From assembly GCF_026191725.2 (NCBI RefSeq), contig NZ_CP120863.1:414001-478000 (forward strand): 64,000 nt of DNA, given 5' to 3'. Below, one piece after another: positions 1-64,000 of the stretch. The notes under the pieces are model-generated. The model made no database searches and was not told where the DNA came from. It saw only the letters and a program-made list of their open reading frames with translations. The position numbers and the translations under genes were made by a program. The stretch's first letter is position 1; each line of letters begins with the position of its first letter. The stretch is from Roseibium porphyridii (GTDB lineage Bacteria > Pseudomonadota > Alphaproteobacteria > Rhizobiales > Stappiaceae).

Positions 1-1228
1 TAGCTGCCTGCGCCACAGCGGGCGGAATTGCGTGAATGAGACGTGGATCGAAGGGAACGGGGATGATGTATTCAGGTCCAAATTTCGGGCGATTGCCACG
101 ATATGCCGCCGCGACTTCGTCCGGCACCTCTTCGCGAGCAAGATCCGCCAACGCATGGGCGCAGGCAACCTTCATCTCATCGTTGATAGTCGTTGCCTGA
201 ACATCGAGCGCACCTCTGAAAATATAAGGAAACCCGAGCACGTTGTTGACCTGGTTCGGATAGTCGGAGCGACCCGTTGCAACGATGGCGTCGTCCCTGA
301 CAGCCGCAGCTTCTTCCGGTGTGATTTCCGGGTCCGGGTTGGCCATGGCGAAGATGACCGGGTTGGGTGCCATAACCCTGAGCATATCCGGGGTCAGAGC
401 CCCTTTAACGGAAACACCGAAGAAAACGTCAGCACCTTTTAGCGCGTCGTACAGCGACCGGGCATCCGTCTCGATGGCATGTGCCGATTTCCATTGGTTC
501 ATGCCCTCGGCACGGCCTTTGTAAATGACGCCCTTTGTATCGCACAGGGTCACATTTTCATGCGGAATGCCCATGGCCTTGACCAGCTCGATGCAGGCAA
601 TGCCTGCGGCGCCGGCGCCGTTGCAGACCACCTTGGTGTTTTTCATGTCCCGGCCGGTCAGATGTAGAGCATTGATGAGGCCGGCGGCGGCAATGATCGC
701 CGTTCCATGCTGATCGTCATGGAATACCGGTATATCCATCAGTTCTCGAAGCCGCTGTTCGATGATGAAGCAGTCCGGCGCCTTGATGTCCTCAAGGTTG
801 ATGCCACCAAAGGACGGACCGAGGTAGCGGACCGAGTTGATGAACTCCTCCACTTCGCCCGTTTCCACTTCGAGGTCGATGGAATCGACATCTGCAAAGC
901 GCTTGAAGAGAACGGATTTGCCCTCCATCACGGGCTTTGACGCCAACGCGCCCAGATTGCCAAGTCCCAAGATCGCCGAACCATTTGAGATGACTGCGAC
1001 CAGATTGCCCTTGGTGGTGTAGTCATAGGCGCGGCTCGGGTCTTCCGCGATGGCGAGCACCGGCACGGCCACGCCAGGGGAATAGGCCAGGGAAAGGTCA
1101 CGCTGAGTTGCCATGGGCTTGGTCGGCGTGATTTCCAGTTTTCCGGGCCTACCTTCCTGATGGAATTGCAGCGCTTCCTGATCAGTGAAGCTGATGTTTG
1201 TTTTCGACGACTTTTTTTCAGCGGACAT
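1..1228 (-). CDS. maeB: NADP-dependent malic enzyme, N-terminal 409 residues (truncated by window edge)
   Basis: Oxidative decarboxylation of malate to pyruvate with NADP, in the cytoplasm. The frame is open from the ATG at 1228 to the left edge, so the C-terminal part is outside; in MaeB-type enzymes that part is a phosphotransacetylase-like domain, and the full protein is usually about 760 residues. Visible motifs are YSPGVAVPV (49-57), [10 protein letters not shown] (169-178), the dinucleotide loop GAGAAGIA (204-211) and the [12 protein letters not shown] segment (296-307). The gene diverges from mutS with 160 bp between the starts. Only an AGAGGA about 13 nt upstream resembles a ribosome binding site, so the start is reasonable but not certain. 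The family call is firm. Confidence 0.95.
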
Positions 1229-1388
1229 GACGCGGGCGGTTCCTCTCCGTGATGCGCGGGCACGCGTTTGCGGGTCGAAACTGACCCTTGGGCGGGTCTT
1301 CGACCTTATCCCCTGGAAAATGAAGCCTCAAGCCAAGATGCCTTACGCCCTTGGTGGAATGGGAGGCGAGGTTTGCTAGGTATCGGAC

Positions 1389-4118
1389 ATGAGTGGGATG
1401 AGCGTACAAAAACCGGTTCAGGCCGATGGCAAAGTCACGCCAATGATGGCCCAGTTCCTGGAGATCAAGGCCGCCAATCCGGATAGCCTGCTGTTCTACC
1501 GGATGGGTGATTTCTACGAGCTTTTTTTCGAAGACGCCGAAATTGCGTCGGCCGCCTTGAGCATCACACTGACCAAACGTGGCAAGCACCAAGGTGACGA
1601 CATTCCCATGTGCGGTGTGCCCGTACATGCCGCCGACGACTACCTGCAGAAGCTGATCGCCAAGGGTTTCCGCGTCTCCGTATGCGAACAGACAGAGGAC
1701 CCCGCCGAAGCCAAGAAACGAGGATCGAAATCCGTTGTCCGACGGGACGTGGTTCGGCTTGTTACCCCGGGAACGTTGACCGAGGAACGGCTTCTTGATG
1801 CAGGTTCGAACAATTTCCTGATGGCCCTGACCCGGCTGAAGGGAGGATCACTGGACGGCACCGCGGTTTACGGCCTTGCGTGGATCGACATGTCGACCGG
1901 TTCCTTTCAAGTTTCGGAGACAGATCAGCAACGTCTTGCAGCCGATCTGGCGCAAGTTTCGCCACGCGAACTGATCCTGGCAGACAACCTGCTGCAAGAA
2001 AGCGAGTTGCGGCTTCTTGCCGAACAGGCAGGCGGCGCGCTGTCACCTGTGCCGCGCGCTTTTTTCGATAGTTCGACCGCTGTGGATCGCCTGGCGCATT
2101 ATTTCGGGGTCAAGACGCTCGATGGATTTGGCACATTCAGCCGTGCCGAACTGTCGGCTGCTGCCGGGATTCTGTCCTATATTGAAAAAACCCAATTGGG
2201 TGAACGGCCACCGCTGGACCCGCCAATGCGCGAAGCAGGCGCTGGCCGCATGCTGATCGACCCGGCAACACGCGCCAATCTTGAACTGTCGCGCACGCTT
2301 TCAGGCGAAAAACAGGGCTCTTTGCTTGCCACCATCGACCGGACCGTTACAGGCAGCGGCTCCCGCCTGCTTGCCAGCCGCCTGGCAGGTCCGCTGGTCA
2401 ACGTCTCAGCGATCCAACAACGCCACGACGCGGTCGAGCACTTTCTCGAAAATGAAATTATGCGAGAAGGACTGCGCCAGACATTAAAAGGCGCACCGGA
2501 TATGGCCAGAGCGCTCTCACGCATTGCGCTCAACCGTGGCGGTCCCCGCGATATTCTGTCAGTGGCACAGGGCTTGGCATCAGCACGTGCCGTTCTGGAC
2601 CAGACCGGGCATTCAACCGACGACATTCCGGCCGAGGTCGCCGCCGCTCGCGCTAGTCTGGAACAGGCGCCACATGAGCTTGGTGCCGAGTTGGTTCGTG
2701 CGATCAAGGAAGATCCGCCCTTGTTAAAGCGGGACGGCAGCTTTATCGCGACCGGATACAATGCCGACCTTGACGAATTAAGGTCATTGCGCGACGAAAG
2801 CCGCAAGGTGATTGCAAAGCTGCAGGCCGATTACTCAGAAGAACTCGGTCTCCGGTCCCTCAAGATCAAACACAACAACGTGCTTGGCTGGTTCATCGAG
2901 GCACCTACCGCGCAAACAGAACAGCTGACGGCAGACCCTGGCCGTTTCATTCACCGCCAAACCATGGCAGGTGCAATGCGCTTCACGACCACCGAGTTGG
3001 CGGATCTGGAATCCAAGATTGCCAGTGCCGGCGAGCGTTCACTTGCCATCGAGCTGGATATTTTCGAGCGGTTGACGGCTGCAATTATCAATGCGGGTGA
3101 CACGATCAAGGCGGCTGCGCACGGCCTCGGCATACTGGATGTCACCGCAGCGCTTGCAAAACTTGCCCAGGAAGAAAACTACGTTCGCCCATCGGTCGAT
3201 GAGAGCCGTGCCTTTGACATCAAGGGCGGCCGACATCCGGTCGTTGAGCTGGCCCTTAAAAAGTCCGCTGGAGACAGTTTTGTCGCCAACGATTCCAATC
3301 TAGGGCCTGATCAGGACGAAGATATCGGCCACATATGGCTGATCACTGGTCCGAACATGGCTGGTAAGTCGACATATTTGCGCCAAAATGCGCTGATCGC
3401 CGTTCTTGCTCAAATGGGTGCCTTTGTACCGGCAACCGCCGCACATATCGGTGTCGTCGACCGTTTGTTTTCAAGGGTTGGGGCCGCCGATGATCTTGCC
3501 AGAGGCAGATCGACCTTCATGGTGGAAATGGTTGAAACCGCAGCCATTCTCAATCAGGCCGGTGACCGCTCGCTGGTCATACTGGACGAAATCGGGCGCG
3601 GCACAGCAACGTTCGACGGACTGTCAATTGCCTGGGCGACAATCGAGCACCTTCACGAGGTCAACAAGTCGCGCGCCCTTTTTGCGACCCATTATCACGA
3701 GTTGACGGCGCTGTCGGCAAAGCTCGAACGTCTGTCCAACTCAACGGTCTCGGTGAAGGAATGGAAGGGCGATGTCATATTCCTGCACGAAATTGTGCCC
3801 GGAGCAGCTGACAGGTCCTACGGGATTCAGGTTGCAAAACTTGCGGGATTGCCGGGGAAAGTGGTCGAGCGATCCAGGCAAGTGCTCAGCCAACTGGAAG
3901 AGCAGGACAGGCGGTCACCTGCCGAAAGCCTGATTGACGAATTGCCGCTCTTTGCCAGTATTACGACGCCTGCGCCAACCGTTGCCGGAGGCTTTGCAGA
4001 AGAAGATCCGCTTGACGATGCCTTGCAGGAAATCGATCCGGACGACATGACCCCCCGTGAAGCCCTTGAAGCCCTATACCGACTGAAAGCCTTGCGGGCG
4101 CACAAAGGCACGGATTGA
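1389..4118 (+). CDS. mutS: DNA mismatch repair protein MutS
   Basis: Mismatch recognition ATPase of methyl-independent or methyl-directed repair, 909 residues, full length for the family. The mismatch-reading Phe-Tyr-Glu motif is at 42-44 (GDFYELF), the Walker A loop GPNMAGKST at 654-662, and Walker B with D733-E734 in [11 protein letters not shown]; the C-terminus carries the short helical dimerisation tail. The ATG at 1389 gives MSGMSVQKP; an in-frame ATG three codons later is also possible. It diverges from maeB, a neighbourhood commonly seen in Hyphomicrobiales. No truncation or frameshift is visible. Confidence 0.98.
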
Positions 4119-4207
4119 CAGCCCCGAACGGAAAAAGGTGACGGCTAAAGCGAACTGAACTAATCTGTACAACCTTCGCAAGAATACCGTTCGTCCGGCC
4201 CAATTTC

Positions 4208-5395
4208 ATGATTTCATTTCCGCAGCTACCCCGTCAGGTGGTGCTGATACTACTGCTGCAGTTCACCAACAGCCTTGGTGTCTCATCTCTCATTCCCTTG
4301 ATGAGTTTCTTCATTGTCGAGGGGCTCGGATCCGAACCCTGGCAAGTTGGGCTCTACACCGGCTTGCTCATGCCCATGACGCTTGTCGCCAATCGTTGGG
4401 CTGGGGAACGGCTCGACCAGGGCTATCGGGTTAAACGGTTGTTACTGATTTCCGTTTGCGCCTTTGTACTTGTGACAGCCTTCCTAACGCAGGTCACCAG
4501 CCTCTTGATGCTGATCCTGCTCATCGCACCGCTCATGAGCCTGACCAACATGGGTGGTGGCACCATCTTCACGTTTTGCCGCGTCTATTCAGAACGCCAG
4601 GGTCTCGACATCACGCGCATCAACTCGTGGCTTCGCATGACGGTTTCGCTCGCATGGATGATTGGCCCAGCCGTTTCCTTCACGCTTGTCTCCCAATTCG
4701 GGTTTTCGTCCGCATTTATGGCGGCGTTTGTCGTGTCCCTTTTCTATCTGTTGCTTTGGGCGACCGTGGTGCCAAGGTCCTTTAGGTCGAAGCGAAAACC
4801 GAAATCTGAAGGCCAGAACGATCCAATCAACTGGAAACTGTTGGTCGCCGGGCTGATCTGTCTCGGATTTGTCATCACCAACTCACTTTTCGTCTCGGCC
4901 ATGCCATTGTTTTTTGTTCAGGAAACCGGTCTTCCAGGTGCGACCCCTGGCCTTTCCTTGTCGATCAAATGTGTGGTCGAGATCTTTGTCATCTTCGGCT
5001 CGGTACATGTGGCAGAGCGGATCGGCACCAGACAGGTTCTGCTTCTGGCTGCCTGCCTTGCGGCAACCAGCATGGTCCTGTTCGCACAGGTCACGGAGAT
5101 TTGGCACGTGATCGTAGTTTCAATTCTTGAAGGCACGTATTACGGCTTGTTTGCCGGTATTTCGATCACCTTCGTCCAGAGTTTCGCACCGGATCGGCCG
5201 GGCCGCGCGACAGCTGTCTATATGAACAGCCTGTTTCTTGGCGGCATGATAGGCAGCGTTTCCATGGGTTTCATCGCCAGTGCAGGTGATTTCAAGACCG
5301 TGCTCTATGTTGCTGCAGGAAGCGCTCTGCTCGCACTATTGGTGCTGATTGCAACGCTCAAGGTTCAGCCGACACCCGTTGAAGAGCGCATTTGA
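4208..5395 (+). CDS. Major facilitator superfamily transporter, sugar-efflux (SET) type
   Basis: A 395-residue inner membrane protein with about twelve hydrophobic segments and a charged central loop (RSKRKPKSEGQND, about residues 196-208), the standard MFS layout of two six-helix halves. The overall pattern, especially the C-terminal half with GTYYGLFAGISITFVQSFAPDRPGRATAVY, resembles SetA/SetB-type sugar efflux carriers. The substrate cannot be read from sequence. The gene follows mutS after 89 bp and converges on the DUF2244 gene with only 9 bp between stop codons. No obvious terminator lies between them. Confidence 0.8.
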   Translation: MISFPQLPRQVVLILLLQFTNSLGVSSLIPLMSFFIVEGLGSEPWQVGLYTGLLMPMTLVANRWAGERLDQGYRVKRLLLISVCAFVLVTAFLTQVTSLLMLILLIAPLMSLTNMGGGTIFTFCRVYSERQGLDITRINSWLRMTVSLAWMIGPAVSFTLVSQFGFSSAFMAAFVVSLFYLLLWATVVPRSFRSKRKPKSEGQNDPINWKLLVAGLICLGFVITNSLFVSAMPLFFVQETGLPGATPGLSLSIKCVVEIFVIFGSVHVAERIGTRQVLLLAACLAATSMVLFAQVTEIWHVIVVSILEGTYYGLFAGISITFVQSFAPDRPGRATAVYMNSLFLGGMIGSVSMGFIASAGDFKTVLYVAAGSALLALLVLIATLKVQPTPVEERI

Positions 5396-5404
5396 ACCCC
5401 TCTT

Positions 5405-5926
5405 TCAGACGCCGCCTGATTTGGCGACGGTCAACGCATTGGCCATGGCACCGGCAAAACTGGTTCGGTCATCCGGGTTGAGAAAGTTTCCGAGATCAAC
5501 AGTCTCGCCGCGGCTGTTCAGCTGAATTTTTACGACACCCTCGTCTTCAATCCTGTCAACGCTCAGCCGCACCCAGAACGGATTGAAACGATATTCCTGG
5601 TAGCGGTTGCCCGGACCAACTTTACGGATCGCAATTTCGTTGCGCGAAACGACGACCTCTTCAAAAGCACGCGCCGAGCGGTAATTCATACGGAACGCAA
5701 ACCAGAGAATGGCAATATCCAGACCGAAAAACCCGAAGACAGGCCAAGCACCTATCCGCCAGAACAAAACACCCGCAACAAAGCAGACAAGGCCAAAAAC
5801 GACCATAAGGATCATGAACCCTTTTGGACCGAGTGACCGATGAGGGGTGAGCACGGCAGTGAAAAACGGCCGATCCATCTCCTCAAAATCCGCGTTGCCG
5901 TCGGTTTTCGGATTGTTCTTGCTCAT
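5405..5926 (-). CDS. DUF2244 integral membrane protein
   Basis: 173 residues. An N-terminal soluble stretch contains the family-typical F-x-A-x-L-x-P-H-R-S-L segment (about 22-32), followed by two adjacent transmembrane helices (about 36-58 and 62-80), then a soluble C-terminal domain with WVRLSVDR. This matches DUF2244, a widespread alphaproteobacterial family without established biochemical role. The gene is divergent from nth with just 22 bp between start codons, so the promoters must overlap the opposite gene or be shared. The start gives MSKNNPKTDG. Confidence 0.85.
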   Translation of the reverse strand: MSKNNPKTDGNADFEEMDRPFFTAVLTPHRSLGPKGFMILMVVFGLVCFVAGVLFWRIGAWPVFGFFGLDIAILWFAFRMNYRSARAFEEVVVSRNEIAIRKVGPGNRYQEYRFNPFWVRLSVDRIEDEGVVKIQLNSRGETVDLGNFLNPDDRTSFAGAMANALTVAKSGGV

Positions 5927-5948
5927 AGAGCGAGATTATAGAGAGGTT

Positions 5949-6764
5949 ATGACGCAAGCAAAGAGTTCAAGCGCCCGAAAAAGCGGCAGCAAGGCAGCCA
6001 AGATGGCGAAGCAGAGCAAAAAGTCGCCATCGGTCGACAACCCGGGCAAGGTCTTGAAGCGCTCTCGCTATACCAAAGCGGAGACCTTCGCGATCTTCAA
6101 ACGGTTCCATACCGACAATCCCGAACCTCAAGGGGAACTGGATTACGTCAATGCCTATACGTTGCTCGTTGCCGTCGTGCTTTCCGCGCAAGCAACGGAT
6201 GTCGGCGTCAATCGTGCAACCAGAAACCTGTTTCAAATTGCCGATACGCCCGAAAAGATGGTGGCGCTTGGAGAAGACAAGGTTCGCGAAGAGATCCGGA
6301 CAATCGGTCTTTACAAGAACAAGGCGAAAAACGTCATACTCCTGTCTGAGCAATTGATCCGCGATCATGGCGGCGACGTTCCTGAAGATCGCGAAGCTCT
6401 GGAGTTGCTTCCAGGCGTTGGCCGAAAGACTGCGAACGTCGTTCTGAACATCTTCTTTGGGCACCCGACCATTGCGGTCGATACGCATCTATTTCGCTTG
6501 GGCAACCGGATTGGACTGGCACCCGGCAAGACACCACTTGATGTCGAAAAGGCTATGGAAAGGGCGGTACCGCAGGAATTCGCGCTTCATGCTCATCATT
6601 GGCTAATTCTGCATGGTCGATATATCTGCAAGGCTCGCAAACCCGAATGTCGGCGATGCGTCATCTACGACTTGTGCAAGAGCCCGGAAAGGGAAGTGTT
6701 CGATTCCATACCGGAAATTGCCGTGCGCACCCGCGCGCTGGCCGAGAAGGATAACAACTCTTGA
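5949..6764 (+). CDS. nth: Endonuclease III (DNA glycosylase/AP lyase)
   Basis: Base excision repair of oxidised pyrimidines. From the ATG at 5949 the protein has 271 residues with a Lys/Ser-rich N-terminal extension (about 1-40) before the HhH-GPD core. The helix-hairpin-helix LLPGVGRKTANVVLN includes catalytic Lys160, and Asp178 sits in VDTHLFRLGNR. The C-terminal [4Fe-4S] cluster ligands are Cys227, 234, 237 and 243 with C-x6-C-x2-C-x5-C spacing. A longer frame begins at 5847 inside the divergent DUF2244 gene; I prefer 5949 because GAGAGG lies just upstream and the extra residues are not part of the family. Confidence 0.96.
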   Translation: MTQAKSSSARKSGSKAAKMAKQSKKSPSVDNPGKVLKRSRYTKAETFAIFKRFHTDNPEPQGELDYVNAYTLLVAVVLSAQATDVGVNRATRNLFQIADTPEKMVALGEDKVREEIRTIGLYKNKAKNVILLSEQLIRDHGGDVPEDREALELLPGVGRKTANVVLNIFFGHPTIAVDTHLFRLGNRIGLAPGKTPLDVEKAMERAVPQEFALHAHHWLILHGRYICKARKPECRRCVIYDLCKSPEREVFDSIPEIAVRTRALAEKDNNS

Positions 6765-7294
6765 AATTTCCCGCTGGTTCCCTGCCCGAATGCGACCGGC
6801 TGAATTTCAGATTGCCGTCGTTGGATGATGCGGCCTTCTATCTGAAACTGATGAAGGATCCTGACTACATCCGTTTCATAGCTGATAACGGTATCACTTC
6901 TGAAGAAGAAGCCAGGGCATACATACAGGACAAGCCCCTGGCTCGATTTGCTCAATTCAATGTGGGGCTGTGGGTCGTCGAGGTGAAAGAAACCGGCCAA
7001 CCGGCTGGCGTCTGTGGATTGGTCGTGCGGGACGAACTGGAATATCCAGATCTCGGATATGCCTTTCTGGAGGAATTCAGAGGGCAAGGCATTGCACGTG
7101 AAGCAGCACAGGCCGTTCTTGAACACTCATGCCAGAAGCTGAAGATCGAGACGCTCTGTGCGATCACGGCTCCAGACAACAGAAGATCTTCCGACCTTTT
7201 GAAAAAGATCGGCTTCAAAGGCCAGGGCCAACGCTTATTGAATGAAATAGGCGAAACGTCCGACTATTTTGTCTGTGAACTTGGTAGCACATAG
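6761..7294 (+). CDS. GNAT family N-acetyltransferase (RimJ/RimL-like)
   Basis: 177 residues with the acceptor-modifying pattern of ribosomal-protein-alanine acetyltransferase relatives: RLNFRLPSLDDAAFYLKLMKDPDYIRFI at the N-terminus and the acetyl-CoA loop EEFRGQGIAREAAQAV (about 104-119). The most plausible start is the TTG at 6761, which overlaps the nth stop codon (TTGA), suggesting translational coupling with nth. The substrate is unknown. It ends 15 bp from the convergent irr gene. Confidence 0.85.
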   Translation: MKFPAGSLPECDRLNFRLPSLDDAAFYLKLMKDPDYIRFIADNGITSEEEARAYIQDKPLARFAQFNVGLWVVEVKETGQPAGVCGLVVRDELEYPDLGYAFLEEFRGQGIAREAAQAVLEHSCQKLKIETLCAITAPDNRRSSDLLKKIGFKGQGQRLLNEIGETSDYFVCELGST

Positions 7295-7309
7295 ACCAAC
7301 ATGTCGTAG

Positions 7310-7747
7310 TCAGCGTTTTTCGCGCACGCGCACCACGACTTCGACGCGCACAACTTCCATGCCTTCCGGGGCGATGGGAAGCTTGTCGATACCGACGCCT
7401 TCACCTGGAATATCGATCACCCGGTTTTCGCCTTCGATGAAGAAGTGATGATGGTCGGAGGTGTTGGTGTCGAAATATGTCTTGTTGCCGTCGATCGCGA
7501 CTTCGCGCAAAAGTCCGGCTTCGGTGAACTGGTGCAGCGTGTTGTAAACCGTCGCCAGTGACACCGGCACATCTGCCGCGACGGCTTCTTCATGAAGCAA
7601 CTCTGCAGAAATGTGCCTGTCTCCACGGGAATAGAGAAGTTCCGCGAGGGAGACACGTTGACGCGTTGGCCGCAATCCGGCACTTCGCAGCATGTCGGTG
7701 ACATTTTTACCGGCAGATACGCTTGCGATATGTGTCGTCATTCCCAT
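7310..7747 (-). CDS. irr: Irr, Fur-family iron response regulator
   Basis: A haem-responsive transcription factor that in Hyphomicrobiales replaces much of Fur function. The winged helix lies at about 17-85 (GLRPTRQRVSLAELL ... PVSLATVYNTLHQF). The His triplet HHH (99-101, in SDHHHFF) is the haem-associated motif of Irr, and the C-terminal Cys-x2-Cys zinc motifs of true Fur are absent; the protein has no cysteine. The frame extends to 7810, but MVSHGKTTKLSF... has no family counterpart; I chose the ATG at 7747 (MGMTTHIA), with a second ATG at 7741 just as possible. It is divergent from fabA, an arrangement typical of Hyphomicrobiales. Confidence 0.9.
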   Translation of the reverse strand: MGMTTHIASVSAGKNVTDMLRSAGLRPTRQRVSLAELLYSRGDRHISAELLHEEAVAADVPVSLATVYNTLHQFTEAGLLREVAIDGNKTYFDTNTSDHHHFFIEGENRVIDIPGEGVGIDKLPIAPEGMEVVRVEVVVRVREKR

Positions 7748-8081
7748 CCGGTCCAAGTCTAAAACTTTGTTTTCAAACGACAATTTGGTAGTCTTTCCGT
7801 GAGATACCAACAGCCGTTTCCCTCAGCATTGGCCTATATCTGCCATTTCTTGTACCTAATATGCAAGTTTTAAACGCCAAAGCATCTTATTCCGAGATCT
7901 ATTTATCTGTTTGTGACAGCACGAAATCATGACAACCAGCTAGAAAAAACAAAGTCATTTGGCTCAACTGACATCTTTCAGTCATGGTTCCCCTGTGTTA
8001 GGAAGGCGCCTCAAATACACGAAAAATGACTCAATCCCGCCTCAGGGAGCCCGGGGCAGGAAACAAAAAGACGGATCTTGA
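7748..8081. promoter_or_regulatory. Divergent regulatory region irr / fabA-fabB-fabI
   Basis: 334 bp with no gene. It must hold the promoters of irr (minus) and the fab operon (plus). It is AT-rich compared with the flanking genes. A short inverted repeat ACTGA-N6-TCAGT (7967-7982) lies about 100 bp before fabA and could be an operator, but nothing matches a regulator site I can name with confidence. I did not find a convincing Irr box (ICE). Confidence 0.45.
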
Positions 8082-8588
8082 ATGACCGAGCGCCGCTCCA
8101 GCTACGACTATGAAGCTCTTCTCGCCTGCGGCCGCGGCGAGCTGTTTGGCCCGGGCAATGCCCAACTACCTCTTCCGCCAATGCTGATGTTTGACCGGAT
8201 CACGGAAATTTCCGAAACCGGCGGCGAGTTCGACAAGGGTTTTGCCCGCGCCGAGTTCGATATCAAGCCTGACCTGTGGTTCTTTCCCTGTCATTTTCAG
8301 GGCAACCCGGTGATGCCAGGCTGCCTCGGCCTTGACGCCCTCTGGCAGCTGACCGGATTCTGCCTCGGCTGGCTCGGCCTGGAAGGCAAGGGCATGGCGC
8401 TTTCTACCGGCGAAATCAAATTCAAAGGTATGGTCACACCGGACGTGAAGCTGGTCGAATACGGGATCGATTTCAAGCGCATCATGAAAGGCCGTCTGGT
8501 TCTTGGTATTGCCGATGGTTGGCTCAAGGCCGACGGGCAACAGATCTACAAGGCGACCGATCTGCGTGTGGGTCTGGCCAAGACCTGA
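8082..8588 (+). CDS. fabA: 3-hydroxydecanoyl-ACP dehydratase/isomerase
   Basis: Makes trans-2- and cis-3-decenoyl-ACP, the branch point to unsaturated fatty acids. 168 residues, close to the usual 171. Catalytic His71 sits in [14 protein letters not shown] and Asp85 in [10 protein letters not shown], the hot-dog fold active-site pair. First gene of fabA-fabB-fabI. A GGCAGG-type purine stretch precedes the ATG at moderate distance. Confidence 0.97.
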
Positions 8589-8726
8589 CGTCAGTCCACA
8601 TGGACTTCATTTGTAGCCGGTGCTTCTTTGTTGTTGGGAGCGCCGGTTTCCGCATTATGTATAGGCAGAAGACCCGGGCTCAATCGACTTAGTACCGGCA
8701 GTGCCAAAGGAAAGTAGGAGACCGCA

Positions 8727-9950
8727 ATGAGACGCGTTGTCGTCACCGGCATCGGTATCGTGTCATCCATCGGATCGAACGCACAAGAAGTGCTGGCAAG
8801 TCTGCGGGAGGGCAAATCCGGTATCAGTTTTGCTCCGGATTATGCAGAGCATGGCTTCCGGAGTCAGGTTCATGGCATGCCCGATGTCGATATTCCGTCC
8901 CTCATCGACAAGCGTCAGCTTCGTTTCATGGGCGACGGTGCGGCCTATAACTACATTTCCATGGAACAGGCGATTGCGGACAGCGGACTTGAGGAAAAAG
9001 ACGTTTCCAATACCCGCACAGGCCTGATCATGGGTTCCGGCGGCCCATCCACCAAGAACCTCTTTCAGGCTCATCAGATCGTGCTTGAAAAAGGTGCGCC
9101 CAAACGCATGGGGCCTTTCATGGTGACCCGTGGCATGAGTTCCACGAACTCAGCCTGCCTGGCAACGCCTTTCAAGATCAAGGGCATCAACTATTCCATC
9201 ACCTCGGCCTGTTCGACCTCCGCACATTGCATCGGTGCGGCCACTGAACAGATCCAGTTCGGCAAACAGGATGTGATGTTTGCCGGTGGCGGTGAAGAAC
9301 TCGACTGGACCCTTTCCTGTCTGTTCGACGCCATGGGCGCCATGTCTTCGAAATACAACGACACTCCGCAAACAGCGGCACGGGCCTACGACGCGACTCG
9401 CGACGGTTTTGTTATTGCCGGCGGCGGCGGCGTCGTGGTGCTTGAAGAGCTCGAGCACGCCAAAGCCCGCGGTGCAAAAATCTACGCGGAAGTCACCGGA
9501 TATGCGGCCAACTCCGATGGCTACGACATGGTGGCACCGTCCGGTGAGGGCGGTGAGCGCTGCATGCGCCTTGCCATTGAAACCCTCGGCGACCGTAAGG
9601 TGGACTACGTCAACACGCACGGCACATCGACGCCGGTCGGTGATGTGGGAGAGATCGAAGCAATTCGCCGGGTCTTCGGTGAAAACCAGCCACCGGCATC
9701 GTCCACAAAGTCTTTGACGGGTCACAGCCTTGGTGCAACTGGAGTGCAGGAGGCTATCTACTGCCTGCTCATGTTGCAGAATGATTTCATGACCGCATCC
9801 GCGAACATCGCAGAACTCGACCCTGCCCTTAAACCCGAAGAAATTGTCACCGAACGGGTCGACAATGCCGGCCTTGATACCGTGCTTTCCAACAGCTTCG
9901 GTTTCGGCGGAACCAACGCGTCGCTTGCCCTGTCGCGCTATCACGGCTGA
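8727..9950 (+). CDS. fabB: 3-oxoacyl-ACP synthase I (beta-ketoacyl synthase)
   Basis: Condensing enzyme that elongates the cis-3-decenoyl-ACP produced by FabA. 407 residues. The nucleophile Cys162 lies in [13 protein letters not shown]; the two histidines are in [11 protein letters not shown] and [16 protein letters not shown] eight nt upstream of the ATG supports the start. A 138 bp gap separates it from fabA; fabI follows after 10 bp, so fabB and fabI are co-transcribed and fabA very probably joins them. Confidence 0.97.
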
Positions 9951-9960
9951 GGAGAATTGA

Positions 9961-10773
9961 ATGTCTGAATTGATGAAGGGCAAGCGCGGCCTTGTGATGG
10001 GCGTTGCCAACGATCACTCAATTGCCTGGGGGATCGCCAAAGCACTCGCCGATCACGGCGCGGAACTTGCCTTTACCTATCAAGGCGAGGCGTTCGGGAG
10101 ACGGACGAAGCCGCTTGCTGAATCGGTCGGCTCCAACATTTTGCTGCCTTGCGACGTTGAAGATATCGATTCCGTCGATTCCGTCTTCAACACCTTGAAG
10201 GAAGAATGGGGCAGCATCGATTTTCTGGTCCATGCCATTGCCTTTTCCGACAAGGCGGAGTTGCGCGGAAAATACGCCGATACGACGCGGGACAATTTTA
10301 CCCGCACGATGTTGATTTCCTGCTTCTCTTTTACGGAAATCGCCAAACGCGCGGCCGCCCTCATGACAGACGGGGGATCCATGATCACCCTGACCTATGG
10401 CGGGTCGACCAAGGTCATGCCGAACTACAACGTCATGGGCGTTGCCAAAGCTGCTCTGGAATCTTCGGTGCGCTATCTGGCGGTCGACTATGGTGAACAG
10501 AACATTCGCGTAAACGCCATTTCGGCCGGACCGGTCCGGACACTGGCCGGCTCCGGCGTGTCCGATGCCCGTTTGATGTTCAATTTCCAGAAACGTAACT
10601 CGCCCTTGTGCCGGACAGTTTCTCTGGATGAGATCGGCGGGACTGGACTCTATTTGCTGTCGGACCTTTCCGGCGGTGTGACCGGTGAAGTTCATTTTGT
10701 CGACAGCGGCTACAACATCATGTCCATGCCGCGTCTTGACGAATTGAAAGCTCAAGAAACCAAGACCGACTGA
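9961..10773 (+). CDS. fabI: Enoyl-ACP reductase (NADH), FabI type
   Basis: Last step of each fatty acid elongation cycle; target of triclosan-type inhibitors. Short-chain dehydrogenase fold, 270 residues. The cofactor loop is GVANDHSIAWGIA (14-26), and the Tyr-x6-Lys pair Tyr156/Lys163 sits in NYNVMGVAKA with Tyr146 upstream, as in classical FabI. Final gene of the fab operon, followed 20 bp later by a strong intrinsic terminator. Confidence 0.96.
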   Translation: MSELMKGKRGLVMGVANDHSIAWGIAKALADHGAELAFTYQGEAFGRRTKPLAESVGSNILLPCDVEDIDSVDSVFNTLKEEWGSIDFLVHAIAFSDKAELRGKYADTTRDNFTRTMLISCFSFTEIAKRAAALMTDGGSMITLTYGGSTKVMPNYNVMGVAKAALESSVRYLAVDYGEQNIRVNAISAGPVRTLAGSGVSDARLMFNFQKRNSPLCRTVSLDEIGGTGLYLLSDLSGGVTGEVHFVDSGYNIMSMPRLDELKAQETKTD

Positions 10774-10792
10774 GTTTCGCTGACATCAAACG

Positions 10793-10820
10793 AAAAGGCG
10801 GCCGAATGGCCGCCTTTTTT
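10793..10820 (+). terminator. Intrinsic terminator of fabA-fabB-fabI
   Basis: Stem GGCGGCC (10797-10803) / GGCCGCC (10808-10814) with loop GAAT, flanked by A4 and followed by T6. Placed 20 bp after the fabI stop. Confidence 0.93.
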
Positions 10821-10870
10821 ATTTGGTCTATGACGTTTTCGGCTCGATTGCTCAACACATGCCGGAGCGA

Positions 10871-11410
10871 TCAATCCTCGATCAGCTCGTCCGGATAGAC
10901 ACCAAACAGCCGGGTCTGGTCGAGCCAGCCTTCATAGTTCGTGCCATTCACCTTGCACCAGCCGCCAGCACACTGGTCAACGGATGTCAGCACAAAGGGC
11001 TCGAGCTCGGCGACAATCACGGCATCCGATCGCGACCGGTTGCGAAGCGGTGTACGGTCATTTTTCTCCCAAGGAGTAACCAGGGCCGTACGACGGCCGG
11101 AAAGCAAAGACTTGAACACCCAGCCCTGCTTGCCTTCCCAATCACGGATCCGGCGCCAGTTCTCAAATTCCTGAATGATCTCGACGGGCAAGCCCGATTG
11201 CACAAAGGTCCAGGCAACAGCGTGTTCACGCGACGGGCCAAGCCGTACATTCACCCTGTCTGACTTCAAGCTTACAAAGCGTGGAAGCGGCAATCCCGTC
11301 GCCCCGTTGCTCGTGTCCTGGGCCTTTGCGGGCACGGTCGCGACCGACAACCCGGTAAAAAGGATCATCAAGCACACAAGGAGGCGGGTACCTTTAGTCA
11401 AACGAGCCAT
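10871..11410 (-). CDS. Secreted SH3-domain protein
   Basis: 179 residues with a clear signal peptide (hydrophobic core about 9-25, cleavage near AKA-QD, residue 30). Two bacterial SH3-like repeats follow: one around VNVRLGPSREHAVAWTFVQSGLPVEII with GWVFKSLL, the second around TPLRNRSRSDAVIVAELEPFVL with WCKVNGTNYEGWL. Such proteins bind the cell wall or periplasmic partners; no catalytic domain is present. It faces the fab operon tail to tail across the terminator. Confidence 0.85.
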   Translation of the reverse strand: MARLTKGTRLLVCLMILFTGLSVATVPAKAQDTSNGATGLPLPRFVSLKSDRVNVRLGPSREHAVAWTFVQSGLPVEIIQEFENWRRIRDWEGKQGWVFKSLLSGRRTALVTPWEKNDRTPLRNRSRSDAVIVAELEPFVLTSVDQCAGGWCKVNGTNYEGWLDQTRLFGVYPDELIED

Positions 11411-11657
11411 ATCGTCCGGTTGTCCAATTGTTTTAGATCATTGCTTTGAGGCAAATCTGTACCGAAATTCGCATGCGAAAACCAGCGGGTCAGATTTGGC
11501 CCTTGGGCAATACATGTCGATTGAAACCGATCCCTTGTTTCTGCCGGACCATCTGGTATGGAAAAGGGAGTGGTCTCCTCCGCGTGCGCACAGCGCAGCG
11601 TCAAGGTGAAACCGTTGTGGTTAACAAAGCCTCAACGAAGCGCGAAAGGCAGTTGGT

Positions 11658-12644
11658 ATGGCGAAAAAGAAGCCTGTCGTTGTTGTGACCCGGAAGCTCC
11701 CGGACGTCGTTGAAACGCGGATGCGGGAGCTGTTTGAAACCCGACTTAACGAAAATGACAGGCCTTTTAGTCAGGCAGAGCTCGTGGAAGCCGTCAGAAC
11801 TGCGGATGTTCTTGTTCCGACGGTGACGGACCGAATCGATTCGTCGGTTTTGTCGCAGGCAGGCGAGAACCTGAAACTGATCGCCAACTTCGGCAACGGT
11901 GTCGACAATATCGACGTCGTCACCGCAAACAATCGCGGCATCAATGTTACCAACACGCCGGGTGTTCTGACGGAAGACACCGCTGACATGACCATGGCGC
12001 TGATTTTGTCGGTGCCGCGTCGTCTTGCCACAGGCATCAAGGCGATCGAAGGCAGCGACTGGGCCGGTTGGTCACCAACATGGATGCTCGGACACAGGAT
12101 CTGGGGCAAACGGCTCGGAATTATCGGCATGGGTCGTATCGGTCAGGCTGTTGCGCGCCGCGCCAAGGCATTCGGGATGTCCATCCATTATCACAACCGC
12201 CGCCGCGTTGCCGAAGACATCGAGGAAGAGTTGGAGGCTACCTACTGGGAGAGCCTGGACCAGATGTTGGCACGCATGGACGTGGTTTCCATCCACTGTC
12301 CGCACACGCCGGGCACATTCCACCTTCTGTCGGCGCGTCGTCTGAAACTGCTGAAAAACGATGCTTATGTCGTCAACACCGCACGGGGCGAAGTCATCGA
12401 CGAAAACGCTCTTATCCGGTTGCTGGAGGCGGGCGAACTTGCAGGAGCCGGCCTGGATGTGTTCGAGCACGAACCCGCCGTCAATCCAAAACTGGTCAAA
12501 CTCGAAAACGTGGTCCTATTGCCCCATATGGGCTCAGCGACCATTGAAGGCCGGATTGAGATGGGTGAAAAGGTCATCATCAACATCAAGACCTTCATGG
12601 ATGGGCATCGACCGCCGGACCGGGTTCTGCCCTCCATGCTTTGA
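11658..12644 (+). CDS. D-2-hydroxyacid dehydrogenase (glyoxylate/hydroxypyruvate reductase, GyaR type)
   Basis: 328 residues. NAD(P) Rossmann loop GMGRIGQA (157-164); the catalytic triad of the D-isomer family is Arg243 (NTARGEV), Glu272 (FEHEP) and His290 (LLPHMGSAT). Overall resembles the alphaproteobacterial glyoxylate/hydroxypyruvate or D-glycerate dehydrogenases, which interconvert glyoxylate-glycolate and hydroxypyruvate-glycerate; the preferred substrate cannot be fixed from sequence. The 247 bp region between it and the divergent SH3 gene holds both promoters. Confidence 0.85.
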   Translation: MAKKKPVVVVTRKLPDVVETRMRELFETRLNENDRPFSQAELVEAVRTADVLVPTVTDRIDSSVLSQAGENLKLIANFGNGVDNIDVVTANNRGINVTNTPGVLTEDTADMTMALILSVPRRLATGIKAIEGSDWAGWSPTWMLGHRIWGKRLGIIGMGRIGQAVARRAKAFGMSIHYHNRRRVAEDIEEELEATYWESLDQMLARMDVVSIHCPHTPGTFHLLSARRLKLLKNDAYVVNTARGEVIDENALIRLLEAGELAGAGLDVFEHEPAVNPKLVKLENVVLLPHMGSATIEGRIEMGEKVIINIKTFMDGHRPPDRVLPSML

Positions 12645-12665
12645 GCCGTTAGCAAAGGCTGGATT

Positions 12666-13547
12666 TTGCCGCTATCAGGGCCTGAGTTTCAGATCCCCAA
12701 ATCGCTTCTTTGGTTGAACCGACGCGAAGACGGTCGTGATTGGCTGCGTTCGCTTTCCGATCTTTTGGAGGCAGCACAAAGCAGTTTCAATCTGGATCTG
12801 TCTGGGCCGCCATTTTCCGGGGGCAACGTTTCCTACGTGTTGCCCGCGAAAAAGGACGGCGTAGATGCTGTTCTGAAAATCGCATTCATCGACCGGGAGT
12901 CCCGCCATGAAGCCGATGCGCTGAAGCTTTGGAACGGCAATGGAGCGGTGAAGCTGCTGGCGCATGACGCAGAGCTCGGTGCTTTGTTGTTGGAGCGGTG
13001 CCGACCAGGCGACCTTCTTGCCGAAGCGTCCGGCATCGACCAGATGGAGGTGCTGACTGGATTACTTCAAAAGCTCCTTGTTCCGGCAAATACACCTTTT
13101 TCGTCGCTTGCCAGCGAAGCTGAAATCTGGGCCACGACGATGCATCCTGACTGGATCAGGGCTGGAAAACCCTGTGAACAGCGCCTCGTCGATGCCGCAG
13201 TCGAAGCTCTAAAATCACTCGCTCAGGATCAAACCGAAAAGGTTCTGCTTCATCAGGACCTGCACGGACACAACATTCTTTCAGCTGACCGAGACGCCTG
13301 GCTGGCAATCGATCCAAAACCCTTAAGCGGTGACCCGGCGTTTTGCCTTAGCCCGATCGTGCGAAGCTCCGAGTTTGGCCACACCAAAAGGGCAGCGCTT
13401 TATCGTCTGGACCGGTTATCTGCGGATCTCGGTCTGGATCGCGAGCGTGCGCGTTGTTGGACCATCGGCCAGACAATGGCATGGGCTTTCAGTAGTGACC
13501 AAGCCTACAAGCATTTCGATACGGCACGATGGCTGCTGGGATCTTGA
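12666..13547 (+). CDS. Aminoglycoside/hydroxyurea phosphotransferase family kinase, APH(6)/StrB-like
   Basis: 293 residues, protein-kinase-like fold. The catalytic loop reads LLHQDLHGHNIL (about 194-205) and the metal-binding segment AIDPKPLSGDPAFCL, the signature of the PF04655 family whose members phosphorylate streptomycin or hydroxyurea. A chromosomal copy sitting 21 bp behind a dehydrogenase gene need not confer resistance, and the natural substrate is unknown. The start is a TTG at 12666; no in-frame ATG lies before the conserved region. Confidence 0.75.
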   Translation: MPLSGPEFQIPKSLLWLNRREDGRDWLRSLSDLLEAAQSSFNLDLSGPPFSGGNVSYVLPAKKDGVDAVLKIAFIDRESRHEADALKLWNGNGAVKLLAHDAELGALLLERCRPGDLLAEASGIDQMEVLTGLLQKLLVPANTPFSSLASEAEIWATTMHPDWIRAGKPCEQRLVDAAVEALKSLAQDQTEKVLLHQDLHGHNILSADRDAWLAIDPKPLSGDPAFCLSPIVRSSEFGHTKRAALYRLDRLSADLGLDRERARCWTIGQTMAWAFSSDQAYKHFDTARWLLGS

Positions 13548-13631
13548 TTTAGAAGCTCTCTTTTAAACTCAATTCGCCGGCGTCTCTGGAAACGGATTTC
13601 GGCCGAGAAGACCCGTTGCCGCAGAGTTGGA

Positions 13632-14345
13632 CTAGCTGCTGTACTTCCGCCAGATTGCATCGTCACCCATACCCTGGACGAAATTCTTGTGGGCTTGGTG
13701 TTCGCTGTCGCCCAGGAAGGAACCGAGCGGCGCCGGCCTGGGTCTGGCGTTGAAGCTTCCAAGTTCACCAATCTCAAGCGAAGTTCCACTTGAAGCGGTT
13801 GTCTCTTCCTCCGGCATCAGGCCGAGGGCCGTCTGACGCCCACCAATCAACTCGAGATAGACTTCAGCGAGAATTTCCGCATCGAGCAACGCACCGTGCT
13901 TCACGCGTTTCGAGTTGTCGATACCATAACGGGAGCAGAGCGCATCAAGAGAATTCGGTCCCGACGGATGCTTGCGCCTCGCGATTTCAAGCGTATCGAT
14001 CACCTGCGTATTTGGAATAGATTTTCTGCCGACCTGTGCCAGCTCATGATTGATGAAACCCATATCAAAGGCTGCGTTGTGAATGACCAGCGTCGCATCA
14101 CCGACAAATTCCAGAAACTCGTCAGCAACCTGCTTGAACAAGGGCTTATCTGAAAGAAATTCCTCGGACAGGCCATGAACTCGAAAGGCCTCTTCCGGCA
14201 TGTCCCGTTCAGGGTTGATGTAAACGTGGTAGGAATTTCCTGTCGGGATGTGGTTGATAAGTTCAACCCCGCCAATTTCCACCAGACGGTCGCCGCCGCG
14301 GGGATTAAGGCCCGTCGTTTCCGTATCGAAGGATATTTCACGCAT
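13632..14345 (-). CDS. dnaQ: DNA polymerase III epsilon subunit (3'-5' proofreading exonuclease)
   Basis: 237 residues. DEDDh exonuclease with Exo I FDTETTG (Asp7, Glu9), Exo II HNAAFDMGF (Asp94) and Exo III His150-x4-Asp155 (KHGALLDAEIL). The C-terminal tail (about 180-237) is the linker and alpha-subunit binding region. In many alphaproteobacteria dnaQ directly follows coaE; here a small plus-strand gene (14490-14849) intervenes. Confidence 0.96.
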   Translation of the reverse strand: MREISFDTETTGLNPRGGDRLVEIGGVELINHIPTGNSYHVYINPERDMPEEAFRVHGLSEEFLSDKPLFKQVADEFLEFVGDATLVIHNAAFDMGFINHELAQVGRKSIPNTQVIDTLEIARRKHPSGPNSLDALCSRYGIDNSKRVKHGALLDAEILAEVYLELIGGRQTALGLMPEEETTASSGTSLEIGELGSFNARPRPAPLGSFLGDSEHQAHKNFVQGMGDDAIWRKYSS

Positions 14346-14489
14346 TTTTTTAGCCTTTGCCTCTTCGATTCACTGTGCAGGTTGACGTTCCGGAGGCAAG
14401 GCGAAGGTCGTGTTTTCCACGGTGTTCAATCTCTGGAACAATCCCCGGTCAGAATTCGCGCAGAAAGTAGCGACCGAAAGGAAATCAAA

Positions 14490-14849
14490 ATGGCGATTAG
14501 CCGCTCCATTGCTGGTTTTATGGTGTCTAGCGTTTTCTGTTCGAGTGTGCTTGCGGGTGGTTGGCAAACCGACAAGGGCCCAGATTGCATCTTGATCGAC
14601 AAACAGCAACAGAAAGCGGGCGAATGCGATTTGAACTATACACCCGGCGAAGGAGCGTCCACCTTCATCTTCGCCTGGGACGACGGGATGGTCACGGTTC
14701 TACGTCTTCAGCAGGACGCAGTAAAACTGAACAATGTCCCGGCCACCCAGATTCGGGAAAACTGGAAAAATTCAGTAGGGTCAGCGAGTTGCTATAAGAC
14801 CCTTGGTTCTGAAACTGTGTTCTGCGCTCGAGTTTTGGGATTGTATTGA
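14490..14849 (+). CDS. Small secreted protein of unknown function
   Basis: 119 residues from the ATG at 14490, with GAAAGGA about 8 nt upstream. Residues 1-22 form a signal peptide (hydrophobic run ending VLAGG). The mature part has four cysteines, at positions fit for two disulfides (in PDCILI, GECDL, ASCYK and VFCAR). No domain recognised. The frame is open upstream to 14175, but that part overlaps dnaQ and lacks a signal. It lies opposite in strand between coaE and dnaQ and ends 6 bp from coaE, so it looks inserted into an otherwise conserved gene block. Confidence 0.75.
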   Translation: MAISRSIAGFMVSSVFCSSVLAGGWQTDKGPDCILIDKQQQKAGECDLNYTPGEGASTFIFAWDDGMVTVLRLQQDAVKLNNVPATQIRENWKNSVGSASCYKTLGSETVFCARVLGLY

Positions 14850-14855
14850 CCCGGC

Positions 14856-15443
14856 TTACTGGCACGCCGCCAATGCCCTTAAAATTGCTCTGACCTGCCG
14901 ACGGGCTGGCTCCATGCCCAACCCGGTATCAATCAGGAAATGTGCCCGTCTGCGTTTATCGACATCGGGCATTTGACGTTCGAGAATTGTCCTAAACCTG
15001 TCTTCGGTCATGTCAGGCCGGGCCAGAACTCGTTGTTTTTGAACTTCCGGACTTGCGGTTACAACAACAGCCATATCCACGCGGTCCTGGCCTCCCGTTT
15101 CAAAAAGGAGGGGAATGTCCATCATGACGATGCGTTGTCGAGCCCGGCGAGCCGCTGCGAGAAAGGCCTCTTCTTCTTCGCGAACAAGCGGATGCACGAT
15201 CGCTTCGAGGCGTTTCATGGCCTCCGGTCTGCCAAGAACGTGCGGCGATAGTCGCTTCCGGTCGACCTGACCCCCAGAAACCGTTCCTGGAAACGCAGCT
15301 TCGATGAGCGGAGCAGCCCGGCCTGCATAAAGCGCATGAACAGTTGCGTCGGCATCATGAACCGGAACGCCGGAAGCTGCGAACATATTCGCAGTCGTTG
15401 ATTTTCCCATACCGATGGAGCCGGTCAGTCCGATCCTGATCAC
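14856..15443 (-). CDS. coaE: Dephospho-CoA kinase
   Basis: Final step of coenzyme A synthesis. P-loop GSIGMGKST at 8-16; lid and substrate segments HVLGRPEAMKRLEAIVHP and DIPLLFETGG are recognisable. I place the start at the GTG at 15443, giving 195 residues (MIRIGLTG); this GTG overlaps the aroE stop as GTGA. A longer frame exists upstream, but its Arg-rich extension is simply aroE in another frame. Third gene of the maf-aroE-coaE block. Confidence 0.95.
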   Translation of the reverse strand: MIRIGLTGSIGMGKSTTANMFAASGVPVHDADATVHALYAGRAAPLIEAAFPGTVSGGQVDRKRLSPHVLGRPEAMKRLEAIVHPLVREEEEAFLAAARRARQRIVMMDIPLLFETGGQDRVDMAVVVTASPEVQKQRVLARPDMTEDRFRTILERQMPDVDKRRRAHFLIDTGLGMEPARRQVRAILRALAACQ

Positions 15444-16288
15444 CCGTTCACTCCGAGGTCTTCTAGAACGATGGTCCGCAGAGCGTCGTCGACTTCCGGC
15501 CGCACCCCGAACCAACGTTCAAAGCCCGGGACGGCCTGATGCAACAGCATGCCCAGTCCGTCGACGGTTGGGTTGCCGCGCTCCGCAGCTCTTTTCAGGA
15601 GGTCGGTTTTCAACGGGACATAAACAATGTCGGTGACAAGCGCCGACTTTGGCAATGGGGTCAGGTCGATTTCAAGCACTGGCTTACCTGTCATTCCCAA
15701 TGACGTTGTGTTAACAAGAACATCTGCTTTTCCAAGCAATTTCCCCAGGCTATTCCAATCATGGGCGATTGTTTTGGAACCAAACTCACCGGCAATTGTC
15801 CTGGCTTTTTCCAGTGTTCTGTTGACGATATGCACATGTGTGAAATTTCGAGACAAAAGAGCCCAGACTATGGCTCTGGCAGCTCCGCCAGCTCCCAAAA
15901 CAACAGCCGATTCACGTGAAACGTCCCATTCAGGTGCCAATTGGTCCAGATTTCCCAAGAATCCCAGCCCATCGGTGTTGGATCCGCAAAGACGCCCGTT
16001 CGCATCGAGCCACAATGTGTTTGCAGCTCCCATCGTTTGAGCCGCTTCATCCAACCAGTCGCAAGCACTGGCTGCGACTTCCTTGTGCGGCACTGTTACA
16101 TTTGCTCCAACCAGACCGGAGGCGGCAAAGTCACCGAAGAACGCTTCCGCGGATTCCGGAGCGACATCGATCCGGTCATAAGAACCGGAAAGCCCGTGCT
16201 TCTTCAGCCAGTATCCATGAACTAGGGGAGATCGAGAGTGGGCTACAGGATGTCCCGTTACCGCCGATTTTTTGATTTTTTCACTCAT
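15440..16288 (-). CDS. aroE: Shikimate 5-dehydrogenase
   Basis: NADPH-dependent reduction of 3-dehydroshikimate. 282 residues; catalytic Lys69 in NVTVPHKE and Asp106 in SNTDGLGF, NADP loop LGAGGAA (131-137). Starts inside the end of maf (ATGA overlap) and overlaps coaE by four bases, so the three are translationally linked. Residues 122-127 (DVSRES) are encoded by a parS-type sequence at 15909-15922, so this gene carries a chromosome segregation site. Confidence 0.96.
   Translation of the reverse strand: MSEKIKKSAVTGHPVAHSRSPLVHGYWLKKHGLSGSYDRIDVAPESAEAFFGDFAASGLVGANVTVPHKEVAASACDWLDEAAQTMGAANTLWLDANGRLCGSNTDGLGFLGNLDQLAPEWDVSRESAVVLGAGGAARAIVWALLSRNFTHVHIVNRTLEKARTIAGEFGSKTIAHDWNSLGKLLGKADVLVNTTSLGMTGKPVLEIDLTPLPKSALVTDIVYVPLKTDLLKRAAERGNPTVDGLGMLLHQAVPGFERWFGVRPEVDDALRTIVLEDLGVNG
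15909..15922 (-). promoter_or_regulatory. parS-type ParB-binding site (inside aroE)
   Basis: Plus-strand sequence GATTCACGTGAAAC, 13 of 14 bases of the perfect parS core GTTTCACGTGAAAC. The deviating base creates GATTC (GANTC). It lies about 2 kb left of the origin, the only such site on that side in the window, and is read in aroE as Val-Ser-Arg-Glu. Confidence 0.85.
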
Positions 16289-16878
16289 TTTTCAATAACT
16301 TGCAATTCTCTCAACTGCTCAAGAAGCGGCAACAGAGGCAAGCCCAGAATGGTGAAGTAATCACCTTCGATCTTCTCAAACAATTGCACACCAAGCCCTT
16401 CGAGCTGATAAGCGCCGACACTGGAAAGAACTGCATCGCCTGCGTTCGCAAGATAATGCCCTACAAATGCCGGGCTGAGGGTGCGCATCGTCAGACGCGC
16501 CGTGGACACTCTTCGCCAGATCGCCTCGCCGTTTTTTGACAGGACGACTGCTGAATGAAGTTCATGAGTTTTGCCGGAAAATTCCAGAAGTTGGCGTCGA
16601 GCCGCTTCCATATCATCGGGTTTGGTTCGACGCTGACCTTCAAAAGCCAGGATCTGATCTGCTCCAATCACGAGATCACCGGAACGGCGCGCACTGACAT
16701 TCTCCGCTTTGGCCTCTGCGAGAACACTTGCCAAGTCTTCCGGTGGAAATTCGGCTTTTAGCAGGGGCGCTTCAACTGCCCGCTCATCGACGTCGGACGG
16801 ATCAACTTCGATCGTCAGTCCGGCATTTTCCAGAAGCTGTGCGCGGATCCTGCTTCCGCTTGCCAAAACAAGTCCCAT
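16285..16878 (-). CDS. maf: Maf-family nucleoside triphosphate pyrophosphatase
   Basis: House-cleaning hydrolase of non-canonical NTPs. 197 residues from the ATG at 16878, preceded by AGAGGG with 4 nt spacing; a TTG one codon upstream is less likely. Family motifs: LASGSRIRAQLLENAG at the N-terminus (5-20), ADQILAFEGQ, and the SSVGAYQLEGLG segment near the C-terminus. Its stop overlaps the aroE start. Confidence 0.93.
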   Translation of the reverse strand: MGLVLASGSRIRAQLLENAGLTIEVDPSDVDERAVEAPLLKAEFPPEDLASVLAEAKAENVSARRSGDLVIGADQILAFEGQRRTKPDDMEAARRQLLEFSGKTHELHSAVVLSKNGEAIWRRVSTARLTMRTLSPAFVGHYLANAGDAVLSSVGAYQLEGLGVQLFEKIEGDYFTILGLPLLPLLEQLRELQVIEK

Positions 16879-16905
16879 CAATCCCTCTTGAGTGTTCTGT
16901 TCAAT

Positions 16906-17754
16906 TTACACATTTTGCGCATTGGTCTGATCTGACTTGAAGTCCCTGAAAAGGCTCAGGATTTCAGCAGCAGTCTCTTCAACGGACCGGCGCGTGACAT
17001 CGATCAGCGGCCAACTCTGCTCGGAGCAGAGCCGCCGCGTCATAGTGATTTCCTGCGAGATTTCTTTCCGATCAACGTAGGTGTCATTATAACCTTCTGA
17101 ATTTAAAGATAAAACTCGATTTCGCCGAATCTGCTGAATACGTTCAGCGGACGCGATCAGCCCCACGATCATCGGTTTTTCCAATTTTTTGACATGGTCC
17201 GGCAATGGAATTCCCGGAACCAACGGCACGTTGGCGGCCTTGATGCCTCTATTCGCGAGGTAAATGCATGTCGGAGTTTTGGAGGTGCGGGAAATTCCGA
17301 GCAATACGATATCGGCAGATTCCAGATCGTCCCAAATCTGCCCATCGTCATGCATCATTGTGTAGTTGATGGCCTCCATGCGCTTGAAATATTCTGCGTC
17401 CAGTTCGTGCTGGCCTCCGATCCGATGCGTCTGGGTTACATTCAGATAGGATTGAAACACCGCGAAAACCGGATCGAGAATATTTACGAACGGTGCACCG
17501 AGTTCACGGCATTTCTGTTCAAGCCGATTGGCGATCTCTTCATCCACCAAAGTGTACAGAACGATGCCCGGGGCCTTTTCGATTTCGCTGATAACGCGAT
17601 CCAGCTGCTTCTGCGACCGGACCAGAGGATAGACATGTTCTATTTCCTGGACATTTTCGTATTGCACGGTAGCCGCACGCGCTACAGTCATCAGCGTTTC
17701 GCCGGTGGAGTCGGACACGAGATGCAGATGGAAGTAGTGTCTCGACTTATTCAC
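16906..17754 (-). CDS. ppsR: Pyruvate, phosphate dikinase/PEP synthase regulatory protein (DUF299 kinase/pyrophosphorylase)
   Basis: Bifunctional ADP-dependent kinase and Pi-dependent pyrophosphorylase acting on a Thr of pyruvate phosphate dikinase or PEP synthase. 282 residues; the P-loop GISRTSKTP lies at 153-161 and the N-terminal HLHLVSDSTGET (9-20) is family-typical. Start is GTG at 17754 with GGGGAT upstream. It is the first gene left of the origin, transcribed away from it. Whether PPDK or PEP synthase is the partner cannot be judged here. Confidence 0.92.
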   Translation of the reverse strand: MNKSRHYFHLHLVSDSTGETLMTVARAATVQYENVQEIEHVYPLVRSQKQLDRVISEIEKAPGIVLYTLVDEEIANRLEQKCRELGAPFVNILDPVFAVFQSYLNVTQTHRIGGQHELDAEYFKRMEAINYTMMHDDGQIWDDLESADIVLLGISRTSKTPTCIYLANRGIKAANVPLVPGIPLPDHVKKLEKPMIVGLIASAERIQQIRRNRVLSLNSEGYNDTYVDRKEISQEITMTRRLCSEQSWPLIDVTRRSVEETAAEILSLFRDFKSDQTNAQNV

Positions 17755-18179
17755 GGTGTCATCCCCAGGGCTGTTGATCGATTGGGAGTCTTTCTTGCTC
17801 CCCCGTGCCTAGCATGAAGTTTATGCCCGCTCAGCATGATTTATTAACAATGCTTGATCGTGCGGGAACTGATGCCGAAACGGTTGTTGATAGAAGTGGA
17901 TTCACAAAGGCGCTGTGACATATCGACAGATTGTCCACCAGTGCCCAATTTCTTAACGAAAGGTAAACAAACCGACAAGTGACTGTAATTATGCAAGTAA
18001 TCCTGTTATCGACTCCTGGGGAGAGATTCAGCTGCACAGACGGCCTGGTTTTTCCCGGACAGAAATTCATGCGTAAGGATTGTGGATAGAAAATGATCCC
18101 GGTAATCCACGCACAAACTAAAAAAACAGATTCAAATTAAGAATCTTATTTGATTTGAAATGTGGGAAAGGCCAAGCGT
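17755..18179. other. oriC: Chromosomal replication origin oriC (ppsR-hemE intergenic region)
   Basis: 425 bp between divergent ppsR and hemE, the position known for Caulobacter Cori and many other alphaproteobacteria. Degenerate DnaA boxes against TTATCCACA: CTATCCACA (minus, 18081-18089, 8/9), TAATCCACG (18103-18111, 7/9), TTATCGACT (18006-18014, 7/9), TTGTCCACC (17931-17939, 7/9). An AT-rich stretch at about 18116-18161 next to hemE is a candidate unwinding element. Six GANTC sites (17786, 17899, 18011, 18025, 18129, 18141) and one near-match to the CtrA box (TTAA-N7-TAAAC, 17953-17968) are present. Genes on both sides point away. The functional claim is inferred from position and composition. 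Confidence 0.85.
17953..17968 (+). promoter_or_regulatory. CtrA-like box in oriC
   Basis: TTAA-CGAAAGG-TAAAC, one base from the CtrA consensus TTAA-N7-TTAAC. In Caulobacter CtrA bound at the origin represses initiation. Single imperfect site, so tentative. Confidence 0.35.
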
Positions 18180-19208
18180 ATGAAATCCCAGGACAGAGCC
18201 GTGATGCGGGTTCTTGCAGGAGAAAAACTCTGGCCACCTCCCATCTGGATGATGAGACAGGCAGGACGTTACCTTCCCGAGTACAGGAAAGTCAGAGCGA
18301 AGGCCAAAAACTTCCTCGATTTCTGCTACTCTCCGGATCTTGCGACTGAGGTCACCCTCCAGCCGATACGCCGGTATGGTTTTGATGCGAGCATTCTGTT
18401 TTCGGACATCTTCGTCGTACCGGATGCAATCGGGTATCCGGTTCGGTTTGAAGAGGGCAGAGGTCCTGTGCTTGAACCTCTCTCATCAGATCTTCTCAAT
18501 CGTTTGGAGCAGGACAAGGCCGAGGATCACCTTAAACCGGTCATAGAGACCGTTTCTCGCCTCAGAGCAGAGCTTCCCGAGGAAACCACCTTGCTGGGCT
18601 TCTGCGGTGCTCCCTGGACGGTTGCTTGCTATTCCGTTGCAGGCCACACCACTCAGGATCAGGTGGCTGCCCGCGTCGGTGCTTATAGAGATCCTGATTT
18701 GATGCAACGGTTCATCGATCAACTGATTGAAGCTTCCATCAGCTATCTCATCCGTCAGCTCGACGCAGGAGCAGATGCCGTTCAGATATTCGATACGTGG
18801 GCGGGCGTGCTGGACGAAGCCGGTTTCAAGCGGTGGTCGATCGAGCCAACAAGACAGATTGTCGAAGGTGTGCGTGCGGTTCGGCCGGATGCAAAGATCA
18901 TAGGTTTTCCGAAAGCGTCATCTGCCCGGATGATTGCTTATATCGATGGAACAGGTGTCGATGCCGTCGGATTCGACTGGACAGCTCCCGACCAGGTTGC
19001 GCTCGACGTTCAAAAGCGCGTTCCAATTCAGGGAAATCTCGACCCCATGCGGTTGGTGGCGGGCGGAAAGGCCCTCGAAGACGGTGTTGGCCATGTCTTG
19101 TCTACGTTCGACAAAGGCCCGTTGATTTTCAATCTCGGACATGGCGTGACTCCGGATGCGGATCCGGAAAATGTTGCGCGGATGGTCGAGTTGGTGCGCA
19201 AGGGCTAG
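18180..19208 (+). CDS. hemE: Uroporphyrinogen decarboxylase
   Basis: Converts uroporphyrinogen III to coproporphyrinogen III in haem synthesis. 342 residues from the ATG at 18180, chosen because GGGAAAGG lies 9 nt upstream; a GTG at 18162 would add six residues but removes that spacing. Signature PIWMMRQAGRYLPEYR at 21-36 and catalytic Asp76 in ILFSDIFVV. First gene right of the origin and followed by hemJ after 3 bp. Confidence 0.97.
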   Translation: MKSQDRAVMRVLAGEKLWPPPIWMMRQAGRYLPEYRKVRAKAKNFLDFCYSPDLATEVTLQPIRRYGFDASILFSDIFVVPDAIGYPVRFEEGRGPVLEPLSSDLLNRLEQDKAEDHLKPVIETVSRLRAELPEETTLLGFCGAPWTVACYSVAGHTTQDQVAARVGAYRDPDLMQRFIDQLIEASISYLIRQLDAGADAVQIFDTWAGVLDEAGFKRWSIEPTRQIVEGVRAVRPDAKIIGFPKASSARMIAYIDGTGVDAVGFDWTAPDQVALDVQKRVPIQGNLDPMRLVAGGKALEDGVGHVLSTFDKGPLIFNLGHGVTPDADPENVARMVELVRKG

Positions 19209-19211
19209 TTG

Positions 19212-19640
19212 ATGGATATTTTTCTTTGGGTCAAATCCCTACATGTCATCTCGATCATCGCCTGGATGGCAGGGATGCTTTATCTGCCACGACTGTTCGT
19301 CTACCACGTTGATGCCGAGGTAGGGTCTGTACAGTCCGAGACCTTCAAGGTCATGGAACGCCGGCTCTACAAAGCAATCATCGGTCCTGCGATGGGCGCG
19401 TCCTGGATATTCGGTTTATGGGCAGCGTATGAATTGCAGGCCTGGCAGGACGGCTGGTTTCACGCGAAACTGACACTCGTTATCGCAATGTCTGCGATGC
19501 ACGGTTACCTCGGTGGCTGTGTGCGGAAATTCGCGAATGATGAGAATACAAAATCAGCCCGTTTCTATCGACTTCTCAACGAAGTTCCGACAGTTTTGAT
19601 GATCGGGATTGTTATTCTCGTGATCGTGAAACCATTTTAA
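19212..19640 (+). CDS. hemJ: Protoporphyrinogen IX oxidase, HemJ type
   Basis: Integral membrane protein of 142 residues with four predicted helices. The conserved N-terminal His11 (WVKSLHVISIIAWMAGMLYLPR) and the KLTLVIAMSAMHGYLG segment match HemJ, the oxygen-independent-fold protoporphyrinogen oxidase common in alphaproteobacteria. The adjacent hemE places two haem steps in one operon. A TTG one codon earlier is an alternative start. Confidence 0.9.
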   Translation: MDIFLWVKSLHVISIIAWMAGMLYLPRLFVYHVDAEVGSVQSETFKVMERRLYKAIIGPAMGASWIFGLWAAYELQAWQDGWFHAKLTLVIAMSAMHGYLGGCVRKFANDENTKSARFYRLLNEVPTVLMIGIVILVIVKPF

Positions 19641-19662
19641 GGGTTGCTGAATTCTGCTTTTG

Positions 19663-19694
19663 AACGGCGGTTCGGAAACGGGCCGCCGTTTTGC
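19663..19694 (+). terminator. Intrinsic terminator after hemE-hemJ
   Basis: Stem AACGGCGG (19663-19670) / CCGCCGTT (19683-19690), 12-nt loop, followed by TTGCTTT. Located 22 bp after the hemJ stop. Confidence 0.8.
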
Positions 19695-19790
19695 TTTGCG
19701 GCAGTGCGACATCAGTGCATTTGACCGGCAGATTTGCGGGCTTGCGATTCACTTGAAAACAACGTATCTTCCGCCAACTTCAAAACGGCG

Positions 19791-19901
19791 ATGGTTCGTT
19801 TTATCGCACCGCAGACGCCGTACAATCTGGACACATCTAAACGTCTTTCAGATATCTTCTGGCCGACCCATCTTCCCGGCGCAGAACGACCTTCCAAATA
19901 A
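19791..19901 (+). CDS. Possible 36-residue leader peptide upstream of rho
   Basis: ATG at 19791, stop TAA at 19899-19901, ending 32 bp before the rho start. The peptide begins [18 protein letters not shown] and ends GAERPSK. The ribosome binding site is weak. A candidate promoter TTGCGA-N16-GTATCT lies just upstream. rho genes are autoregulated and E. coli rho has a leader ORF (rhoL), so a translated leader is plausible, but I do not recognise the peptide and the coding call rests on position only. Confidence 0.35.
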
Positions 19902-19933
19902 ATATCCAAAACAACACCAATAACCCCAACTCG

Positions 19934-21199
19934 ATGCGGGAAATGAAACTTAAAGACCTAAAAGAAAAAACACCGACAGAGCTGCTGCAATTTGCTGAAG
20001 AGCTTGAGGTCGAAAACGCCAGCACCATGCGTAAGCAGGAGCTGATGTTCGCCATCCTGAAAAATCTTGCTGCACAGGATGTGGAGATTATCGGCGAAGG
20101 TGTCGTCGAAGTATTGCAGGATGGCTTTGGCTTCCTTCGATCTCCGGACGCAAACTACCTTCCTGGCCCGGACGACATCTATGTCTCGCCATCGCAAATA
20201 CGGCGCTTTTCCTTGCGTACCGGCGATACGGTCGAAGGGCAGATTCGCAGCCCGAAAGAAGGCGAACGTTATTTCGCTCTTTTGAAGGTCAACACGATCA
20301 ACTTCGAAGATCCGGAAAAAGCACGGCACAAAGTCCATTTTGACAATCTGACACCACTTTATCCGGATGAACGTTTCCGGATGGAAATCGAAGATCCGAC
20401 CATCAAAGATCTTTCTTCCAGGGTCATTGACCTTGTGGCTCCTCTCGGCAAGGGCCAACGCGCTCTGATCACTGCACCACCGCGTACCGGTAAGACAGTG
20501 TTCCTGCAGAACATTGCAAAGTCGATTACGAACAATCATCCAGAATGCTATCTCATCGTTCTTTTGATCGATGAGCGTCCGGAAGAAGTAACGGACATGC
20601 AGCGCACGGTGAACGGCGAAGTGGTTTCCTCCACATTCGACGAACCGGCTTCACGTCACGTGCAGGTGGCGGAGATGGTTATCGAGAAGGCGAAACGTCT
20701 GACGGAGCATGGCCGGGATGTTGTTATCCTGCTCGATTCCATCACGCGATTGGGCCGCGCTTACAACACTGTTGTTCCGTCTTCGGGCAAGGTGCTGACG
20801 GGTGGTGTTGATGCGAACGCATTGCAGCGCCCGAAGCGTTTCTTCGGCGCAGCTCGTAATATCGAGGAGGGAGGTTCCCTGACCATCATCGCAACGGCGC
20901 TGATTGACACGGGCAGCCGTATGGATGAAGTCATCTTTGAAGAATTCAAGGGAACGGGTAACTCGGAGATTATTCTTGATCGGAAGATCTCCGACAAACG
21001 TGTCTATCCGTCCATCGACATTCAGCGTTCCGGAACGCGCAAGGAAGAACTTCTTGTGCCGCATGAGCGTTTGAAGAAGACGTTCGTTCTTCGCCGTATT
21101 CTCAATCCGATGGGCACTGTTGATGCAATTGAGTTCCTGCTCGATAAATTGAAGCAAACCAAGTCCAACGACGAGTTCTTCGACAGCATGAACACTTGA
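19934..21199 (+). CDS. rho: Transcription termination factor Rho
   Basis: Hexameric RNA-dependent ATPase/translocase. 421 residues: N-terminal helical domain (1-47), cold-shock-like RNA-binding domain with RNP1 GFGFLR (64-69), Walker A APPRTGKT (181-188), Walker [11 protein letters not shown], and Q/R-loop regions of the motor domain. The start MREMKL is kept because this N-terminus is typical of alphaproteobacterial Rho; an ATG three codons later is possible. The ~240 bp leader ahead of it holds a small ORF, as expected for an autoregulated gene. Confidence 0.97.
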
Positions 21200-21222
21200 T
21201 CCCAAACGGATCGAATTTTATT

Positions 21223-21257
21223 GAAGGGCGCGGTTCCAAAGGGACTGCGCCTTTTAC
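21223..21257 (+). terminator. Intrinsic terminator after rho
   Basis: Imperfect stem of AAGGGCGCGGTTCC and GGGACTGCGCCTTTT around an AAA loop, ending in a T run. 24 bp after the rho stop. Confidence 0.75.
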
Positions 21258-21272
21258 GTTTTGTTAAGCATT

Positions 21273-21286
21273 GTTTCACGTGAATC
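21273..21286 (+). promoter_or_regulatory. parS-type site
   Basis: GTTTCACGTGAATC, 13/14 of the parS core, with GAATC (GANTC) at the right end. Lies between the rho terminator and the GNAT start at 21313. Confidence 0.88.
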
Positions 21287-21312
21287 CACTGACTTTGATT
21301 CGGACCCGTTTC

Positions 21313-21885
21313 ATGACCTCAGACATCTATCTGGAAACTGAAAGACTATTGTTACGTGCGTGGCGGGATGACGATCTGGATCCTTTTGCAGCTCTATGCG
21401 CGGATCCCGAAGTTATGCGGTATTTCCCTGATGTTATGTCGAGGGAGAGATCTGAACTCCTGATTTCGAAATGCCGGGAGAAGCAGGGAAGCGACGGATT
21501 CTGCATGGCACCGATTGAGGTAAAAGATACGGGTGAATTCCTGGGTATGGTGGGCTTGAATCGACCAACCTACGCCGCACCGCTTCCATTCGAACCTTGT
21601 GTTGAAATTGGTTGGCGCTTGAAGGAATCGTCCTGGGGGCACGGATATGCAAGTGAAGCTGCGCGAGCGTGGCTTCGATTCGGCTTTGAAACAATTGGTC
21701 TTGACGAGATCGTTGCCTTTACGATCCCGGACAACCTGCCTTCTCAAAAAGTCATGGAACGGATTGGCATGACCCGCGACGCTGAGGGAGATTTTCTGCA
21801 CCCAAGCTTGCCTGAGGATCATCCGGTAGCTCTTCATGTTCTTTACCGCTTGAGCAAAGACGTCTGGCTGACGCAGGTTCAATAG
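21313..21885 (+). CDS. GNAT family N-acetyltransferase (RimJ/RimL type)
   Basis: 190 residues from the ATG at 21313 (MTSDIYLETERLLLRAWRDDDLDPF), the usual start pattern of this subfamily. The acetyl-CoA loop region is around ESSWGHGYASEAARAWLRFGFE (about 100-121), and the late KVMERIGMTRD segment is typical. The frame could start at 21271, but this would translate through the parS site. The acceptor is unknown. It sits between two parS sites in the origin-proximal region. Confidence 0.85.
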   Translation: MTSDIYLETERLLLRAWRDDDLDPFAALCADPEVMRYFPDVMSRERSELLISKCREKQGSDGFCMAPIEVKDTGEFLGMVGLNRPTYAAPLPFEPCVEIGWRLKESSWGHGYASEAARAWLRFGFETIGLDEIVAFTIPDNLPSQKVMERIGMTRDAEGDFLHPSLPEDHPVALHVLYRLSKDVWLTQVQ

Positions 21886-21905
21886 AAGAACTGTGGGCTT
21901 ACCTG

Positions 21906-21919
21906 GATTCACGTGAAAC
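21906..21919 (-). promoter_or_regulatory. parS-type site
   Basis: Plus strand GATTCACGTGAAAC, 13/14 of the parS core, GANTC at the left end. 20 bp after the GNAT stop. Confidence 0.88.
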
Positions 21920-21951
21920 AGCCTCGCGGCTCAGCCTTGCAACTTCATCCT

Positions 21952-21965
21952 GTTTCACGTGAATC
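21952..21965 (+). promoter_or_regulatory. parS-type site
   Basis: GTTTCACGTGAATC, 13/14 of the parS core, GAATC at the right end; 32 bp beyond the previous site and in the opposite orientation. Confidence 0.88.
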
Positions 21966-22128
21966 CAATGAATTGAATCGGCGACGAACCAACTTTTGAT
22001 CTTTGCGCCGATTGTTCGCGAATTAAGTTCAAAGAGCGATGGCGATCTCTAGGATTTTTTAAAAGCCAAAGGAGCTCGTCGCACTGCTGGAGAGCAGTGT
22101 AGTGTTCGAGGTCTTGAAGGCGGAAATT

Positions 22129-22142
22129 GATTCACGTGAAAC
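22129..22142 (-). promoter_or_regulatory. parS-type site
   Basis: Plus strand GATTCACGTGAAAC, 13/14 of the parS core, GATTC at the left end; 131 bp upstream of mnmE. Confidence 0.88.
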
Positions 22143-22272
22143 AGTCACATGACTAAGACACCCGGTTAGAGCTTTTCGATTCGTCAACGGAACGTATGAC
22201 GACCTGCCTTTCCCTGGAAAAGCAGACTTGATAAAGAGATTTTGGCATCAAACCCTGCTTGGATGAACGCAC

Positions 22273-23622
22273 ATGGCTGACACGATTTTTGCGCTTTCAA
22301 GCGGGGCAGTTCCGTCTGGAGTTGCTGTTATCCGTGTCTCTGGGGCCGGTACACAGGAGATCGTCAGAAGTCTCTGCGGTACGATACCAGAGCCACGTGT
22401 TGCCTCTCTGCTCAAGTTGAGAAACCCGCAATCGGGTGATCTTCTGGATGAGGCCCTGGTCCTCTTCTTCAAGGGTCCGCGCAGTTTTACCGGTGAAGAT
22501 GTTGCAGAACTTCACTGCCATGGGGGAAGGGCGGTGGTTTCCAGTGTCCTCTCCGTACTTGGCCAATTTGAAAACAGCCGTCCTGCTGAAGCTGGTGAAT
22601 TCACACGAAGAGCTTTCGATGCCGGACGTATGGACCTCACTGAAGTTGAGGGACTGGCGGATCTGATTGCGGCTGAAACACAGAGCCAACGTAAACAGGC
22701 AATTCGGCAGATGGGCGGAGCCCTCGGTCGGCTTTATGAAGATTGGCGCAAACGGCTGATACACATGCGAGCAATGATTGAAGCCGACTTCGATTTTGCC
22801 GACGAGGAGGATGTACCGGGCAGCGTAGCTGACCAAGTCTGGGTGGAAGCCTCCGATCTCCATGATGAGATCGCTGATCACTTGCTGAAGTCGAAGAGTG
22901 GTGAGCGTTTGCGATCCGGGTTACAGGTCGTGCTTATGGGTGCACCCAACGCAGGCAAGTCCAGTTTGTTGAATGCCATTGCGGGCCGGGATGTCGCTAT
23001 CGTGACGGAGGAAGCTGGCACCACGAGAGATGTTATAGAAGTGCATCTGGATCTAGCGGGGTATCCGGTCACGCTGGTAGACACTGCCGGATTGCGCGAG
23101 ACCGAAGGAATAGTAGAACGAGAGGGCATTCGCCGTGCCGAGGCAAAGGGCCGCGAAGCGGACCTGATCTTGTGGGCGGTTGAACCGAACGGCGTGTCAA
23201 TGAAGGAAGCGTCGAGTGCGTTGGCAGTTGATCTCGAGGATGGTGTTCCCGTTTGGACGGTCAATACCAAGCAAGATTTTGAGACTCTTCCGGAACAAGA
23301 CTCTTCCGGAATAATCCCAGAAATCTCTTGTTCAACCAAATCTGAAGGCGGTATGACATCACTTTTGGATCACCTTACACGTTTTGCTGCGGAAACGATT
23401 TCTATCGGTGAGTCACCGTTGGCGACACGGGAAAGGCACCGGCACTATCTCACGGAGTGTCTTTCCGGACTGCGCACGGCAGTTGACGCAGACCATCTTC
23501 CGGGAGAACTCAGAGCAGAAGATCTCCGCGGTGCAGCGGATGCGCTTGGCCGGATCACCGGGCGTATTGATGTTGAAGATCTACTGGATGTGATTTTCAG
23601 GGATTTCTGTATCGGGAAATAA
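22273..23622 (+). CDS. mnmE: tRNA uridine 5-carboxymethylaminomethyl modification GTPase MnmE
   Basis: With MnmG it modifies U34 of tRNAs. 449 residues: formyl-tetrahydrofolate-binding N-terminal domain (1-118), helical domain, and an inserted G domain with G1 GAPNAGKSS (223-231), the TTRD switch I segment and DTAG, ending in the essential C-terminal Cys in FCIGK (446-449 CIGK). mnmG lies 301 bp downstream with its own promoter candidate. Confidence 0.97.
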   Translation: MADTIFALSSGAVPSGVAVIRVSGAGTQEIVRSLCGTIPEPRVASLLKLRNPQSGDLLDEALVLFFKGPRSFTGEDVAELHCHGGRAVVSSVLSVLGQFENSRPAEAGEFTRRAFDAGRMDLTEVEGLADLIAAETQSQRKQAIRQMGGALGRLYEDWRKRLIHMRAMIEADFDFADEEDVPGSVADQVWVEASDLHDEIADHLLKSKSGERLRSGLQVVLMGAPNAGKSSLLNAIAGRDVAIVTEEAGTTRDVIEVHLDLAGYPVTLVDTAGLRETEGIVEREGIRRAEAKGREADLILWAVEPNGVSMKEASSALAVDLEDGVPVWTVNTKQDFETLPEQDSSGIIPEISCSTKSEGGMTSLLDHLTRFAAETISIGESPLATRERHRHYLTECLSGLRTAVDADHLPGELRAEDLRGAADALGRITGRIDVEDLLDVIFRDFCIGK

Positions 23623-23625
23623 TTT

Positions 23626-23639
23626 GTTTCACGTGAATC
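23626..23639 (+). promoter_or_regulatory. parS-type site
   Basis: GTTTCACGTGAATC, 13/14 of the parS core, GAATC at the right end; begins 3 bp after the mnmE stop. Confidence 0.88.
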
Positions 23640-23678
23640 AATGTCGGATTTTCCTGAATTGATTCTGAACCGGAATGT

Positions 23679-23692
23679 GTTTCACGTGAATC
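23679..23692 (+). promoter_or_regulatory. parS-type site
   Basis: GTTTCACGTGAATC, 13/14 of the parS core, same orientation as the site 53 bp upstream. Between mnmE and the mnmG promoter. Confidence 0.88.
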
Positions 23693-23757
23693 AGGAAGCA
23701 TTATCCGCGTATCTGAAAGTGAAGTTTCCGCGGTTGGTCTCTCTCATTGATTCCGCT

Positions 23758-23786
23758 TTGACCTACGGGTCGGCCCGCTTTATATA
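23758..23786 (+). promoter_or_regulatory. Sigma-70-type promoter of mnmG-rsmG-parA-parB
   Basis: TTGACC (23758-23763), 17-nt spacer, TATATA (23781-23786): near-consensus housekeeping promoter. It lies 66 bp downstream of a parS site and about 137 bp before mnmG, so ParB spreading could reach it. Confidence 0.7.
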
Positions 23787-23923
23787 AGCGGCAGCGTTGT
23801 GCCGTTCAGTCGGCCTTGTGATAATCTGATGCTGGGCATCGGATGCGGATCCCGAAAATAGAAGATGATGGTTTGGCGGGTGCTTGAACATAGTGGCAGC
23901 CCCGGTCAAGACGGTGAGACTTT

Positions 23924-25813
23924 ATGAGTGACAAGGACCTGACATTTGATGTGGTCGTAGTGGGTGGCGGTCATGCCGGCTGTGAGGCCGCTGCAGCGGC
24001 GGCGCGCACCGGTGCCAAGACGGCACTTGTAACCCATCGGTTCGATACCATTGGGGTGATGTCCTGCAATCCGGCGATTGGTGGATTGGGCAAAGGTCAT
24101 CTGGTCAGAGAAATCGATGCCCTTGATGGATTGATGGGTCGTGTTGCCGACAAGGGTGGGATCCAGTTTCGCATGCTCAACCGGCGGAAGGGTCCTGCGG
24201 TTCGAGGGCCGCGCGCTCAGGCCGACCGCAAGCTCTATCGCGAGGCAATGCAGAAAGAGATTGCCGTCATCGACGGCTTGACGGTCGTTGAGGGAGAAGC
24301 TTTCAAGATCCTCTTCAACGATGATGCTGAGGGTCATGTCGTTTCAGGACTGGAGCTGGCCGACGGTCGTAGCGTTTCGTGCGGCAGGATTGTCTTGACG
24401 AGTGGAACTTTCCTGCGTGGTCTGATCCACATTGGCGATCGCAAGATCCCTGCCGGCAGGTCGGGGGAGGCTCCCGCCCTCGGTTTGTCTGAATCGCTTG
24501 AGCAAATTGGATTTGATCTCGGACGCCTGAAGACAGGAACACCCGCAAGGCTTGATGGACGCACAATCCATTGGGATCGACTTGAAGTCCAACCAGGTGA
24601 TGAAGAGCCGGTTCCGTTTTCAACAATGACCGAAACGATCACGACACCTCAGGTGCCCTGCCATATCACGCGGACGACGCCTGAAACGCATCAGATCATT
24701 CAGGACAATCTCTCGAGATCAGCGATGTATTCCGGTGAGATCAAAGGCCGCGGACCCCGTTACTGTCCCTCAATCGAGGACAAGATCGTTCGGTTTGGGG
24801 AGCGTGACGGTCACCAGATCTTTCTGGAGCCGGAGGGCCTCGATGACCACACGGTCTATCCGAATGGCATTTCCACGTCCTTGCCAGAAGATGTCCAGAT
24901 TGCCTTTTTGAGAACCATTCCTGGTCTTGAAGATGTTGAATACTTCCAGCCGGGATATGCGATTGAATACGACCATGTCGACCCGCGGGAGCTCAGGCCG
25001 ACGCTGGAAGCAAAGAGATGTCAGGGTCTTTATCTTGCCGGTCAGATCAACGGGACGACCGGATATGAAGAAGCTGGAGCTCAAGGCCTGGTGGCCGGCT
25101 TGAATGCGGCATTGGCGGAAGCTGGAAAATCGCCGTTCGTCGTCGATCGCTCTCAGGGCTATATCGGTGTGATGATCGACGATCTGATTACCCGAGGCAT
25201 TTCCGAGCCGTATCGAATGTTTACGTCGCGCGCTGAGTATCGGTTGTCGCTGCGTGCCGATAATGCGGATCAGAGACTGACGCCGCTTGGTCTTGAGGTA
25301 GGTTGTGTTTCTGAAGAACGGCGCCAGGCATTCGAAAGAAAGATGGCGGCCATTGCCGAGGCACGGGCTTTGTTGAAACAGTTGTCTGTGACACCCTCGG
25401 AGGCCCAGAAGAAGGGCTTGCCAGTCAACCAGGATGGTGTGCGTCGGACAGCGTTCGATCTGCTTTCCTATCCGAATGTGACCTACGAGCTTTTGACAGG
25501 CATTTGGCCCGAGCTTTCCGAGATTGACCCAGTGATCACGGAGCAGGTGGCAACAGATGCTCTCTATGCTGTTTATCTCGATCGGCAGATAGCGGACATC
25601 GAGGCACTGAAGCGGGATGAAGCCTTGGCGATCCCGGATGGTTTCGATTACGAAGCAATTATCGGGCTGTCGAACGAAGTGAAGCAGAAGCTGACCGACA
25701 TTCGACCGGCTACATTGGGTCAGGCTTCTCGTATGGATGGGATAACACCGGCAGCCTTGACGCTGATCCTGTCTCATCTCAAGCGGGGCAGTCAGAAGAT
25801 CGGTGCGGCCTGA
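23924..25813 (+). CDS. mnmG: tRNA uridine-5-carboxymethylaminomethyl(34) synthesis enzyme MnmG (GidA)
   Basis: FAD enzyme partner of MnmE. 629 residues, full length. FAD loop [13 protein letters not shown] (11-23), the conserved [15 protein letters not shown] segment and the C-terminal helical MnmE-binding domain (about 550-620). The stop overlaps the rsmG start by one base (TGATG). Classical order mnmE-mnmG-rsmG-parA-parB. Confidence 0.98.
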
Positions 25814-26469
25814 TGGGCCGTCCGATCGTGTTGAACAGCTCTGGACAGGCTGTGCAAAACTATGGGGATGTTTCACGTGAAACGTTGGAACGGCTTCAGA
25901 TCTATGTCGACCTCGTTCTCAAGTGGCAACCCGCACAAAACCTTATTGCTCCGTCGACAATTCCAGACATATGGACACGTCACGTAGCCGACAGTCTTCA
26001 AACCCAGTGGAGTTATCCAGAGGCAAAAACCTGGGTCGATGTCGGCAGCGGTGGCGGGTTTCCCGGTGTGGTCACAGCAATCCTTCTTGCCGAAGATCCG
26101 GGCACTCATGTGCACATGATCGAGAGCAACCAGCGGAAGGCGGCCTTCCTTCGAACGGCACTTCGAGAGACTGGTTCCAACGGAACAGTACATGCTGGCC
26201 GGATCGAATCGGTTGCGAAAGAGTGGCAGCATGGGCCGGTTGATGCTGTTTCCGCGCGCGCCTTGGCGTCCTTGGATTTACTTTTCCAGCTTTCCGAGCC
26301 GTTCACAGCGAAGGGAGCAAAGGCTGTTTTCCACAAAGGTCAGGATTTTCAACGAGAAGTTAACGAAGCCTCTGCCCGTTGGCACTTCGACATGATAGAA
26401 AAGATCAGTCTTGTTGATCCTGAGAGCCGGATGCTTCTTTTCTCAAATATTTCCAACCGGCCGGAGTAG
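25813..26469 (+). CDS. rsmG: 16S rRNA (guanine527-N7)-methyltransferase RsmG (GidB)
   Basis: 218 residues. SAM-binding motif VDVGSGGGFPG (about 75-85) in a Rossmann fold; N-terminal helices carry VSRETLERLQIYVDLVLKWQPAQNLI. Residues 20-24 (VSRET) are encoded by the one perfect parS palindrome in the window. Start ATG overlaps the mnmG stop, so it is translationally coupled, and parA follows after 14 bp. Confidence 0.96.
   Translation: MGRPIVLNSSGQAVQNYGDVSRETLERLQIYVDLVLKWQPAQNLIAPSTIPDIWTRHVADSLQTQWSYPEAKTWVDVGSGGGFPGVVTAILLAEDPGTHVHMIESNQRKAAFLRTALRETGSNGTVHAGRIESVAKEWQHGPVDAVSARALASLDLLFQLSEPFTAKGAKAVFHKGQDFQREVNEASARWHFDMIEKISLVDPESRMLLFSNISNRPE
25870..25883. promoter_or_regulatory. parS site, perfect palindrome (inside rsmG)
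   Basis: GTTTCACGTGAAAC, full match to the parS core and the only one of eight without a GANTC motif. Encodes VSRET near the N-terminus of RsmG. Confidence 0.92.
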
Positions 26470-26483
26470 CCCAGGAAGGTGTT

Positions 26484-27314
26484 GTGGCAATGAGCATGCT
26501 TCCCGAAATGCCGCGTGTGCTTTCGTTGGCAAACCAAAAAGGCGGGGTGGGGAAAACCACCACTGCAATCAATCTCGGTACTGCGCTTGCTGCGATTGGT
26601 GAGAAGGTACTCGTGATTGATCTCGATCCTCAGGGCAACGCCTCGACGGGTCTCGGGATTGAACACCGGGACCGTGGGTTGTCGACTTACGAAATTCTGA
26701 GCGGTGACTGTTCTCTGGCTGAGGCTGTCCGTGAAACCGCGGTGCAACGTCTTTGGGTCGCACCTTCCACCATGGATCTTTTGGGTCTTGAGCTCGAGAT
26801 CGCGTCGACAAGCGATCGAGCATTCCGGTTGCGCGCTGCAATTGAAAGTCTGACCAGGTCAAGGCTGTTTCAGGAAATTGGCTTCACCTACGTGCTGGTC
26901 GATTGTCCGCCTTCACTGAACCTTCTGACGATCAACGCTCTTTCAGCATCTCATTCCATTCTGGTACCTCTGCAATGTGAGTTCTTTGCACTTGAAGGAC
27001 TTAGCCAGTTGCTCAGTACAGTGGAGCAGGTCAAGAGCGCATTGAACGCCGAGCTCAGCATTCATGGTATTGTTCTCACCATGTATGACAGCCGCAACAA
27101 CCTTTCCAATCAGGTTGTTGCCGATGTTCGAGAAACGATGGGCGACGCAGTTTACGAAACCATCATTCCGCGCAATGTCCGCATTTCCGAGGCGCCGTCC
27201 TATGGCAAGCCGGCATTGTTGTACGATTTGAAGTGTGCCGGCAGTCAGGCATATCTGCGGCTCGCTTCCGAGATCATCCAGCGAGAGCGTCAGCTGCGCA
27301 AAGTGGCTGCCTGA
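26484..27314 (+). CDS. parA: Chromosome partitioning ATPase ParA
   Basis: Walker-type ATPase whose gradient on the nucleoid moves ParB-parS complexes. 276 residues from the GTG at 26484 (AGGAAGG about 6 nt upstream); an ATG two codons later is an alternative. Deviant Walker A KGGVGKTTT (19-27) with the signature lysine, Walker A' region LVIDLDPQGNAS and Walker B YVLVDCPPSLN. Co-transcribed with rsmG and parB. Confidence 0.97.
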   Translation: MAMSMLPEMPRVLSLANQKGGVGKTTTAINLGTALAAIGEKVLVIDLDPQGNASTGLGIEHRDRGLSTYEILSGDCSLAEAVRETAVQRLWVAPSTMDLLGLELEIASTSDRAFRLRAAIESLTRSRLFQEIGFTYVLVDCPPSLNLLTINALSASHSILVPLQCEFFALEGLSQLLSTVEQVKSALNAELSIHGIVLTMYDSRNNLSNQVVADVRETMGDAVYETIIPRNVRISEAPSYGKPALLYDLKCAGSQAYLRLASEIIQRERQLRKVAA

Positions 27315-27409
27315 TAAGATTCGGATCCGGTTCGATGGGTTCATTCAGCAGTGCCGTTGTTGGTGCTGTCGAATTAACCTATTGATTTATAAGAAGAAAA
27401 AGGTGCGAT

Positions 27410-28315
27410 ATGGCGGAAAGAGACGGCAAAAACAAGCGTTTGGGCCGAGGATTGGCAGCATTGATCGGCGATTCTGCCCCGGAAGCCACCGCAGCGCCTG
27501 AGAAAATCGTAAGAGATACGCGCAAGGTGCCGATTGAGCATCTGGTTCCGAACCCGCGCAATCCCCGCAAGACCTTCACTGAGAAAGATCTTGCCGATCT
27601 TGCCGAGTCTTTGAAAGCCAAAGGGATAGTTCAGCCAATTCTGGTGCGCCCGGAAGCCGGCAAATCGGAACGGTTCGAGATCATAGCCGGTGAACGTCGG
27701 TGGCGAGCCGCGCAAAGGGCAGGTCTGCATGAAGCGCCCATCATCGTGCGGGATGTCACCGACCAGGAAGCTCTGGAACTGGCAATCATTGAGAATGTTC
27801 AGCGGGCCGACCTAAACCCTATCGAAGAGGCGATGGGATATGAGCAGCTGACCGCGGAGTTCAGTTACAGCCAGGGCGAGCTTGCCAAAGTGATCGGCAA
27901 GAGCCGCAGCCATGTAGCCAATACGATGCGGCTGCTGAAACTGCCGAATTCCGTGAAAGACTATCTTGCGGAGGGCCTGCTCACAGCCGGCCATGCACGC
28001 GCATTGATTACCGTTGATGACCCGGCGGCTCTTGCCGAGTTGATCGTCGAAAAGGGCCTGACGGTCCGCGATGCGGAAAAGATTTCGCAGGATCCGGATG
28101 CCCTTGCCCGATTGAAGGGTGACAAGGCACCGGTCGTGAAGGCTGAAAAGGATGCCGATACGAAGGCGCTGGAAAAGCGTTTGGCTGACACGCTGGGGCT
28201 CAAAGTGACCGTTGGTCATAAACCTGGCAAGGAATCCGGCGACTTGAAAATCAAATACACGTCGCTTGAGCAATTGGATGAGCTGTGCAGGAAACTTGGC
28301 GTCGAAACTCGATAA
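27410..28315 (+). CDS. parB: Chromosome partitioning protein ParB (CTP-dependent parS clamp)
   Basis: Binds parS, loads as a CTP-dependent clamp and spreads along DNA. 301 residues: N-terminal ParA-contacting motif RLGRGLAALIG (10-20), CTPase motif GERRWRA (94-100) and ENVQR (128-132), helix-turn-helix SQGELAKVIGKSRSHVANTMRLLKLP (about 154-179), and a C-terminal dimerisation domain (about 245-301). It is 95 bp after parA. Its cognate sites are the eight parS entries here. Confidence 0.97.
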   Translation: MAERDGKNKRLGRGLAALIGDSAPEATAAPEKIVRDTRKVPIEHLVPNPRNPRKTFTEKDLADLAESLKAKGIVQPILVRPEAGKSERFEIIAGERRWRAAQRAGLHEAPIIVRDVTDQEALELAIIENVQRADLNPIEEAMGYEQLTAEFSYSQGELAKVIGKSRSHVANTMRLLKLPNSVKDYLAEGLLTAGHARALITVDDPAALAELIVEKGLTVRDAEKISQDPDALARLKGDKAPVVKAEKDADTKALEKRLADTLGLKVTVGHKPGKESGDLKIKYTSLEQLDELCRKLGVETR

Positions 28316-28431
28316 GCCCTTGTTTTCATTTTACTTAATAGAAGATCAGAGCAGCTGGAACGGGTTCTGGTCTTTTTTGTGCGCAGCTGAAAGAGGTCAA
28401 TTGATCGCCAAATGACCGAGATCAAGGGCAT

Positions 28432-28469
28432 GTTGGCAAACTGATGCCATTCATGGCGCTCTTGCCAAC
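28432..28469. repeat. Nested inverted repeat upstream of ccmA
   Basis: Perfect 8-bp arms GTTGGCAA (28432-28439) and TTGCCAAC (28462-28469) enclose a second short dyad GCCAT-TC-ATGGC (28446-28457). No T run follows, so it is more likely an operator or 5'-UTR structure than a terminator. Lies 55 bp before the ccmA start. Confidence 0.5.
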
Positions 28470-28524
28470 GACCTTCAGTGCACACTAACAAGGCCTGTCC
28501 TTTTCAAGAACGCCGGAGCATCTT

Positions 28525-29184
28525 CTGAAACTCATTGCGGAAAACCTGACCATAGACCGTGGCGGACGCCGTGTCTTTCAGGACCTCTCCTTTACGCTTG
28601 AAAGCGGTACCGCGCTCGTTGTCACGGGCGCGAATGGCATTGGCAAATCTTCACTGCTTCGTACGCTCGCCGGACTGGTCTTTCTGAGCAAGGGAGAAAT
28701 TCGCCTGGAAGGTGGGCAAGATGACAGGCAGCCACAGGAACAAGCTCACTATTTTGGTCATCAGGATGCGGTGAAGCCTGCCTTGTCGGTGCTTGAAAAC
28801 CTCGTCTTCTGGCAAAGTTATTCTGCGCCTGTGTCGGTTTCGGCCTTTGCCGGTAAAAAAATGGAGCCACTTGAGGCTCTGCAGATTTTGGGTATCGGTC
28901 ATACCGCATATTTGCCGGCAGCCTACCTTTCCGCTGGACAAAGGCGCAGACTGTCATTGTGTCGATTGCTCGTGACGCCACGCCCTGTCTGGCTAATGGA
29001 TGAACCAACATCGGCACTCGACAAGGCATCGGAAGGCCAATTGCTCGAACTCATGAACGGGCATCTTGCACTTGGGGGGCTTATCGTGACGGCGACCCAT
29101 ACAGATCTGGCGCTCGACCAAGTTCAGATCTTGCATCTGAAGGCGGAAATCGTAGAGACGCAGCTGACCGAGGAGGACTTTTGA
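28525..29184 (+). CDS. ccmA: Haem exporter ATP-binding protein CcmA (CTG start)
   Basis: ATPase of the CcmABCD complex that releases holo-CcmE during cytochrome c maturation. 219 residues. Walker A GANGIGKS (35-42), signature LSAGQ (135-139), Walker B VWLMDEP (155-161). The coding frame carries the whole N-terminal nucleotide-binding region but contains no ATG, GTG or TTG before 28771. The CTG at 28525 is preceded by CCGGAG with 7-nt spacing and sits where the family starts (KLIAENLTI), so I annotate a CTG start; the in-frame stop is at 28486-28488. Confidence 0.85.
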   Translation: MKLIAENLTIDRGGRRVFQDLSFTLESGTALVVTGANGIGKSSLLRTLAGLVFLSKGEIRLEGGQDDRQPQEQAHYFGHQDAVKPALSVLENLVFWQSYSAPVSVSAFAGKKMEPLEALQILGIGHTAYLPAAYLSAGQRRRLSLCRLLVTPRPVWLMDEPTSALDKASEGQLLELMNGHLALGGLIVTATHTDLALDQVQILHLKAEIVETQLTEEDF

Positions 29185-29855
29185 TGTCATCCTGGGCCAT
29201 GGCGCTGTTTCAGCGTGATTTGCGCTTGTCCGTGAGGATTGGCGGCAGTGCGCTCGTCGGCGTGCTGTTTTTTCTTGCCGTTGTAACCGTCATTCCCTTT
29301 GGTGTCGGGCCGGACCTCAATCTCTTGGCCCGGATTGGACCCGCGATACTTTGGATTGGAGCGCTGCTTGCGACGCTTCTCGGGCTTGATCGGCTATTCC
29401 AGGCAGACCGGGAGGACGGAACACTCGATCTGATGCTGATGGCCGGACGGCCGCTGGAATTGGTTGTTCTGATCAAGTGTCTTGCCCATTGGGTGGCGAC
29501 AGGCCTTCCATTGGTTGTTGCCGCGCCTCTTCTTTCGATCTTTCTGAATATCGATCCTGTTGCGATGGGGGCGGTCACCTTGACACTTCTTGTGGGCACG
29601 CCGGCACTCACATTGATCGGGGCGATTGGAGCATCCTTGACCGTATCGTTGCGCCGAGGTGGCTTGTTGCTGGCCGTGCTCGTTGTGCCCCTTGCTATAC
29701 CGGTGTTGATTTTTGGTGTCAGCGCGGCCGATGCCGCCATCCATGATCCGGTGCCGTTCATGACGCCGTTTCTGATCCTTTGTTCTCTGTCGCTGATCGC
29801 TGCCGTGATTGGGCCGATTGCCGCAGCCCTTGCGCTGCGTTTTGCGGGTGACTGA
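29184..29855 (+). CDS. ccmB: Haem exporter permease CcmB
   Basis: Six-helix membrane subunit of the CcmAB transporter, 223 residues. The N-terminal FQRDLRLSVRIGGSALVGVLFFL and the central LFQADREDGTLDLMLMAGRPLELVVLIKCLAHW are family-typical. The ATG at 29184 overlaps the ccmA stop (TGATG) and has AGGAGGA upstream. A 104 bp gap before ccmC is longer than other gaps in the operon and may hold an internal promoter. Confidence 0.94.
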   Translation: MSSWAMALFQRDLRLSVRIGGSALVGVLFFLAVVTVIPFGVGPDLNLLARIGPAILWIGALLATLLGLDRLFQADREDGTLDLMLMAGRPLELVVLIKCLAHWVATGLPLVVAAPLLSIFLNIDPVAMGAVTLTLLVGTPALTLIGAIGASLTVSLRRGGLLLAVLVVPLAIPVLIFGVSAADAAIHDPVPFMTPFLILCSLSLIAAVIGPIAAALALRFAGD

Positions 29856-29959
29856 ACCGGATTTCTGGCTTAAATTTTTAGAATTGATCGAAAGCAAGGC
29901 GCGATTGTTGTTTTTCAGTGCATTGAAGGACAGCGGAGAGGGAATTAGATAGAGCTTCG

Positions 29960-30727
29960 ATGTCTATTTGGGACTATGCAAATCCGACGCGGTTTTTGAG
30001 GCTGGTGCAGATTGTTCTGCCCTGGCTGATCGGTTTGTGTGTACTGGCCTTCGCTGCCGGTCTCTACATGAGTTTCTTCGTAGCACCTGAGGATTATCAG
30101 CAAGGTGACACTGTAAGGATCATGTTCATTCATGTTCCGGCGGCCTGGCTGGCGATGATGTGCTACTCGATCATGGCGATGTCGTCGCTCGGGACTCTGG
30201 TGTGGAAACATCCGCTGGCAGATGTCTCGGCCAAAAGCGCGGCGCCGATCGGCGCGGCTTTCACCTTTATGTCTTTGGTGACCGGGTCTCTCTGGGGAAA
30301 GCCCATGTGGGGAACCTACTGGGTGTGGGATGCGCGCCTGACATCCGTTCTTGTTCTCCTGATCATGTATCTCGGACTGATGACGCTTTGGCGGACAATG
30401 GATGATCCGATCAAGGCCGGTAAAGCTGCGGCTGTGCTCACACTTGTGGGTGCTCTCAATCTGCCGGTAATCAAATTTTCCGTCGATTGGTGGAATACCT
30501 TGCACCAACCGGCAAGTGTGGTGCGGATGGATGGCCCTACCATTCACCCGGACATTCTTTGGCCCCTTCTGATCATGGCTATTGCCTTCACCTTGCTGTT
30601 CTTTGTTCTGCATCTCATGGCCATGCGCAACGAGATCATGCGCCGCAGAGTGAGGGCATTGCGTCAACGGGCTGCAAGCGTTTCCTTCCCGAGCACCGCC
30701 ACAGCTTCCACACAGGCCGCGGAGTAA
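29960..30727 (+). CDS. ccmC: Haem transporter/handling protein CcmC
   Basis: Membrane protein that binds haem and delivers it to CcmE. 255 residues with six helices; Trp-rich motif WGTYWVWDARLT (117-128), external His58 in FIHVPAAW and a second His in WWNTLHQPASV. Followed 4 bp later by ccmD. Confidence 0.96.
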   Translation: MSIWDYANPTRFLRLVQIVLPWLIGLCVLAFAAGLYMSFFVAPEDYQQGDTVRIMFIHVPAAWLAMMCYSIMAMSSLGTLVWKHPLADVSAKSAAPIGAAFTFMSLVTGSLWGKPMWGTYWVWDARLTSVLVLLIMYLGLMTLWRTMDDPIKAGKAAAVLTLVGALNLPVIKFSVDWWNTLHQPASVVRMDGPTIHPDILWPLLIMAIAFTLLFFVLHLMAMRNEIMRRRVRALRQRAASVSFPSTATASTQAAE

Positions 30728-30731
30728 TCAG

Positions 30732-30905
30732 ATGGATCTTGGACCACATGCGGGTTTCATTCTTTCCTCCTATGGCCTTTGTCTGTTGACCGTGATTGTG
30801 CTGATTGCGTGGGTCAGGATCGACCGCGCCAATCAGGAAAAGGCTCTGAAAGAACTGGCGGATCAGGGCATCGTGCGTGCACGACCGCAGGATGGGAGCA
30901 GGTAG
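30732..30905 (+). CDS. ccmD: Haem exporter accessory protein CcmD
   Basis: 57 residues: short periplasmic N-terminus MDLGPHAGFILSSYG, one transmembrane helix (about 10-28) and a charged cytoplasmic tail RIDRANQEKALKELADQG, the standard CcmD layout. Position between ccmC and ccmG confirms it. Confidence 0.93.
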   Translation: MDLGPHAGFILSSYGLCLLTVIVLIAWVRIDRANQEKALKELADQGIVRARPQDGSR

Positions 30906-30909
30906 TTCC

Positions 30910-31515
30910 ATGAGCGCATCCGACACAGAAGCCGGTCCAAAACAACCAAAGCGCGGCGTGCCGATCCTCGTTCTGTTGCCTCTGGTGGTTTTTGCGGCCC
31001 TGGCTGGGCTTTTCCTGTTTCAGCTGACGCTCGGCGGGGACCCTCAGAAGATCCCGTCTGCCTTGATCAACAAACCTGCGCCTGAGTTTGTACTTGCACC
31101 TGTGGAGGGTTTGGAGAAGGACGGCAAAGCAGTTACCGGGTTTTCCAGTGAAGATCTCAAGGGCAAGGTCTCTGTCGTCAATGTGTTTGCATCCTGGTGC
31201 GGGCCCTGTCGGCAGGAGCATCCGCTTCTTGAAGAGCTTGCCAAGGTTGATGGCATCGAAATGGTCGGTATCAACTACAAGGACAAACCTGAAAACGCCC
31301 GGCGGTTTCTTGGCAGCCTGGGAAACCCATATGACCGTGTCGGCGCGGATGCTTCCGGCCGGGCTGCGATCGACTGGGGCGTTTACGGAGTGCCGGAAAC
31401 CTTCATTGTCGATGAAAACGGCATGATCCGGTATAAGTTTATCGGTCCACTTGGCCCGCAGTCTTATTCAGAAACTTTCCTCCCGGAACTTGAGAAAATA
31501 CTCGCCGGTGGCTGA
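30910..31515 (+). CDS. ccmG: Thiol:disulfide interchange protein CcmG/DsbE
   Basis: Periplasmic membrane-anchored thioredoxin-fold reductase for apocytochrome c. 201 residues from the ATG at 30910 with GGAGCAGG upstream; a longer frame from 30877 overlaps ccmD. N-terminal anchor (about 17-38), active site WCGPC with Cys97/Cys100, and the cis-Pro loop YGVPETFIVD. The five-gene set ccmABCDG matches the Rhodobacter helABCDX operon; ccmE, ccmF and ccmH are not in this window. Confidence 0.95.
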   Translation: MSASDTEAGPKQPKRGVPILVLLPLVVFAALAGLFLFQLTLGGDPQKIPSALINKPAPEFVLAPVEGLEKDGKAVTGFSSEDLKGKVSVVNVFASWCGPCRQEHPLLEELAKVDGIEMVGINYKDKPENARRFLGSLGNPYDRVGADASGRAAIDWGVYGVPETFIVDENGMIRYKFIGPLGPQSYSETFLPELEKILAGG

Positions 31516-31602
31516 GTACGGGACTGTTTTTGAATAGAAATCACCTCCGCTGAGTGAGGTCACCGGAACTTTGGTGAAAGTCACGTTTCTGCGAAACCTT
31601 TG

Positions 31603-31639
31603 AATCGCGGGTAAAGTCACCGGCTCGTGACTCGCGATT
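31603..31639. repeat. Nested inverted repeat upstream of the DUF1223 gene
   Basis: Outer arms AATCGCG (31603-31609) / CGCGATT (31633-31639) enclose GTCAC (31616-31620) / GTGAC (31627-31631). No T tract. Could be an operator or a weak end signal of the ccm operon. Confidence 0.45.
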
Positions 31640-31690
31640 GAAGGTCTGTTTGCCTATCTTGTCATCAAGCAAACAAGGGAAACGAGCCAA

Positions 31691-32464
31691 ATGGTGGGTC
31701 ATATTCGCTGGAAAGCCGGGCAGGCATTCCGGTCCGGGTTGGTCGCGGTCGCCGCGTTAATAGTAACAACAGCCTGGAACACAGCAGAAGCACAGCCGAA
31801 AAAAGTCGTTGAACTGTTCACGAGCCAGGGGTGTTCGTCCTGTCCGCCGGCAGACCGATTGGCAGAAGACCTGGTGAAGAACAACAGCGACGATACGCTT
31901 ACGGTTTTGATGCCAGTGGACTATTGGGACTATCTCGGTTGGAAGGACACGCTTGCCAGCCCGGTTCACTCCCAGCGGCAGCGCGCCTACGCAAATCAGC
32001 GCGGAGACCGGTCTGTCTATACGCCGCAAATGGTCATTAATGGCGAAGAGCATGTGGTCGGAAGCCGGGAAGGGGAAGTCCGTGCTGCGCTCGCGCGCGC
32101 TCAGCCGTTTACCTCCAAAGTGGATCTGAAGATTACCGATATGGTTGTCGAGGCGAAGGTCGATGGCCTCTTGCCTGAAGGCGCCGAGATGGCGACCGTC
32201 TATTTCCTTAAGATCCAGGATGAGGCGATGGTGGATATCGGCCGGGGTGAAAATGCCGGACGAAAGATCAAGTATGTCAACGTGGTTCGAAATATTCAGC
32301 CCCTGGGCATGTGGTCGGGAGGCGCCGAGACCTTTCGGATGCCAAAATCCAAACTGATGCTGAAAGGCGATGCGCGGTGCGCAATTCTGGTACAGGTCGA
32401 AGGGCCTGATGGACCTGGCGAAATCATCGGAGCAGCGGTAATGGACTGGAATGGCGGTTCCTAG
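31691..32464 (+). CDS. DUF1223 secreted thioredoxin-like protein
   Basis: 257 residues. Signal peptide with hydrophobic core about 16-30. Family hallmark VELFTSQGCSSCPPAD with Cys48-x2-Cys51 in a thioredoxin-like fold, plus YTPQMVINGEEHVVGS. DUF1223 is common in alphaproteobacteria and has no established substrate; a periplasmic redox role is inferred from the CxxC. It follows the cytochrome c maturation genes but after 175 bp. Confidence 0.85.
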   Translation: MVGHIRWKAGQAFRSGLVAVAALIVTTAWNTAEAQPKKVVELFTSQGCSSCPPADRLAEDLVKNNSDDTLTVLMPVDYWDYLGWKDTLASPVHSQRQRAYANQRGDRSVYTPQMVINGEEHVVGSREGEVRAALARAQPFTSKVDLKITDMVVEAKVDGLLPEGAEMATVYFLKIQDEAMVDIGRGENAGRKIKYVNVVRNIQPLGMWSGGAETFRMPKSKLMLKGDARCAILVQVEGPDGPGEIIGAAVMDWNGGS

Positions 32465-32619
32465 ACCGTCAGGGAATGGTTTCAGCTGGTTTGAAACCCT
32501 CCAGCGCCGGATTTAATTTCCTGGACCGGGTTGTAACCGACGAAAAAACTGCTACCCCTTGCCGGGTCAACAGTGCTGCCTGACCTGAGTGTCTTGCAGA
32601 TTGTGCCCGGGGGACTGGA

Positions 32620-33513
32620 GTGGACCTGAAACCAAGGCTCAGGATTGCCTTTGCAAGCATTGCCATCGGTATTCTGGTTCTGTGCCTAAAGGTTGGCGCT
32701 TACCTGCTGACGGGCTCTGTCGCTCTTTATTCCGACGCACTAGAAACCATCGTCAATATTGCGTCGTCCATAGCGGCATTGGCGGCGATCTGGTTTGCCG
32801 CGAAACCTGCTGACAGCAACCATCCCTATGGACACGACAAGGCGGAGTATTTTGCCGCCGTTCTCGTAGGTGTCATGATTGTGTTGGCCGCGATCATGAT
32901 TTTCAGGGCTGCTTGGCTCGGTTTCGTTCAGGGTGACAGGCCCGAATACTCCCTTGAAGGCATCGCAATGAACCTGGCTGCAGCGTTGATAAACGGTGCC
33001 TGGGCCAGGTACCTGATGCATTTTGGCAGGCAGACCAGGTCACCGGCTCTGGTCGCTGACGGCAAGCACCTGATGACGGATGTCATAAGTTCAGCTGGCG
33101 TTCTTGCCGGAGTTGTCCTTGTCTTGATGACCGGCTGGACAATCCTTGATCCGATGCTGGCTGTGGTTGTCGGTTTGACGGTTCTTTGGACTGGCTGGGA
33201 ATTGGTCAAGGAATCAGTTGGTGGCCTGATGGACGAGGCTGCATCCAGTGATGTACTTGAAAAGATTAGACTTTTGATCTCCGAACACGGAGAAGGCGCT
33301 CTTGAGGCACATGATCTCAGAACACGCATCGCAGGCAGATCGACATTCGTGGATTTTCATCTGGTTGTGCCCGGAACGATGTCGGTGGAAGAGGCGCATG
33401 AAATCTGCGACAGGATTGAGGTTGCCATTGCGGAAGATGTGCCGGGCGCGCGGATTACCATTCATGTGGAACCTGAACACAAGGCGAAGCATTCCGGTAT
33501 TGTCGTTCTTTGA
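32620..33513 (+). CDS. Cation diffusion facilitator (divalent metal exporter)
   Basis: 297 residues, six helices. Metal-site pairs are visible as Y-S-D-A-L-E in helix 2 (about 37-42), HPYGHDKAEYF in the loop (68-78) and DGKHLMTDVIS in helix 5 (about 147-157), followed by the cytoplasmic ferredoxin-like domain with DFHLVVPG. Zn, Fe or Mn specificity cannot be decided. Start is GTG at 32620. Confidence 0.9.
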   Translation: MDLKPRLRIAFASIAIGILVLCLKVGAYLLTGSVALYSDALETIVNIASSIAALAAIWFAAKPADSNHPYGHDKAEYFAAVLVGVMIVLAAIMIFRAAWLGFVQGDRPEYSLEGIAMNLAAALINGAWARYLMHFGRQTRSPALVADGKHLMTDVISSAGVLAGVVLVLMTGWTILDPMLAVVVGLTVLWTGWELVKESVGGLMDEAASSDVLEKIRLLISEHGEGALEAHDLRTRIAGRSTFVDFHLVVPGTMSVEEAHEICDRIEVAIAEDVPGARITIHVEPEHKAKHSGIVVL

Positions 33514-33558
33514 TGCTGCTGGCTGTAGACGCGTGAGCGGAGACTGGAAGAAACACTG

Positions 33559-34386
33559 ATGCATTCATTTCGCCGGTGGCAGGCCCGTATTGTTGATCAC
33601 GCGATACTCATCGCGGGTGCCCTCTTCATGTGTTTGCCGGTCTATTCGATTTTTGCTGCAACAACACATGCACCAGGCGTTCCGGTGGTACCGCGTCTGG
33701 ACCCGGGCTCTTCTGTCCTGGAGAATTATGGGACTCTGATATCCGCGAATGCCGGATTTACGGGCGATGTTACTGTGCTGACGATGGTTTGGAACTCGTT
33801 TCTGCTTGGCGCGGGATTTGCCGCGTTGAAGGTCTCAGTTTCCTTGCTGGCTGCCTATTCGTTGATCTATTTCCGGGTGAAGTACGCTTCCATCATTTTC
33901 TGGCTGCTGCTGCTCAGCCTTATGTTTCCGCTGGAATCGCGTTTTTTGCCAACTTTCGCCGTTGTCGCTGATCTGGGTCTTGTCAACACGCGCGCAGGCC
34001 TGATCGTGCCGCTCGTGGCGTCTGGGTTGGGAACGCTGTTTTTCAGGCAGTTTCTCATGACGGTTCCAGATACGCTGATGGAATCGGCGCGTCTTGATGG
34101 GGCCGGTGCAATCAAGTTTTTCAAGGATATTCTGCTGCCCCTGTCGGTTCCAACCGCGGCTGCGCTTTTTCTGGTCCTCTTTGTGACCGGATGGAACCAG
34201 TATCTTTGGCCGGTCATCGTCACGTCTGAAGAAAGTACCTATACGCTCGTTCGCGGCATGCAGTTTTTCGGCCGTGCGAGCCTGTTCGGCCTATCACTGG
34301 CTATCTTGGCAATCCTGCCGCCGGCTCTACTTGTCATCTTGTTTCAAAGACAGGTGGTTAAGGGTCTGTTCGACGGTTCACATTGA
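33559..34386 (+). CDS. ABC transporter permease, UgpE-like (orphan)
   Basis: 275 residues, six helices, with the permease EAA motif ESARLDGAGAIKFFKDILLPLSVP (about 174-197). The pattern NYGTLIS ... WNSFLLGAG ... ESRFLPTF is that of the second permease of sn-glycerol-3-phosphate (UgpE) and related sugar systems. No binding protein, partner permease or ATPase gene is nearby; upstream is a CDF exporter, downstream a HAD phosphatase 25 bp away. It either works with components elsewhere or is an isolated remnant. Confidence 0.8.
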   Translation: MHSFRRWQARIVDHAILIAGALFMCLPVYSIFAATTHAPGVPVVPRLDPGSSVLENYGTLISANAGFTGDVTVLTMVWNSFLLGAGFAALKVSVSLLAAYSLIYFRVKYASIIFWLLLLSLMFPLESRFLPTFAVVADLGLVNTRAGLIVPLVASGLGTLFFRQFLMTVPDTLMESARLDGAGAIKFFKDILLPLSVPTAAALFLVLFVTGWNQYLWPVIVTSEESTYTLVRGMQFFGRASLFGLSLAILAILPPALLVILFQRQVVKGLFDGSH

Positions 34387-34411
34387 GAATGACATAAGGG
34401 AAGAGGGTTCG

Positions 34412-35092
34412 ATGGCTTTTGAGGCAATCCTGTTTGATTGCGACGGTGTACTGGTCGATTCGGAAACGATTTATGTGCAGGTGGAACGCGAGCATCTCGC
34501 GCGGATTGGCCTTCAATACGATCTGGATGAGTACATGGATCGATTTCAGGGCCTCGGGAGCGAGGACTTCTGGGCCGCGCTCGACCGGGACCATCGTGAT
34601 CTTGGCAAAGGGCCGTTGCCTGAAAACTTCTTCGAAGAGCTGGATGTTGCAACAATGCGGCGGATGGAAACGGAGCTGTTGGAAATCTCAGGTATCAAAC
34701 AGCTGTTGAATGAACACGAGGGCCCTCGGGCGGTCGCTTCCTCATCCAGATTACAGCGGTTGATTCAAAAGCTTAGACACACAGGGCTTTTTGCGTATTT
34801 CGACCCGCATATCTATTCCGGCGAGCAGGTGGAAAACGGAAAACCTGCCCCGGACCTGTTTTTGTTTGCGGCTCAAAAGCTCGGTGTTTCACCCGCGAAT
34901 ACATTGGTGATTGAAGACAGCTCAAACGGCGTGAAAGCCGGGCTTGCAGCGGGAATGACCGTGTGGGGTTTTGTTGGCGGCGGTCACAGCCATGATACGC
35001 ATGCTGCGCAGCTTGAAGAAGCCGGCGCGCATCGGGTCGTTGATACTCACCAGAACCTGGCAGAATTGTTGAACAACGGTGCCCATGCATAA
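34412..35092 (+). CDS. HAD-superfamily phosphatase (phosphoglycolate phosphatase/beta-phosphoglucomutase type)
   Basis: 226 residues from the ATG at 34412; the frame is open upstream but overlaps the permease gene. Motif I FDCDGVLVDSE with Asp9/Asp11, motif II SSS (about 110), motif III/IV KPAPDLFLFAAQKLG and EDSSNGVKAG. A small helical cap lies between motifs I and II. Substrate unknown; pairing with a UgpE-like permease hints at a phosphorylated small substrate, as inference only. Confidence 0.85.
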   Translation: MAFEAILFDCDGVLVDSETIYVQVEREHLARIGLQYDLDEYMDRFQGLGSEDFWAALDRDHRDLGKGPLPENFFEELDVATMRRMETELLEISGIKQLLNEHEGPRAVASSSRLQRLIQKLRHTGLFAYFDPHIYSGEQVENGKPAPDLFLFAAQKLGVSPANTLVIEDSSNGVKAGLAAGMTVWGFVGGGHSHDTHAAQLEEAGAHRVVDTHQNLAELLNNGAHA

Positions 35093-35095
35093 AAC

Positions 35096-35117
35096 CGGCG
35101 GCCCGGGTGGGCCGCCG
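35096..35117 (-). terminator. Terminator between the HAD gene and amtB (convergent)
   Basis: Perfect 9-bp stem CGGCGGCCC / GGGCCGCCG with loop GGGT. On the minus strand it is followed by GGTTTTAT, so it best fits termination of amtB; it may serve both sides. Confidence 0.65.
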
Positions 35118-35143
35118 ATCCAATCCCAAAATTGTCAGTTCAG

Positions 35144-36364
35144 TCACCGTCCAAGGTCATGCTCCGGATTTGCACTGATCTTGTGAATCGCAAGGTCCGC
35201 GCCCAGATGCTCGTCCTCTTGCGACAACCTCAGGCCCATAGTGCTTTTCAAGATGCCGTAGACCACAAACCCGGCAGCCAGTGCATATGTTGCCCCGACT
35301 ACGGTTCCGATTATTTGTGACATCAAGGAAACGCCGCCAAGGCCACCGAGTGATTCAAGACCGAAGATCCCGGCAGCGATACCGCCCCATGCACCGCAGA
35401 TACCGTGAAGTGGCCAGACGCCCAGAACGTCGTCGACTTTCAATTTGTTCTGGCACATCTCAAAACCGATCACAAAGATTGCGCCGGCACCTGCTCCAAC
35501 GATCAGGCTGCCAATCGGATGCATGATGTCAGACCCCGCACAAACGGCGACCAGACCGGCAAGTGCGCCGTTGTGAACGAAACCCGGATCGTTTTTGCCC
35601 ACGACCAGCGCCGCCAGAATGCCGCCGACCATTGCCATAAGCGAATTGATTGCAACGAGACCCGAAGCCGCGTCCAGGGAGCCTGCTGTCATAACGTTGA
35701 AACCGAACCAGCCGACACAAAGCATCCAGGACCCCATGGCAAGCCAAGGCAAGGAAGATGGTGGAATGCCAATCGGACGTCCTTTGGAATCGTAACGGCC
35801 CATGCGCGCACCTAGCAGCAGCACGGCGCCGAGCGCGATCCAGCCGCCAACCCCATGAACGACCACGGATCCGGCAAAGTCATGGAATTGTGCCCCGAAA
35901 GTTGCTTCCAACCAGGCTTGAAAACCGAAGTTCCCGTTCCAGACAATTCCTTCGTAGAGTGGATAGACGATGCCAACCAATGCCACTGTTGCCACGCATT
36001 GGGGCCAGAATTTCATTCGTTCCGCAATTCCGCCGGAGATAATCGCGGGGATGGCGGCGGCAAAGGTGGTCAGGAAAAAGAATTTCACCAATGTCAGGCC
36101 TTGGAGTTCAAATCCTCCGCCACCACCGGACAATGTTGCGGCATCGACGAGGAACGTCGTGCCATAGGCGAATGCGTAACCAACAAAGAAGTACGTGACA
36201 GTCGACAACGCGAAATCGACCAGGATTTTCACCAGTGCATTGACTTGGTTTTTGTGCCGAACGGTTCCGACCTCAAGAAAGGCGAACCCGCCATGCATTG
36301 CGAAGACGAGGATTGCCCCGACCAGCACAAAAAAGACGTCGCCGCCCACTCCAGTTGAATTCAT
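35144..36364 (-). CDS. amtB: Ammonium transporter, Amt/AmtB family (stand-alone copy)
   Basis: 406 residues, eleven helices expected. Twin histidines of the conduction pathway are in VVVHGVGGW and PLHGICGAWGG. Start placed at the ATG at 36364 (GGGGG about 6 nt upstream) instead of the one at 36385. Unlike the second copy it has no cleavable signal peptide and no glnK next to it. The C-terminus ends with ADLAIHKISANPEHDLGR. It diverges from the MCP-like gene. Confidence 0.92.
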   Translation of the reverse strand: MNSTGVGGDVFFVLVGAILVFAMHGGFAFLEVGTVRHKNQVNALVKILVDFALSTVTYFFVGYAFAYGTTFLVDAATLSGGGGGFELQGLTLVKFFFLTTFAAAIPAIISGGIAERMKFWPQCVATVALVGIVYPLYEGIVWNGNFGFQAWLEATFGAQFHDFAGSVVVHGVGGWIALGAVLLLGARMGRYDSKGRPIGIPPSSLPWLAMGSWMLCVGWFGFNVMTAGSLDAASGLVAINSLMAMVGGILAALVVGKNDPGFVHNGALAGLVAVCAGSDIMHPIGSLIVGAGAGAIFVIGFEMCQNKLKVDDVLGVWPLHGICGAWGGIAAGIFGLESLGGLGGVSLMSQIIGTVVGATYALAAGFVVYGILKSTMGLRLSQEDEHLGADLAIHKISANPEHDLGR

Positions 36365-36641
36365 GATTGACCCCCAGTTAGGCAATTTGCCAATTCGTTA
36401 TGCGTTTTGGGGAGATATGCATTCAAGTTGCATGCCAAACGGGCAAACGGTGAAAGATAGGGCAGAAAACTGCCGATCTTTTGATCGAATGGCGTTGTCT
36501 CATGGCGCGAACAGTCACATCTGCGAGACTAAAAAAGTGGCATCAGCTTAATTTATAGTCAGTACGAGATCAGCTTACTGAGGGCTATTTCTTCGGTGTT
36601 AACTATGTTGAGCGACCCTAGCAGGACACTCACATTGAGAA
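36365..36641. promoter_or_regulatory. Divergent intergenic region amtB / NrtS-MCP gene
   Basis: 277 bp, AT-rich, no gene. On the minus strand TGGCAT-N5-TTGAA (36422-36437) weakly resembles a sigma-54 promoter (two deviations, including the -12 element). No NtrC dyad recognised. Confidence 0.4.
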
Positions 36642-37766
36642 ATGGTTGAAATGTTCAAACGAGCTGTCATTACCGCACTTATTGTTGGATCGATCCTGAC
36701 AGGCATCAATCAGATCGATGTTTTTATGGGCCACGCGGAATTTGTCATTTGGCAGGCGTTGCTTTCGACGGCCGTGCCGTTCACCGTTTCAATCGTCAGC
36801 GCAAAGATGACATTAAGACAGGGGCCAGCGGTTCCTCAGCCTCTGGACCAAACAGACGTGAACATACGTCCGGAGGCTCTAGAGATCAGAGAAACCGACC
36901 TTGACCAGATTGCAGGCAGTGACCGTGACGCAAGCGATCAGATTGAACAGCTGGCGAAAGCCGGCGCTGATGTTTCACAGATTGGCCAGAACGCGAGGGC
37001 AGTAAATGCCGCGAGCAAGGAACGGGCGGAATTCCTAGCCGATCTGATTTCAACTGCAGAGCAAATTCAGGAAGACCTTCAGTCTGTTGGTTTGCAGGCC
37101 AAGGACTGCACGGACGATTTGGTAAATGCTGGCGGCCGCATGACCAAGGCGCGCGAAAGTATTCGAGGTGTTGTCGATACCTGCCTTTCAGCAGCAGACC
37201 TGATAGGTCAATTGAGTGCAGCCACTGAGGAGCTCGCTGGCCGGTTTGGCGATGTGGAGGCTCTGGCACAGGAAATATCCTCAATTTCAGCTCAAACCAA
37301 CCTGCTTGCCCTGAATGCAACCATCGAAGCTGCACGTGCGGGAGACGCCGGCAAGGGTTTTTCGGTCGTAGCAGGAGAAGTGAAGGTGCTGGCCGGGTCG
37401 ACCGAAAATGCTGTTGAATCCATTTCCGGTATTCTTTCGGAAATGAACAGATCGATTTCGAGGTCACGTGATCTGATCGAGACGACAACCGACAAGCTCA
37501 AGCTTTCCGAATCCCAAAGTGCTGATGGTCTTGAACAAGTTTCATCCGTTGAGGAATACCTGAACGAGTTGACGGCTCGCAATGAAACAACCTTTCGCCA
37601 AATGACGGAACGCACCACCGCCTTGGACGAAGTGTCTTCCAACCTGCAAAAAGTTCGTCAGGACACCGAAAGCGCGATTACCGGATCTGCCCGAAATATC
37701 GAACTGGCCAAGCAAGCCTCCGAAGCGGTGCAGCTGGTTGCAAGTAGCCTGAAAGTGGCCGGCTAA
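36642..37766 (+). CDS. MCP-type signalling protein with N-terminal NrtS-like membrane domain
   Basis: 374 residues. Residues 6-55 ([20 protein letters not shown] and [15 protein letters not shown]) form two helices in the pattern of NrtS, a small nitrate/nitrite transporter described in cyanobacteria. There is no periplasmic sensor domain and no HAMP. From about 90 the protein is coiled coil, with the conserved chemoreceptor hairpin tip at 211-251 ([19 protein letters not shown], then [10 protein letters not shown], then [11 protein letters not shown]). No C-terminal CheR-tethering pentapeptide. It lies between two amtB genes, suggesting nitrogen-linked signalling. The MCP call is firm; the NrtS call rests on pattern memory. 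Confidence 0.75.
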
Positions 37767-37788
37767 ACGTCGAGCTTATGAGGTAAGC

Positions 37789-37819
37789 AAAAAAGAGCCC
37801 GGGGTTGCCCCCGGGCTTT
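37789..37819. terminator. Bidirectional terminator between the MCP-like gene and amtB
   Basis: Stem AGCCCGGGG (37796-37804) / CCCCGGGCT (37809-37817), loop TTGC; A-rich on the left and TTT on the right, so each strand reads a hairpin plus T run (T6 on the minus strand). Confidence 0.88.
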
Positions 37820-37877
37820 CCAAGTTTGCGGTCTGAGCCAATAGACCGCCTGGGAGATTTTGTATCAGCGCTTCTTG

Positions 37878-39212
37878 TTAGAGGCGCTGAGAACCGGTGC
37901 CGAATTCCGGATAGGCTTCCACGCCAACCTCAACCTTGTCGAGACCAAGCGCTTCTTCCTCGTCGGATACCCGGATGCCCATGGCAGCTTTCAGGATGAA
38001 CCAGAAGACAGCCGAAGCAATCAGAGTGAACGCGCCGTAGGCAACAATGCCGACGATCTGCGTGCCCCAGGAAGCATCACCGTTGGAAAGCGGAACAATC
38101 AGCGTGCCCCAGATACCTGCAATCAGGTGAACCGGGATAGCGCCGACGACGTCGTCGATTTTCAGCTTGTCGAGAAGCGGAACCGTGAAGACAACGATCG
38201 CACCACCGACGCCACCGATGAGGACAGCCTGCCAAACACTTGGTGCCAGTGGCTCAGCGGTGATGGATACCAGACCGGCAAGGGCGCCGTTCAGGGCCAT
38301 CGTGACATCGACTTTCTTGTAGAGAACCTGAGTCAGGATCACGGCGACGACAACGCCAGCGGCTGCAGCCATGTTTGTGTTGGCGAAGATGCGTGAGATG
38401 TCGGACACATCACCGATGGAACCCATTGCAAGCTGGGATGCACCGTTAAAGCCAAACCAGCCGAGCCACAGGATGAAAGTACCCAGTGTTGCCAAAGGCA
38501 TGGAAGATCCAGGAAGCGGGTGAACGCTGCCGTCGGCACCATACTTGCCTTTACGTGCGCCAAGGATGATCGCACCGGCAAGAGCAGCCCAGCCACCGAC
38601 AGAGTGAACCAGCGTGGAACCAGCGAAGTCGGAGAAGCCCATTTCGGACAGCCAACCTGCGCCCCACTGCCAGGACCCTGCGATCGGGTAGATGAAGCCG
38701 GTCAGAACAACAGTGAAAATCAAGAACGGCCAAAGCTTGATGCGCTCTGCAAGTGTACCGGAAACGATCGATGCCGTGGTCGCACAGAAGACCATCTGGA
38801 AGAACCAGTCAGATGCTGTGGAATAGCCGGTGTCGAGCGCGTCTCCGCCAACAGCGTCAAAGGAATAGGGACCGAATGAACCCATGAAGCCACCGTCAAC
38901 ACCGGTGTACATAAGGTTGTAGCCCGTAATCCAGAACATGATGCCCGCGATGGAATAAAGCGAGATGTTCTTCAGGCACTGCATGGAGACGTTCTTGGAG
39001 CGAACGAGCCCAGCTTCAAGCATGGCGAAGCCGGCTGCCATCCACATGACCAGGAAACCACCGATCAAGAACAGCAGAGTGTTGAAGATGTAGGCGACTT
39101 CTGGCGATACAGCCGGAGCTGCCGCCGCATCGGTATCCTGGGCGAGTGCCGGAAGAGCCATGAGGCTCAACACGGTCAGCGTCGTCGCGCCCTTAGCGAC
39201 AAGATTTTTCAT
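37878..39212 (-). CDS. amtB: Ammonium transporter AmtB (glnK-linked)
   Basis: 444 residues with a signal peptide (1-24, ending ALA-Q), then eleven helices. Twin His motif: His203 in TLVHSVGGW and a second in AIPVHLIAGIWGT. Long C-terminal cytoplasmic tail from about 405, the part that GlnK touches. It follows glnK after 20 bp on the same strand. Confidence 0.95.
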   Translation of the reverse strand: MKNLVAKGATTLTVLSLMALPALAQDTDAAAAPAVSPEVAYIFNTLLFLIGGFLVMWMAAGFAMLEAGLVRSKNVSMQCLKNISLYSIAGIMFWITGYNLMYTGVDGGFMGSFGPYSFDAVGGDALDTGYSTASDWFFQMVFCATTASIVSGTLAERIKLWPFLIFTVVLTGFIYPIAGSWQWGAGWLSEMGFSDFAGSTLVHSVGGWAALAGAIILGARKGKYGADGSVHPLPGSSMPLATLGTFILWLGWFGFNGASQLAMGSIGDVSDISRIFANTNMAAAAGVVVAVILTQVLYKKVDVTMALNGALAGLVSITAEPLAPSVWQAVLIGGVGGAIVVFTVPLLDKLKIDDVVGAIPVHLIAGIWGTLIVPLSNGDASWGTQIVGIVAYGAFTLIASAVFWFILKAAMGIRVSDEEEALGLDKVEVGVEAYPEFGTGSQRL

Positions 39213-39232
39213 GTTACGTTTCCTTACCTAAA

Positions 39233-39999
<767 letters not shown>

Positions 40000-40551
40000 T
40001 CAGGCCGAAAAACCTCCATCGGCCAGATAGGCTTCTTCTTCCTCGGTGCTTTTTCGACCAAGAACCTTGTTTCGATGGGGAAACCGCCCAAACCTGCGTA
40101 TGACATCCATGTGTATCAACGCGTAATGATAAAGTTCCTTGTCACCGAGCCTGCGACACAGATCGACCGATTTCTCCTGATGCCTCATGTCTTCCGAGTG
40201 CTCAAAAGGCAGGTAAAAAAACCCTCTTGCCTCTATCGGGAACGCACGATCAAAGCCGTGAGCGATGGCGTATTCGGCGATTGAAACGGCTTTTTCATCT
40301 GCTTCGAAGGCTTTGGGAGAACCTCTGTAAACATTTCTCGACATCTGATCTAGAAGCAGCAGTAAAGCCAATGTGCCGTCTGCGGTTTCTGCCCAATGGT
40401 CGAGCTTGCCTTCCTTGGCGGCTTCAATCGCAGGCAGGAACCGGTCGTTACAGGACTTGTCAAACTTGTCGTCTTTCGCGAACCATTTTGAAGGTCCGGC
40501 CCGCCACCAGAAATCAAGAATATCCAGTGCGGAAATTGCGCGGCTTGTCAT
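40000..40551 (-). CDS. DUF924 family protein
   Basis: 183 residues, all-helical (TPR-like) family. Recognisable by ILDFWWRAGPSKWFAKDDKFDK, LLLLDQMSRNVYRGSPKAFEAD, and FFYLPFEHSEDMRHQEKSVDLC. Widespread in Proteobacteria; no established function. Single gene with its own promoter, divergent from tusA. Confidence 0.85.
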   Translation of the reverse strand: MTSRAISALDILDFWWRAGPSKWFAKDDKFDKSCNDRFLPAIEAAKEGKLDHWAETADGTLALLLLLDQMSRNVYRGSPKAFEADEKAVSIAEYAIAHGFDRAFPIEARGFFYLPFEHSEDMRHQEKSVDLCRRLGDKELYHYALIHMDVIRRFGRFPHRNKVLGRKSTEEEEAYLADGGFSA

Positions 40552-40701
40552 TGTCTGTCCTGTTCCGAACGTGTCTAAGTCTATAGTGCAGGCAGCATCT
40601 AATCTTCTGCGAACACTGTCAATTTCCCACTTGCGTGACTATCTTAGCGACTTGCTGCCAAGTGTCAGGTCGAATTTGAAGACAAGGGATAGGATCAATC
40701 T

Positions 40702-40929
40702 GTGACGGAAACGCTGCTTGACCTAAAGGGATTGAAATGCCCGCTACCAGTGCTGAAGACCAGAAAGGCATTGACGCGTCTGAATACCGGCGACCAACTC
40801 ACGGTGCTGACGACCGATCCGATGGCGGAAATAGACATCCCGCATTTTTGCCAGGAAAATGGTCACGAGTTGCTGGCGGCCGAAAAGCTGGAGGGAGGCC
40901 ACAGGTTCCAGCTTGCGAAAGGTGGCTGA
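40702..40929 (+). CDS. tusA: TusA-family sulfur carrier protein
   Basis: 75 residues starting at a GTG. The catalytic Cys-Pro-x-Pro motif is in LKGLKCPLPVLKTRKAL (Cys13), the hallmark of TusA/SirA/YedF proteins that pass persulfide sulfur to tRNA thiolation or other pathways. Which branch applies is unclear without tusBCDE. Confidence 0.85.
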   Translation: MTETLLDLKGLKCPLPVLKTRKALTRLNTGDQLTVLTTDPMAEIDIPHFCQENGHELLAAEKLEGGHRFQLAKGG

Positions 40930-40972
40930 CACTTGGGGCACGATTTATGACAGCAAAGATCGCAACCTCAGC

Positions 40973-42319
40973 CTAACAATTGTCCTTCAATCGTTCTCCG
41001 CGCAAACCATTCACCCCTTGCTCCTTAAGCGCGGCGATGAGGTCGTCACTGTCGATTTCCTGAATGGTCTGTTCGTTTCTCAGCGCCATTGCGGCTGCAG
41101 TCCCCGCTGCCTGGCCCATTGCAACACACTGAGGCATGCCGCGAACCGATGCAAATGCGACGGCATCAGCAGAAACAATCCTGCCTGCGAACATCAGATT
41201 TTCAATGTTTTTGGGAACAAGTGATCGAAACGGGATTGTGTAGTAGGCACCCTCTCCTACAACTGCGTCGTGGGTCATGGCGCCGTTTCCGCGCATGACG
41301 TCATCGACAGGATTGTCGCAGCAGACGACACCGTCCAAAAACTTGGTGGCGTTTGCAAGGTCGTCGCCTGTCACCCGATACTGACCTTCGAGCTTTCGCG
41401 TCTCGCGAACCCCGACCGTTGGGCCGAGATACATCAATCTTGCGCTTTCAAATCCAGGGACATCCTCTCTCAGGAATTGCGCGAGTTGACGACATCTGCG
41501 CCTGCCTTCAAGCGTGGCCCGGTTGACGGCACCGGCATCAGTTCCATCAACACCGCGGATAACAACGGAATTGCAAAAAACCGTGTCCGCGTGAAATCCC
41601 CGCATCAGATAGAGTTTTGCAAGATCCTCATGCAATCGTCCTTCTGCAATTCCCCTGGCCGCAAACCGTTCGAAATATGGATCGCCTTCGGCAAAAACGG
41701 CATCCTGATCGACACCAATCATCTGGAAAGTCAGCGTGACACCCATCATGTTGCCCTGCCTGTCGCCCAGTGCATATGGAACGCCCGCTTTAGCCGAAAT
41801 GTCACCGTCCCCTGAACAATCGATGACGATGCCCGCAACAATCGTGTAACCGCCGTGCCGATTGAAGCACTCCACGGCAGCGATTTTTTGACTCACCATT
41901 CGCGGTGCTAAGGCGGTAGTGTTCAGGTGTACATCAACACCGGCTTCCTCGAGCATCTCGAACATGGTCAGCGTTGCGATATCGTGATCGTACTGAATTT
42001 CGTGGCCGAAGTTCTCAAGCGTGCAAGGCCGTTTTTCGGCAGCAGGTGGATCCATTTCAAACAGTCGATTGGCCAATTCCTCCATCAAGCCGCCAATACT
42101 CACGCCGCATGGATAGGCCGCGCCCCAGGGCATTCCGGGGCAGAAAGCCATCACGCCGCCAATCTTGTTGCTTGACTCAATCAGGCTGACAGAAAGGCCT
42201 TGCCTGCCGGCTGCAACCGCAGCCCCGAAACCAGCTGTTCCACCGCCAATGACGAGAACATCGGTCGAAAGATCTCCAGGACTTCTTGTGTCGCCCAAAG
42301 CCAATTCATTCAGCCTCAT
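40973..42319 (-). CDS. FAD-dependent oxidoreductase (FAD_oxidored family)
   Basis: 448 residues. FAD dinucleotide loop VLVIGGGTAGFGAAVAAGRQG (22-41), the GxGD motif DCSGDGDISAKAGVPYALGDRQG and the C-terminal FAD motif NLMFAGRIVSADAVAFASVRGMPQCVAMGQAAGTAAAMA. Matches PF12831-type proteins, which include reductases of unknown substrate. Convergent with tusA; no operon partner indicates the substrate. Confidence 0.8.
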   Translation of the reverse strand: MRLNELALGDTRSPGDLSTDVLVIGGGTAGFGAAVAAGRQGLSVSLIESSNKIGGVMAFCPGMPWGAAYPCGVSIGGLMEELANRLFEMDPPAAEKRPCTLENFGHEIQYDHDIATLTMFEMLEEAGVDVHLNTTALAPRMVSQKIAAVECFNRHGGYTIVAGIVIDCSGDGDISAKAGVPYALGDRQGNMMGVTLTFQMIGVDQDAVFAEGDPYFERFAARGIAEGRLHEDLAKLYLMRGFHADTVFCNSVVIRGVDGTDAGAVNRATLEGRRRCRQLAQFLREDVPGFESARLMYLGPTVGVRETRKLEGQYRVTGDDLANATKFLDGVVCCDNPVDDVMRGNGAMTHDAVVGEGAYYTIPFRSLVPKNIENLMFAGRIVSADAVAFASVRGMPQCVAMGQAAGTAAAMALRNEQTIQEIDSDDLIAALKEQGVNGLRGERLKDNC

Positions 42320-42415
42320 TGATCCAGGCGGGTCAGCATGTTGAGATCAGACAATCAATCAGGTCATTGTTTCTTAATTTGAAATTGTCGAACAATTGAA
42401 CCTGCCGTTTTCGGA

Positions 42416-42712
42416 CTAGGCGTCACCGGCAATCTTGTCGATGGAACCAGCCAACTTCAGATCGAGGCTACTCAAACCGCCAACATCATGCGTTGCCAGC
42501 GTTATCTCGACCGTGCGATAGACATTGGACCATTCCGGATGATGATTCATCTTTTCTGCAATCAGCGCTACCTGTGTCATGAACCCGAACGCCTCGGTGA
42601 AGTCCCGGAATCTGAAAGTCCTGGTGATTGCCTCGCGACCGTCACAAAGGTGCCAGCCCGGCAGGTCTTGAAGCCCGGCCGCCCGATCTTCAGGTTTCAA
42701 TCGTTCAACCAT
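42416..42712 (-). CDS. Pterin-4a-carbinolamine dehydratase
   Basis: 98 residues from the ATG at 42712, with AGGAGAG five nt upstream; a longer frame exists. The signature [36 protein letters not shown] contains the active-site histidines. Recycles tetrahydrobiopterin-type cofactors, for example for phenylalanine hydroxylase, which is not in the window. Confidence 0.92.
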
Positions 42713-42877
42713 TTGCCTCTCCTGCTCAGCCAACACTCAGTTGGCAGTCTACTCAAATGAAATGAAAGGGTGAAGGCGAACTCAAACAGGACCGGCATGT
42801 GCTGCGTTTCTGATAGAGCCATTTGCAATTCTGTGCACAAGTCCGCACGGTGGACAAATAGATATGGGAGGCGCCTG

Positions 42878-43339
42878 TTGGTCCAAAGTGTTCTTTTCGT
42901 TTGTCTTGGAAATATCTGCCGCTCGCCCCTTGCTGAGGGTGTGTTTCGGAGCCTTGTTTTCGATGCGGGGCGAAGTGGTGAATTTGAAATTGATTCCGCC
43001 GGAACGGGAGCGTGGCACATTGGTGACCCGCCGGACCCGCGATCAATCGAGATCGCCGCGAAATATGGCGTAGATATTTCCGGCCAAAAAGCGCGCCAGG
43101 TAGAAGATGCTGACTTCGACCGTTTTGACACAATTGTTGCCATGGATCGAAGCAACCTGACCAAACTGAACAGCTGGAGCAATGGTGGGACGGCCCATAT
43201 CCGGCTGTTGCTCGACGATCCGGTGCAGGAAGTTCCCGACCCATATTGCGGCGGGTCAGACAGTTTTGAAAATGTTTATCGATTGATCAGGGCGGGTGGA
43301 CAACGGCTTTTGGGCACATTGACGGAGCAGCACTCGTGA
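42878..43339 (+). CDS. Low molecular weight protein-tyrosine phosphatase
   Basis: 153 residues from a TTG at 42878, which has GGGAGG six nt upstream. P-loop CLGNICRS (Cys9, Arg15) at the N-terminus and general acid Asp121 in VPDPYCGG. A longer frame from 42770 has an unrelated extension before the catalytic loop, which normally begins within about ten residues of the start. Possible roles include capsule or arsenate metabolism; neighbours do not decide. Confidence 0.9.
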   Translation: MVQSVLFVCLGNICRSPLAEGVFRSLVFDAGRSGEFEIDSAGTGAWHIGDPPDPRSIEIAAKYGVDISGQKARQVEDADFDRFDTIVAMDRSNLTKLNSWSNGGTAHIRLLLDDPVQEVPDPYCGGSDSFENVYRLIRAGGQRLLGTLTEQHS

Positions 43340-43402
43340 CCGCATAAAATTCAGGCTCCCGGTCTCAGGGTTCATAAATCCGTCTCAGAAATTGCGCTAT
43401 GG

Positions 43403-43693
43403 GTGATCGTCGAGATTGCACTCCATGGTTGGTTCATGAAAGTCTTCTGGTGGTCACTGGCCGCGATTTGCATTCTGTTCGGCCTGGCAACTGTCTGGTT
43501 GCCTGTACCAACGGGTGTTCCGCTGCTTGCGCTGGGGATGATCGTGATTGTCGGCACCAGCCGAAGCGCCGCCCGCATGCTGCGCAATCGAAGGCGAAAA
43601 ACTCCTCAGATAAATGATGCAATCAGTTGGGTGGAGGACCGCTCGCCCCTGCGCTTTGCGCGCATTTTAAAGCGCACCAGACCGCGCAAGTGA
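43403..43693 (+). CDS. Small membrane protein, PGPGW-like
   Basis: 96 residues with one or two hydrophobic segments (about 13-31 and 36-52) around VWLPVPTGVPLLALGMIVIVGTS, which resembles the PGPGW-type transmembrane hairpin, followed by a very basic C-terminal tail (RRRKTPQ...ILKRTRPRK). Start is a GTG at 43403; an ATG at 43436 (MKVFWW) is equally possible. Function unknown. Confidence 0.6.
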   Translation: MIVEIALHGWFMKVFWWSLAAICILFGLATVWLPVPTGVPLLALGMIVIVGTSRSAARMLRNRRRKTPQINDAISWVEDRSPLRFARILKRTRPRK

Positions 43694-43720
43694 TGTGACT
43701 GTATTTTTCGGAAGACGCGT

Positions 43721-44578
43721 CTATCGGTCGGAGAAAATCCGAACAGCACCCCGCAAGGACCGACGCGATCGCACCAGCAGACGCCGAACAAGGCGTTGAA
43801 GCTTGCGGCCCTTTACAGTGAACCACTCGTCCAGACCCCTATCGGTGAAAAGGGGCGGTTCTTTTATGTAGAGCAAGTGGTAGACGATCAGGATCAGCAA
43901 GAACGTCAAGCCCCAGGAAATCAGGGTGTCGGAGAAAAAATGACCGCCAAATGCAACACGGTTCGCCGACAGGATGAGGCAAAGTGGCAGAACAAATGCG
44001 AGCACCGCCCTGCGCCAGCTCGCGGGAACCAGAAATGCGACCGAGACAAGCCAAATGCTTGCCGAGGCTTCTCCGGAAACAAAAGAACAGTTTTTGTCGC
44101 AGTAGTCGGTCATCTTCCAGACAGGTTGAAAGGGAAGATCTCCGCCAAACTCTTCAACTGAGCGCGGGCGTGGGCGTCCCCAATTGTCCTTCAGGATCGC
44201 GTTGACCAGGATGCCCGGTCCCAGGATCAATGTCGTTAAAAGAAAGACCGGCTTGCGCAGGGGCAGAATAGGTGGGCGTCCAGGCACTACCAGCTTGATC
44301 ACCAGAATGAGCACGCAGACAACGGCAATGACCTTCACCAGGAAAGGTCCAAGATGCCTGACGTCCCGCAGGAAGGGCTCGTTTTGAGCCGCAAAACCGG
44401 CTTCGCCGAAAAAGAAGAGATTGCTGACCTTTAGATCAATGCCCGGGAATGCCAGAAAAAACAGAGAAACAACAACAACATATGCGCATACCAAAGCTAT
44501 CGGGTGGGCAACGCACCAGTTACCGGCTTTTCGCAGTCCAGACTTCTGACTATGGTTGGGGTGGCTGTCTCGTTCCAT
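43721..44578 (-). CDS. PAP2-family membrane phosphatase (LpxE/LpxF-like)
   Basis: 285 residues, about six helices. PAP2 signatures: KDNWGRPRP (130-138), SFVSGEAS (165-172) and NRVAFGGHFFSD (206-217, with Arg207, His213 and Asp217). The second motif carries Glu170 where the classical SGH histidine stands. Similar proteins in Hyphomicrobiales act on lipid A or other polyprenyl/lipid phosphates; the substrate is not determined. A C-terminal basic tail (KGRKLQRLVRRLLVRSRRS) is likely cytoplasmic. Confidence 0.82.
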   Translation of the reverse strand: MERDSHPNHSQKSGLRKAGNWCVAHPIALVCAYVVVVSLFFLAFPGIDLKVSNLFFFGEAGFAAQNEPFLRDVRHLGPFLVKVIAVVCVLILVIKLVVPGRPPILPLRKPVFLLTTLILGPGILVNAILKDNWGRPRPRSVEEFGGDLPFQPVWKMTDYCDKNCSFVSGEASASIWLVSVAFLVPASWRRAVLAFVLPLCLILSANRVAFGGHFFSDTLISWGLTFLLILIVYHLLYIKEPPLFTDRGLDEWFTVKGRKLQRLVRRLLVRSRRSLRGAVRIFSDR

Positions 44579-44641
44579 GGCTGCTCTTTAGCGCATCCTG
44601 CAGGCCTGTCCAATCCTTCCTTGCCGGGAGGGTCGGCAAAG

Positions 44642-45328
44642 GTGTTTTTGGAGTTGAATATATTGCAAAGTGACGATCCGGCAGATCAAGATTCAAGCTC
44701 GAATATCGTCCCATTGAGGCAGGATCGCGAACCGGTTGTCGAATTCTGGTACGAATTCGCTTCGACCTATAGTTATCTCACAGCCATGCGCATCGAAGCG
44801 CTTGCCGCTGATTTCGGTGTCAGCGTCGCCTGGAGGCCTTTTTTGCTTGGGCCTATCTTCAAAAAACAAGGCTGGAATACATCCCCTTTCAACCTTCAGC
44901 CGGCAAAGGGCCGCTACATGTGGTGCGACATGGAGCGCCAGTGTGAGCGATACGGTTTGCCATTCCAGATGCCCAGTCCCTTTCCGCAAAATGGGCTTTT
45001 GGCGGCAAGGATCGCGTTTGCCGGCCGGGATCAGCCGTGGATCGGAGCATTTAGCCGGGCGGTCTATATTGCAGAATTCGGGCAAGGGTTGGAGATTGAG
45101 GACGAAGCCCTGATGGCCGATCTTCTCATTGAGGTTGGCGCACCGGCCAAGCAGGCACTGGCTGATGCGGTTTCGCCAGAAACGAAAATCGGACTGCGTG
45201 CTGCAGTGAGCGAAGCTGAGAAGCTTGGAATTTTCGGTGCCCCCAGTTTTGTTGCTCCGAACGGTGCCCTCTTTTGGGGCGATGATCGCCTTGAGCAGGC
45301 ATTGGAAACCGTTAGGGCGAGCGCTTAA
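44642..45328 (+). CDS. DsbA-fold oxidoreductase, 2-hydroxychromene-2-carboxylate isomerase type
   Basis: About 228 residues from the GTG at 44642, chosen for GGGAGGG nine nt upstream; TTG codons at 44648, 44654 and 44663 are alternatives. Pattern VEFWYEFASTYSYLTAMRIEALAADF ... VAWRPFLLGPIF ... GIFGAPSFVAPNGALFWGDDRLEQAL matches glutathione-dependent HCCA isomerases of the kappa GST class. Its 3' end overlaps the convergent hybrid kinase by 4 bp. Confidence 0.83.
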   Translation: MFLELNILQSDDPADQDSSSNIVPLRQDREPVVEFWYEFASTYSYLTAMRIEALAADFGVSVAWRPFLLGPIFKKQGWNTSPFNLQPAKGRYMWCDMERQCERYGLPFQMPSPFPQNGLLAARIAFAGRDQPWIGAFSRAVYIAEFGQGLEIEDEALMADLLIEVGAPAKQALADAVSPETKIGLRAAVSEAEKLGIFGAPSFVAPNGALFWGDDRLEQALETVRASA

Positions 45329-46500
45329 GAATTTGCGTGTTCAAGGGCTTTGTAAAGCAAGGCCGGGGACAGCGGTTTGGTCAAGACTTCCTGAAAACCT
45401 GCCTGTCGCAAGCGTTGATCGCCAATAGACTCGAGTGCAGCGGTGACTGCAATGAGCGGGAGCTCGCTGCCTTGTTCTAGGTTGCGCAGCTCTTCTGCCG
45501 TTTCGAGGCCACTCATGCCGGGCATGTGCAGATCCAGAAGTGCAGCGTCATATATTTCTTTTTGAACCAGCCCGATGGCCTGTTCACCGGAATGCGCGAT
45601 GTCGCATGACATCCCGAAGGACTCAAGCAGAGCGGCTAGAAGCCTGCAATTGGTTTCGTTGTCGTCGACCACCAGGACGTGCAGCGTCATGCCGGGACGC
45701 GATGCAACGGGTTCCGTGCCAGATGAGGGTGCCGGATCCGTCAACCGTTCGATTGCATCTTGTGTTTCCAGCGGGATCTGCACTTCAAAGCAGCTTCCGC
45801 CACTTTTGGGCTGAGCCAGTCTGAGCCGTCCCTTCATTTCTCTCACGAGTTCTGCGGTACCCCAGAGTCCGAGACCGGTGCCGGGAGCAGAAGCCTTGCC
45901 ATGACGGCCCCGAACAAAGGGCCTGAAGAGACGGTCTCTTTCGTCGGGATCTATCCCAGGTCCGGTGTCCGTAATTGAAAGACTGACCCAGTATTCGTCG
46001 TCGCCAAGCGAAGCTGAGGTTTCTTCCGGTGTCATGGCCGACAGTTCGACGATGATGCCTCCGGCGTCCGTGTATTTGACGGCGTTGTCCAGCAGCGATG
46101 TGAGCACTCGGCGGAGCGACCCACCTTTGCGGATCATTTTTCCCCTTACGTCTTCTTCACAGACAACATCAAGTGTCAGGCTTCTTGCCTCAGCAACCGG
46201 GCGAAAGAGATCGGTCACCTCAAGCATGATTTCGGAAATCCGATAGTGGGACGAAAGGGTTTCCTCAACCTGTTCCCCAGCATTCAGGAGATCGCCGGTG
46301 AGCTGCGTCAGGGCATCAATGGAGCGTATCAGGACCGACAGTTGCTCTGCCTGGGCAACGTCCAGAGACCCCTCACCGATCATTTCAGCCGTCAGCCGCA
46401 TGGCCGCAAGCGGGGTTCTGAGATCGTGGGCCAGAAGCGCAATCTTCGCGCCATCTTCATCATGATTTGCCATGAAGCCCATGTCCTTCGCCAGTTTCAC
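45325..46500 (-). CDS. Soluble hybrid histidine kinase (HisKA-HATPase-REC)
   Basis: 391 residues, no membrane segment and no recognisable sensor domain. H-box LLAHDLRTPLAAM with His25, N-box LLDNAVKYTD (Asn139), G-boxes DTGPGID and GTGLGL. A C-terminal receiver domain (about 274-391) with Asp323 in LLDLHMPG, Thr353 and Lys375. The start is a GTG at 46500, with ATG alternatives close by. No response regulator or phosphotransferase is adjacent, so its partner is unknown. Confidence 0.9.
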   Translation of the reverse strand: MKLAKDMGFMANHDEDGAKIALLAHDLRTPLAAMRLTAEMIGEGSLDVAQAEQLSVLIRSIDALTQLTGDLLNAGEQVEETLSSHYRISEIMLEVTDLFRPVAEARSLTLDVVCEEDVRGKMIRKGGSLRRVLTSLLDNAVKYTDAGGIIVELSAMTPEETSASLGDDEYWVSLSITDTGPGIDPDERDRLFRPFVRGRHGKASAPGTGLGLWGTAELVREMKGRLRLAQPKSGGSCFEVQIPLETQDAIERLTDPAPSSGTEPVASRPGMTLHVLVVDDNETNCRLLAALLESFGMSCDIAHSGEQAIGLVQKEIYDAALLDLHMPGMSGLETAEELRNLEQGSELPLIAVTAALESIGDQRLRQAGFQEVLTKPLSPALLYKALEHANS

Positions 46501-46662
46501 GCCAAAAGGGCTTGCCGAACCATCGGGGAAAAGCCAATCTGACTACATTCGTGCTTACCTTGCGGGCACATCGCTGTCCATCCGGTCCTTCAGGACCGGC
46601 TGTTTCGTCAACTGTTCTGCCACCAAACCCGGTTGAAAAGCGCTTTTGCGGCGCAGTGTTTC

Positions 46663-47631
46663 ATGCTTGCTCAAAACTTTGCCATTGTTGCTCCGGTTTT
46701 CCTGCTCATCGGGATCGGTTATGCACTTGCCCGTTTCAAGGTTCTTGCTCAAACCGTCAGCGAGGCACTGGGTCAATTCGTCTACGTCGTTGCCATTCCC
46801 ATCCTGATTTTCCGTACTTTGACAAATGCGGACTTGTCGGCAGGGTTTCCTTTTGAGCTTTGGGCCGCCTATTTCGTTGGTGTCGGTGTTGCCTGGGCGC
46901 TTGGAACCCTGGTTATTCGGAAGGGCTTCGGACGAGATGCCCGCGCCGGAGCGATTGGCGGAATATCCGCTGCATTTGCCAATACCGTTCTTGTCGGGTT
47001 GCCTCTGGTGGCAGCTGTTTACGGCGACGAGGGCCTGGTGCCTCTTCTTTTGGTGATTTCGGTTCACTTGGCAATCATGACGGTGGCGATGGCCATTGTC
47101 ATGGAGCGTGCTGCAGCGATTGACAGCGGCGAGCCTTTGCCTCCGCTCGGCCGGTTGCTTTCAGGCGCACTGAAGAGCCTGATGAAAAATCCCATTGTCG
47201 TTACCATCGTACTCGCCTTTTTCTGGCGGCTGACCGGCTTTGACCTGCCGGACATCGGGCAGGATGTTCTGAACAGGATTGCTGCTACGGCGCTGCCACT
47301 TGCGCTGTTGTCTCTCGGCATGAGCCTTGTTCAATACGGCATGCGTGGCAATGTGCTTCCGGGCGTTCTGCTCAGCGTGATCAAGATCCTCATCATGCCG
47401 GGCGTGGTCTTTGCTGTCAGCGCGTTTGTCTTTCAGTTGCCTCCGCTCTGGACGGCTGTTGCAACTTTGACGGCCGGATGCCCAACGGGCATTAACGCGT
47501 ATATATTCGCGAACCGATACGGAACCGGTCACGCCATGTCGGCAAATGCGATTACCATGACCACATTATGCGCCATCGTGACGACCAGCCTCTGGATCGG
47601 TTTTTTGGAAATCTGGTTCAAGTTGAGCTAG
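46663..47631 (+). CDS. AEC-family transporter (auxin efflux carrier fold)
   Basis: 322 residues, ten helices in two halves. Typical features are FANTVLVGLPLVAAVYG in the first half and PTGINAYIFANRYG in the second, with VLLSVIKILIMPGVV. Such carriers export malonate, malate or other small acids; the substrate is unknown. ATG at 46663 (MLAQNFAIVAPVFLLIG) is chosen; a TTG ten codons upstream is possible. It overlaps gluQRS by 4 bp tail to tail. Confidence 0.85.
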   Translation: MLAQNFAIVAPVFLLIGIGYALARFKVLAQTVSEALGQFVYVVAIPILIFRTLTNADLSAGFPFELWAAYFVGVGVAWALGTLVIRKGFGRDARAGAIGGISAAFANTVLVGLPLVAAVYGDEGLVPLLLVISVHLAIMTVAMAIVMERAAAIDSGEPLPPLGRLLSGALKSLMKNPIVVTIVLAFFWRLTGFDLPDIGQDVLNRIAATALPLALLSLGMSLVQYGMRGNVLPGVLLSVIKILIMPGVVFAVSAFVFQLPPLWTAVATLTAGCPTGINAYIFANRYGTGHAMSANAITMTTLCAIVTTSLWIGFLEIWFKLS

Positions 47632-48512
47632 AGCTCGAGCCGCCGTCGCAATTCGGCGTGTGTCATGCCCAATTCGCGCAAAGATCTGAGGCTCGTGTCT
47701 TTGCTGGATTTCGACAATTTGCGGCCGTCGGCTCCCAAAATCAGACGATGATGACGATAGCGCGGTTGCGGCAGGTCCAGCAATTCCTGCAAGACCCGAT
47801 GCACACTGGTCGCGTGATAGAGGTCCTTTCCTCGTAAAACGTCTGTAATGCCCTGGCGCGCATCGTCAACCACCACGGACAGATGATAGCTCGTCGGCGT
47901 GTCCTTGCGGGCGAGAACCACATCTCCCCAGGCCGCTGCCTCGACCGCAATCTGCTGATCGGGCTGGAACAGCGCTTTGCCCTCTGAACCGCCTTCCTGC
48001 CAGCTTAGTGGCTTGCCAATTTTCGAAAGAGCGTCTGCCATATTCAGGCGCAAAGCAAAGGGAGCGTCGCTCGAGGCCCTGGCCTTGCGTTCCCGCTCGG
48101 TCAAAACGGCATGGTCTCCCGGATAGATAGGTGCGCCGTCCGGATCACGCGGCCAGATCCTGCCGTTGGTCTCGTAGTCGGCGACAAATGTCCGGATTTC
48201 TGCGCGCGTCAGGTAGGCGGCATAAACAAGTCCGAGGTCCTGGAGCTGTTCAAGAGCTTTGCGGTAGTGCTCGAATGCCTGCGACTGGCGAAGCAAAGGC
48301 TCTTCCAGCGGTACACCCAACCAGTCGAGATCTTCGAGCATTTCCCGCTCCAGATCAGGCGTGCAGCGCGTCAGGTCGATATCTTCCAATCTAAGCAGAA
48401 AACGTCCGTTCAACGCGTTGGCAGCTCTGACATTCAAGAGTGCGGACAGGGCATGCCCGAGGTGCAGATGTCCGTTGGGCGAAGGGGCAAACCGGAAGGC
48501 GGGTCGGGACAT
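47628..48512 (-). CDS. gluQ: Glutamyl-Q tRNA(Asp) synthetase GluQRS
   Basis: Glutamylates queuosine at position 34 of tRNA(Asp). 294 residues, the catalytic half of GluRS only. HIGH-like loop FAPSPNGHLHLGHALS (8-23) and KLSKSSKD near 271; no anticodon-binding domain, as expected. The zinc-ligand cysteines seen in the E. coli protein are missing: the segment reads GLVYAAYLTRAEIRTFVADYE. Confidence 0.93.
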   Translation of the reverse strand: MSRPAFRFAPSPNGHLHLGHALSALLNVRAANALNGRFLLRLEDIDLTRCTPDLEREMLEDLDWLGVPLEEPLLRQSQAFEHYRKALEQLQDLGLVYAAYLTRAEIRTFVADYETNGRIWPRDPDGAPIYPGDHAVLTERERKARASSDAPFALRLNMADALSKIGKPLSWQEGGSEGKALFQPDQQIAVEAAAWGDVVLARKDTPTSYHLSVVVDDARQGITDVLRGKDLYHATSVHRVLQELLDLPQPRYRHHRLILGADGRKLSKSSKDTSLRSLRELGMTHAELRRRLEL

Positions 48513-48612
48513 GAAGGTGGTGAGCCGGGTTGACGGATTGGAGTTGGTCGTTCAAGTCCTACCTACCATTCCCTGTCTGTCATGCAAATCTGCTGAAGCT
48601 ATCACACCGATC

Positions 48613-49254
48613 ATGAAACCGATTGCCACATCAGATGATATCGAGGCAGGCCTGCGTGGACTGGAAACCCTTGATCCAAGGCTTTCAACGATCGCCTTGG
48701 CCGCGGGTGAACTTCCGCTGCGGCGCAGGGCTGCTGACTTTGAAGGCCTTGCCCAAATCATCACTGGTCAGCAGGTTTCCGTTGCGAGCGCTGCCGCAAT
48801 ATTTGCGCGATTGCAAACGCTCGTGCAGCCACTGACTTCAGATCGCCTGAAGGCCTTTTCGGACGAAGATCTTGCAGGCGCTGGGCTATCGAGACCGAAG
48901 ATCCGTACGCTACGCGCCGTTTCAGAGGCTTGCCAATCCGGCCTGGACCTCACTCAACTGGCCGAGGCGCCTGCCGACGAGGCACATGCCCAGCTGTGTT
49001 CGATCAAGGGTATTGGCCGCTGGACGGCAGATATTTTCCTGCTTTTTTGTGCCGGCCATCCTGACATTTTTCCAAGCGGTGATCTTGCGCTTCAGATTGC
49101 GGTTCGTGATGCGCTTGAGCTGAAGGAAAAGCCGGATCCCAAGCAGCTCGATGAGATTGCGTCAGCCTGGTCGCCACATCGTGGCGTGGCTGCGCGTCTC
49201 TTCTGGGCCTGGTATCGAGTTCAGAAGCAGGGCCGGGAAACCATGCCTGTTTGA
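48613..49254 (+). CDS. alkA: DNA-3-methyladenine glycosylase II (AlkA-like)
   Basis: Base excision of alkylated purines. 213 residues from the ATG at 48613; the frame is open further upstream over gluQRS but that part is not family sequence. Helix-hairpin-helix LCSIKGIGRWTADIFLLFCAG (129-149) and catalytic Asp157 in FPSGDLALQ. The N-terminal TBP-like domain of E. coli AlkA is absent, as is usual for the short form. Confidence 0.9.
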   Translation: MKPIATSDDIEAGLRGLETLDPRLSTIALAAGELPLRRRAADFEGLAQIITGQQVSVASAAAIFARLQTLVQPLTSDRLKAFSDEDLAGAGLSRPKIRTLRAVSEACQSGLDLTQLAEAPADEAHAQLCSIKGIGRWTADIFLLFCAGHPDIFPSGDLALQIAVRDALELKEKPDPKQLDEIASAWSPHRGVAARLFWAWYRVQKQGRETMPV

Positions 49255-49261
49255 GGTCGTC

Positions 49262-50035
49262 TCAGCTGCCGATCAATGCGTCGACCGATCTTAGCAGCAA
49301 GTCGATGTCTTCTGGTCTGGACAGACGATGGTCTCCGTCAGGAACGACGGACAATGTCACGTCATCCTGCGGCAATGCATCGACAAGACGTTCGGCGTGT
49401 TGTCGTGGTACGTCGGGATCCTCAGCACCCTGCAGAATTGTGATCGGACACCCAAGAAAAAGCGGCTTGTCGAAAAGCAGGTGCAGGCGTCCGTCTTCGA
49501 TCAGTTTGCGTGTGATTACATATGGGCTGTCGTCGTAAGCCGACGGTTGGGACCAGCGTCCGCTGGTGAGGATGGTTTCCCGAATCTCGTCGGTAAACCG
49601 CTGTTTCCACATCAGCTCCTCGGTGAAGTCGATAGCAGGAGCGATCAGAACCAGTCCCTTGATTTTGCCAGTTTCCTTTCGTTTCAATGCAAGCAGAAGA
49701 GCAATCCAGCCACCCATAGAGGAGCCGACCAGAACTGTTTCCTTGTCTGCAGAGCTGTCGAAAACGGCTGTTGCCTCTTCCAGCCAATCCGAAACACAGG
49801 CGTCTTCAAATTTGCCGCCGGATTGTCCGTGACCGGAATAGTCAAACCGGACCACCTGCTTGCCAAGACTTTCACCGTGAGCAGCAAGCGCTTCGGCCTT
49901 CGTGCCGGACATGTCGGATTTGAAGCCGGACAGCCAAAAAAGACCGGGCGCTTCTCCGGCGTCTTTCAAAACCGCGATCTTCCGCAAAGAGTCGTTTTTT
50001 CCGACCGAGATGAATTGCGGTTCTTGCGCACCCAT
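49262..50035 (-). CDS. Alpha/beta hydrolase (serine hydrolase)
   Basis: 257 residues from the ATG at 50035, with GAGAG about 8 nt upstream. Nucleophile Ser106 in VGSSMGGW, a later Asp in GAEDPDVP and the His in PDGDHRLSRPED complete the triad. WLSGFKSDMSGTKAEAL is a feature of the subfamily found next to alphaproteobacterial carboxylesterase-like proteins. Substrate unknown. Confidence 0.85.
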   Translation of the reverse strand: MGAQEPQFISVGKNDSLRKIAVLKDAGEAPGLFWLSGFKSDMSGTKAEALAAHGESLGKQVVRFDYSGHGQSGGKFEDACVSDWLEEATAVFDSSADKETVLVGSSMGGWIALLLALKRKETGKIKGLVLIAPAIDFTEELMWKQRFTDEIRETILTSGRWSQPSAYDDSPYVITRKLIEDGRLHLLFDKPLFLGCPITILQGAEDPDVPRQHAERLVDALPQDDVTLSVVPDGDHRLSRPEDIDLLLRSVDALIGS

Positions 50036-50119
50036 ATTAAGGCTCTCAACATAGTCTATTTCTTCTACTCTGCCTTTGGCACACACATCCCGCCTTGAAA
50101 AGCACTTTGGAGGCCTCAA

Positions 50120-51310
50120 TTGCCGCCCCTGCCCCCGGCCTCGACTGTTTTGCAAGTGATCCCGGACCTGAATTCGGGCGGAGCCGAACGCACGACACTC
50201 GATGTTGCACGGGCGATTGTTGAAGACGGCGCTCAGGCGTTGGTCGTTAGCCAGGGCGGTCAGTTGGTGCCGGAGCTGGAGTCCTTCGGAGCCGAGCATA
50301 TCGTGCTTCCGGTGAAGTCCAAGAACCCGGTGACTCTCTGGAAAAATACCAAACGGCTCGCGACTCTCATTTCAGAACGTGGTGTGGATCTCATTCACGC
50401 AAGAAGCAGAGCTCCTGCCTGGTCGGCGCTGAGGGCAGCGAGACGCACGAATGTCCCATTTGTGACCACTTACCACGGCACCTACAATCAATCGAATGCA
50501 CTAAAGGCATACTACAATTCCGTGATGGCGCGCGGTGATGCCGTGATCGCCAATTCTGAATTCATTGCCAAACTGATTGGCAAACGACATCCCTTTGCCA
50601 AATCCCGCATCGCCATTATCCCGCGGGGGTCGGACCTGAAGAGCCTGGATCCGGATAATGTCAGTGCGTTGCGTCAACAGGCACTTAAAGACAGCTGGGG
50701 GATTCCAAACGGCCATCCGATCATCATGAACATGGCTCGTCTGACGGCGTGGAAGGGACAGTCCGTTCTGATCGAGGCGATGGCGCTTCTGAAAGATGAT
50801 GGCTTGAGCGAACCGATTGCGATTTTGGCCGGCGATGCGCAAGGGCGCGACGGATATGTTGCCGAGTTGAAAAATCAGATTGCAGGTCTTGGCCTTCATG
50901 ATCGGGTGAGGCTTGTGGGTCATTGTGCCGATGTACCGGCAGCGATGGCACTGTCGGACCTTGCGGTGGTTGCCTCTGTCGAGCCGGAAGCCTTTGGCCG
51001 TGCTGCCGTGGAGGCGCAGGCCGCGTCGGTGCCGGTGATTGTTTCCAATCTGGGAGCGGTGCCGGAAACGGTGCTAGCGCCACCGGATGTTCCGGGTTCT
51101 CAACGAACAGGATGGCGGGTTACCGCAAGTGATCCTCAGGCTCTGGCTGATGCCATAAGGTCGGCGTTGCTAATGGATGAAAAATCAAAAAGAGACCTGA
51201 CAAGCCGCGCACTTGCTCATGTGCAACAAAACTTCACAGTCGAAACGATGTGCGCCAGAACGCTTGCGGTCTATGAAGGGCTCTTGACCCGTCGCTCCAA
51301 TGCAGGCTGA
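50120..51310 (+). CDS. Glycosyltransferase family 4 (GT-B)
   Basis: 396 residues. N-terminal QVIPDLNSGGAERTTLDVARA and C-terminal donor-binding EPEAFGRAAVEAQAASVPVI with the E-x7-E pair. Start is a TTG at 50120 with GGAGG six nt upstream. A single gene unaccompanied by other envelope genes, so its acceptor (lipid, LPS core, exopolysaccharide) is open. Confidence 0.88.
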   Translation: MPPLPPASTVLQVIPDLNSGGAERTTLDVARAIVEDGAQALVVSQGGQLVPELESFGAEHIVLPVKSKNPVTLWKNTKRLATLISERGVDLIHARSRAPAWSALRAARRTNVPFVTTYHGTYNQSNALKAYYNSVMARGDAVIANSEFIAKLIGKRHPFAKSRIAIIPRGSDLKSLDPDNVSALRQQALKDSWGIPNGHPIIMNMARLTAWKGQSVLIEAMALLKDDGLSEPIAILAGDAQGRDGYVAELKNQIAGLGLHDRVRLVGHCADVPAAMALSDLAVVASVEPEAFGRAAVEAQAASVPVIVSNLGAVPETVLAPPDVPGSQRTGWRVTASDPQALADAIRSALLMDEKSKRDLTSRALAHVQQNFTVETMCARTLAVYEGLLTRRSNAG

Positions 51311-51372
51311 GATCAGTTCGGTCTGAGTGCCAAGAAGACTGCTTTGCAGCCACCCAAACCGTTGCGATTGGA

Positions 51373-51909
51373 TCAAGCCGCGAGCGGGTAGGCTTCTTCA
51401 ACCAGATAAGGTCCACCCCCTACGCTTGCTTTGGCAGAAAACAGAACAAATCTGCCTGCAACAAAGGGCTGTGCCTGAAAGTTGCCGCGCTCACTGAGCC
51501 ATTTGGCCACATCCTCGTTGGTCGACGACCTGCAACGCGCCACCGTGACATGCGGAACGTATTTTCGTCGTTCTGCGGGCAGGTGCAGCCGCTGAATGAT
51601 CCGTTCCTGTTCGGCTTGCAATTCGGCGAGCTCTGCATTCGGCTCGACGCGAGCCCAGACCGCGTGTGGCTTGCCATTGCCGAAGGAACCGAGCCCGTTC
51701 AGCCGGATATCAATCGGATCCCGGCGGATCCGGTCGAGGGCTGCTGCAACTTCATCTGCTGTCCGGTCATCTATGTCGCCGATGAACCGAAGTGTGATGT
51801 GAAAGTTCTCGGGATCGATCCAGCGAGCACCCCGAAGGCCTCCCCGGAGCATAGAAAGCATGAGTGCCGTCTCTGACGGTATCTCAAGGCCTGTAAATAG
51901 GCGCGGCAT
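51373..51909 (-). CDS. thpR: RNA 2',3'-cyclic phosphodiesterase (2H phosphoesterase, ThpR/LigT)
   Basis: 178 residues from the ATG at 51909 with GGAGGG upstream; the longer frame to 51975 is not supported. The two His-x-Thr/Val-x motifs of the 2H superfamily are HITLRFIG (37-44) and HVTVARCR (120-127). Acts on 2',3'-cyclic phosphate RNA ends; the physiological substrate in bacteria is unclear. Confidence 0.9.
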   Translation of the reverse strand: MPRLFTGLEIPSETALMLSMLRGGLRGARWIDPENFHITLRFIGDIDDRTADEVAAALDRIRRDPIDIRLNGLGSFGNGKPHAVWARVEPNAELAELQAEQERIIQRLHLPAERRKYVPHVTVARCRSSTNEDVAKWLSERGNFQAQPFVAGRFVLFSAKASVGGGPYLVEEAYPLAA

Positions 51910-52092
51910 GGGTGTTCCCTCCGCTGTCGCTGATGAATCCCATGAGGAATCAACTTCATGAAAATCGCAAGACAAAAATCTAAGTATCTGTAAAATATAT
52001 GAAAAACTCTACTCAAATGTGAAAACGCCGCGCCAGAAGATCTCTGACACGGCATCTGATGTGATTTGATTCTCAAAGACCTGCAGTTGCAA

Positions 52093-53145
52093 TCAAGGTG
52101 CGGGATTGCCGAATTCCTGGTGGATTTCGTCGATCTTTTCCAAGATGTCATCACTGAGAACGAGGTCGGCCGCGCCAATGTCAGTTTCAAGCTGGTCCAT
52201 TCTTGTCGCGCCGATGATGACAGAGGTCATGAAAGATCTGGACTTGGCAAATGCGATCGCCAGCTGAGAAGGGTCAAGGCCGGCTTCGCTGGCAAGGGCA
52301 TGATAGGCATCCACCGCCTGGAGCGTGCGCGGATGCTCATAGCGCTGCATGCGATTGAAGAGGGTTTTGCGTGCTCCGGCCGGCAGCGCCCCGTTGCGGT
52401 ATTTACCGGTCAAATAGCCTTGAGCGAGGGAAGAATAGGCCAGAAGCCCGACATCTTCCCTGCGGGCGATTTCTGCAATGCCTGTCTCGAAGGTTCGGTT
52501 GACGAAGGAATAGGCATTTTGAATGGAGACCACGCGTGGCAGGTCGAACACGTCAGAGGCTGCCAGATACCGCATTGTTCCCCATGCGCTTTCGTTTGAA
52601 AGGCCGATATGGCGCACTTTTCCTGATTTCACGAGGTCGGACATGACTTCGAGTGTCGATTGGATGCTGTTTTCGTCTTCGGCCGGAATGGCATCTTTCC
52701 AGCGTGTCGGCATGGAGCCAAAGCCAGCCTGGTTCCGGTCAGGCCAGTGGATCTGATAGAGATCGATGTAATCAGTCTGCAGGTTTGTCAGGCTGCGATC
52801 GACGGCCTGTTCAATCTGCTCACGGGTCAGTTTGCTCTTTTCGCCGTTCTTGCGGAACCAGTTCATCTCGGAACGGCCGACAACCTTGGTGGCCATGACG
52901 ACCTTGTCCCTGTTGCCGCTTTTCTTGAACCAGTTGCCAATGATCCTTTCCGTGCGGCCCTGGGTCTCCTTTTTCGGGGGGATCGGATAGAGCTCGGCTG
53001 CGTCAAAAAAATTTATGCCTCTATCGAGAGCATAGTCCATCTGGGCATGACCTTCGGCCTCCGAGTTCTGCTCGCCGTACGTCATCGTTCCGAGGCAAAG
53101 AGCGCTCACATTGATGTCTGTGCGTCCGAGCCGGCGCTGTTCCAT
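52093..53145 (-). CDS. Aldo/keto reductase, Tas-like
   Basis: 350 residues from the ATG at 53145, preceded by GAAGGA. Catalytic tetrad Asp48, Tyr53 (FFDAAELYP), Lys87 (MATKV) and His133 (YQIHWPD). The long first loop and GLSNESAWGTMRYL match the Tas group, NADPH-dependent aldo/keto reductases. Physiological substrate unknown. Confidence 0.9.
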   Translation of the reverse strand: MEQRRLGRTDINVSALCLGTMTYGEQNSEAEGHAQMDYALDRGINFFDAAELYPIPPKKETQGRTERIIGNWFKKSGNRDKVVMATKVVGRSEMNWFRKNGEKSKLTREQIEQAVDRSLTNLQTDYIDLYQIHWPDRNQAGFGSMPTRWKDAIPAEDENSIQSTLEVMSDLVKSGKVRHIGLSNESAWGTMRYLAASDVFDLPRVVSIQNAYSFVNRTFETGIAEIARREDVGLLAYSSLAQGYLTGKYRNGALPAGARKTLFNRMQRYEHPRTLQAVDAYHALASEAGLDPSQLAIAFAKSRSFMTSVIIGATRMDQLETDIGAADLVLSDDILEKIDEIHQEFGNPAP

Positions 53146-53204
53146 CTGGTCTTCCTTCAATTTTCAAGAAAAGGGCATATCTGGCTGCCGAATGGCGCTG
53201 GCCC

Positions 53205-53834
53205 TTATGACGATTGTGCTTTGGCCAACAGGTCTTCAACCTTCGGCAGAATGTTTTCAACAATGACAGCGACGCCATCCGCATTTGGATGCATGCCGTC
53301 CGACAGGTTCAAGTCGGGATTCAGTGCGACGCCTTCCAGAAAGAACGGGTACAGCAAGGCTCCATGGGCCTTGGCAACCTCCGAGTAGATCGGGTCGAAG
53401 ACATCGGCGTATTCCGGGCCAAGATTTCGGGGGGCAAGCATACCGGCCAGCATCACCTCAATTCCACGCTCACGCAGACGCGCGGTGATCTCCTCGATGT
53501 TCTTTCTCGTAATCTCCGGAGAAATACCTCTGAGGGCGTCATTGGCACCAAGTTCAACAATCACCGCGTCGGTATCGGGCGCAACAGACCAGTCCAGCCT
53601 GGAGAGGCCGCCTGACGTCGTGTCGCCGCTCACACCGGCGTTGACGACTTCAACTGAATGCCCACGAGAATCCAGCGCTTTTTGCAATTGGGTCGTAAAC
53701 CCTGCGTCTGGTGGAAGTTGATATCCGGCCGACAGGCTGTCGCCCAGAACCACGAGCTTCAGGTCAGCCGCCTGAGCGGAAACCGGATAAAAGGAATAGA
53801 GCAGGATAAAGACAACAGCGATAAGACGGTTCAC
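53205..53834 (-). CDS. tesA: Arylesterase/lysophospholipase TesA (GDSL hydrolase)
   Basis: Periplasmic SGNH hydrolase, 209 residues. Signal peptide 1-22 (ending AQAA). Block I GDSLSAGYQL with Ser33, block III GANDALRG and block V DGMHPN with the Asp-His pair. Diverges from the ybbA-ybbP ABC genes; the tesA/ybbA/ybbP neighbourhood is conserved in many Gram-negatives including E. coli. Confidence 0.93.
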   Translation of the reverse strand: MNRLIAVVFILLYSFYPVSAQAADLKLVVLGDSLSAGYQLPPDAGFTTQLQKALDSRGHSVEVVNAGVSGDTTSGGLSRLDWSVAPDTDAVIVELGANDALRGISPEITRKNIEEITARLRERGIEVMLAGMLAPRNLGPEYADVFDPIYSEVAKAHGALLYPFFLEGVALNPDLNLSDGMHPNADGVAVIVENILPKVEDLLAKAQSS

Positions 53835-53957
53835 GCTAACATTCTTTCAGGACTGGAATAGGCGCTACATCGGTCCCATATGGTCGCAATGCGACCAAAT
53901 GTCGAGGGCATGCAGGCGTCGGAACGACGATCCAGTGTCCACTATAGAGGCCTGACG

Positions 53958-54671
53958 ATGACAAATGCACCCGCGATTGCCCTAAAAAACGTTCATTTGA
54001 CGCTCGGTGAAGGTGCCGGACGTGTTCATATTCTAAAGGGCATTGATCTGGACATTGAAAAAGGAACATCCGTCGGACTCGTGGGTCCGTCCGGCTCGGG
54101 CAAATCAACGCTGCTCATGGTTATGGCTGGTCTTGAACGTGCTGATGACGGGTCCGTCAATGTGGCAGGTTCGGAACTTGGACCTCTGAGTGAGGATCAG
54201 CTTGCACGGTTTCGGGGGCGCAACGTCGGGATCATCTTTCAGTCGTTTCACCTCGTCCCCAATATGACCGCGCTGGAAAACGTCACTGTTCCGCTCGAGC
54301 TGGCTGGAGATCCTTCTGCATACGAGAAAGCGGCTGCCGAGCTTGAAGCCGTCGGTCTTGGTCACAGGATGCACCACTATCCGGCGCAAATGTCCGGAGG
54401 CGAACAGCAGCGCGTGGCGGTTGCGCGAGCGCTGGTGGTTGAACCTGAAATTCTTATTGCGGATGAACCGACTGGTAACCTGGATGACAGCACAGGAACA
54501 CAGATTGTCGATCTGATGTTTTCCGCGCAGCGCGATCGCAAGACAACACTGGTGCTGGTGACGCATGATCCATCGCTGGCAGAGAGATGCGACCGCATGA
54601 TCAGGGTTCGGTCCGGCGAGATCGAAGAAGCGCTATCAGCGAAATCCGGCATTGAAGAGGTTTCCGCGTGA
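53958..54671 (+). CDS. ybbA: ABC transporter ATP-binding protein (YbbA-like)
   Basis: 237 residues from the ATG at 53958. Walker A GPSGSGKS (43-50), signature MSGGEQQRVA (145-154), Walker B ILIADEPTGN (165-174): LolD/MacB-type ATPase. Further upstream in-frame codons (from 53880) are less likely. Overlaps the permease gene as GTGA. Predicted partner of the following FtsX-type permease, exporting lipids or lipoprotein-like cargo; not proven. Confidence 0.93.
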   Translation: MTNAPAIALKNVHLTLGEGAGRVHILKGIDLDIEKGTSVGLVGPSGSGKSTLLMVMAGLERADDGSVNVAGSELGPLSEDQLARFRGRNVGIIFQSFHLVPNMTALENVTVPLELAGDPSAYEKAAAELEAVGLGHRMHHYPAQMSGGEQQRVAVARALVVEPEILIADEPTGNLDDSTGTQIVDLMFSAQRDRKTTLVLVTHDPSLAERCDRMIRVRSGEIEEALSAKSGIEEVSA

Positions 54672-57250
54672 GCGGCTTTGTTCCCGGAACGACCGGGTCA
54701 GGCAACCAGACCTTTCCTCTGGCAACGCGTTTTGCCTTGCGAGAGCTGCGCGGTGGGCTCAAAGGGTTTTACATTTTTATCGCCTGTATCGCTCTTGGCG
54801 TTGCCGCAATCGCAGGCGTTACGTCTGTTTCACGGGCCCTCACAGAGGGAATCTCCCGCGAAGGTCAGGCGATTCTCGGCGGCGATTTGTCCTTCCGCCT
54901 GATCCACCGCGAAGCCAATGCGGAGGAAGCCGCGTTTCTGGACAGTCTTGGGGCTGTCTCAGGCGTTGCAACGATGCGCGCGATGGCCAGGCGACTGGAT
55001 GGATCGGAACAGGCTCTGGTCGAATTGAAGGCGGTTGATGACCCTTATCCCCTTTATGGGTCACTCGACCTTCAGTCGGGCCAACCGCTGACAACCGCCA
55101 TTGCACAACAGGATGGTGTCTGGGGTGCCGTGGCAGACCTCGCCCTACTTGCGCGTCTGAATATTTCCGTTGGTGATACGATTGCGCTCGGGCGCACGAC
55201 CTTGCGTATTTCTGATGTCATTGAAATCGAGCCGGACAAACTTGCCGGCGGCATGGAGTTTGGTCCAAGGCTGATGGTGTCTGAAGCAGCGCTTCCGGAT
55301 ACCGACCTTGTCCAGCCTGGCAGTCTGATACGCTGGCACTACCGCGTTCGGATGGATCCGGCCCCCAGTCTTGAAACGCTTTCAGGAGTGGTGGAAAGCG
55401 TGAAGCAGAACCAGCCCGACGCCGAATGGCGCATACGTTCGCGTGCGAATGCCTCGCCTGGTTTGCAGCGCAGTATCGGTCGGTTCGCCCAGTTTTTGAC
55501 GCTCGTCGGTCTGACCGCACTTGTGGTCGGAGGTGTGGGTGTCGCAAACGCCATCCGGGCGTATCTGGAGACCAAGCGTGAAGTCATTGCCAGTTTCAAG
55601 TGCCTGGGTGCGACCGGCGGATTTGTATTCCAGATCTATCTGGTTCAAATGATTGTTCTGGCACTGATCGGGATCGCCATCGGCCTTGTCATTGGCGCAT
55701 TGATACCATTTGCGGCTGGTGCGGCATTGTCCGGCGTGTTGCCGGTTCAGCTTGCCGCCAACATTTATCCTGCCGAGCTCGGTCTTGGTTTGATCTATGG
55801 ACTTCTGACAGCACTTGCATTCGCATTGTGGCCTCTCGGTCGCGCTCATGATGTTCCGCCGACCGCCCTATTCAGGGATATCGTGACAGGCGGGGCTAAG
55901 TTTCCGCGCAAGCGGTATCTGTTCGCAACCATGGTCACGGTTGTGGCCCTGGCCGCCATTGCAATCCTGCTTGCTCACGACAAGACCATTGCTGGAGTTT
56001 ACATCGTCGCTTCAGCGGGTGCGTTCCTTTTGCTTGTGATTGTTGCGCGTCTGATCATGTTTGCCGCAAAACGCCTGCCGAGCGTCAGATCTACGGAACT
56101 GCGCCTGGCAATTGCCAATATTCACCGCCCTGGTGCCTTGACACCTTCTGTTGTTTTGTCGCTGGGTCTTGGGCTGTCCTTGTTGGTGGCACTCGCGCTG
56201 ATCGATGGCAACCTGCGGCGGGAATTGACGGCCACGATTGCCGATCAGGCGCCAAGCTTCTTCTTTGTCGATATCCAAAGCCATGAACGCGACACCTTCC
56301 AGACGCTACTTGAGGACGAAGCGCCGAACGCCAACCTCCAAAGCGTGCCCATGTTGCGCGGCAGGATCGTGAGCCTGAACGACATCCCGTCTGAGGATTT
56401 CGTGCCGGCACAAGATGGCTCGGACTGGGTTCTTCGCGGTGACCGTGGCATCACATACGAGGCCACGCTTCCGGATAACTCCACGTTGTCGGCAGGAGAA
56501 TGGTGGCCGGAAGACTACAGCGGCATACCATTGGTTTCATTCGACGCCGAGGCCGCGACAGACCTTGGGCTGGTTATTGGCGACAAGGTCACGGTCAACG
56601 TCTTGGGCCGGGAAATTACCGCAGAGATCGCCAACATGAGGGATGTTGAATGGCAGTCCTTGGCAATCAACTTCGTCATGGTCTTTTCGCCGAACACCTT
56701 TGCGGGTGCTCCTCATGCCCATCTCATGACACTCGGCTGGGACGAAGAAGTGCCGACGGACGCTGAGCTGGCGCTTTTGAAAACCGTATCAAACACGTTC
56801 CCGACCGTAACTGCGGTTCGGGTCAAGGACGCCATATCCCAGGTCAATGATCTGGTGGCACAACTTGCCTGGGCCATCCGGGGAGCAAGCTCGATCACGC
56901 TGATTGCCAGCGTGCTTGTTCTGGCAGGTGCGTTGGCTGCCGGCCACCGCAGTCGCATTTACGATGCCGTTATACTCAAGACCTTGGGTGCCACACGCAC
57001 ACGCCTGATCATTGCCTACGGCCTCGAATACGCGATCCTCGGATTGGTGACCGCCCTTTTTGCCCTGGTGGCCGGAGGTGTGGCAGCCTGGTACGTGATC
57101 ACTCAGATCATGGGTGGATCGTTCGTCGTCATGCCGGTTACAGCTGCGGGTGCCGCGCTTGTTGCACTCGTCCTGACAGTCGGCTTCGGCCTGATCGGCA
57201 CTTGGCGCGTGTTGGGTGAAAAGCCGGCCCCGGTTCTTAGAAACCTCTAG
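54668..57250 (+). CDS. ybbP: ABC transporter permease, FtsX-like (YbbP)
   Basis: 860 residues from a GTG overlapping the ATPase stop. Duplicated MacB/FtsX architecture: a transmembrane helix near 32-52, large periplasmic domain (about 55-265), three helices (about 275-395), a second block of helices and domain, and three C-terminal helices (about 735-850). FtsX-type coupling motifs such as REVIASFKCLGATGGFVF (about 305-322) and DAVILKTLGATRTRLI are visible. Length is as expected for YbbP. Confidence 0.92.
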   Translation: MSGFVPGTTGSGNQTFPLATRFALRELRGGLKGFYIFIACIALGVAAIAGVTSVSRALTEGISREGQAILGGDLSFRLIHREANAEEAAFLDSLGAVSGVATMRAMARRLDGSEQALVELKAVDDPYPLYGSLDLQSGQPLTTAIAQQDGVWGAVADLALLARLNISVGDTIALGRTTLRISDVIEIEPDKLAGGMEFGPRLMVSEAALPDTDLVQPGSLIRWHYRVRMDPAPSLETLSGVVESVKQNQPDAEWRIRSRANASPGLQRSIGRFAQFLTLVGLTALVVGGVGVANAIRAYLETKREVIASFKCLGATGGFVFQIYLVQMIVLALIGIAIGLVIGALIPFAAGAALSGVLPVQLAANIYPAELGLGLIYGLLTALAFALWPLGRAHDVPPTALFRDIVTGGAKFPRKRYLFATMVTVVALAAIAILLAHDKTIAGVYIVASAGAFLLLVIVARLIMFAAKRLPSVRSTELRLAIANIHRPGALTPSVVLSLGLGLSLLVALALIDGNLRRELTATIADQAPSFFFVDIQSHERDTFQTLLEDEAPNANLQSVPMLRGRIVSLNDIPSEDFVPAQDGSDWVLRGDRGITYEATLPDNSTLSAGEWWPEDYSGIPLVSFDAEAATDLGLVIGDKVTVNVLGREITAEIANMRDVEWQSLAINFVMVFSPNTFAGAPHAHLMTLGWDEEVPTDAELALLKTVSNTFPTVTAVRVKDAISQVNDLVAQLAWAIRGASSITLIASVLVLAGALAAGHRSRIYDAVILKTLGATRTRLIIAYGLEYAILGLVTALFALVAGGVAAWYVITQIMGGSFVVMPVTAAGAALVALVLTVGFGLIGTWRVLGEKPAPVLRNL

Positions 57251-57271
57251 GACCTCGACTGATACAAGCGA

Positions 57272-57298
57272 CCTGATATGGAAATTATCCATGTCAGG
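57272..57298. repeat. Inverted repeat after ybbP
   Basis: Arms CCTGATATGG (57272-57281) and CCATGTCAGG (57289-57298) pair over ten positions with one G:U; loop AAATTAT; no T run. Possibly an mRNA end structure or an operator for the gene at 57411. Confidence 0.45.
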
Positions 57299-57410
57299 AA
57301 ACTTTCATGAAAAACAGGCGCTTTCGGTCGAACTTCGGCCCGACGCCGCTTGCATGCTGTTTTGATCTTGGCTATCCGACTAGGGCCTAGAGTAAACAGG
57401 GGCTTGTTCC

Positions 57411-58184
57411 ATGCTTGAATTCACTAAAAAAACCATTCTCAGATCACTGGCCAAAGGCGTGGTACTTGCTGCCGCAACGACGTTTTCGTTTGGTCAGCCC
57501 GCATTTGCGGAAAGCCCGTTTCATACCGGCGTCTGGCAATTGAACACAAAAGATGGGCCGCGCGGGCTTGTGGTCAGCGACTGGCTGGTGTTCGAAGACG
57601 GACTGCCAAAGCGCTGGCTCTATCGCCGCGCCGGCACCAATGATCAGAACCAGTTCGATTTCTTTACCCGTACGATCAACGACAGTGGTTATACGCCGGT
57701 CGGCATCCGTGTTTACCGGACGGGTGAACATGCGATGAAATACACGTTGGCACCGAAGGGTGAAGAGCCGTTTGAAGTGACCGCCGAGCGTCTGTCCATT
57801 CCGAATTACAAGAACTCCTGTCTTTCAGTTGAGAAAAAAGGCAATCGGTTCTACCGGACCTGGAACGGAACGGCGTCTTCAAAACTCAAGAAGATGAAGC
57901 TGTCCAAAAGCCGGCTGACCGTTGATGGAGACGCTCGCAATGTCACCGTTGAGGAAGTTCGTGTCGGCCGCATGGGCATCATGGAAGACGGCAAACCGCT
58001 GGCGTTTCTGACGGACGCCGGTGGTGACTACGCTGTTTTGCAGTGGTTCAAGCCTGGCGTTTCGGTCGAACAGATGCGTGACAAAGAACGCGAAATCCTC
58101 GATTTTGCCGCCGAAGAGGTGGTTCGCAACCCTGGCGGGGACTGCGATCGGCAAATTGCATCGCGCCTGAAAGCGATGAAATAA
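57411..58184 (+). CDS. Secreted protein of unknown function
   Basis: 257 residues with a signal peptide (hydrophobic about 15-32, ending AFAES). The mature part is beta-rich in appearance with two cysteines (NSCLSVEK and GGDCDRQ) and the segments GVWQLNTKDGPRG and AVLQWFKPGVSVEQMRDKERE. No domain recognised. AGGGG about 8 nt before the ATG. Stands alone between ybbP and the BI-1 gene. Confidence 0.75.
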   Translation: MLEFTKKTILRSLAKGVVLAAATTFSFGQPAFAESPFHTGVWQLNTKDGPRGLVVSDWLVFEDGLPKRWLYRRAGTNDQNQFDFFTRTINDSGYTPVGIRVYRTGEHAMKYTLAPKGEEPFEVTAERLSIPNYKNSCLSVEKKGNRFYRTWNGTASSKLKKMKLSKSRLTVDGDARNVTVEEVRVGRMGIMEDGKPLAFLTDAGGDYAVLQWFKPGVSVEQMRDKEREILDFAAEEVVRNPGGDCDRQIASRLKAMK

Positions 58185-58350
58185 GCGCTGAATCAGACTA
58201 TTTGGGTAATTGTTGCGGGTTTGAGCGGAAAAGATTACGATTTTTTCAGGAAAACCGTCTTGAGCTTATGTCCGCATTTTCCCATATGTTGAGGGAGTTG
58301 TGCTGCACGTAAGTTCACGTGCTTCTATCTAGAAGGGGAATACCACGACC

Positions 58351-59088
58351 ATGTCGACCTTTGACCGTCAATCTCAGGGTGCCTACTCGGTTGCCGGCGC
58401 ACGCGCCGAGGCCGGCATCGATCAGGGCCTGCGCAGCTATATGCTGGGTGTCTACAACTACATGACACTCGGCCTCGCGCTGACCGGCTTCCTCGCACTC
58501 GGCACGTATATGCTGGCTGTCAGCAATCCTGCCGTTGCACAAACGCTCTTCAGTGGGCCGATTTACTTCGTGCTGCTGTTTGCGCCGCTCGGAATGGTTC
58601 TCTGGCTGTCCGCGCGCATTCAGTCGATGAGCGCTAGCACCGCCAGAACAATGTTCTTGGTCTACGCGTCCATCATGGGCATTTCGCTTGCGCCGATCTT
58701 TATGGTCTATACCGGTGGCTCCATTGCACGGGTGTTCTTCATCACCGCCGCATCCTTCGGCGCGTTGAGCATCTTCGGTTACACCACCAAAAAAGACCTG
58801 TCTGGTTGGGGTTCGTTCCTGATGATGGGCCTGATCGGCATCATCATCGCTTCGATCGTCAACATCTTCCTGGCATCGTCTGCTCTGATGTTTGCCGTTT
58901 CAGTGATCGGTGTTCTGGTGTTTGCCGGCCTCACGGCTTACGACACGCAGCAGATCAAGGAAATGTACTACGAAGGTGACAGCAGTGAAGTCGCCACGAA
59001 GAAGTCCGTCATGGGCGCTCTTCGTCTGTACCTCGACTTCATCAACCTGTTCCTGATGCTGTTGTCGCTGTTCGGCAATCGCGAATAA
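58351..59088 (+). CDS. Bax inhibitor-1 (BI-1/YccA) family membrane protein
   Basis: 245 residues, seven helices. Typical BI-1 features: N-terminal charged segment followed by LRSYMLGVYNYMTLGLALTGFLAL, VFFITAASFGALSIFGYTTKKDLSGWGSFLMMGLIGIIIAS and the C-terminal FAGLTAYDTQQIKEMYYEGDSSE with the acidic pair of the family. AGAAGGGG precedes the ATG. A pH-sensitive Ca2+ leak function is known for one bacterial homologue; here it is unproven. Confidence 0.92.
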   Translation: MSTFDRQSQGAYSVAGARAEAGIDQGLRSYMLGVYNYMTLGLALTGFLALGTYMLAVSNPAVAQTLFSGPIYFVLLFAPLGMVLWLSARIQSMSASTARTMFLVYASIMGISLAPIFMVYTGGSIARVFFITAASFGALSIFGYTTKKDLSGWGSFLMMGLIGIIIASIVNIFLASSALMFAVSVIGVLVFAGLTAYDTQQIKEMYYEGDSSEVATKKSVMGALRLYLDFINLFLMLLSLFGNRE

Positions 59089-59110
59089 TCTGCACTGCAA
59101 CTGAAACTGA

Positions 59111-59140
59111 AAAGCCCGGCTCTTTTGCCGGGCTTTTTTT
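59111..59140 (+). terminator. Intrinsic terminator after the BI-1 gene
   Basis: Perfect stem AAAGCCCGGC / GCCGGGCTTT with loop TCTTTT and a T run; 22 bp after the stop. Confidence 0.93.
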
Positions 59141-59159
59141 ATCTGAACGGGAAATCGGT

Positions 59160-59549
59160 TCAGGCGTCGACGACGCGAAGATGCTTTTTCTTTTCAAGGA
59201 CCTTGAGCACCTGTGCGAGGTCGTGGCCACGCTTCAGGATCATGCCACCTGTGGCGACCACAGAATATGCGCCCTGCCGCCGCGCCAGCTTTGGGTCTTT
59301 CTCAATTCGAAAAAGTGGCATCTCCGAGGATCGGCGGAAGACGGAAAAGACTGCCTTGTCCTTTAGAAGGTCGATTGCGTAGTCGCGCCATTCACCATCC
59401 GCAACCATGCGGCCGTAGAGCCGAAGGATGGTATCAAGTTCTTTTCGATGAAATGAAACGACAGGTCTTGGAGGGGGAGCCGGTTGGCTTTGCGGTGAGA
59501 GGGTCAATCTCGCACCGCGCTGAAACGCGCTGTCATCGGCTTCGCTCAT
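59160..59549 (-). CDS. DUF2794 family protein
   Basis: 129 residues from the ATG at 59549, with GGAGG four nt upstream; the frame could start further upstream. Conserved block VVSFHRKELDTILRLYGRMVADGEWRDYAIDLLKDKAVFSVFRRSSE identifies DUF2794, a small alphaproteobacterial family without known function. A Pro-rich N-terminal linker precedes it. Confidence 0.88.
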   Translation of the reverse strand: MSEADDSAFQRGARLTLSPQSQPAPPPRPVVSFHRKELDTILRLYGRMVADGEWRDYAIDLLKDKAVFSVFRRSSEMPLFRIEKDPKLARRQGAYSVVATGGMILKRGHDLAQVLKVLEKKKHLRVVDA

Positions 59550-59798
59550 TCCGCCTCCATTTCCGTTTGCGGTTTCGCTTGAAACGAGAATCACGCCTGA
59601 ATCCCGTTTGTCACCCAGCTGTCATGATGCGTTGGCATAGGCCCCGATGGCAAGCCCACAAATGAAAGAACAGCACATACGTCAGTTTTTACGTCATAAT
59701 TGCCGAGTAAAAAGCCGATGAGATGAGGGCGCTCAATGTAACGGTGGTTTGCCTTGAAAGAACGCCTAAATTTCCTTGATTTTGCCGCATTCCAGCCC

Positions 59799-59828
59799 TT
59801 GGCCAGCCATTTTGGCGCACCATATTAG
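59799..59828 (+). promoter_or_regulatory. Candidate promoter of the intergenic sRNA
   Basis: TTGGCC (59799-59804), 18-nt spacer, TATTAG (59823-59828). Predicts transcription from about 59835 just before a 7-bp hairpin (59832-59849). Confidence 0.45.
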
Positions 59829-59834
59829 CATCAT

Positions 59835-59968
59835 ACCCTGATGGGTATGGCCAGTAGGGATCGCGGAATGCATTAGCCCCCCAGCCCCCCGGGGTTCTTA
59901 CCAGCCAGCCAGATTTAGTGAGTCAAACATCAGGGCACCTGAAGGGCCGGCGTAAAGCCGGCCCTTTT
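59835..59968 (+). ncRNA. Candidate small RNA with C-rich loop
   Basis: About 134 nt between a promoter-like sequence and a strong terminator, in a 550 bp region with no plausible ORF. Structure visible by eye: 5' hairpin CATACCC-TGAT-GGGTATG (59832-59849), a C-rich tract CCCCCCAGCCCCCC at about 59877-59890, then the terminator. C-rich unpaired loops are typical of alphaproteobacterial sRNAs that block Shine-Dalgarno sequences. I do not recognise it as 6S, SRP, tmRNA or RNase P RNA. Confidence 0.45.
59942..59968 (+). terminator. Intrinsic terminator in DUF2794-GNAT intergenic region
   Basis: Perfect 10-bp stem AAGGGCCGGC / GCCGGCCCTT, loop GTAAA, ending in TTTT. No protein gene precedes it on the plus strand within 850 bp. 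Confidence 0.88.
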
Positions 59969-60102
59969 CATTTTCCAGATCCTGTTGTCGAGCGCCATCA
60001 TTCGCAATCAATCGAACAGCGAAACTGGCAACCCCATCTTTTTGTCAATCGCAACGGATTGCCTCTTTTCCGTCCCGTTGCTTGATGTATCCTTTCAAAA
60101 GA

Positions 60103-60621
60103 ATGACTACGGACCTGATTGATCTCCGCGCGGCCCGAGCCGCTGATTGTGAGGCGCTAGCCGGTATTCATAGTGAAGCCTGGCTTGGAGCCTACAGGGG
60201 CGTATTGCACGGTGTTGATCTTCAAAAGATGATCTCACGCAGGGGAACCGGCTGGTGGCGGGGCGCTCTTGCGAGAGGCGTTGAAATCAAAATTCTCAGC
60301 ATAGCCGACACGCCTGCAGGATATGCAACCTATGGCCCCTGCCGTCTGCACAGAACCGGAATGGACGGTGAAATCTATGAACTTTACCTGAAGCCCGAGT
60401 ATCAGGGCCTCGGGTTCGGGCGTACACTTTTTGAAAGCGTTCAGGATACGTTGGAAACCAGAAACCTGTCCGGTATTGCCATCCAGGTGCTCAGTGAAAA
60501 CAAACCCGCCAGGGCGTTCTACAAGGCCGTTGGTGGACGGCTTGCGGCAAAGTCATGGTACCGGTTGGGTGGTCGGCGTTTGGAACTGTCGATCTATGTG
60601 TGGCCAGCCACCGGCGGCTGA
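60103..60621 (+). CDS. GNAT family N-acetyltransferase
   Basis: 172 residues from the ATG at 60103 (MTTDLIDLRAARAADCEALAGIH); TTG/ATG codons at 60082/60085 would add seven or six residues. Acetyl-CoA loop PEYQGLGFGRTLFESV (about 104-119) and the ENKPARAFYKAVGGR helix of the fold. Substrate unknown. Ends 13 bp before the convergent secreted protein gene. Confidence 0.85.
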   Translation: MTTDLIDLRAARAADCEALAGIHSEAWLGAYRGVLHGVDLQKMISRRGTGWWRGALARGVEIKILSIADTPAGYATYGPCRLHRTGMDGEIYELYLKPEYQGLGFGRTLFESVQDTLETRNLSGIAIQVLSENKPARAFYKAVGGRLAAKSWYRLGGRRLELSIYVWPATGG

Positions 60622-60634
60622 CTCTCCCTTCTCC

Positions 60635-61213
60635 TCATTGAGTGTTTCCTGCATTCCCAATTGTTTCAGGCGGTCTGGAACAATCGAACTGGCCGGCCAT
60701 CGTGTCCGCCGCCTGTCTTGCAAGAACATTGGCATTCTTGTTCGTTTGCGCGTCAACGCGGGCAATCTGGCAGGTTTCGCCGCCTGCTTTCAGCTGAGTG
60801 ACAATCAGGACGCTGCCTGTCTTGCCGCCATCGCCGTAACTTGGAAACCATCGCAGGATAGTCGCAAATGGTTGACCGTCTCGCAGCCGCCATTCCAGGG
60901 TGTCATTGACCGTATTGAAGTTTGGTAAGGTCTGGCCGGCCGCCGGTTCATCCGCTGCAGAAGGTCCGAAAGAGACAAACATGCGAAGGTCGCCCTCGGC
61001 AACGTAGACCGATTGACCCTTGTATCCGGGGCATTCCCAGGAGCCGCCAAATGTGCCCTCTTCCGCGGCGGTTTCCAACTGCACGCAATTCTGAAGCTGG
61101 ATTTTGGTGTAAGTACTTTCGATGGTTTCAGCAGTGCCGTTTCCTGTTGTCAGCGCCACGACTGCCGCGAAAACGGCCAATATCCGCGATACCTTTCGGA
61201 AAAATGGTGACAT
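60635..61213 (-). CDS. Conserved secreted protein of unknown function
   Basis: 192 residues from the ATG at 61213, with GGGGGA upstream; a longer frame (to 61432) overlaps the ppa upstream region and lacks the signal at its start. Signal peptide about 1-28 (ending GTAE). Cysteines in QNCVQLE, WECPGY, ETCQIAR and FDCSRP suggest two disulfides. No domain recognised. Divergent from ppa by 130 bp. Confidence 0.75.
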   Translation of the reverse strand: MSPFFRKVSRILAVFAAVVALTTGNGTAETIESTYTKIQLQNCVQLETAAEEGTFGGSWECPGYKGQSVYVAEGDLRMFVSFGPSAADEPAAGQTLPNFNTVNDTLEWRLRDGQPFATILRWFPSYGDGGKTGSVLIVTQLKAGGETCQIARVDAQTNKNANVLARQAADTMAGQFDCSRPPETIGNAGNTQ

Positions 61214-61343
61214 GGATTCCCCCTGACTGGCTTTTCCGTCATTAGAGGCATGCTCATCAATTAGGTGCAATGCAATAATTAAGGACTTGCACTTATCCGG
61301 CTGGGTTGCGATAGACGCACCACAGATCAACAGGAGTGTTTCA

Positions 61344-61883
61344 ATGCGTATGGACGCTGTGCCGATCGGCAAGAACCCGCCGGAAGACATCAATGTCATC
61401 GTCGAGGTTTCCGTCGGCGGTGAACCGATCAAGTATGAGATGGATAAGGAAGCCGGGGCGATGTATGTCGACCGCTTTCTCTATACGCCCATGCGATATC
61501 CTGGAAACTACGGTTTTGTGCCACACACGCTTTGCGGTGACGGCGATCCGATCGATGTGGTGGTTGTCAATCAGCGGCCTATCGTTCCAGGTGCCATTAT
61601 GAACTGTCGTCCGATCGGTGTGTTGCTGATGGAAGATGAGTCCGGCCAGGATGAAAAGATCATCGCCGTTCCGTCACACAAGCTGAGCAAGCGCTACGAC
61701 GCGATTTCCGATGTCACCGATCTGCCGGAAATCACCGTCCAGCAGGTCAAGCACTTCTTCGAGCACTACAAGGATCTTGAGCCCGGCAAATGGGTAAAAG
61801 TCACCGGTATGGAAGGTGCGGAAGCAGCCAAGAAACTGATCATTGAATCAATTTCGCGGGCGCAAAAAGAAGCCGCTGAATAA
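61344..61883 (+). CDS. ppa: Inorganic pyrophosphatase (family I)
   Basis: Hydrolyses pyrophosphate released by biosynthesis. 179 residues, close to 175 of E. coli; start at the ATG 61344 with CAGGAG 8 nt upstream. Active-site signature DGDPIDV (66-72), [12 protein letters not shown] upstream, and [15 protein letters not shown] at the C-terminus. Confidence 0.97.
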
Positions 61884-61920
61884 GTTCTGCTCACAAAACT
61901 GCTGGAAGCCGTGACCGGAA

Positions 61921-62355
61921 CTATCGCTCGGTTGCGGCTTCTATTCGTTCCATGTCCTGATCGGACAAGCCGAAATGGTGGCCGATTTCGTGTATGAGGA
62001 CATGTGCGACTACGTCGCCCAGCGTTTCGTCCATTGCCGCCCAATAGTCCAGAATGGGCCGTCTGAACAGCCAAATCCGGTTGGGCATCTGGCCGGTGCC
62101 AACGGCATCGCCGCCTTGTGCCAGCCCCTGACCTTCAAACAGGCCCAGAAGATCATGCGGATCCTCAATCCCGAGTTCATCCAGCACGTCATCGGGTGCA
62201 TAATCGGCCAGGCTGATCTGCAAATGTCCGCAGCGCAGCAGCAAATCGTCCGGCAGGCCGGCCAGAATTTCGCTGGCCATGGCCTCGAAATCCTTGAGGC
62301 CCGGCGCTCTGCGCTCTGACCATCCGCTCCTGCTTATCGGGTTGATAGATGCCAT
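61921..62355 (-). CDS. Zincin-like metallopeptidase (DUF1025/PF06262)
   Basis: 144 residues. Zinc-binding HEIGHHFG at 122-129 near the C-terminus, preceded by RIWLFRRPILDYW; matches the small metallopeptidase-fold family with unknown targets. Convergent with ppa. Confidence 0.88.
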   Translation of the reverse strand: MASINPISRSGWSERRAPGLKDFEAMASEILAGLPDDLLLRCGHLQISLADYAPDDVLDELGIEDPHDLLGLFEGQGLAQGGDAVGTGQMPNRIWLFRRPILDYWAAMDETLGDVVAHVLIHEIGHHFGLSDQDMERIEAATER

Positions 62356-62405
62356 TTTGGTTCCCTGACGGCCCGCAATTCGCGCCGCCGCTCAATTTGT
62401 CGTCG

Positions 62406-62666
62406 CTAACCCATGACGTAGGTAACGAAGAGATAGATCACCAGTCCCAACGCAAACACAACACCGAGCGACCGGCCGATCCGCGTGCCAATTATCTCGA
62501 TCCGGTCGTCTGGATCCTTGTCTGCGGCGTTGAGGTGGTTCTTGGCTCTGTCCGCCATGCGCACGAAGGTCGAACCGACGATGGTTTCGCTTTCCGCTTC
62601 AACCCTGTCGATTGCTCTTAGCGCTTCTTCGCGCTGCTTTTCCTTTGGGTGCTTGGATCCGCTCAT
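62406..62666 (-). CDS. Small protein with C-terminal membrane anchor
   Basis: 86 residues from the ATG at 62666, whose ATGA overlaps the dsbB stop, so it is coupled to dsbB. Charged N-terminal helix (KHPKEKQREEALRAIDRVEAESE), one C-terminal transmembrane helix (about 64-85, LGVVFALGLVIYLFVTYVMG). No known family recognised. A longer frame from 62879 is not supported. Confidence 0.75.
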   Translation of the reverse strand: MSGSKHPKEKQREEALRAIDRVEAESETIVGSTFVRMADRAKNHLNAADKDPDDRIEIIGTRIGRSLGVVFALGLVIYLFVTYVMG

Positions 62667-63187
62667 GCGCCTATCGTTGTTTGATTTTCGCGCCGTTTCA
62701 ACAGAAAAGCGGACAAAAGCGCAAGAGCGGCAAGACCGGCGGAGGCAACAGCGTTCCAGCCCGCAAAGGACAGGCCGAGCATCCGCCAGCTGGCCTCCGT
62801 GCAGCTGACGACGCGTGTCGACTGAAGCGCCTGAAGCATGTTTGCGGCTGAAGCCGGCGCAGCGCTCCCGCCGCCACAATCATTCGGTCCGTCCCAGAAC
62901 TGCCATTCTGCACCAGATTGGTAGATGCCCAATCCGGCGCCATAGACAAAAACAGCTGCCACCGCCAGTAGCGTCAGCAATGCCATTCCGCTGCGTCCAC
63001 GAATATGCAGGATGAAAGCCACAACAGTGAGCGGCAGGCCGACATAATAGGGAATTCTCTGCTCCAGGCAGAGCTTGCAAGGGATATAGCCGCCGATCAG
63101 CTGGAAACCCCAGGCAGTTGCAATGACTGCCAGCCCCGCGACAAAAATCAGCCCAATCAGGTTTTGCGCCATCCGGTCCGCCGACAT
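62663..63187 (-). CDS. dsbB: Disulfide bond formation protein DsbB
   Basis: 174 residues, four helices. Quinone-linked pair Cys37-x2-Cys40 in CKLCLEQR and second periplasmic pair Cys104 and Cys129. Reoxidises DsbA. 16 bp separate it from the yqaA-type gene upstream. Confidence 0.9.
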   Translation of the reverse strand: MSADRMAQNLIGLIFVAGLAVIATAWGFQLIGGYIPCKLCLEQRIPYYVGLPLTVVAFILHIRGRSGMALLTLLAVAAVFVYGAGLGIYQSGAEWQFWDGPNDCGGGSAAPASAANMLQALQSTRVVSCTEASWRMLGLSFAGWNAVASAGLAALALLSAFLLKRRENQTTIGA

Positions 63188-63203
63188 CGCACCCTCGTTC
63201 GGT

Positions 63204-63782
63204 TTAGATAAATTTGATCAACAGGAAACCGCCGACCAGCAGCACCACAAATATGGTGAACATGAGACCGAGGCGTTTTTCGATAAACTCCTTGATCGGT
63301 GGACCGAAAACATAGAGCAGTCCGGCGACGATAAAGAAGCGTATGCCCCTGGAAACAATGCTTGCCAAGATGAATACCGGCAAACTCAGGCCTGCTACAC
63401 CCGAAGCGATGGTGATGACCTTGTAAGGAAACGGGGTCAAGCCGGCTATGAAGACGAACCACCAACCCCAGTCATTGAACACGACCCGAAACTCGTCGAA
63501 CTTGTCCATTTTTCCATAGAAGGAAAGGATCGGTTGAGCGACCTGCTCAAACAGGAACATGCCGATCAGATATCCGAGAATACCGCCGGCAACGGAGGTC
63601 AACGTGCACAAAAATGCATACCACCAGGCCTTTTCCCGGCGGGCGATGACCATCGGGATCAAAAGGATATCCGGCGGGATCGGAAAGAAGGAACTCTCGA
63701 CGAAAGAAACGGAGCCCAGCGCGGCGGGTGCGCGCGGTCCGGCAGCGAGGGACAGTGTCCAGTCATAAAGGCGTCTCAACAT
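63204..63782 (-). CDS. YqaA/DedA-family membrane protein (SNARE-associated/VTT)
   Basis: 192 residues, about five helices, with ALGSVSFVESSFFPIPPDILLIPMVIARREKAWWYAFLCTLTSVAGGILGYLIG and GLTPFPYKVITIASGVAGL typical of the YqaA branch of the DedA superfamily, implicated in membrane homeostasis. Tandem with dsbB and the small anchored protein in one minus-strand operon. Confidence 0.88.
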   Translation of the reverse strand: MLRRLYDWTLSLAAGPRAPAALGSVSFVESSFFPIPPDILLIPMVIARREKAWWYAFLCTLTSVAGGILGYLIGMFLFEQVAQPILSFYGKMDKFDEFRVVFNDWGWWFVFIAGLTPFPYKVITIASGVAGLSLPVFILASIVSRGIRFFIVAGLLYVFGPPIKEFIEKRLGLMFTIFVVLLVGGFLLIKFI

Positions 63783-63945
63783 GTCGCCTCCATAACTGGA
63801 GAGGGGTTAAAAGTCACCTACGGAAATAAGCGCAGTCGGTCACTTTTTGGGGTGTCCGGCACTGGAATGCGGATCGAGTTTGTTTTTTTGAGGCTGCGAA
63901 GAAGGGTTGAAAGCGTGGCCGCGAATGGGCTGAGCGTTTGAACAG

Positions 63946-64000
63946 TGGTGCCCCCCGCCGGAATCGAACCGGCACTCCCGAAGGAACGGGATTTTGAATC
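63946..64000 (-). tRNA. tRNA-Leu(CAA), 3' part
   Basis: Reading the minus strand: GATTCAAAATC gives an anticodon loop TTCAAAA with anticodon CAA; then the long class II variable arm (CCCGTTCCTTCGGGAG), T arm GGTTCGATTCC and acceptor GGGGGGCACCA with encoded CCA (63946-63948). The 5' half lies beyond the right edge. Confidence 0.93.

Follow-up and report, generated by a model that had tools for sequence, protein, structure and literature searches.

A recurrent asymmetric parS form overlapping GANTC in Hyphomicrobiales and its candidate explanation in relaxed ParB reading of base 2

The closest described counterparts of the sites reported here are the chromosomal parS sites of ParABS systems (16 bp, TGTTNCACGTGAAACA type), with which they share their core and, likewise, a location near parAB and mnmE-mnmG-rsmG. 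A single variable base, confined to one arm, also appears in the parS consensus given for B. subtilis and C. glutamicum in excerpts of PMC7022226. The parS cluster of C. crescentus likewise lies near the origin, and one half (GTGAAA) is the conserved one according to a section of PMC5815017.

parS-type sites and genes of the Roseibium window

The window, the whole analyzed stretch of 64,000 nucleotides from the marine bacterium Roseibium porphyridii, contains the following sites and genes.

15909..15922, minus strand: parS, asymmetric, GATTC half on the left, inside aroE
19457..19470, unstranded: parS-like site with altered center (GTTTCACGCGAAAC), inside a UPF0093 ORF, absent from the preliminary description
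21273..21286, plus strand: parS, asymmetric, between rho and a GNAT acetyltransferase gene
21906..21919, minus strand: parS, asymmetric, between the GNAT gene and mnmE
21952..21965, plus strand: parS, asymmetric, between the GNAT gene and mnmE
22129..22142, minus strand: parS, asymmetric, upstream of mnmE
22273..23622, plus strand: mnmE (NF003661)
23626..23639, plus strand: parS, asymmetric, directly after mnmE, in the orientation common to Roseibium loci here
23679..23692, plus strand: parS, asymmetric, between mnmE and mnmG, in the orientation common to Roseibium loci here
23924..25813, plus strand: mnmG/gidA (PF01134)
25813..26469, plus strand: rsmG/gidB (TIGR00138)
25870..25883, unstranded: parS, perfect palindrome, in the start of rsmG
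26484..27314, plus strand: parA, ParA/MinD-type ATPase, positioned beside parB
27410..28315, plus strand: parB, with Gly at residue 156, which equals Caulobacter ParB 163 and adjoins the DNA-contacting Gln162

Rechecking of coordinates and letters upheld the preliminary description in that seven parS sites read GTTTCACGTGAATC in either orientation, one is a palindrome, and a single shared change creates GANTC in the seven. Its count of eight sites was one short, a ninth, one-mismatch site at 19457 (present in 2 of 80 named relatives, L046 and L103) having been overlooked. Dinucleotide shuffles gave an expectation of 0.00 for GTTTCACGTGAATC against its seven occurrences. GANTC arises from 2 of the 42 possible single substitutions of the palindrome and is scarce in the window overall (112 observed versus 328 expected). 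As in chromosomal parS clusters, all nine sites match GTTTCACGTGAAAC with at most one mismatch, fall within 10 kb, and lie near parAB only; the 5.94-Mb genome contains no other site with at most one mismatch.

The ParB encoded in the window matches PDB 6t1f (E value, 2e-71), and its R166, T172, K177, and G194 align with Caulobacter R173, T179, A184, and G201, as is appropriate to a cognate chromosomal ParB with parS-type specificity residues. The nine sites are candidate origin-proximal ParB nucleation sites of the ordinary kind, a reading from sequence that, taken jointly with the explanation from ParB specificity set out below, we hold to be somewhat probable. The preliminary description had made its methylation proposal depend on the presence of CcrM, and the genome does encode an orthologue (RAMA domain E value, 8e-22; PDB CcrMI E value, 1e-163). 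With GANTC in the sites and the gene in the genome, the asymmetric sites are predicted CcrM substrates.

Six of the nine sites are intergenic, and in most Roseibium loci inspected by eye the site at 23679 is preceded by a block containing another GATTC, as might be expected if the sites served mnmE, mnmG, and neighboring genes as promoter or GcrA elements and the likeness to parS were secondary. However, sites also lie within aroE, the UPF0093 ORF, and rsmG, the strict half and core match parS, and one form occurs at many different places, all of which makes such an origin extremely improbable.

Spread of the asymmetric form across genomes

The form combines a strict half-site with a half-site that has A for T at base 2. 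Within the order Hyphomicrobiales (Rhizobiales in GTDB), 98 genomes have ParB, and 80 of the 97 besides this one were sampled; the class sample comprised 60 of 138 alphaproteobacterial genomes with ParB from other orders, 36 without and 24 with a RAMA match. The 80 named loci and the 80-genome order set overlap in some genomes, with close relatives in both. Scanned regions were up to 20 kb long, some of them shorter, and sites farther away were missed. The relatives of Agrobacterium in the sample bear the form.

The same change was found in 74 of the 115 one-mismatch sites of the order sample and likewise in the named relatives, which answers a question posed in the preliminary description, whether variants at this position are random in related genomes: they are not. 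Five further order-sample sites retain GANTC as GACTC. Where one perfect half and the core are present, altered half-sites in the order sample have A at base 2 (A2) in 79 cases (74 GATTC and 5 GACTC), C (C2) in 6, and G (G2) in none. Sites changed in both halves numbered 0 of 202 in the order sample, where independent halves would give 7.7, and 1 of 368 in the 80 named loci, where they would give 48.4, relatedness being kept in both figures.

Site orientation is conserved at homologous places within Roseibium, and those copies were thus inherited. This fits a history in which duplication or gene conversion multiplied a single asymmetric ancestral site that relatives then inherited, but the sites of one genome sit in different genes and gaps with differing orientation, and an MnmG tree of 86 loci requires 19 or more state switches of the form; copying and inheritance as the general explanation is therefore highly improbable. 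Fixed orientation was also considered as a directional signal and rejected, orientation being inherited within Roseibium and mixed across the order.

The rsmG site is palindromic in 53 of 68 cases in the order sample, and 10 of its 11 GATTC cases share one orientation; this tally and the cross-order orientation counts are limited to sites that have the core, the outer G, and one perfect half. By codon reading, the favored GATTC orientation costs a change of Thr to Ser and not of Val to Asp, and the symmetry of the rsmG site is plausibly kept by coding constraint.

ParB residue 156 and base 2 of the site

Among 301 ParB columns, column 156 has the strongest association with the form (z, 9.1; next column, 5.7), in a ranking that ignores relatedness. 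In the order sample the form is present in 19/19 genomes with Gln at this residue, 8/13 with Ala, 5/8 with Asn, 2/5 with Ser, 4/19 with Glu, 1/5 with Asp, 0/6 with Thr, 0/3 with Gly, 0/1 with Met, and 0/1 with Lys, that is, in 5 of 24 genomes with an acidic residue versus 34 of the 56 others (p = 0.001). Over 10 independent pairs on the MnmG tree, Gln and the form were concordant in 5.9, opposite in 0.0, and without difference in 4.1 (median p = 0.031), while the broader splits on the tree (acidic or not; Gln, Asn, Ala, and Ser or not) were not significant (median p = 0.125 each). The ratio of A2 to C2 sites was 72:0 with Gln, Asn, Ala, or Ser and 7:6 with other residues (p = 4e-6), in a grouping picked post hoc. 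A ParB residue at the DNA interface thus covaries with site form, at column 156 overall and as Gln on the tree, which lends support to the simpler alternative of the preliminary description, a preference of this ParB for the asymmetric form. In the Caulobacter ParB structure, Gln162 contacts parS (PMC7383237, in part). For Burkholderia c1 parS, excerpts of PMC5450999 report that by SPR imaging the outer pair and position 5-12 tolerate symmetric change, and pair 3-14 is not named there. Pair 3-14 corresponds to base 2 here.

On this comparative basis, we lean toward explaining the recurrent Hyphomicrobiales form by relaxed ParB reading of base 2. At Caulobacter position 163, in the first turn of the helix-turn-helix, the residue is usually acidic; in many members a neutral one appears to have replaced it and would let ParB read base 2 less strictly, so that A2 is accepted in one arm, while two A2 arms together would bind too weakly. 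The weaker arm may tune ParB clamp loading or release. It would also be open to methylation by CcrM, from which ParB may in turn protect it; the GANTC overlap would then be, at least partly, a by-product of ParB tolerance.

Three other ParB features were set aside as the source of the tolerance. The recognition helix (KSRSHVAN) is largely invariant across all three groups compared. Lys177 (Caulobacter 184) does not separate the genomes, 27 of 58 order genomes with Lys having the form. His155 had been suggested by two genomes without a RAMA match, and the other three His155 loci comprise two with palindromes (one also with a C2 site) and one without sites.

Residue 156 is not sufficient, since eight non-acidic ParBs outside the order have no A2 site (two of these loci lack any site). 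Among genomes with an acidic ParB, A2 sites still occur in 5 of 24 from the order sample and 3 of 52 from the class sample. The residue is Gly in Roseibium and Val in Pseudovibrio; the three order-sample genomes with Gly have no A2 site, and the named Gly group has 162 GATTC arms and one GATAC arm, with no C2 or G2. The side chain of Gly cannot bond a base, which leaves the choice of A over C or G unexplained by the residue.

A ParB position outside the four specificity positions given in the relevant part of PMC7383237 (173, 179, 184, and 201) thus seems to bear on which nucleotide parS may have at base 2. The dozens of natural sites and the numerous switches along the tree provide material for examining the two together.

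Methylation and comparison with other centromeres

The main rival to relaxed ParB reading is selection for GANTC itself, in which the CcrM methylation state (full or hemimethylated) would alter ParB loading or ParB occupancy would keep the site unmethylated. In its favor, 100 of 101 order genomes have a RAMA match (the exception, G309, is fragmented), the choice of A persists with Gly, Ala, or Val as the ParB residue, and a single arm is changed in every site but one. Second changes in A2 arms keep GANTC in five cases and break it in three, against 1 and 10 at the same two positions in T2 arms (p = 0.04), the events being few and grouped by hand, with only sites of the order counted and GTTG and GTCC arms left out. 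There is also precedent for another DNA-binding protein, MucR, shielding GANTC, in excerpts of PMC5172544, where GANTCs at the parS locus serve as a control.

Against it, the form does not accompany CcrM across lineages: 39 of 80 order genomes have it versus 2 of the 24 sampled other-order genomes with a RAMA match. These mostly keep palindromes, so that CcrM presence is not sufficient. Two genomes that lack a RAMA match (G108 and G379) also have A2 sites no farther than 4 kb from parB, only RAMA-type methylases being scored. Upstream of mnmG, order genomes that have the form and those that lack it do not differ in GANTC density (0.76 versus 0.75 of expectation; p = 0.79), and a general GANTC-rich centromere zone was rejected as driver, the zone effect being equal in both. 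Published CcrM depletion in A. tumefaciens left ori1 focus numbers nearly unchanged, cells with two foci making up about 39% versus 43% in one test and 52% versus 58% in another. Correct chromosome segregation is reported for C. crescentus lacking CcrM in part of PMC3973325. The preliminary proposal that methylation ties ParB loading to replication is therefore upheld in its premises, an encoded CcrM and a nonrandom variant position, and weakened by the insufficiency of CcrM presence, the equal GANTC density, and the near absence of a depletion effect. As the form is rare in the sampled genomes of other orders with a RAMA match and is tracked by the ParB column, weight moves from methylation to ParB, and we regard selection for GANTC as tentative and rather unlikely.

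It is decidedly unlikely, though conceivable, that both act, a dual-code centromere arm having evolved in Hyphomicrobiales: the change at residue 163 would make the arm double as a CcrM site, N6-methylation of the arm, adjacent to this residue, would lower or raise ParB loading for the period before late-cell-cycle remethylation of the sister arms, and residue 163 would be the methyl reader. If methylation matters too, a replication clock would be linked to centromere loading.

A search by exact letters found no paper with the asymmetric 14-mer, and none of the CcrM, ParB, and parS literature examined, a partial search that does not establish absence from print, describes a GANTC overlap inside chromosomal parS. 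The nearest natural precedent for asymmetry is parS12J of Ralstonia pickettii, a non-symmetric parS to whose sequence the authors suggest its ParB is adapted; as described in excerpts of PMC5450999, parS12J differs in belonging to a plasmid-type Bsr system with another core and no CcrM link, and the T2A change that it tolerates falls on base 2 of a 16-mer, another base than that changed here. The nearest precedent for proximity to GANTC is CcrM/GcrA control near repABC, where GANTC lies near the repABC parS (portions of PMC9040568 and PMC11514494). There, GANTC is found beside parS or in promoters, whereas here it lies inside a chromosomal ParB half-site. Unlike in the usual parS, the variable base is base 2, is nearly always A, and is changed in one arm only, and it is this change that produces GANTC.

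parS sites and GANTC motifs in the window

The parAB region in the window belongs to a Roseibium/Labrenzia-like chromosome, with a ParB 99% identical to that of Labrenzia sp. THAF82, and carries aroE, a PPPase gene, hemE, a UPF0093 gene, rho, a GNAT gene, mnmE, mnmG, rsmG, parA, and parB. A scan of the window returned the eight parS sites listed in the preliminary description, seven of them GTTTCACGTGAATC in either orientation and one the palindrome GTTTCACGTGAAAC, together with a ninth that was absent from that list:

19457-19470, within the UPF0093 gene, parS-like site with an altered central base, GTTTCACGCGAAAC

This changed-centre site is present in two (L046 and L103) of the 80 named loci around parB, which come from Roseibium, Stappia, Pseudovibrio, Breoghania, Pleomorphomonas-like bacteria, Rhizobiaceae, and others. 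Nothing beyond the nine sites was found genome-wide at up to one mismatch; the wider scan that had been suggested, at up to two mismatches, gave 35 sites versus 27 with a reversed-pattern control.

The seven asymmetric sites keep one strict arm and have A for T at base 2 of the other (A2, GATTC; the palindrome arm is T2), which creates GANTC, the CcrM site. GANTC arises from 2 of the 42 possible single substitutions of the palindrome. The recurrence of the asymmetric 14-mer in the window is not chance (0.00 expected in shuffles of the window, seven observed), and the single palindrome is plausibly held by rsmG coding. At 23640-23692, a block (GATCGATTC ... ACCGGAACAT) immediately precedes the second mnmG-proximal parS; judged by eye, it lies at homologous places in most Roseibium loci inspected (L046-L077, L102, and L103).

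GANTC is depleted in the window (112 versus 328 expected). Between 15500 and 24500, its number outside parS is close to expectation (29 versus 34), and the remainder of the window is depleted about 2.7-fold (76 versus 204). Six GANTC motifs lie in the gap between the PPPase gene and hemE (17755-18161), which by analogy with Caulobacter we take to be the likely oriC; the strict DnaA box TTATCCACA was not found in this gap.

Distribution of the asymmetric form among relatives

The supposition that the variant base is not random in related genomes was borne out in a sample of 80 genomes of the order Hyphomicrobiales (GTDB Rhizobiales), where the asymmetric form accounts for 74 of the 115 one-mismatch sites, in 36 genomes, beside 121 palindromes. 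Counting only sites with a perfect half and core, the variable arm was GTTT in 121, GATT in 74, GTTC in 11, GCTT in 6, GACT and ATTT in 5 each, GTCT and CGTT in 2 each, and ACAT in 1, against a background of 0 to 10 matches for each of seven mutated cores. The named loci hold 102 palindromes, and 259 of their 270 one-mismatch sites are of the asymmetric form. In 60 genomes from other alphaproteobacterial orders, palindromes made up 99 of the 114 sites at up to one mismatch. An exact search of 241 genomes of the class found the form in eight, two of them within the order (the Roseibium porphyridii genome and G098).

Among 299 genomes sampled across the phylum, base-2 variants inside the order were 54 A (seven from the Roseibium porphyridii genome), 2 C, and 2 G, versus 7 A, 9 C, and 0 G outside it (P = 5e-5 for A against other variants, relatedness ignored). 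The outside matches fall in 16 genomes and lie within 4 kb of parB in four, G379 with A and G473, G497, and G135 with C; the remainder, far from parB or on another contig, may be chance. The family of G379 (150 genomes) has 2 A and 6 C at base 2.

Downstream of parB, further arm variants recur: a single family (L138 and L139, about 15.1 kb) has GTCTC, and GTCCC is found in the Rhizobiaceae, at ten of the loci L111-L125 (about 17.2 kb). The fetched region lacks a perfect palindrome in 8 of the 80 order genomes (L138, L165, L167, L173, L203, L206, L212, and L213); six have a site with an altered centre, GTTTCATGTGAAAC, and L138 and L173 have GTTCC arms.

ParB residue 156 and the strict arm

Sites changed in both arms are nearly absent: 0 of 202 in the order sample versus 7.7 expected if arms vary independently, and 1 of 368 in the named loci versus 48.4 (relatedness ignored in both). 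A2 thus does not act as a free alternative to T2, and one arm is kept strict. That changes in one arm at that end can matter is indicated by the ParB of H. neptunium, a member of another order, for which PMC6650430 describes loss of in vitro binding once CC replaces bases 2 and 3 in a single arm.

The ParB recognition helix is largely alike in all groups compared. Of 301 ParB columns ranked across the 80 order genomes (300 permutations, relatedness ignored), column 156, Gly in Roseibium, is the most strongly associated with the form (z = 9.1; runner-up, 5.7). Aligned to 6t1f, it immediately follows Gln162 of Caulobacter ParB, one of the residues contacting parS named in PMC7383237, which makes it residue 163 in Caulobacter numbering. 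In the 60 genomes from other orders, this position holds Glu 40 times and Asp 12 times. In the order sample, the form occurs in all 19 genomes with Gln and in 4 of the 19 with Glu.

A quick MnmG tree was built from 86 loci, those of the 80 order genomes and six named ones. It requires a minimum of 41 changes at residue 156 and of 19 in the form. Of 10 independent pairs, an average of 5.9 showed Gln concordant with the form and none showed the opposite (median P = 0.031); two broader splits of the residue each gave a median P of 0.125. Under a residue grouping chosen after the table was seen, the order sample has six C2 sites with E, D, T, or G and none with Q, N, A, or S beside 72 A2 sites; two C2 sites with Val or Ala ParBs in the named loci blur this pattern.

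CcrM, GANTC, and a proposed tolerance by ParB

The preliminary description had linked the sites to CcrM, and the genome indeed encodes it: one protein has a RAMA domain, our CcrM marker (E = 8e-22), and an N6_N4_Mtase domain, and matches Caulobacter CcrMI (PDB 6pbd) along nearly its full length (E = 1e-163). In the order, 100 of 101 genomes have a RAMA match; for the class the figure is 104 of 144. The form is present in 39 of the 80 order genomes versus 2 of the 24 genomes from other orders with a match (P = 3e-4; two occurrences, beside one in the 36 genomes of other orders without a match). Lineages that have the form and lineages that lack it thus share CcrM, which does not alone explain it.

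A role for GANTC itself, either an effect of CcrM on ParB loading or shielding of the sites from CcrM by ParB, is live but unproven. It stays alive because base 2 is only A in the named Gly group (Roseibium), although Gly, Ala, or Val at 156 should give no choice of A over C or G through hydrogen bonding, and because second changes in A2 arms keep GANTC (as GACTC) in five events and break it in three, versus 1 and 10 for T2 arms at the same two positions (P = 0.04, hand-grouped). Besides the lineage distribution, it is opposed by a surrounding GANTC density that does not differ between order genomes with and without the form, and by two genomes, G108 and G379, that have A2 sites close to parB but no RAMA match. 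Published phenotypes also weigh against it. In A. tumefaciens, two ori1 foci were reportedly present in about 39% of cells after CcrM depletion versus 43% without it (with strain B6 standing in for the parS sequences, its locus L112 has two asymmetric sites and one palindrome), and correct chromosome segregation without CcrM is reported for C. crescentus in PMC3973325. GANTCs at the Caulobacter parS locus served as a control, their methylation unaltered by extra methylases, in PMC5172544.

The sequences, their distribution, and the covariation with residue 156 are observed. Most likely, many ParBs of the order accept an A as the second base of a single arm; we propose that this acceptance reflects the loss of an acidic side chain from the interface near residue 163. 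With respect to binding, affinity, and release, we infer that the asymmetric sites would load ParB more weakly or let it go faster, and that such sites have multiplied near the origin (seven here, plus one palindrome). Such tolerance would resemble parS12J, a known asymmetric parS to which its ParB is suggested to be adapted (PMC5450999), and the parS of B. subtilis, which is degenerate in a single arm (PMC7022226).
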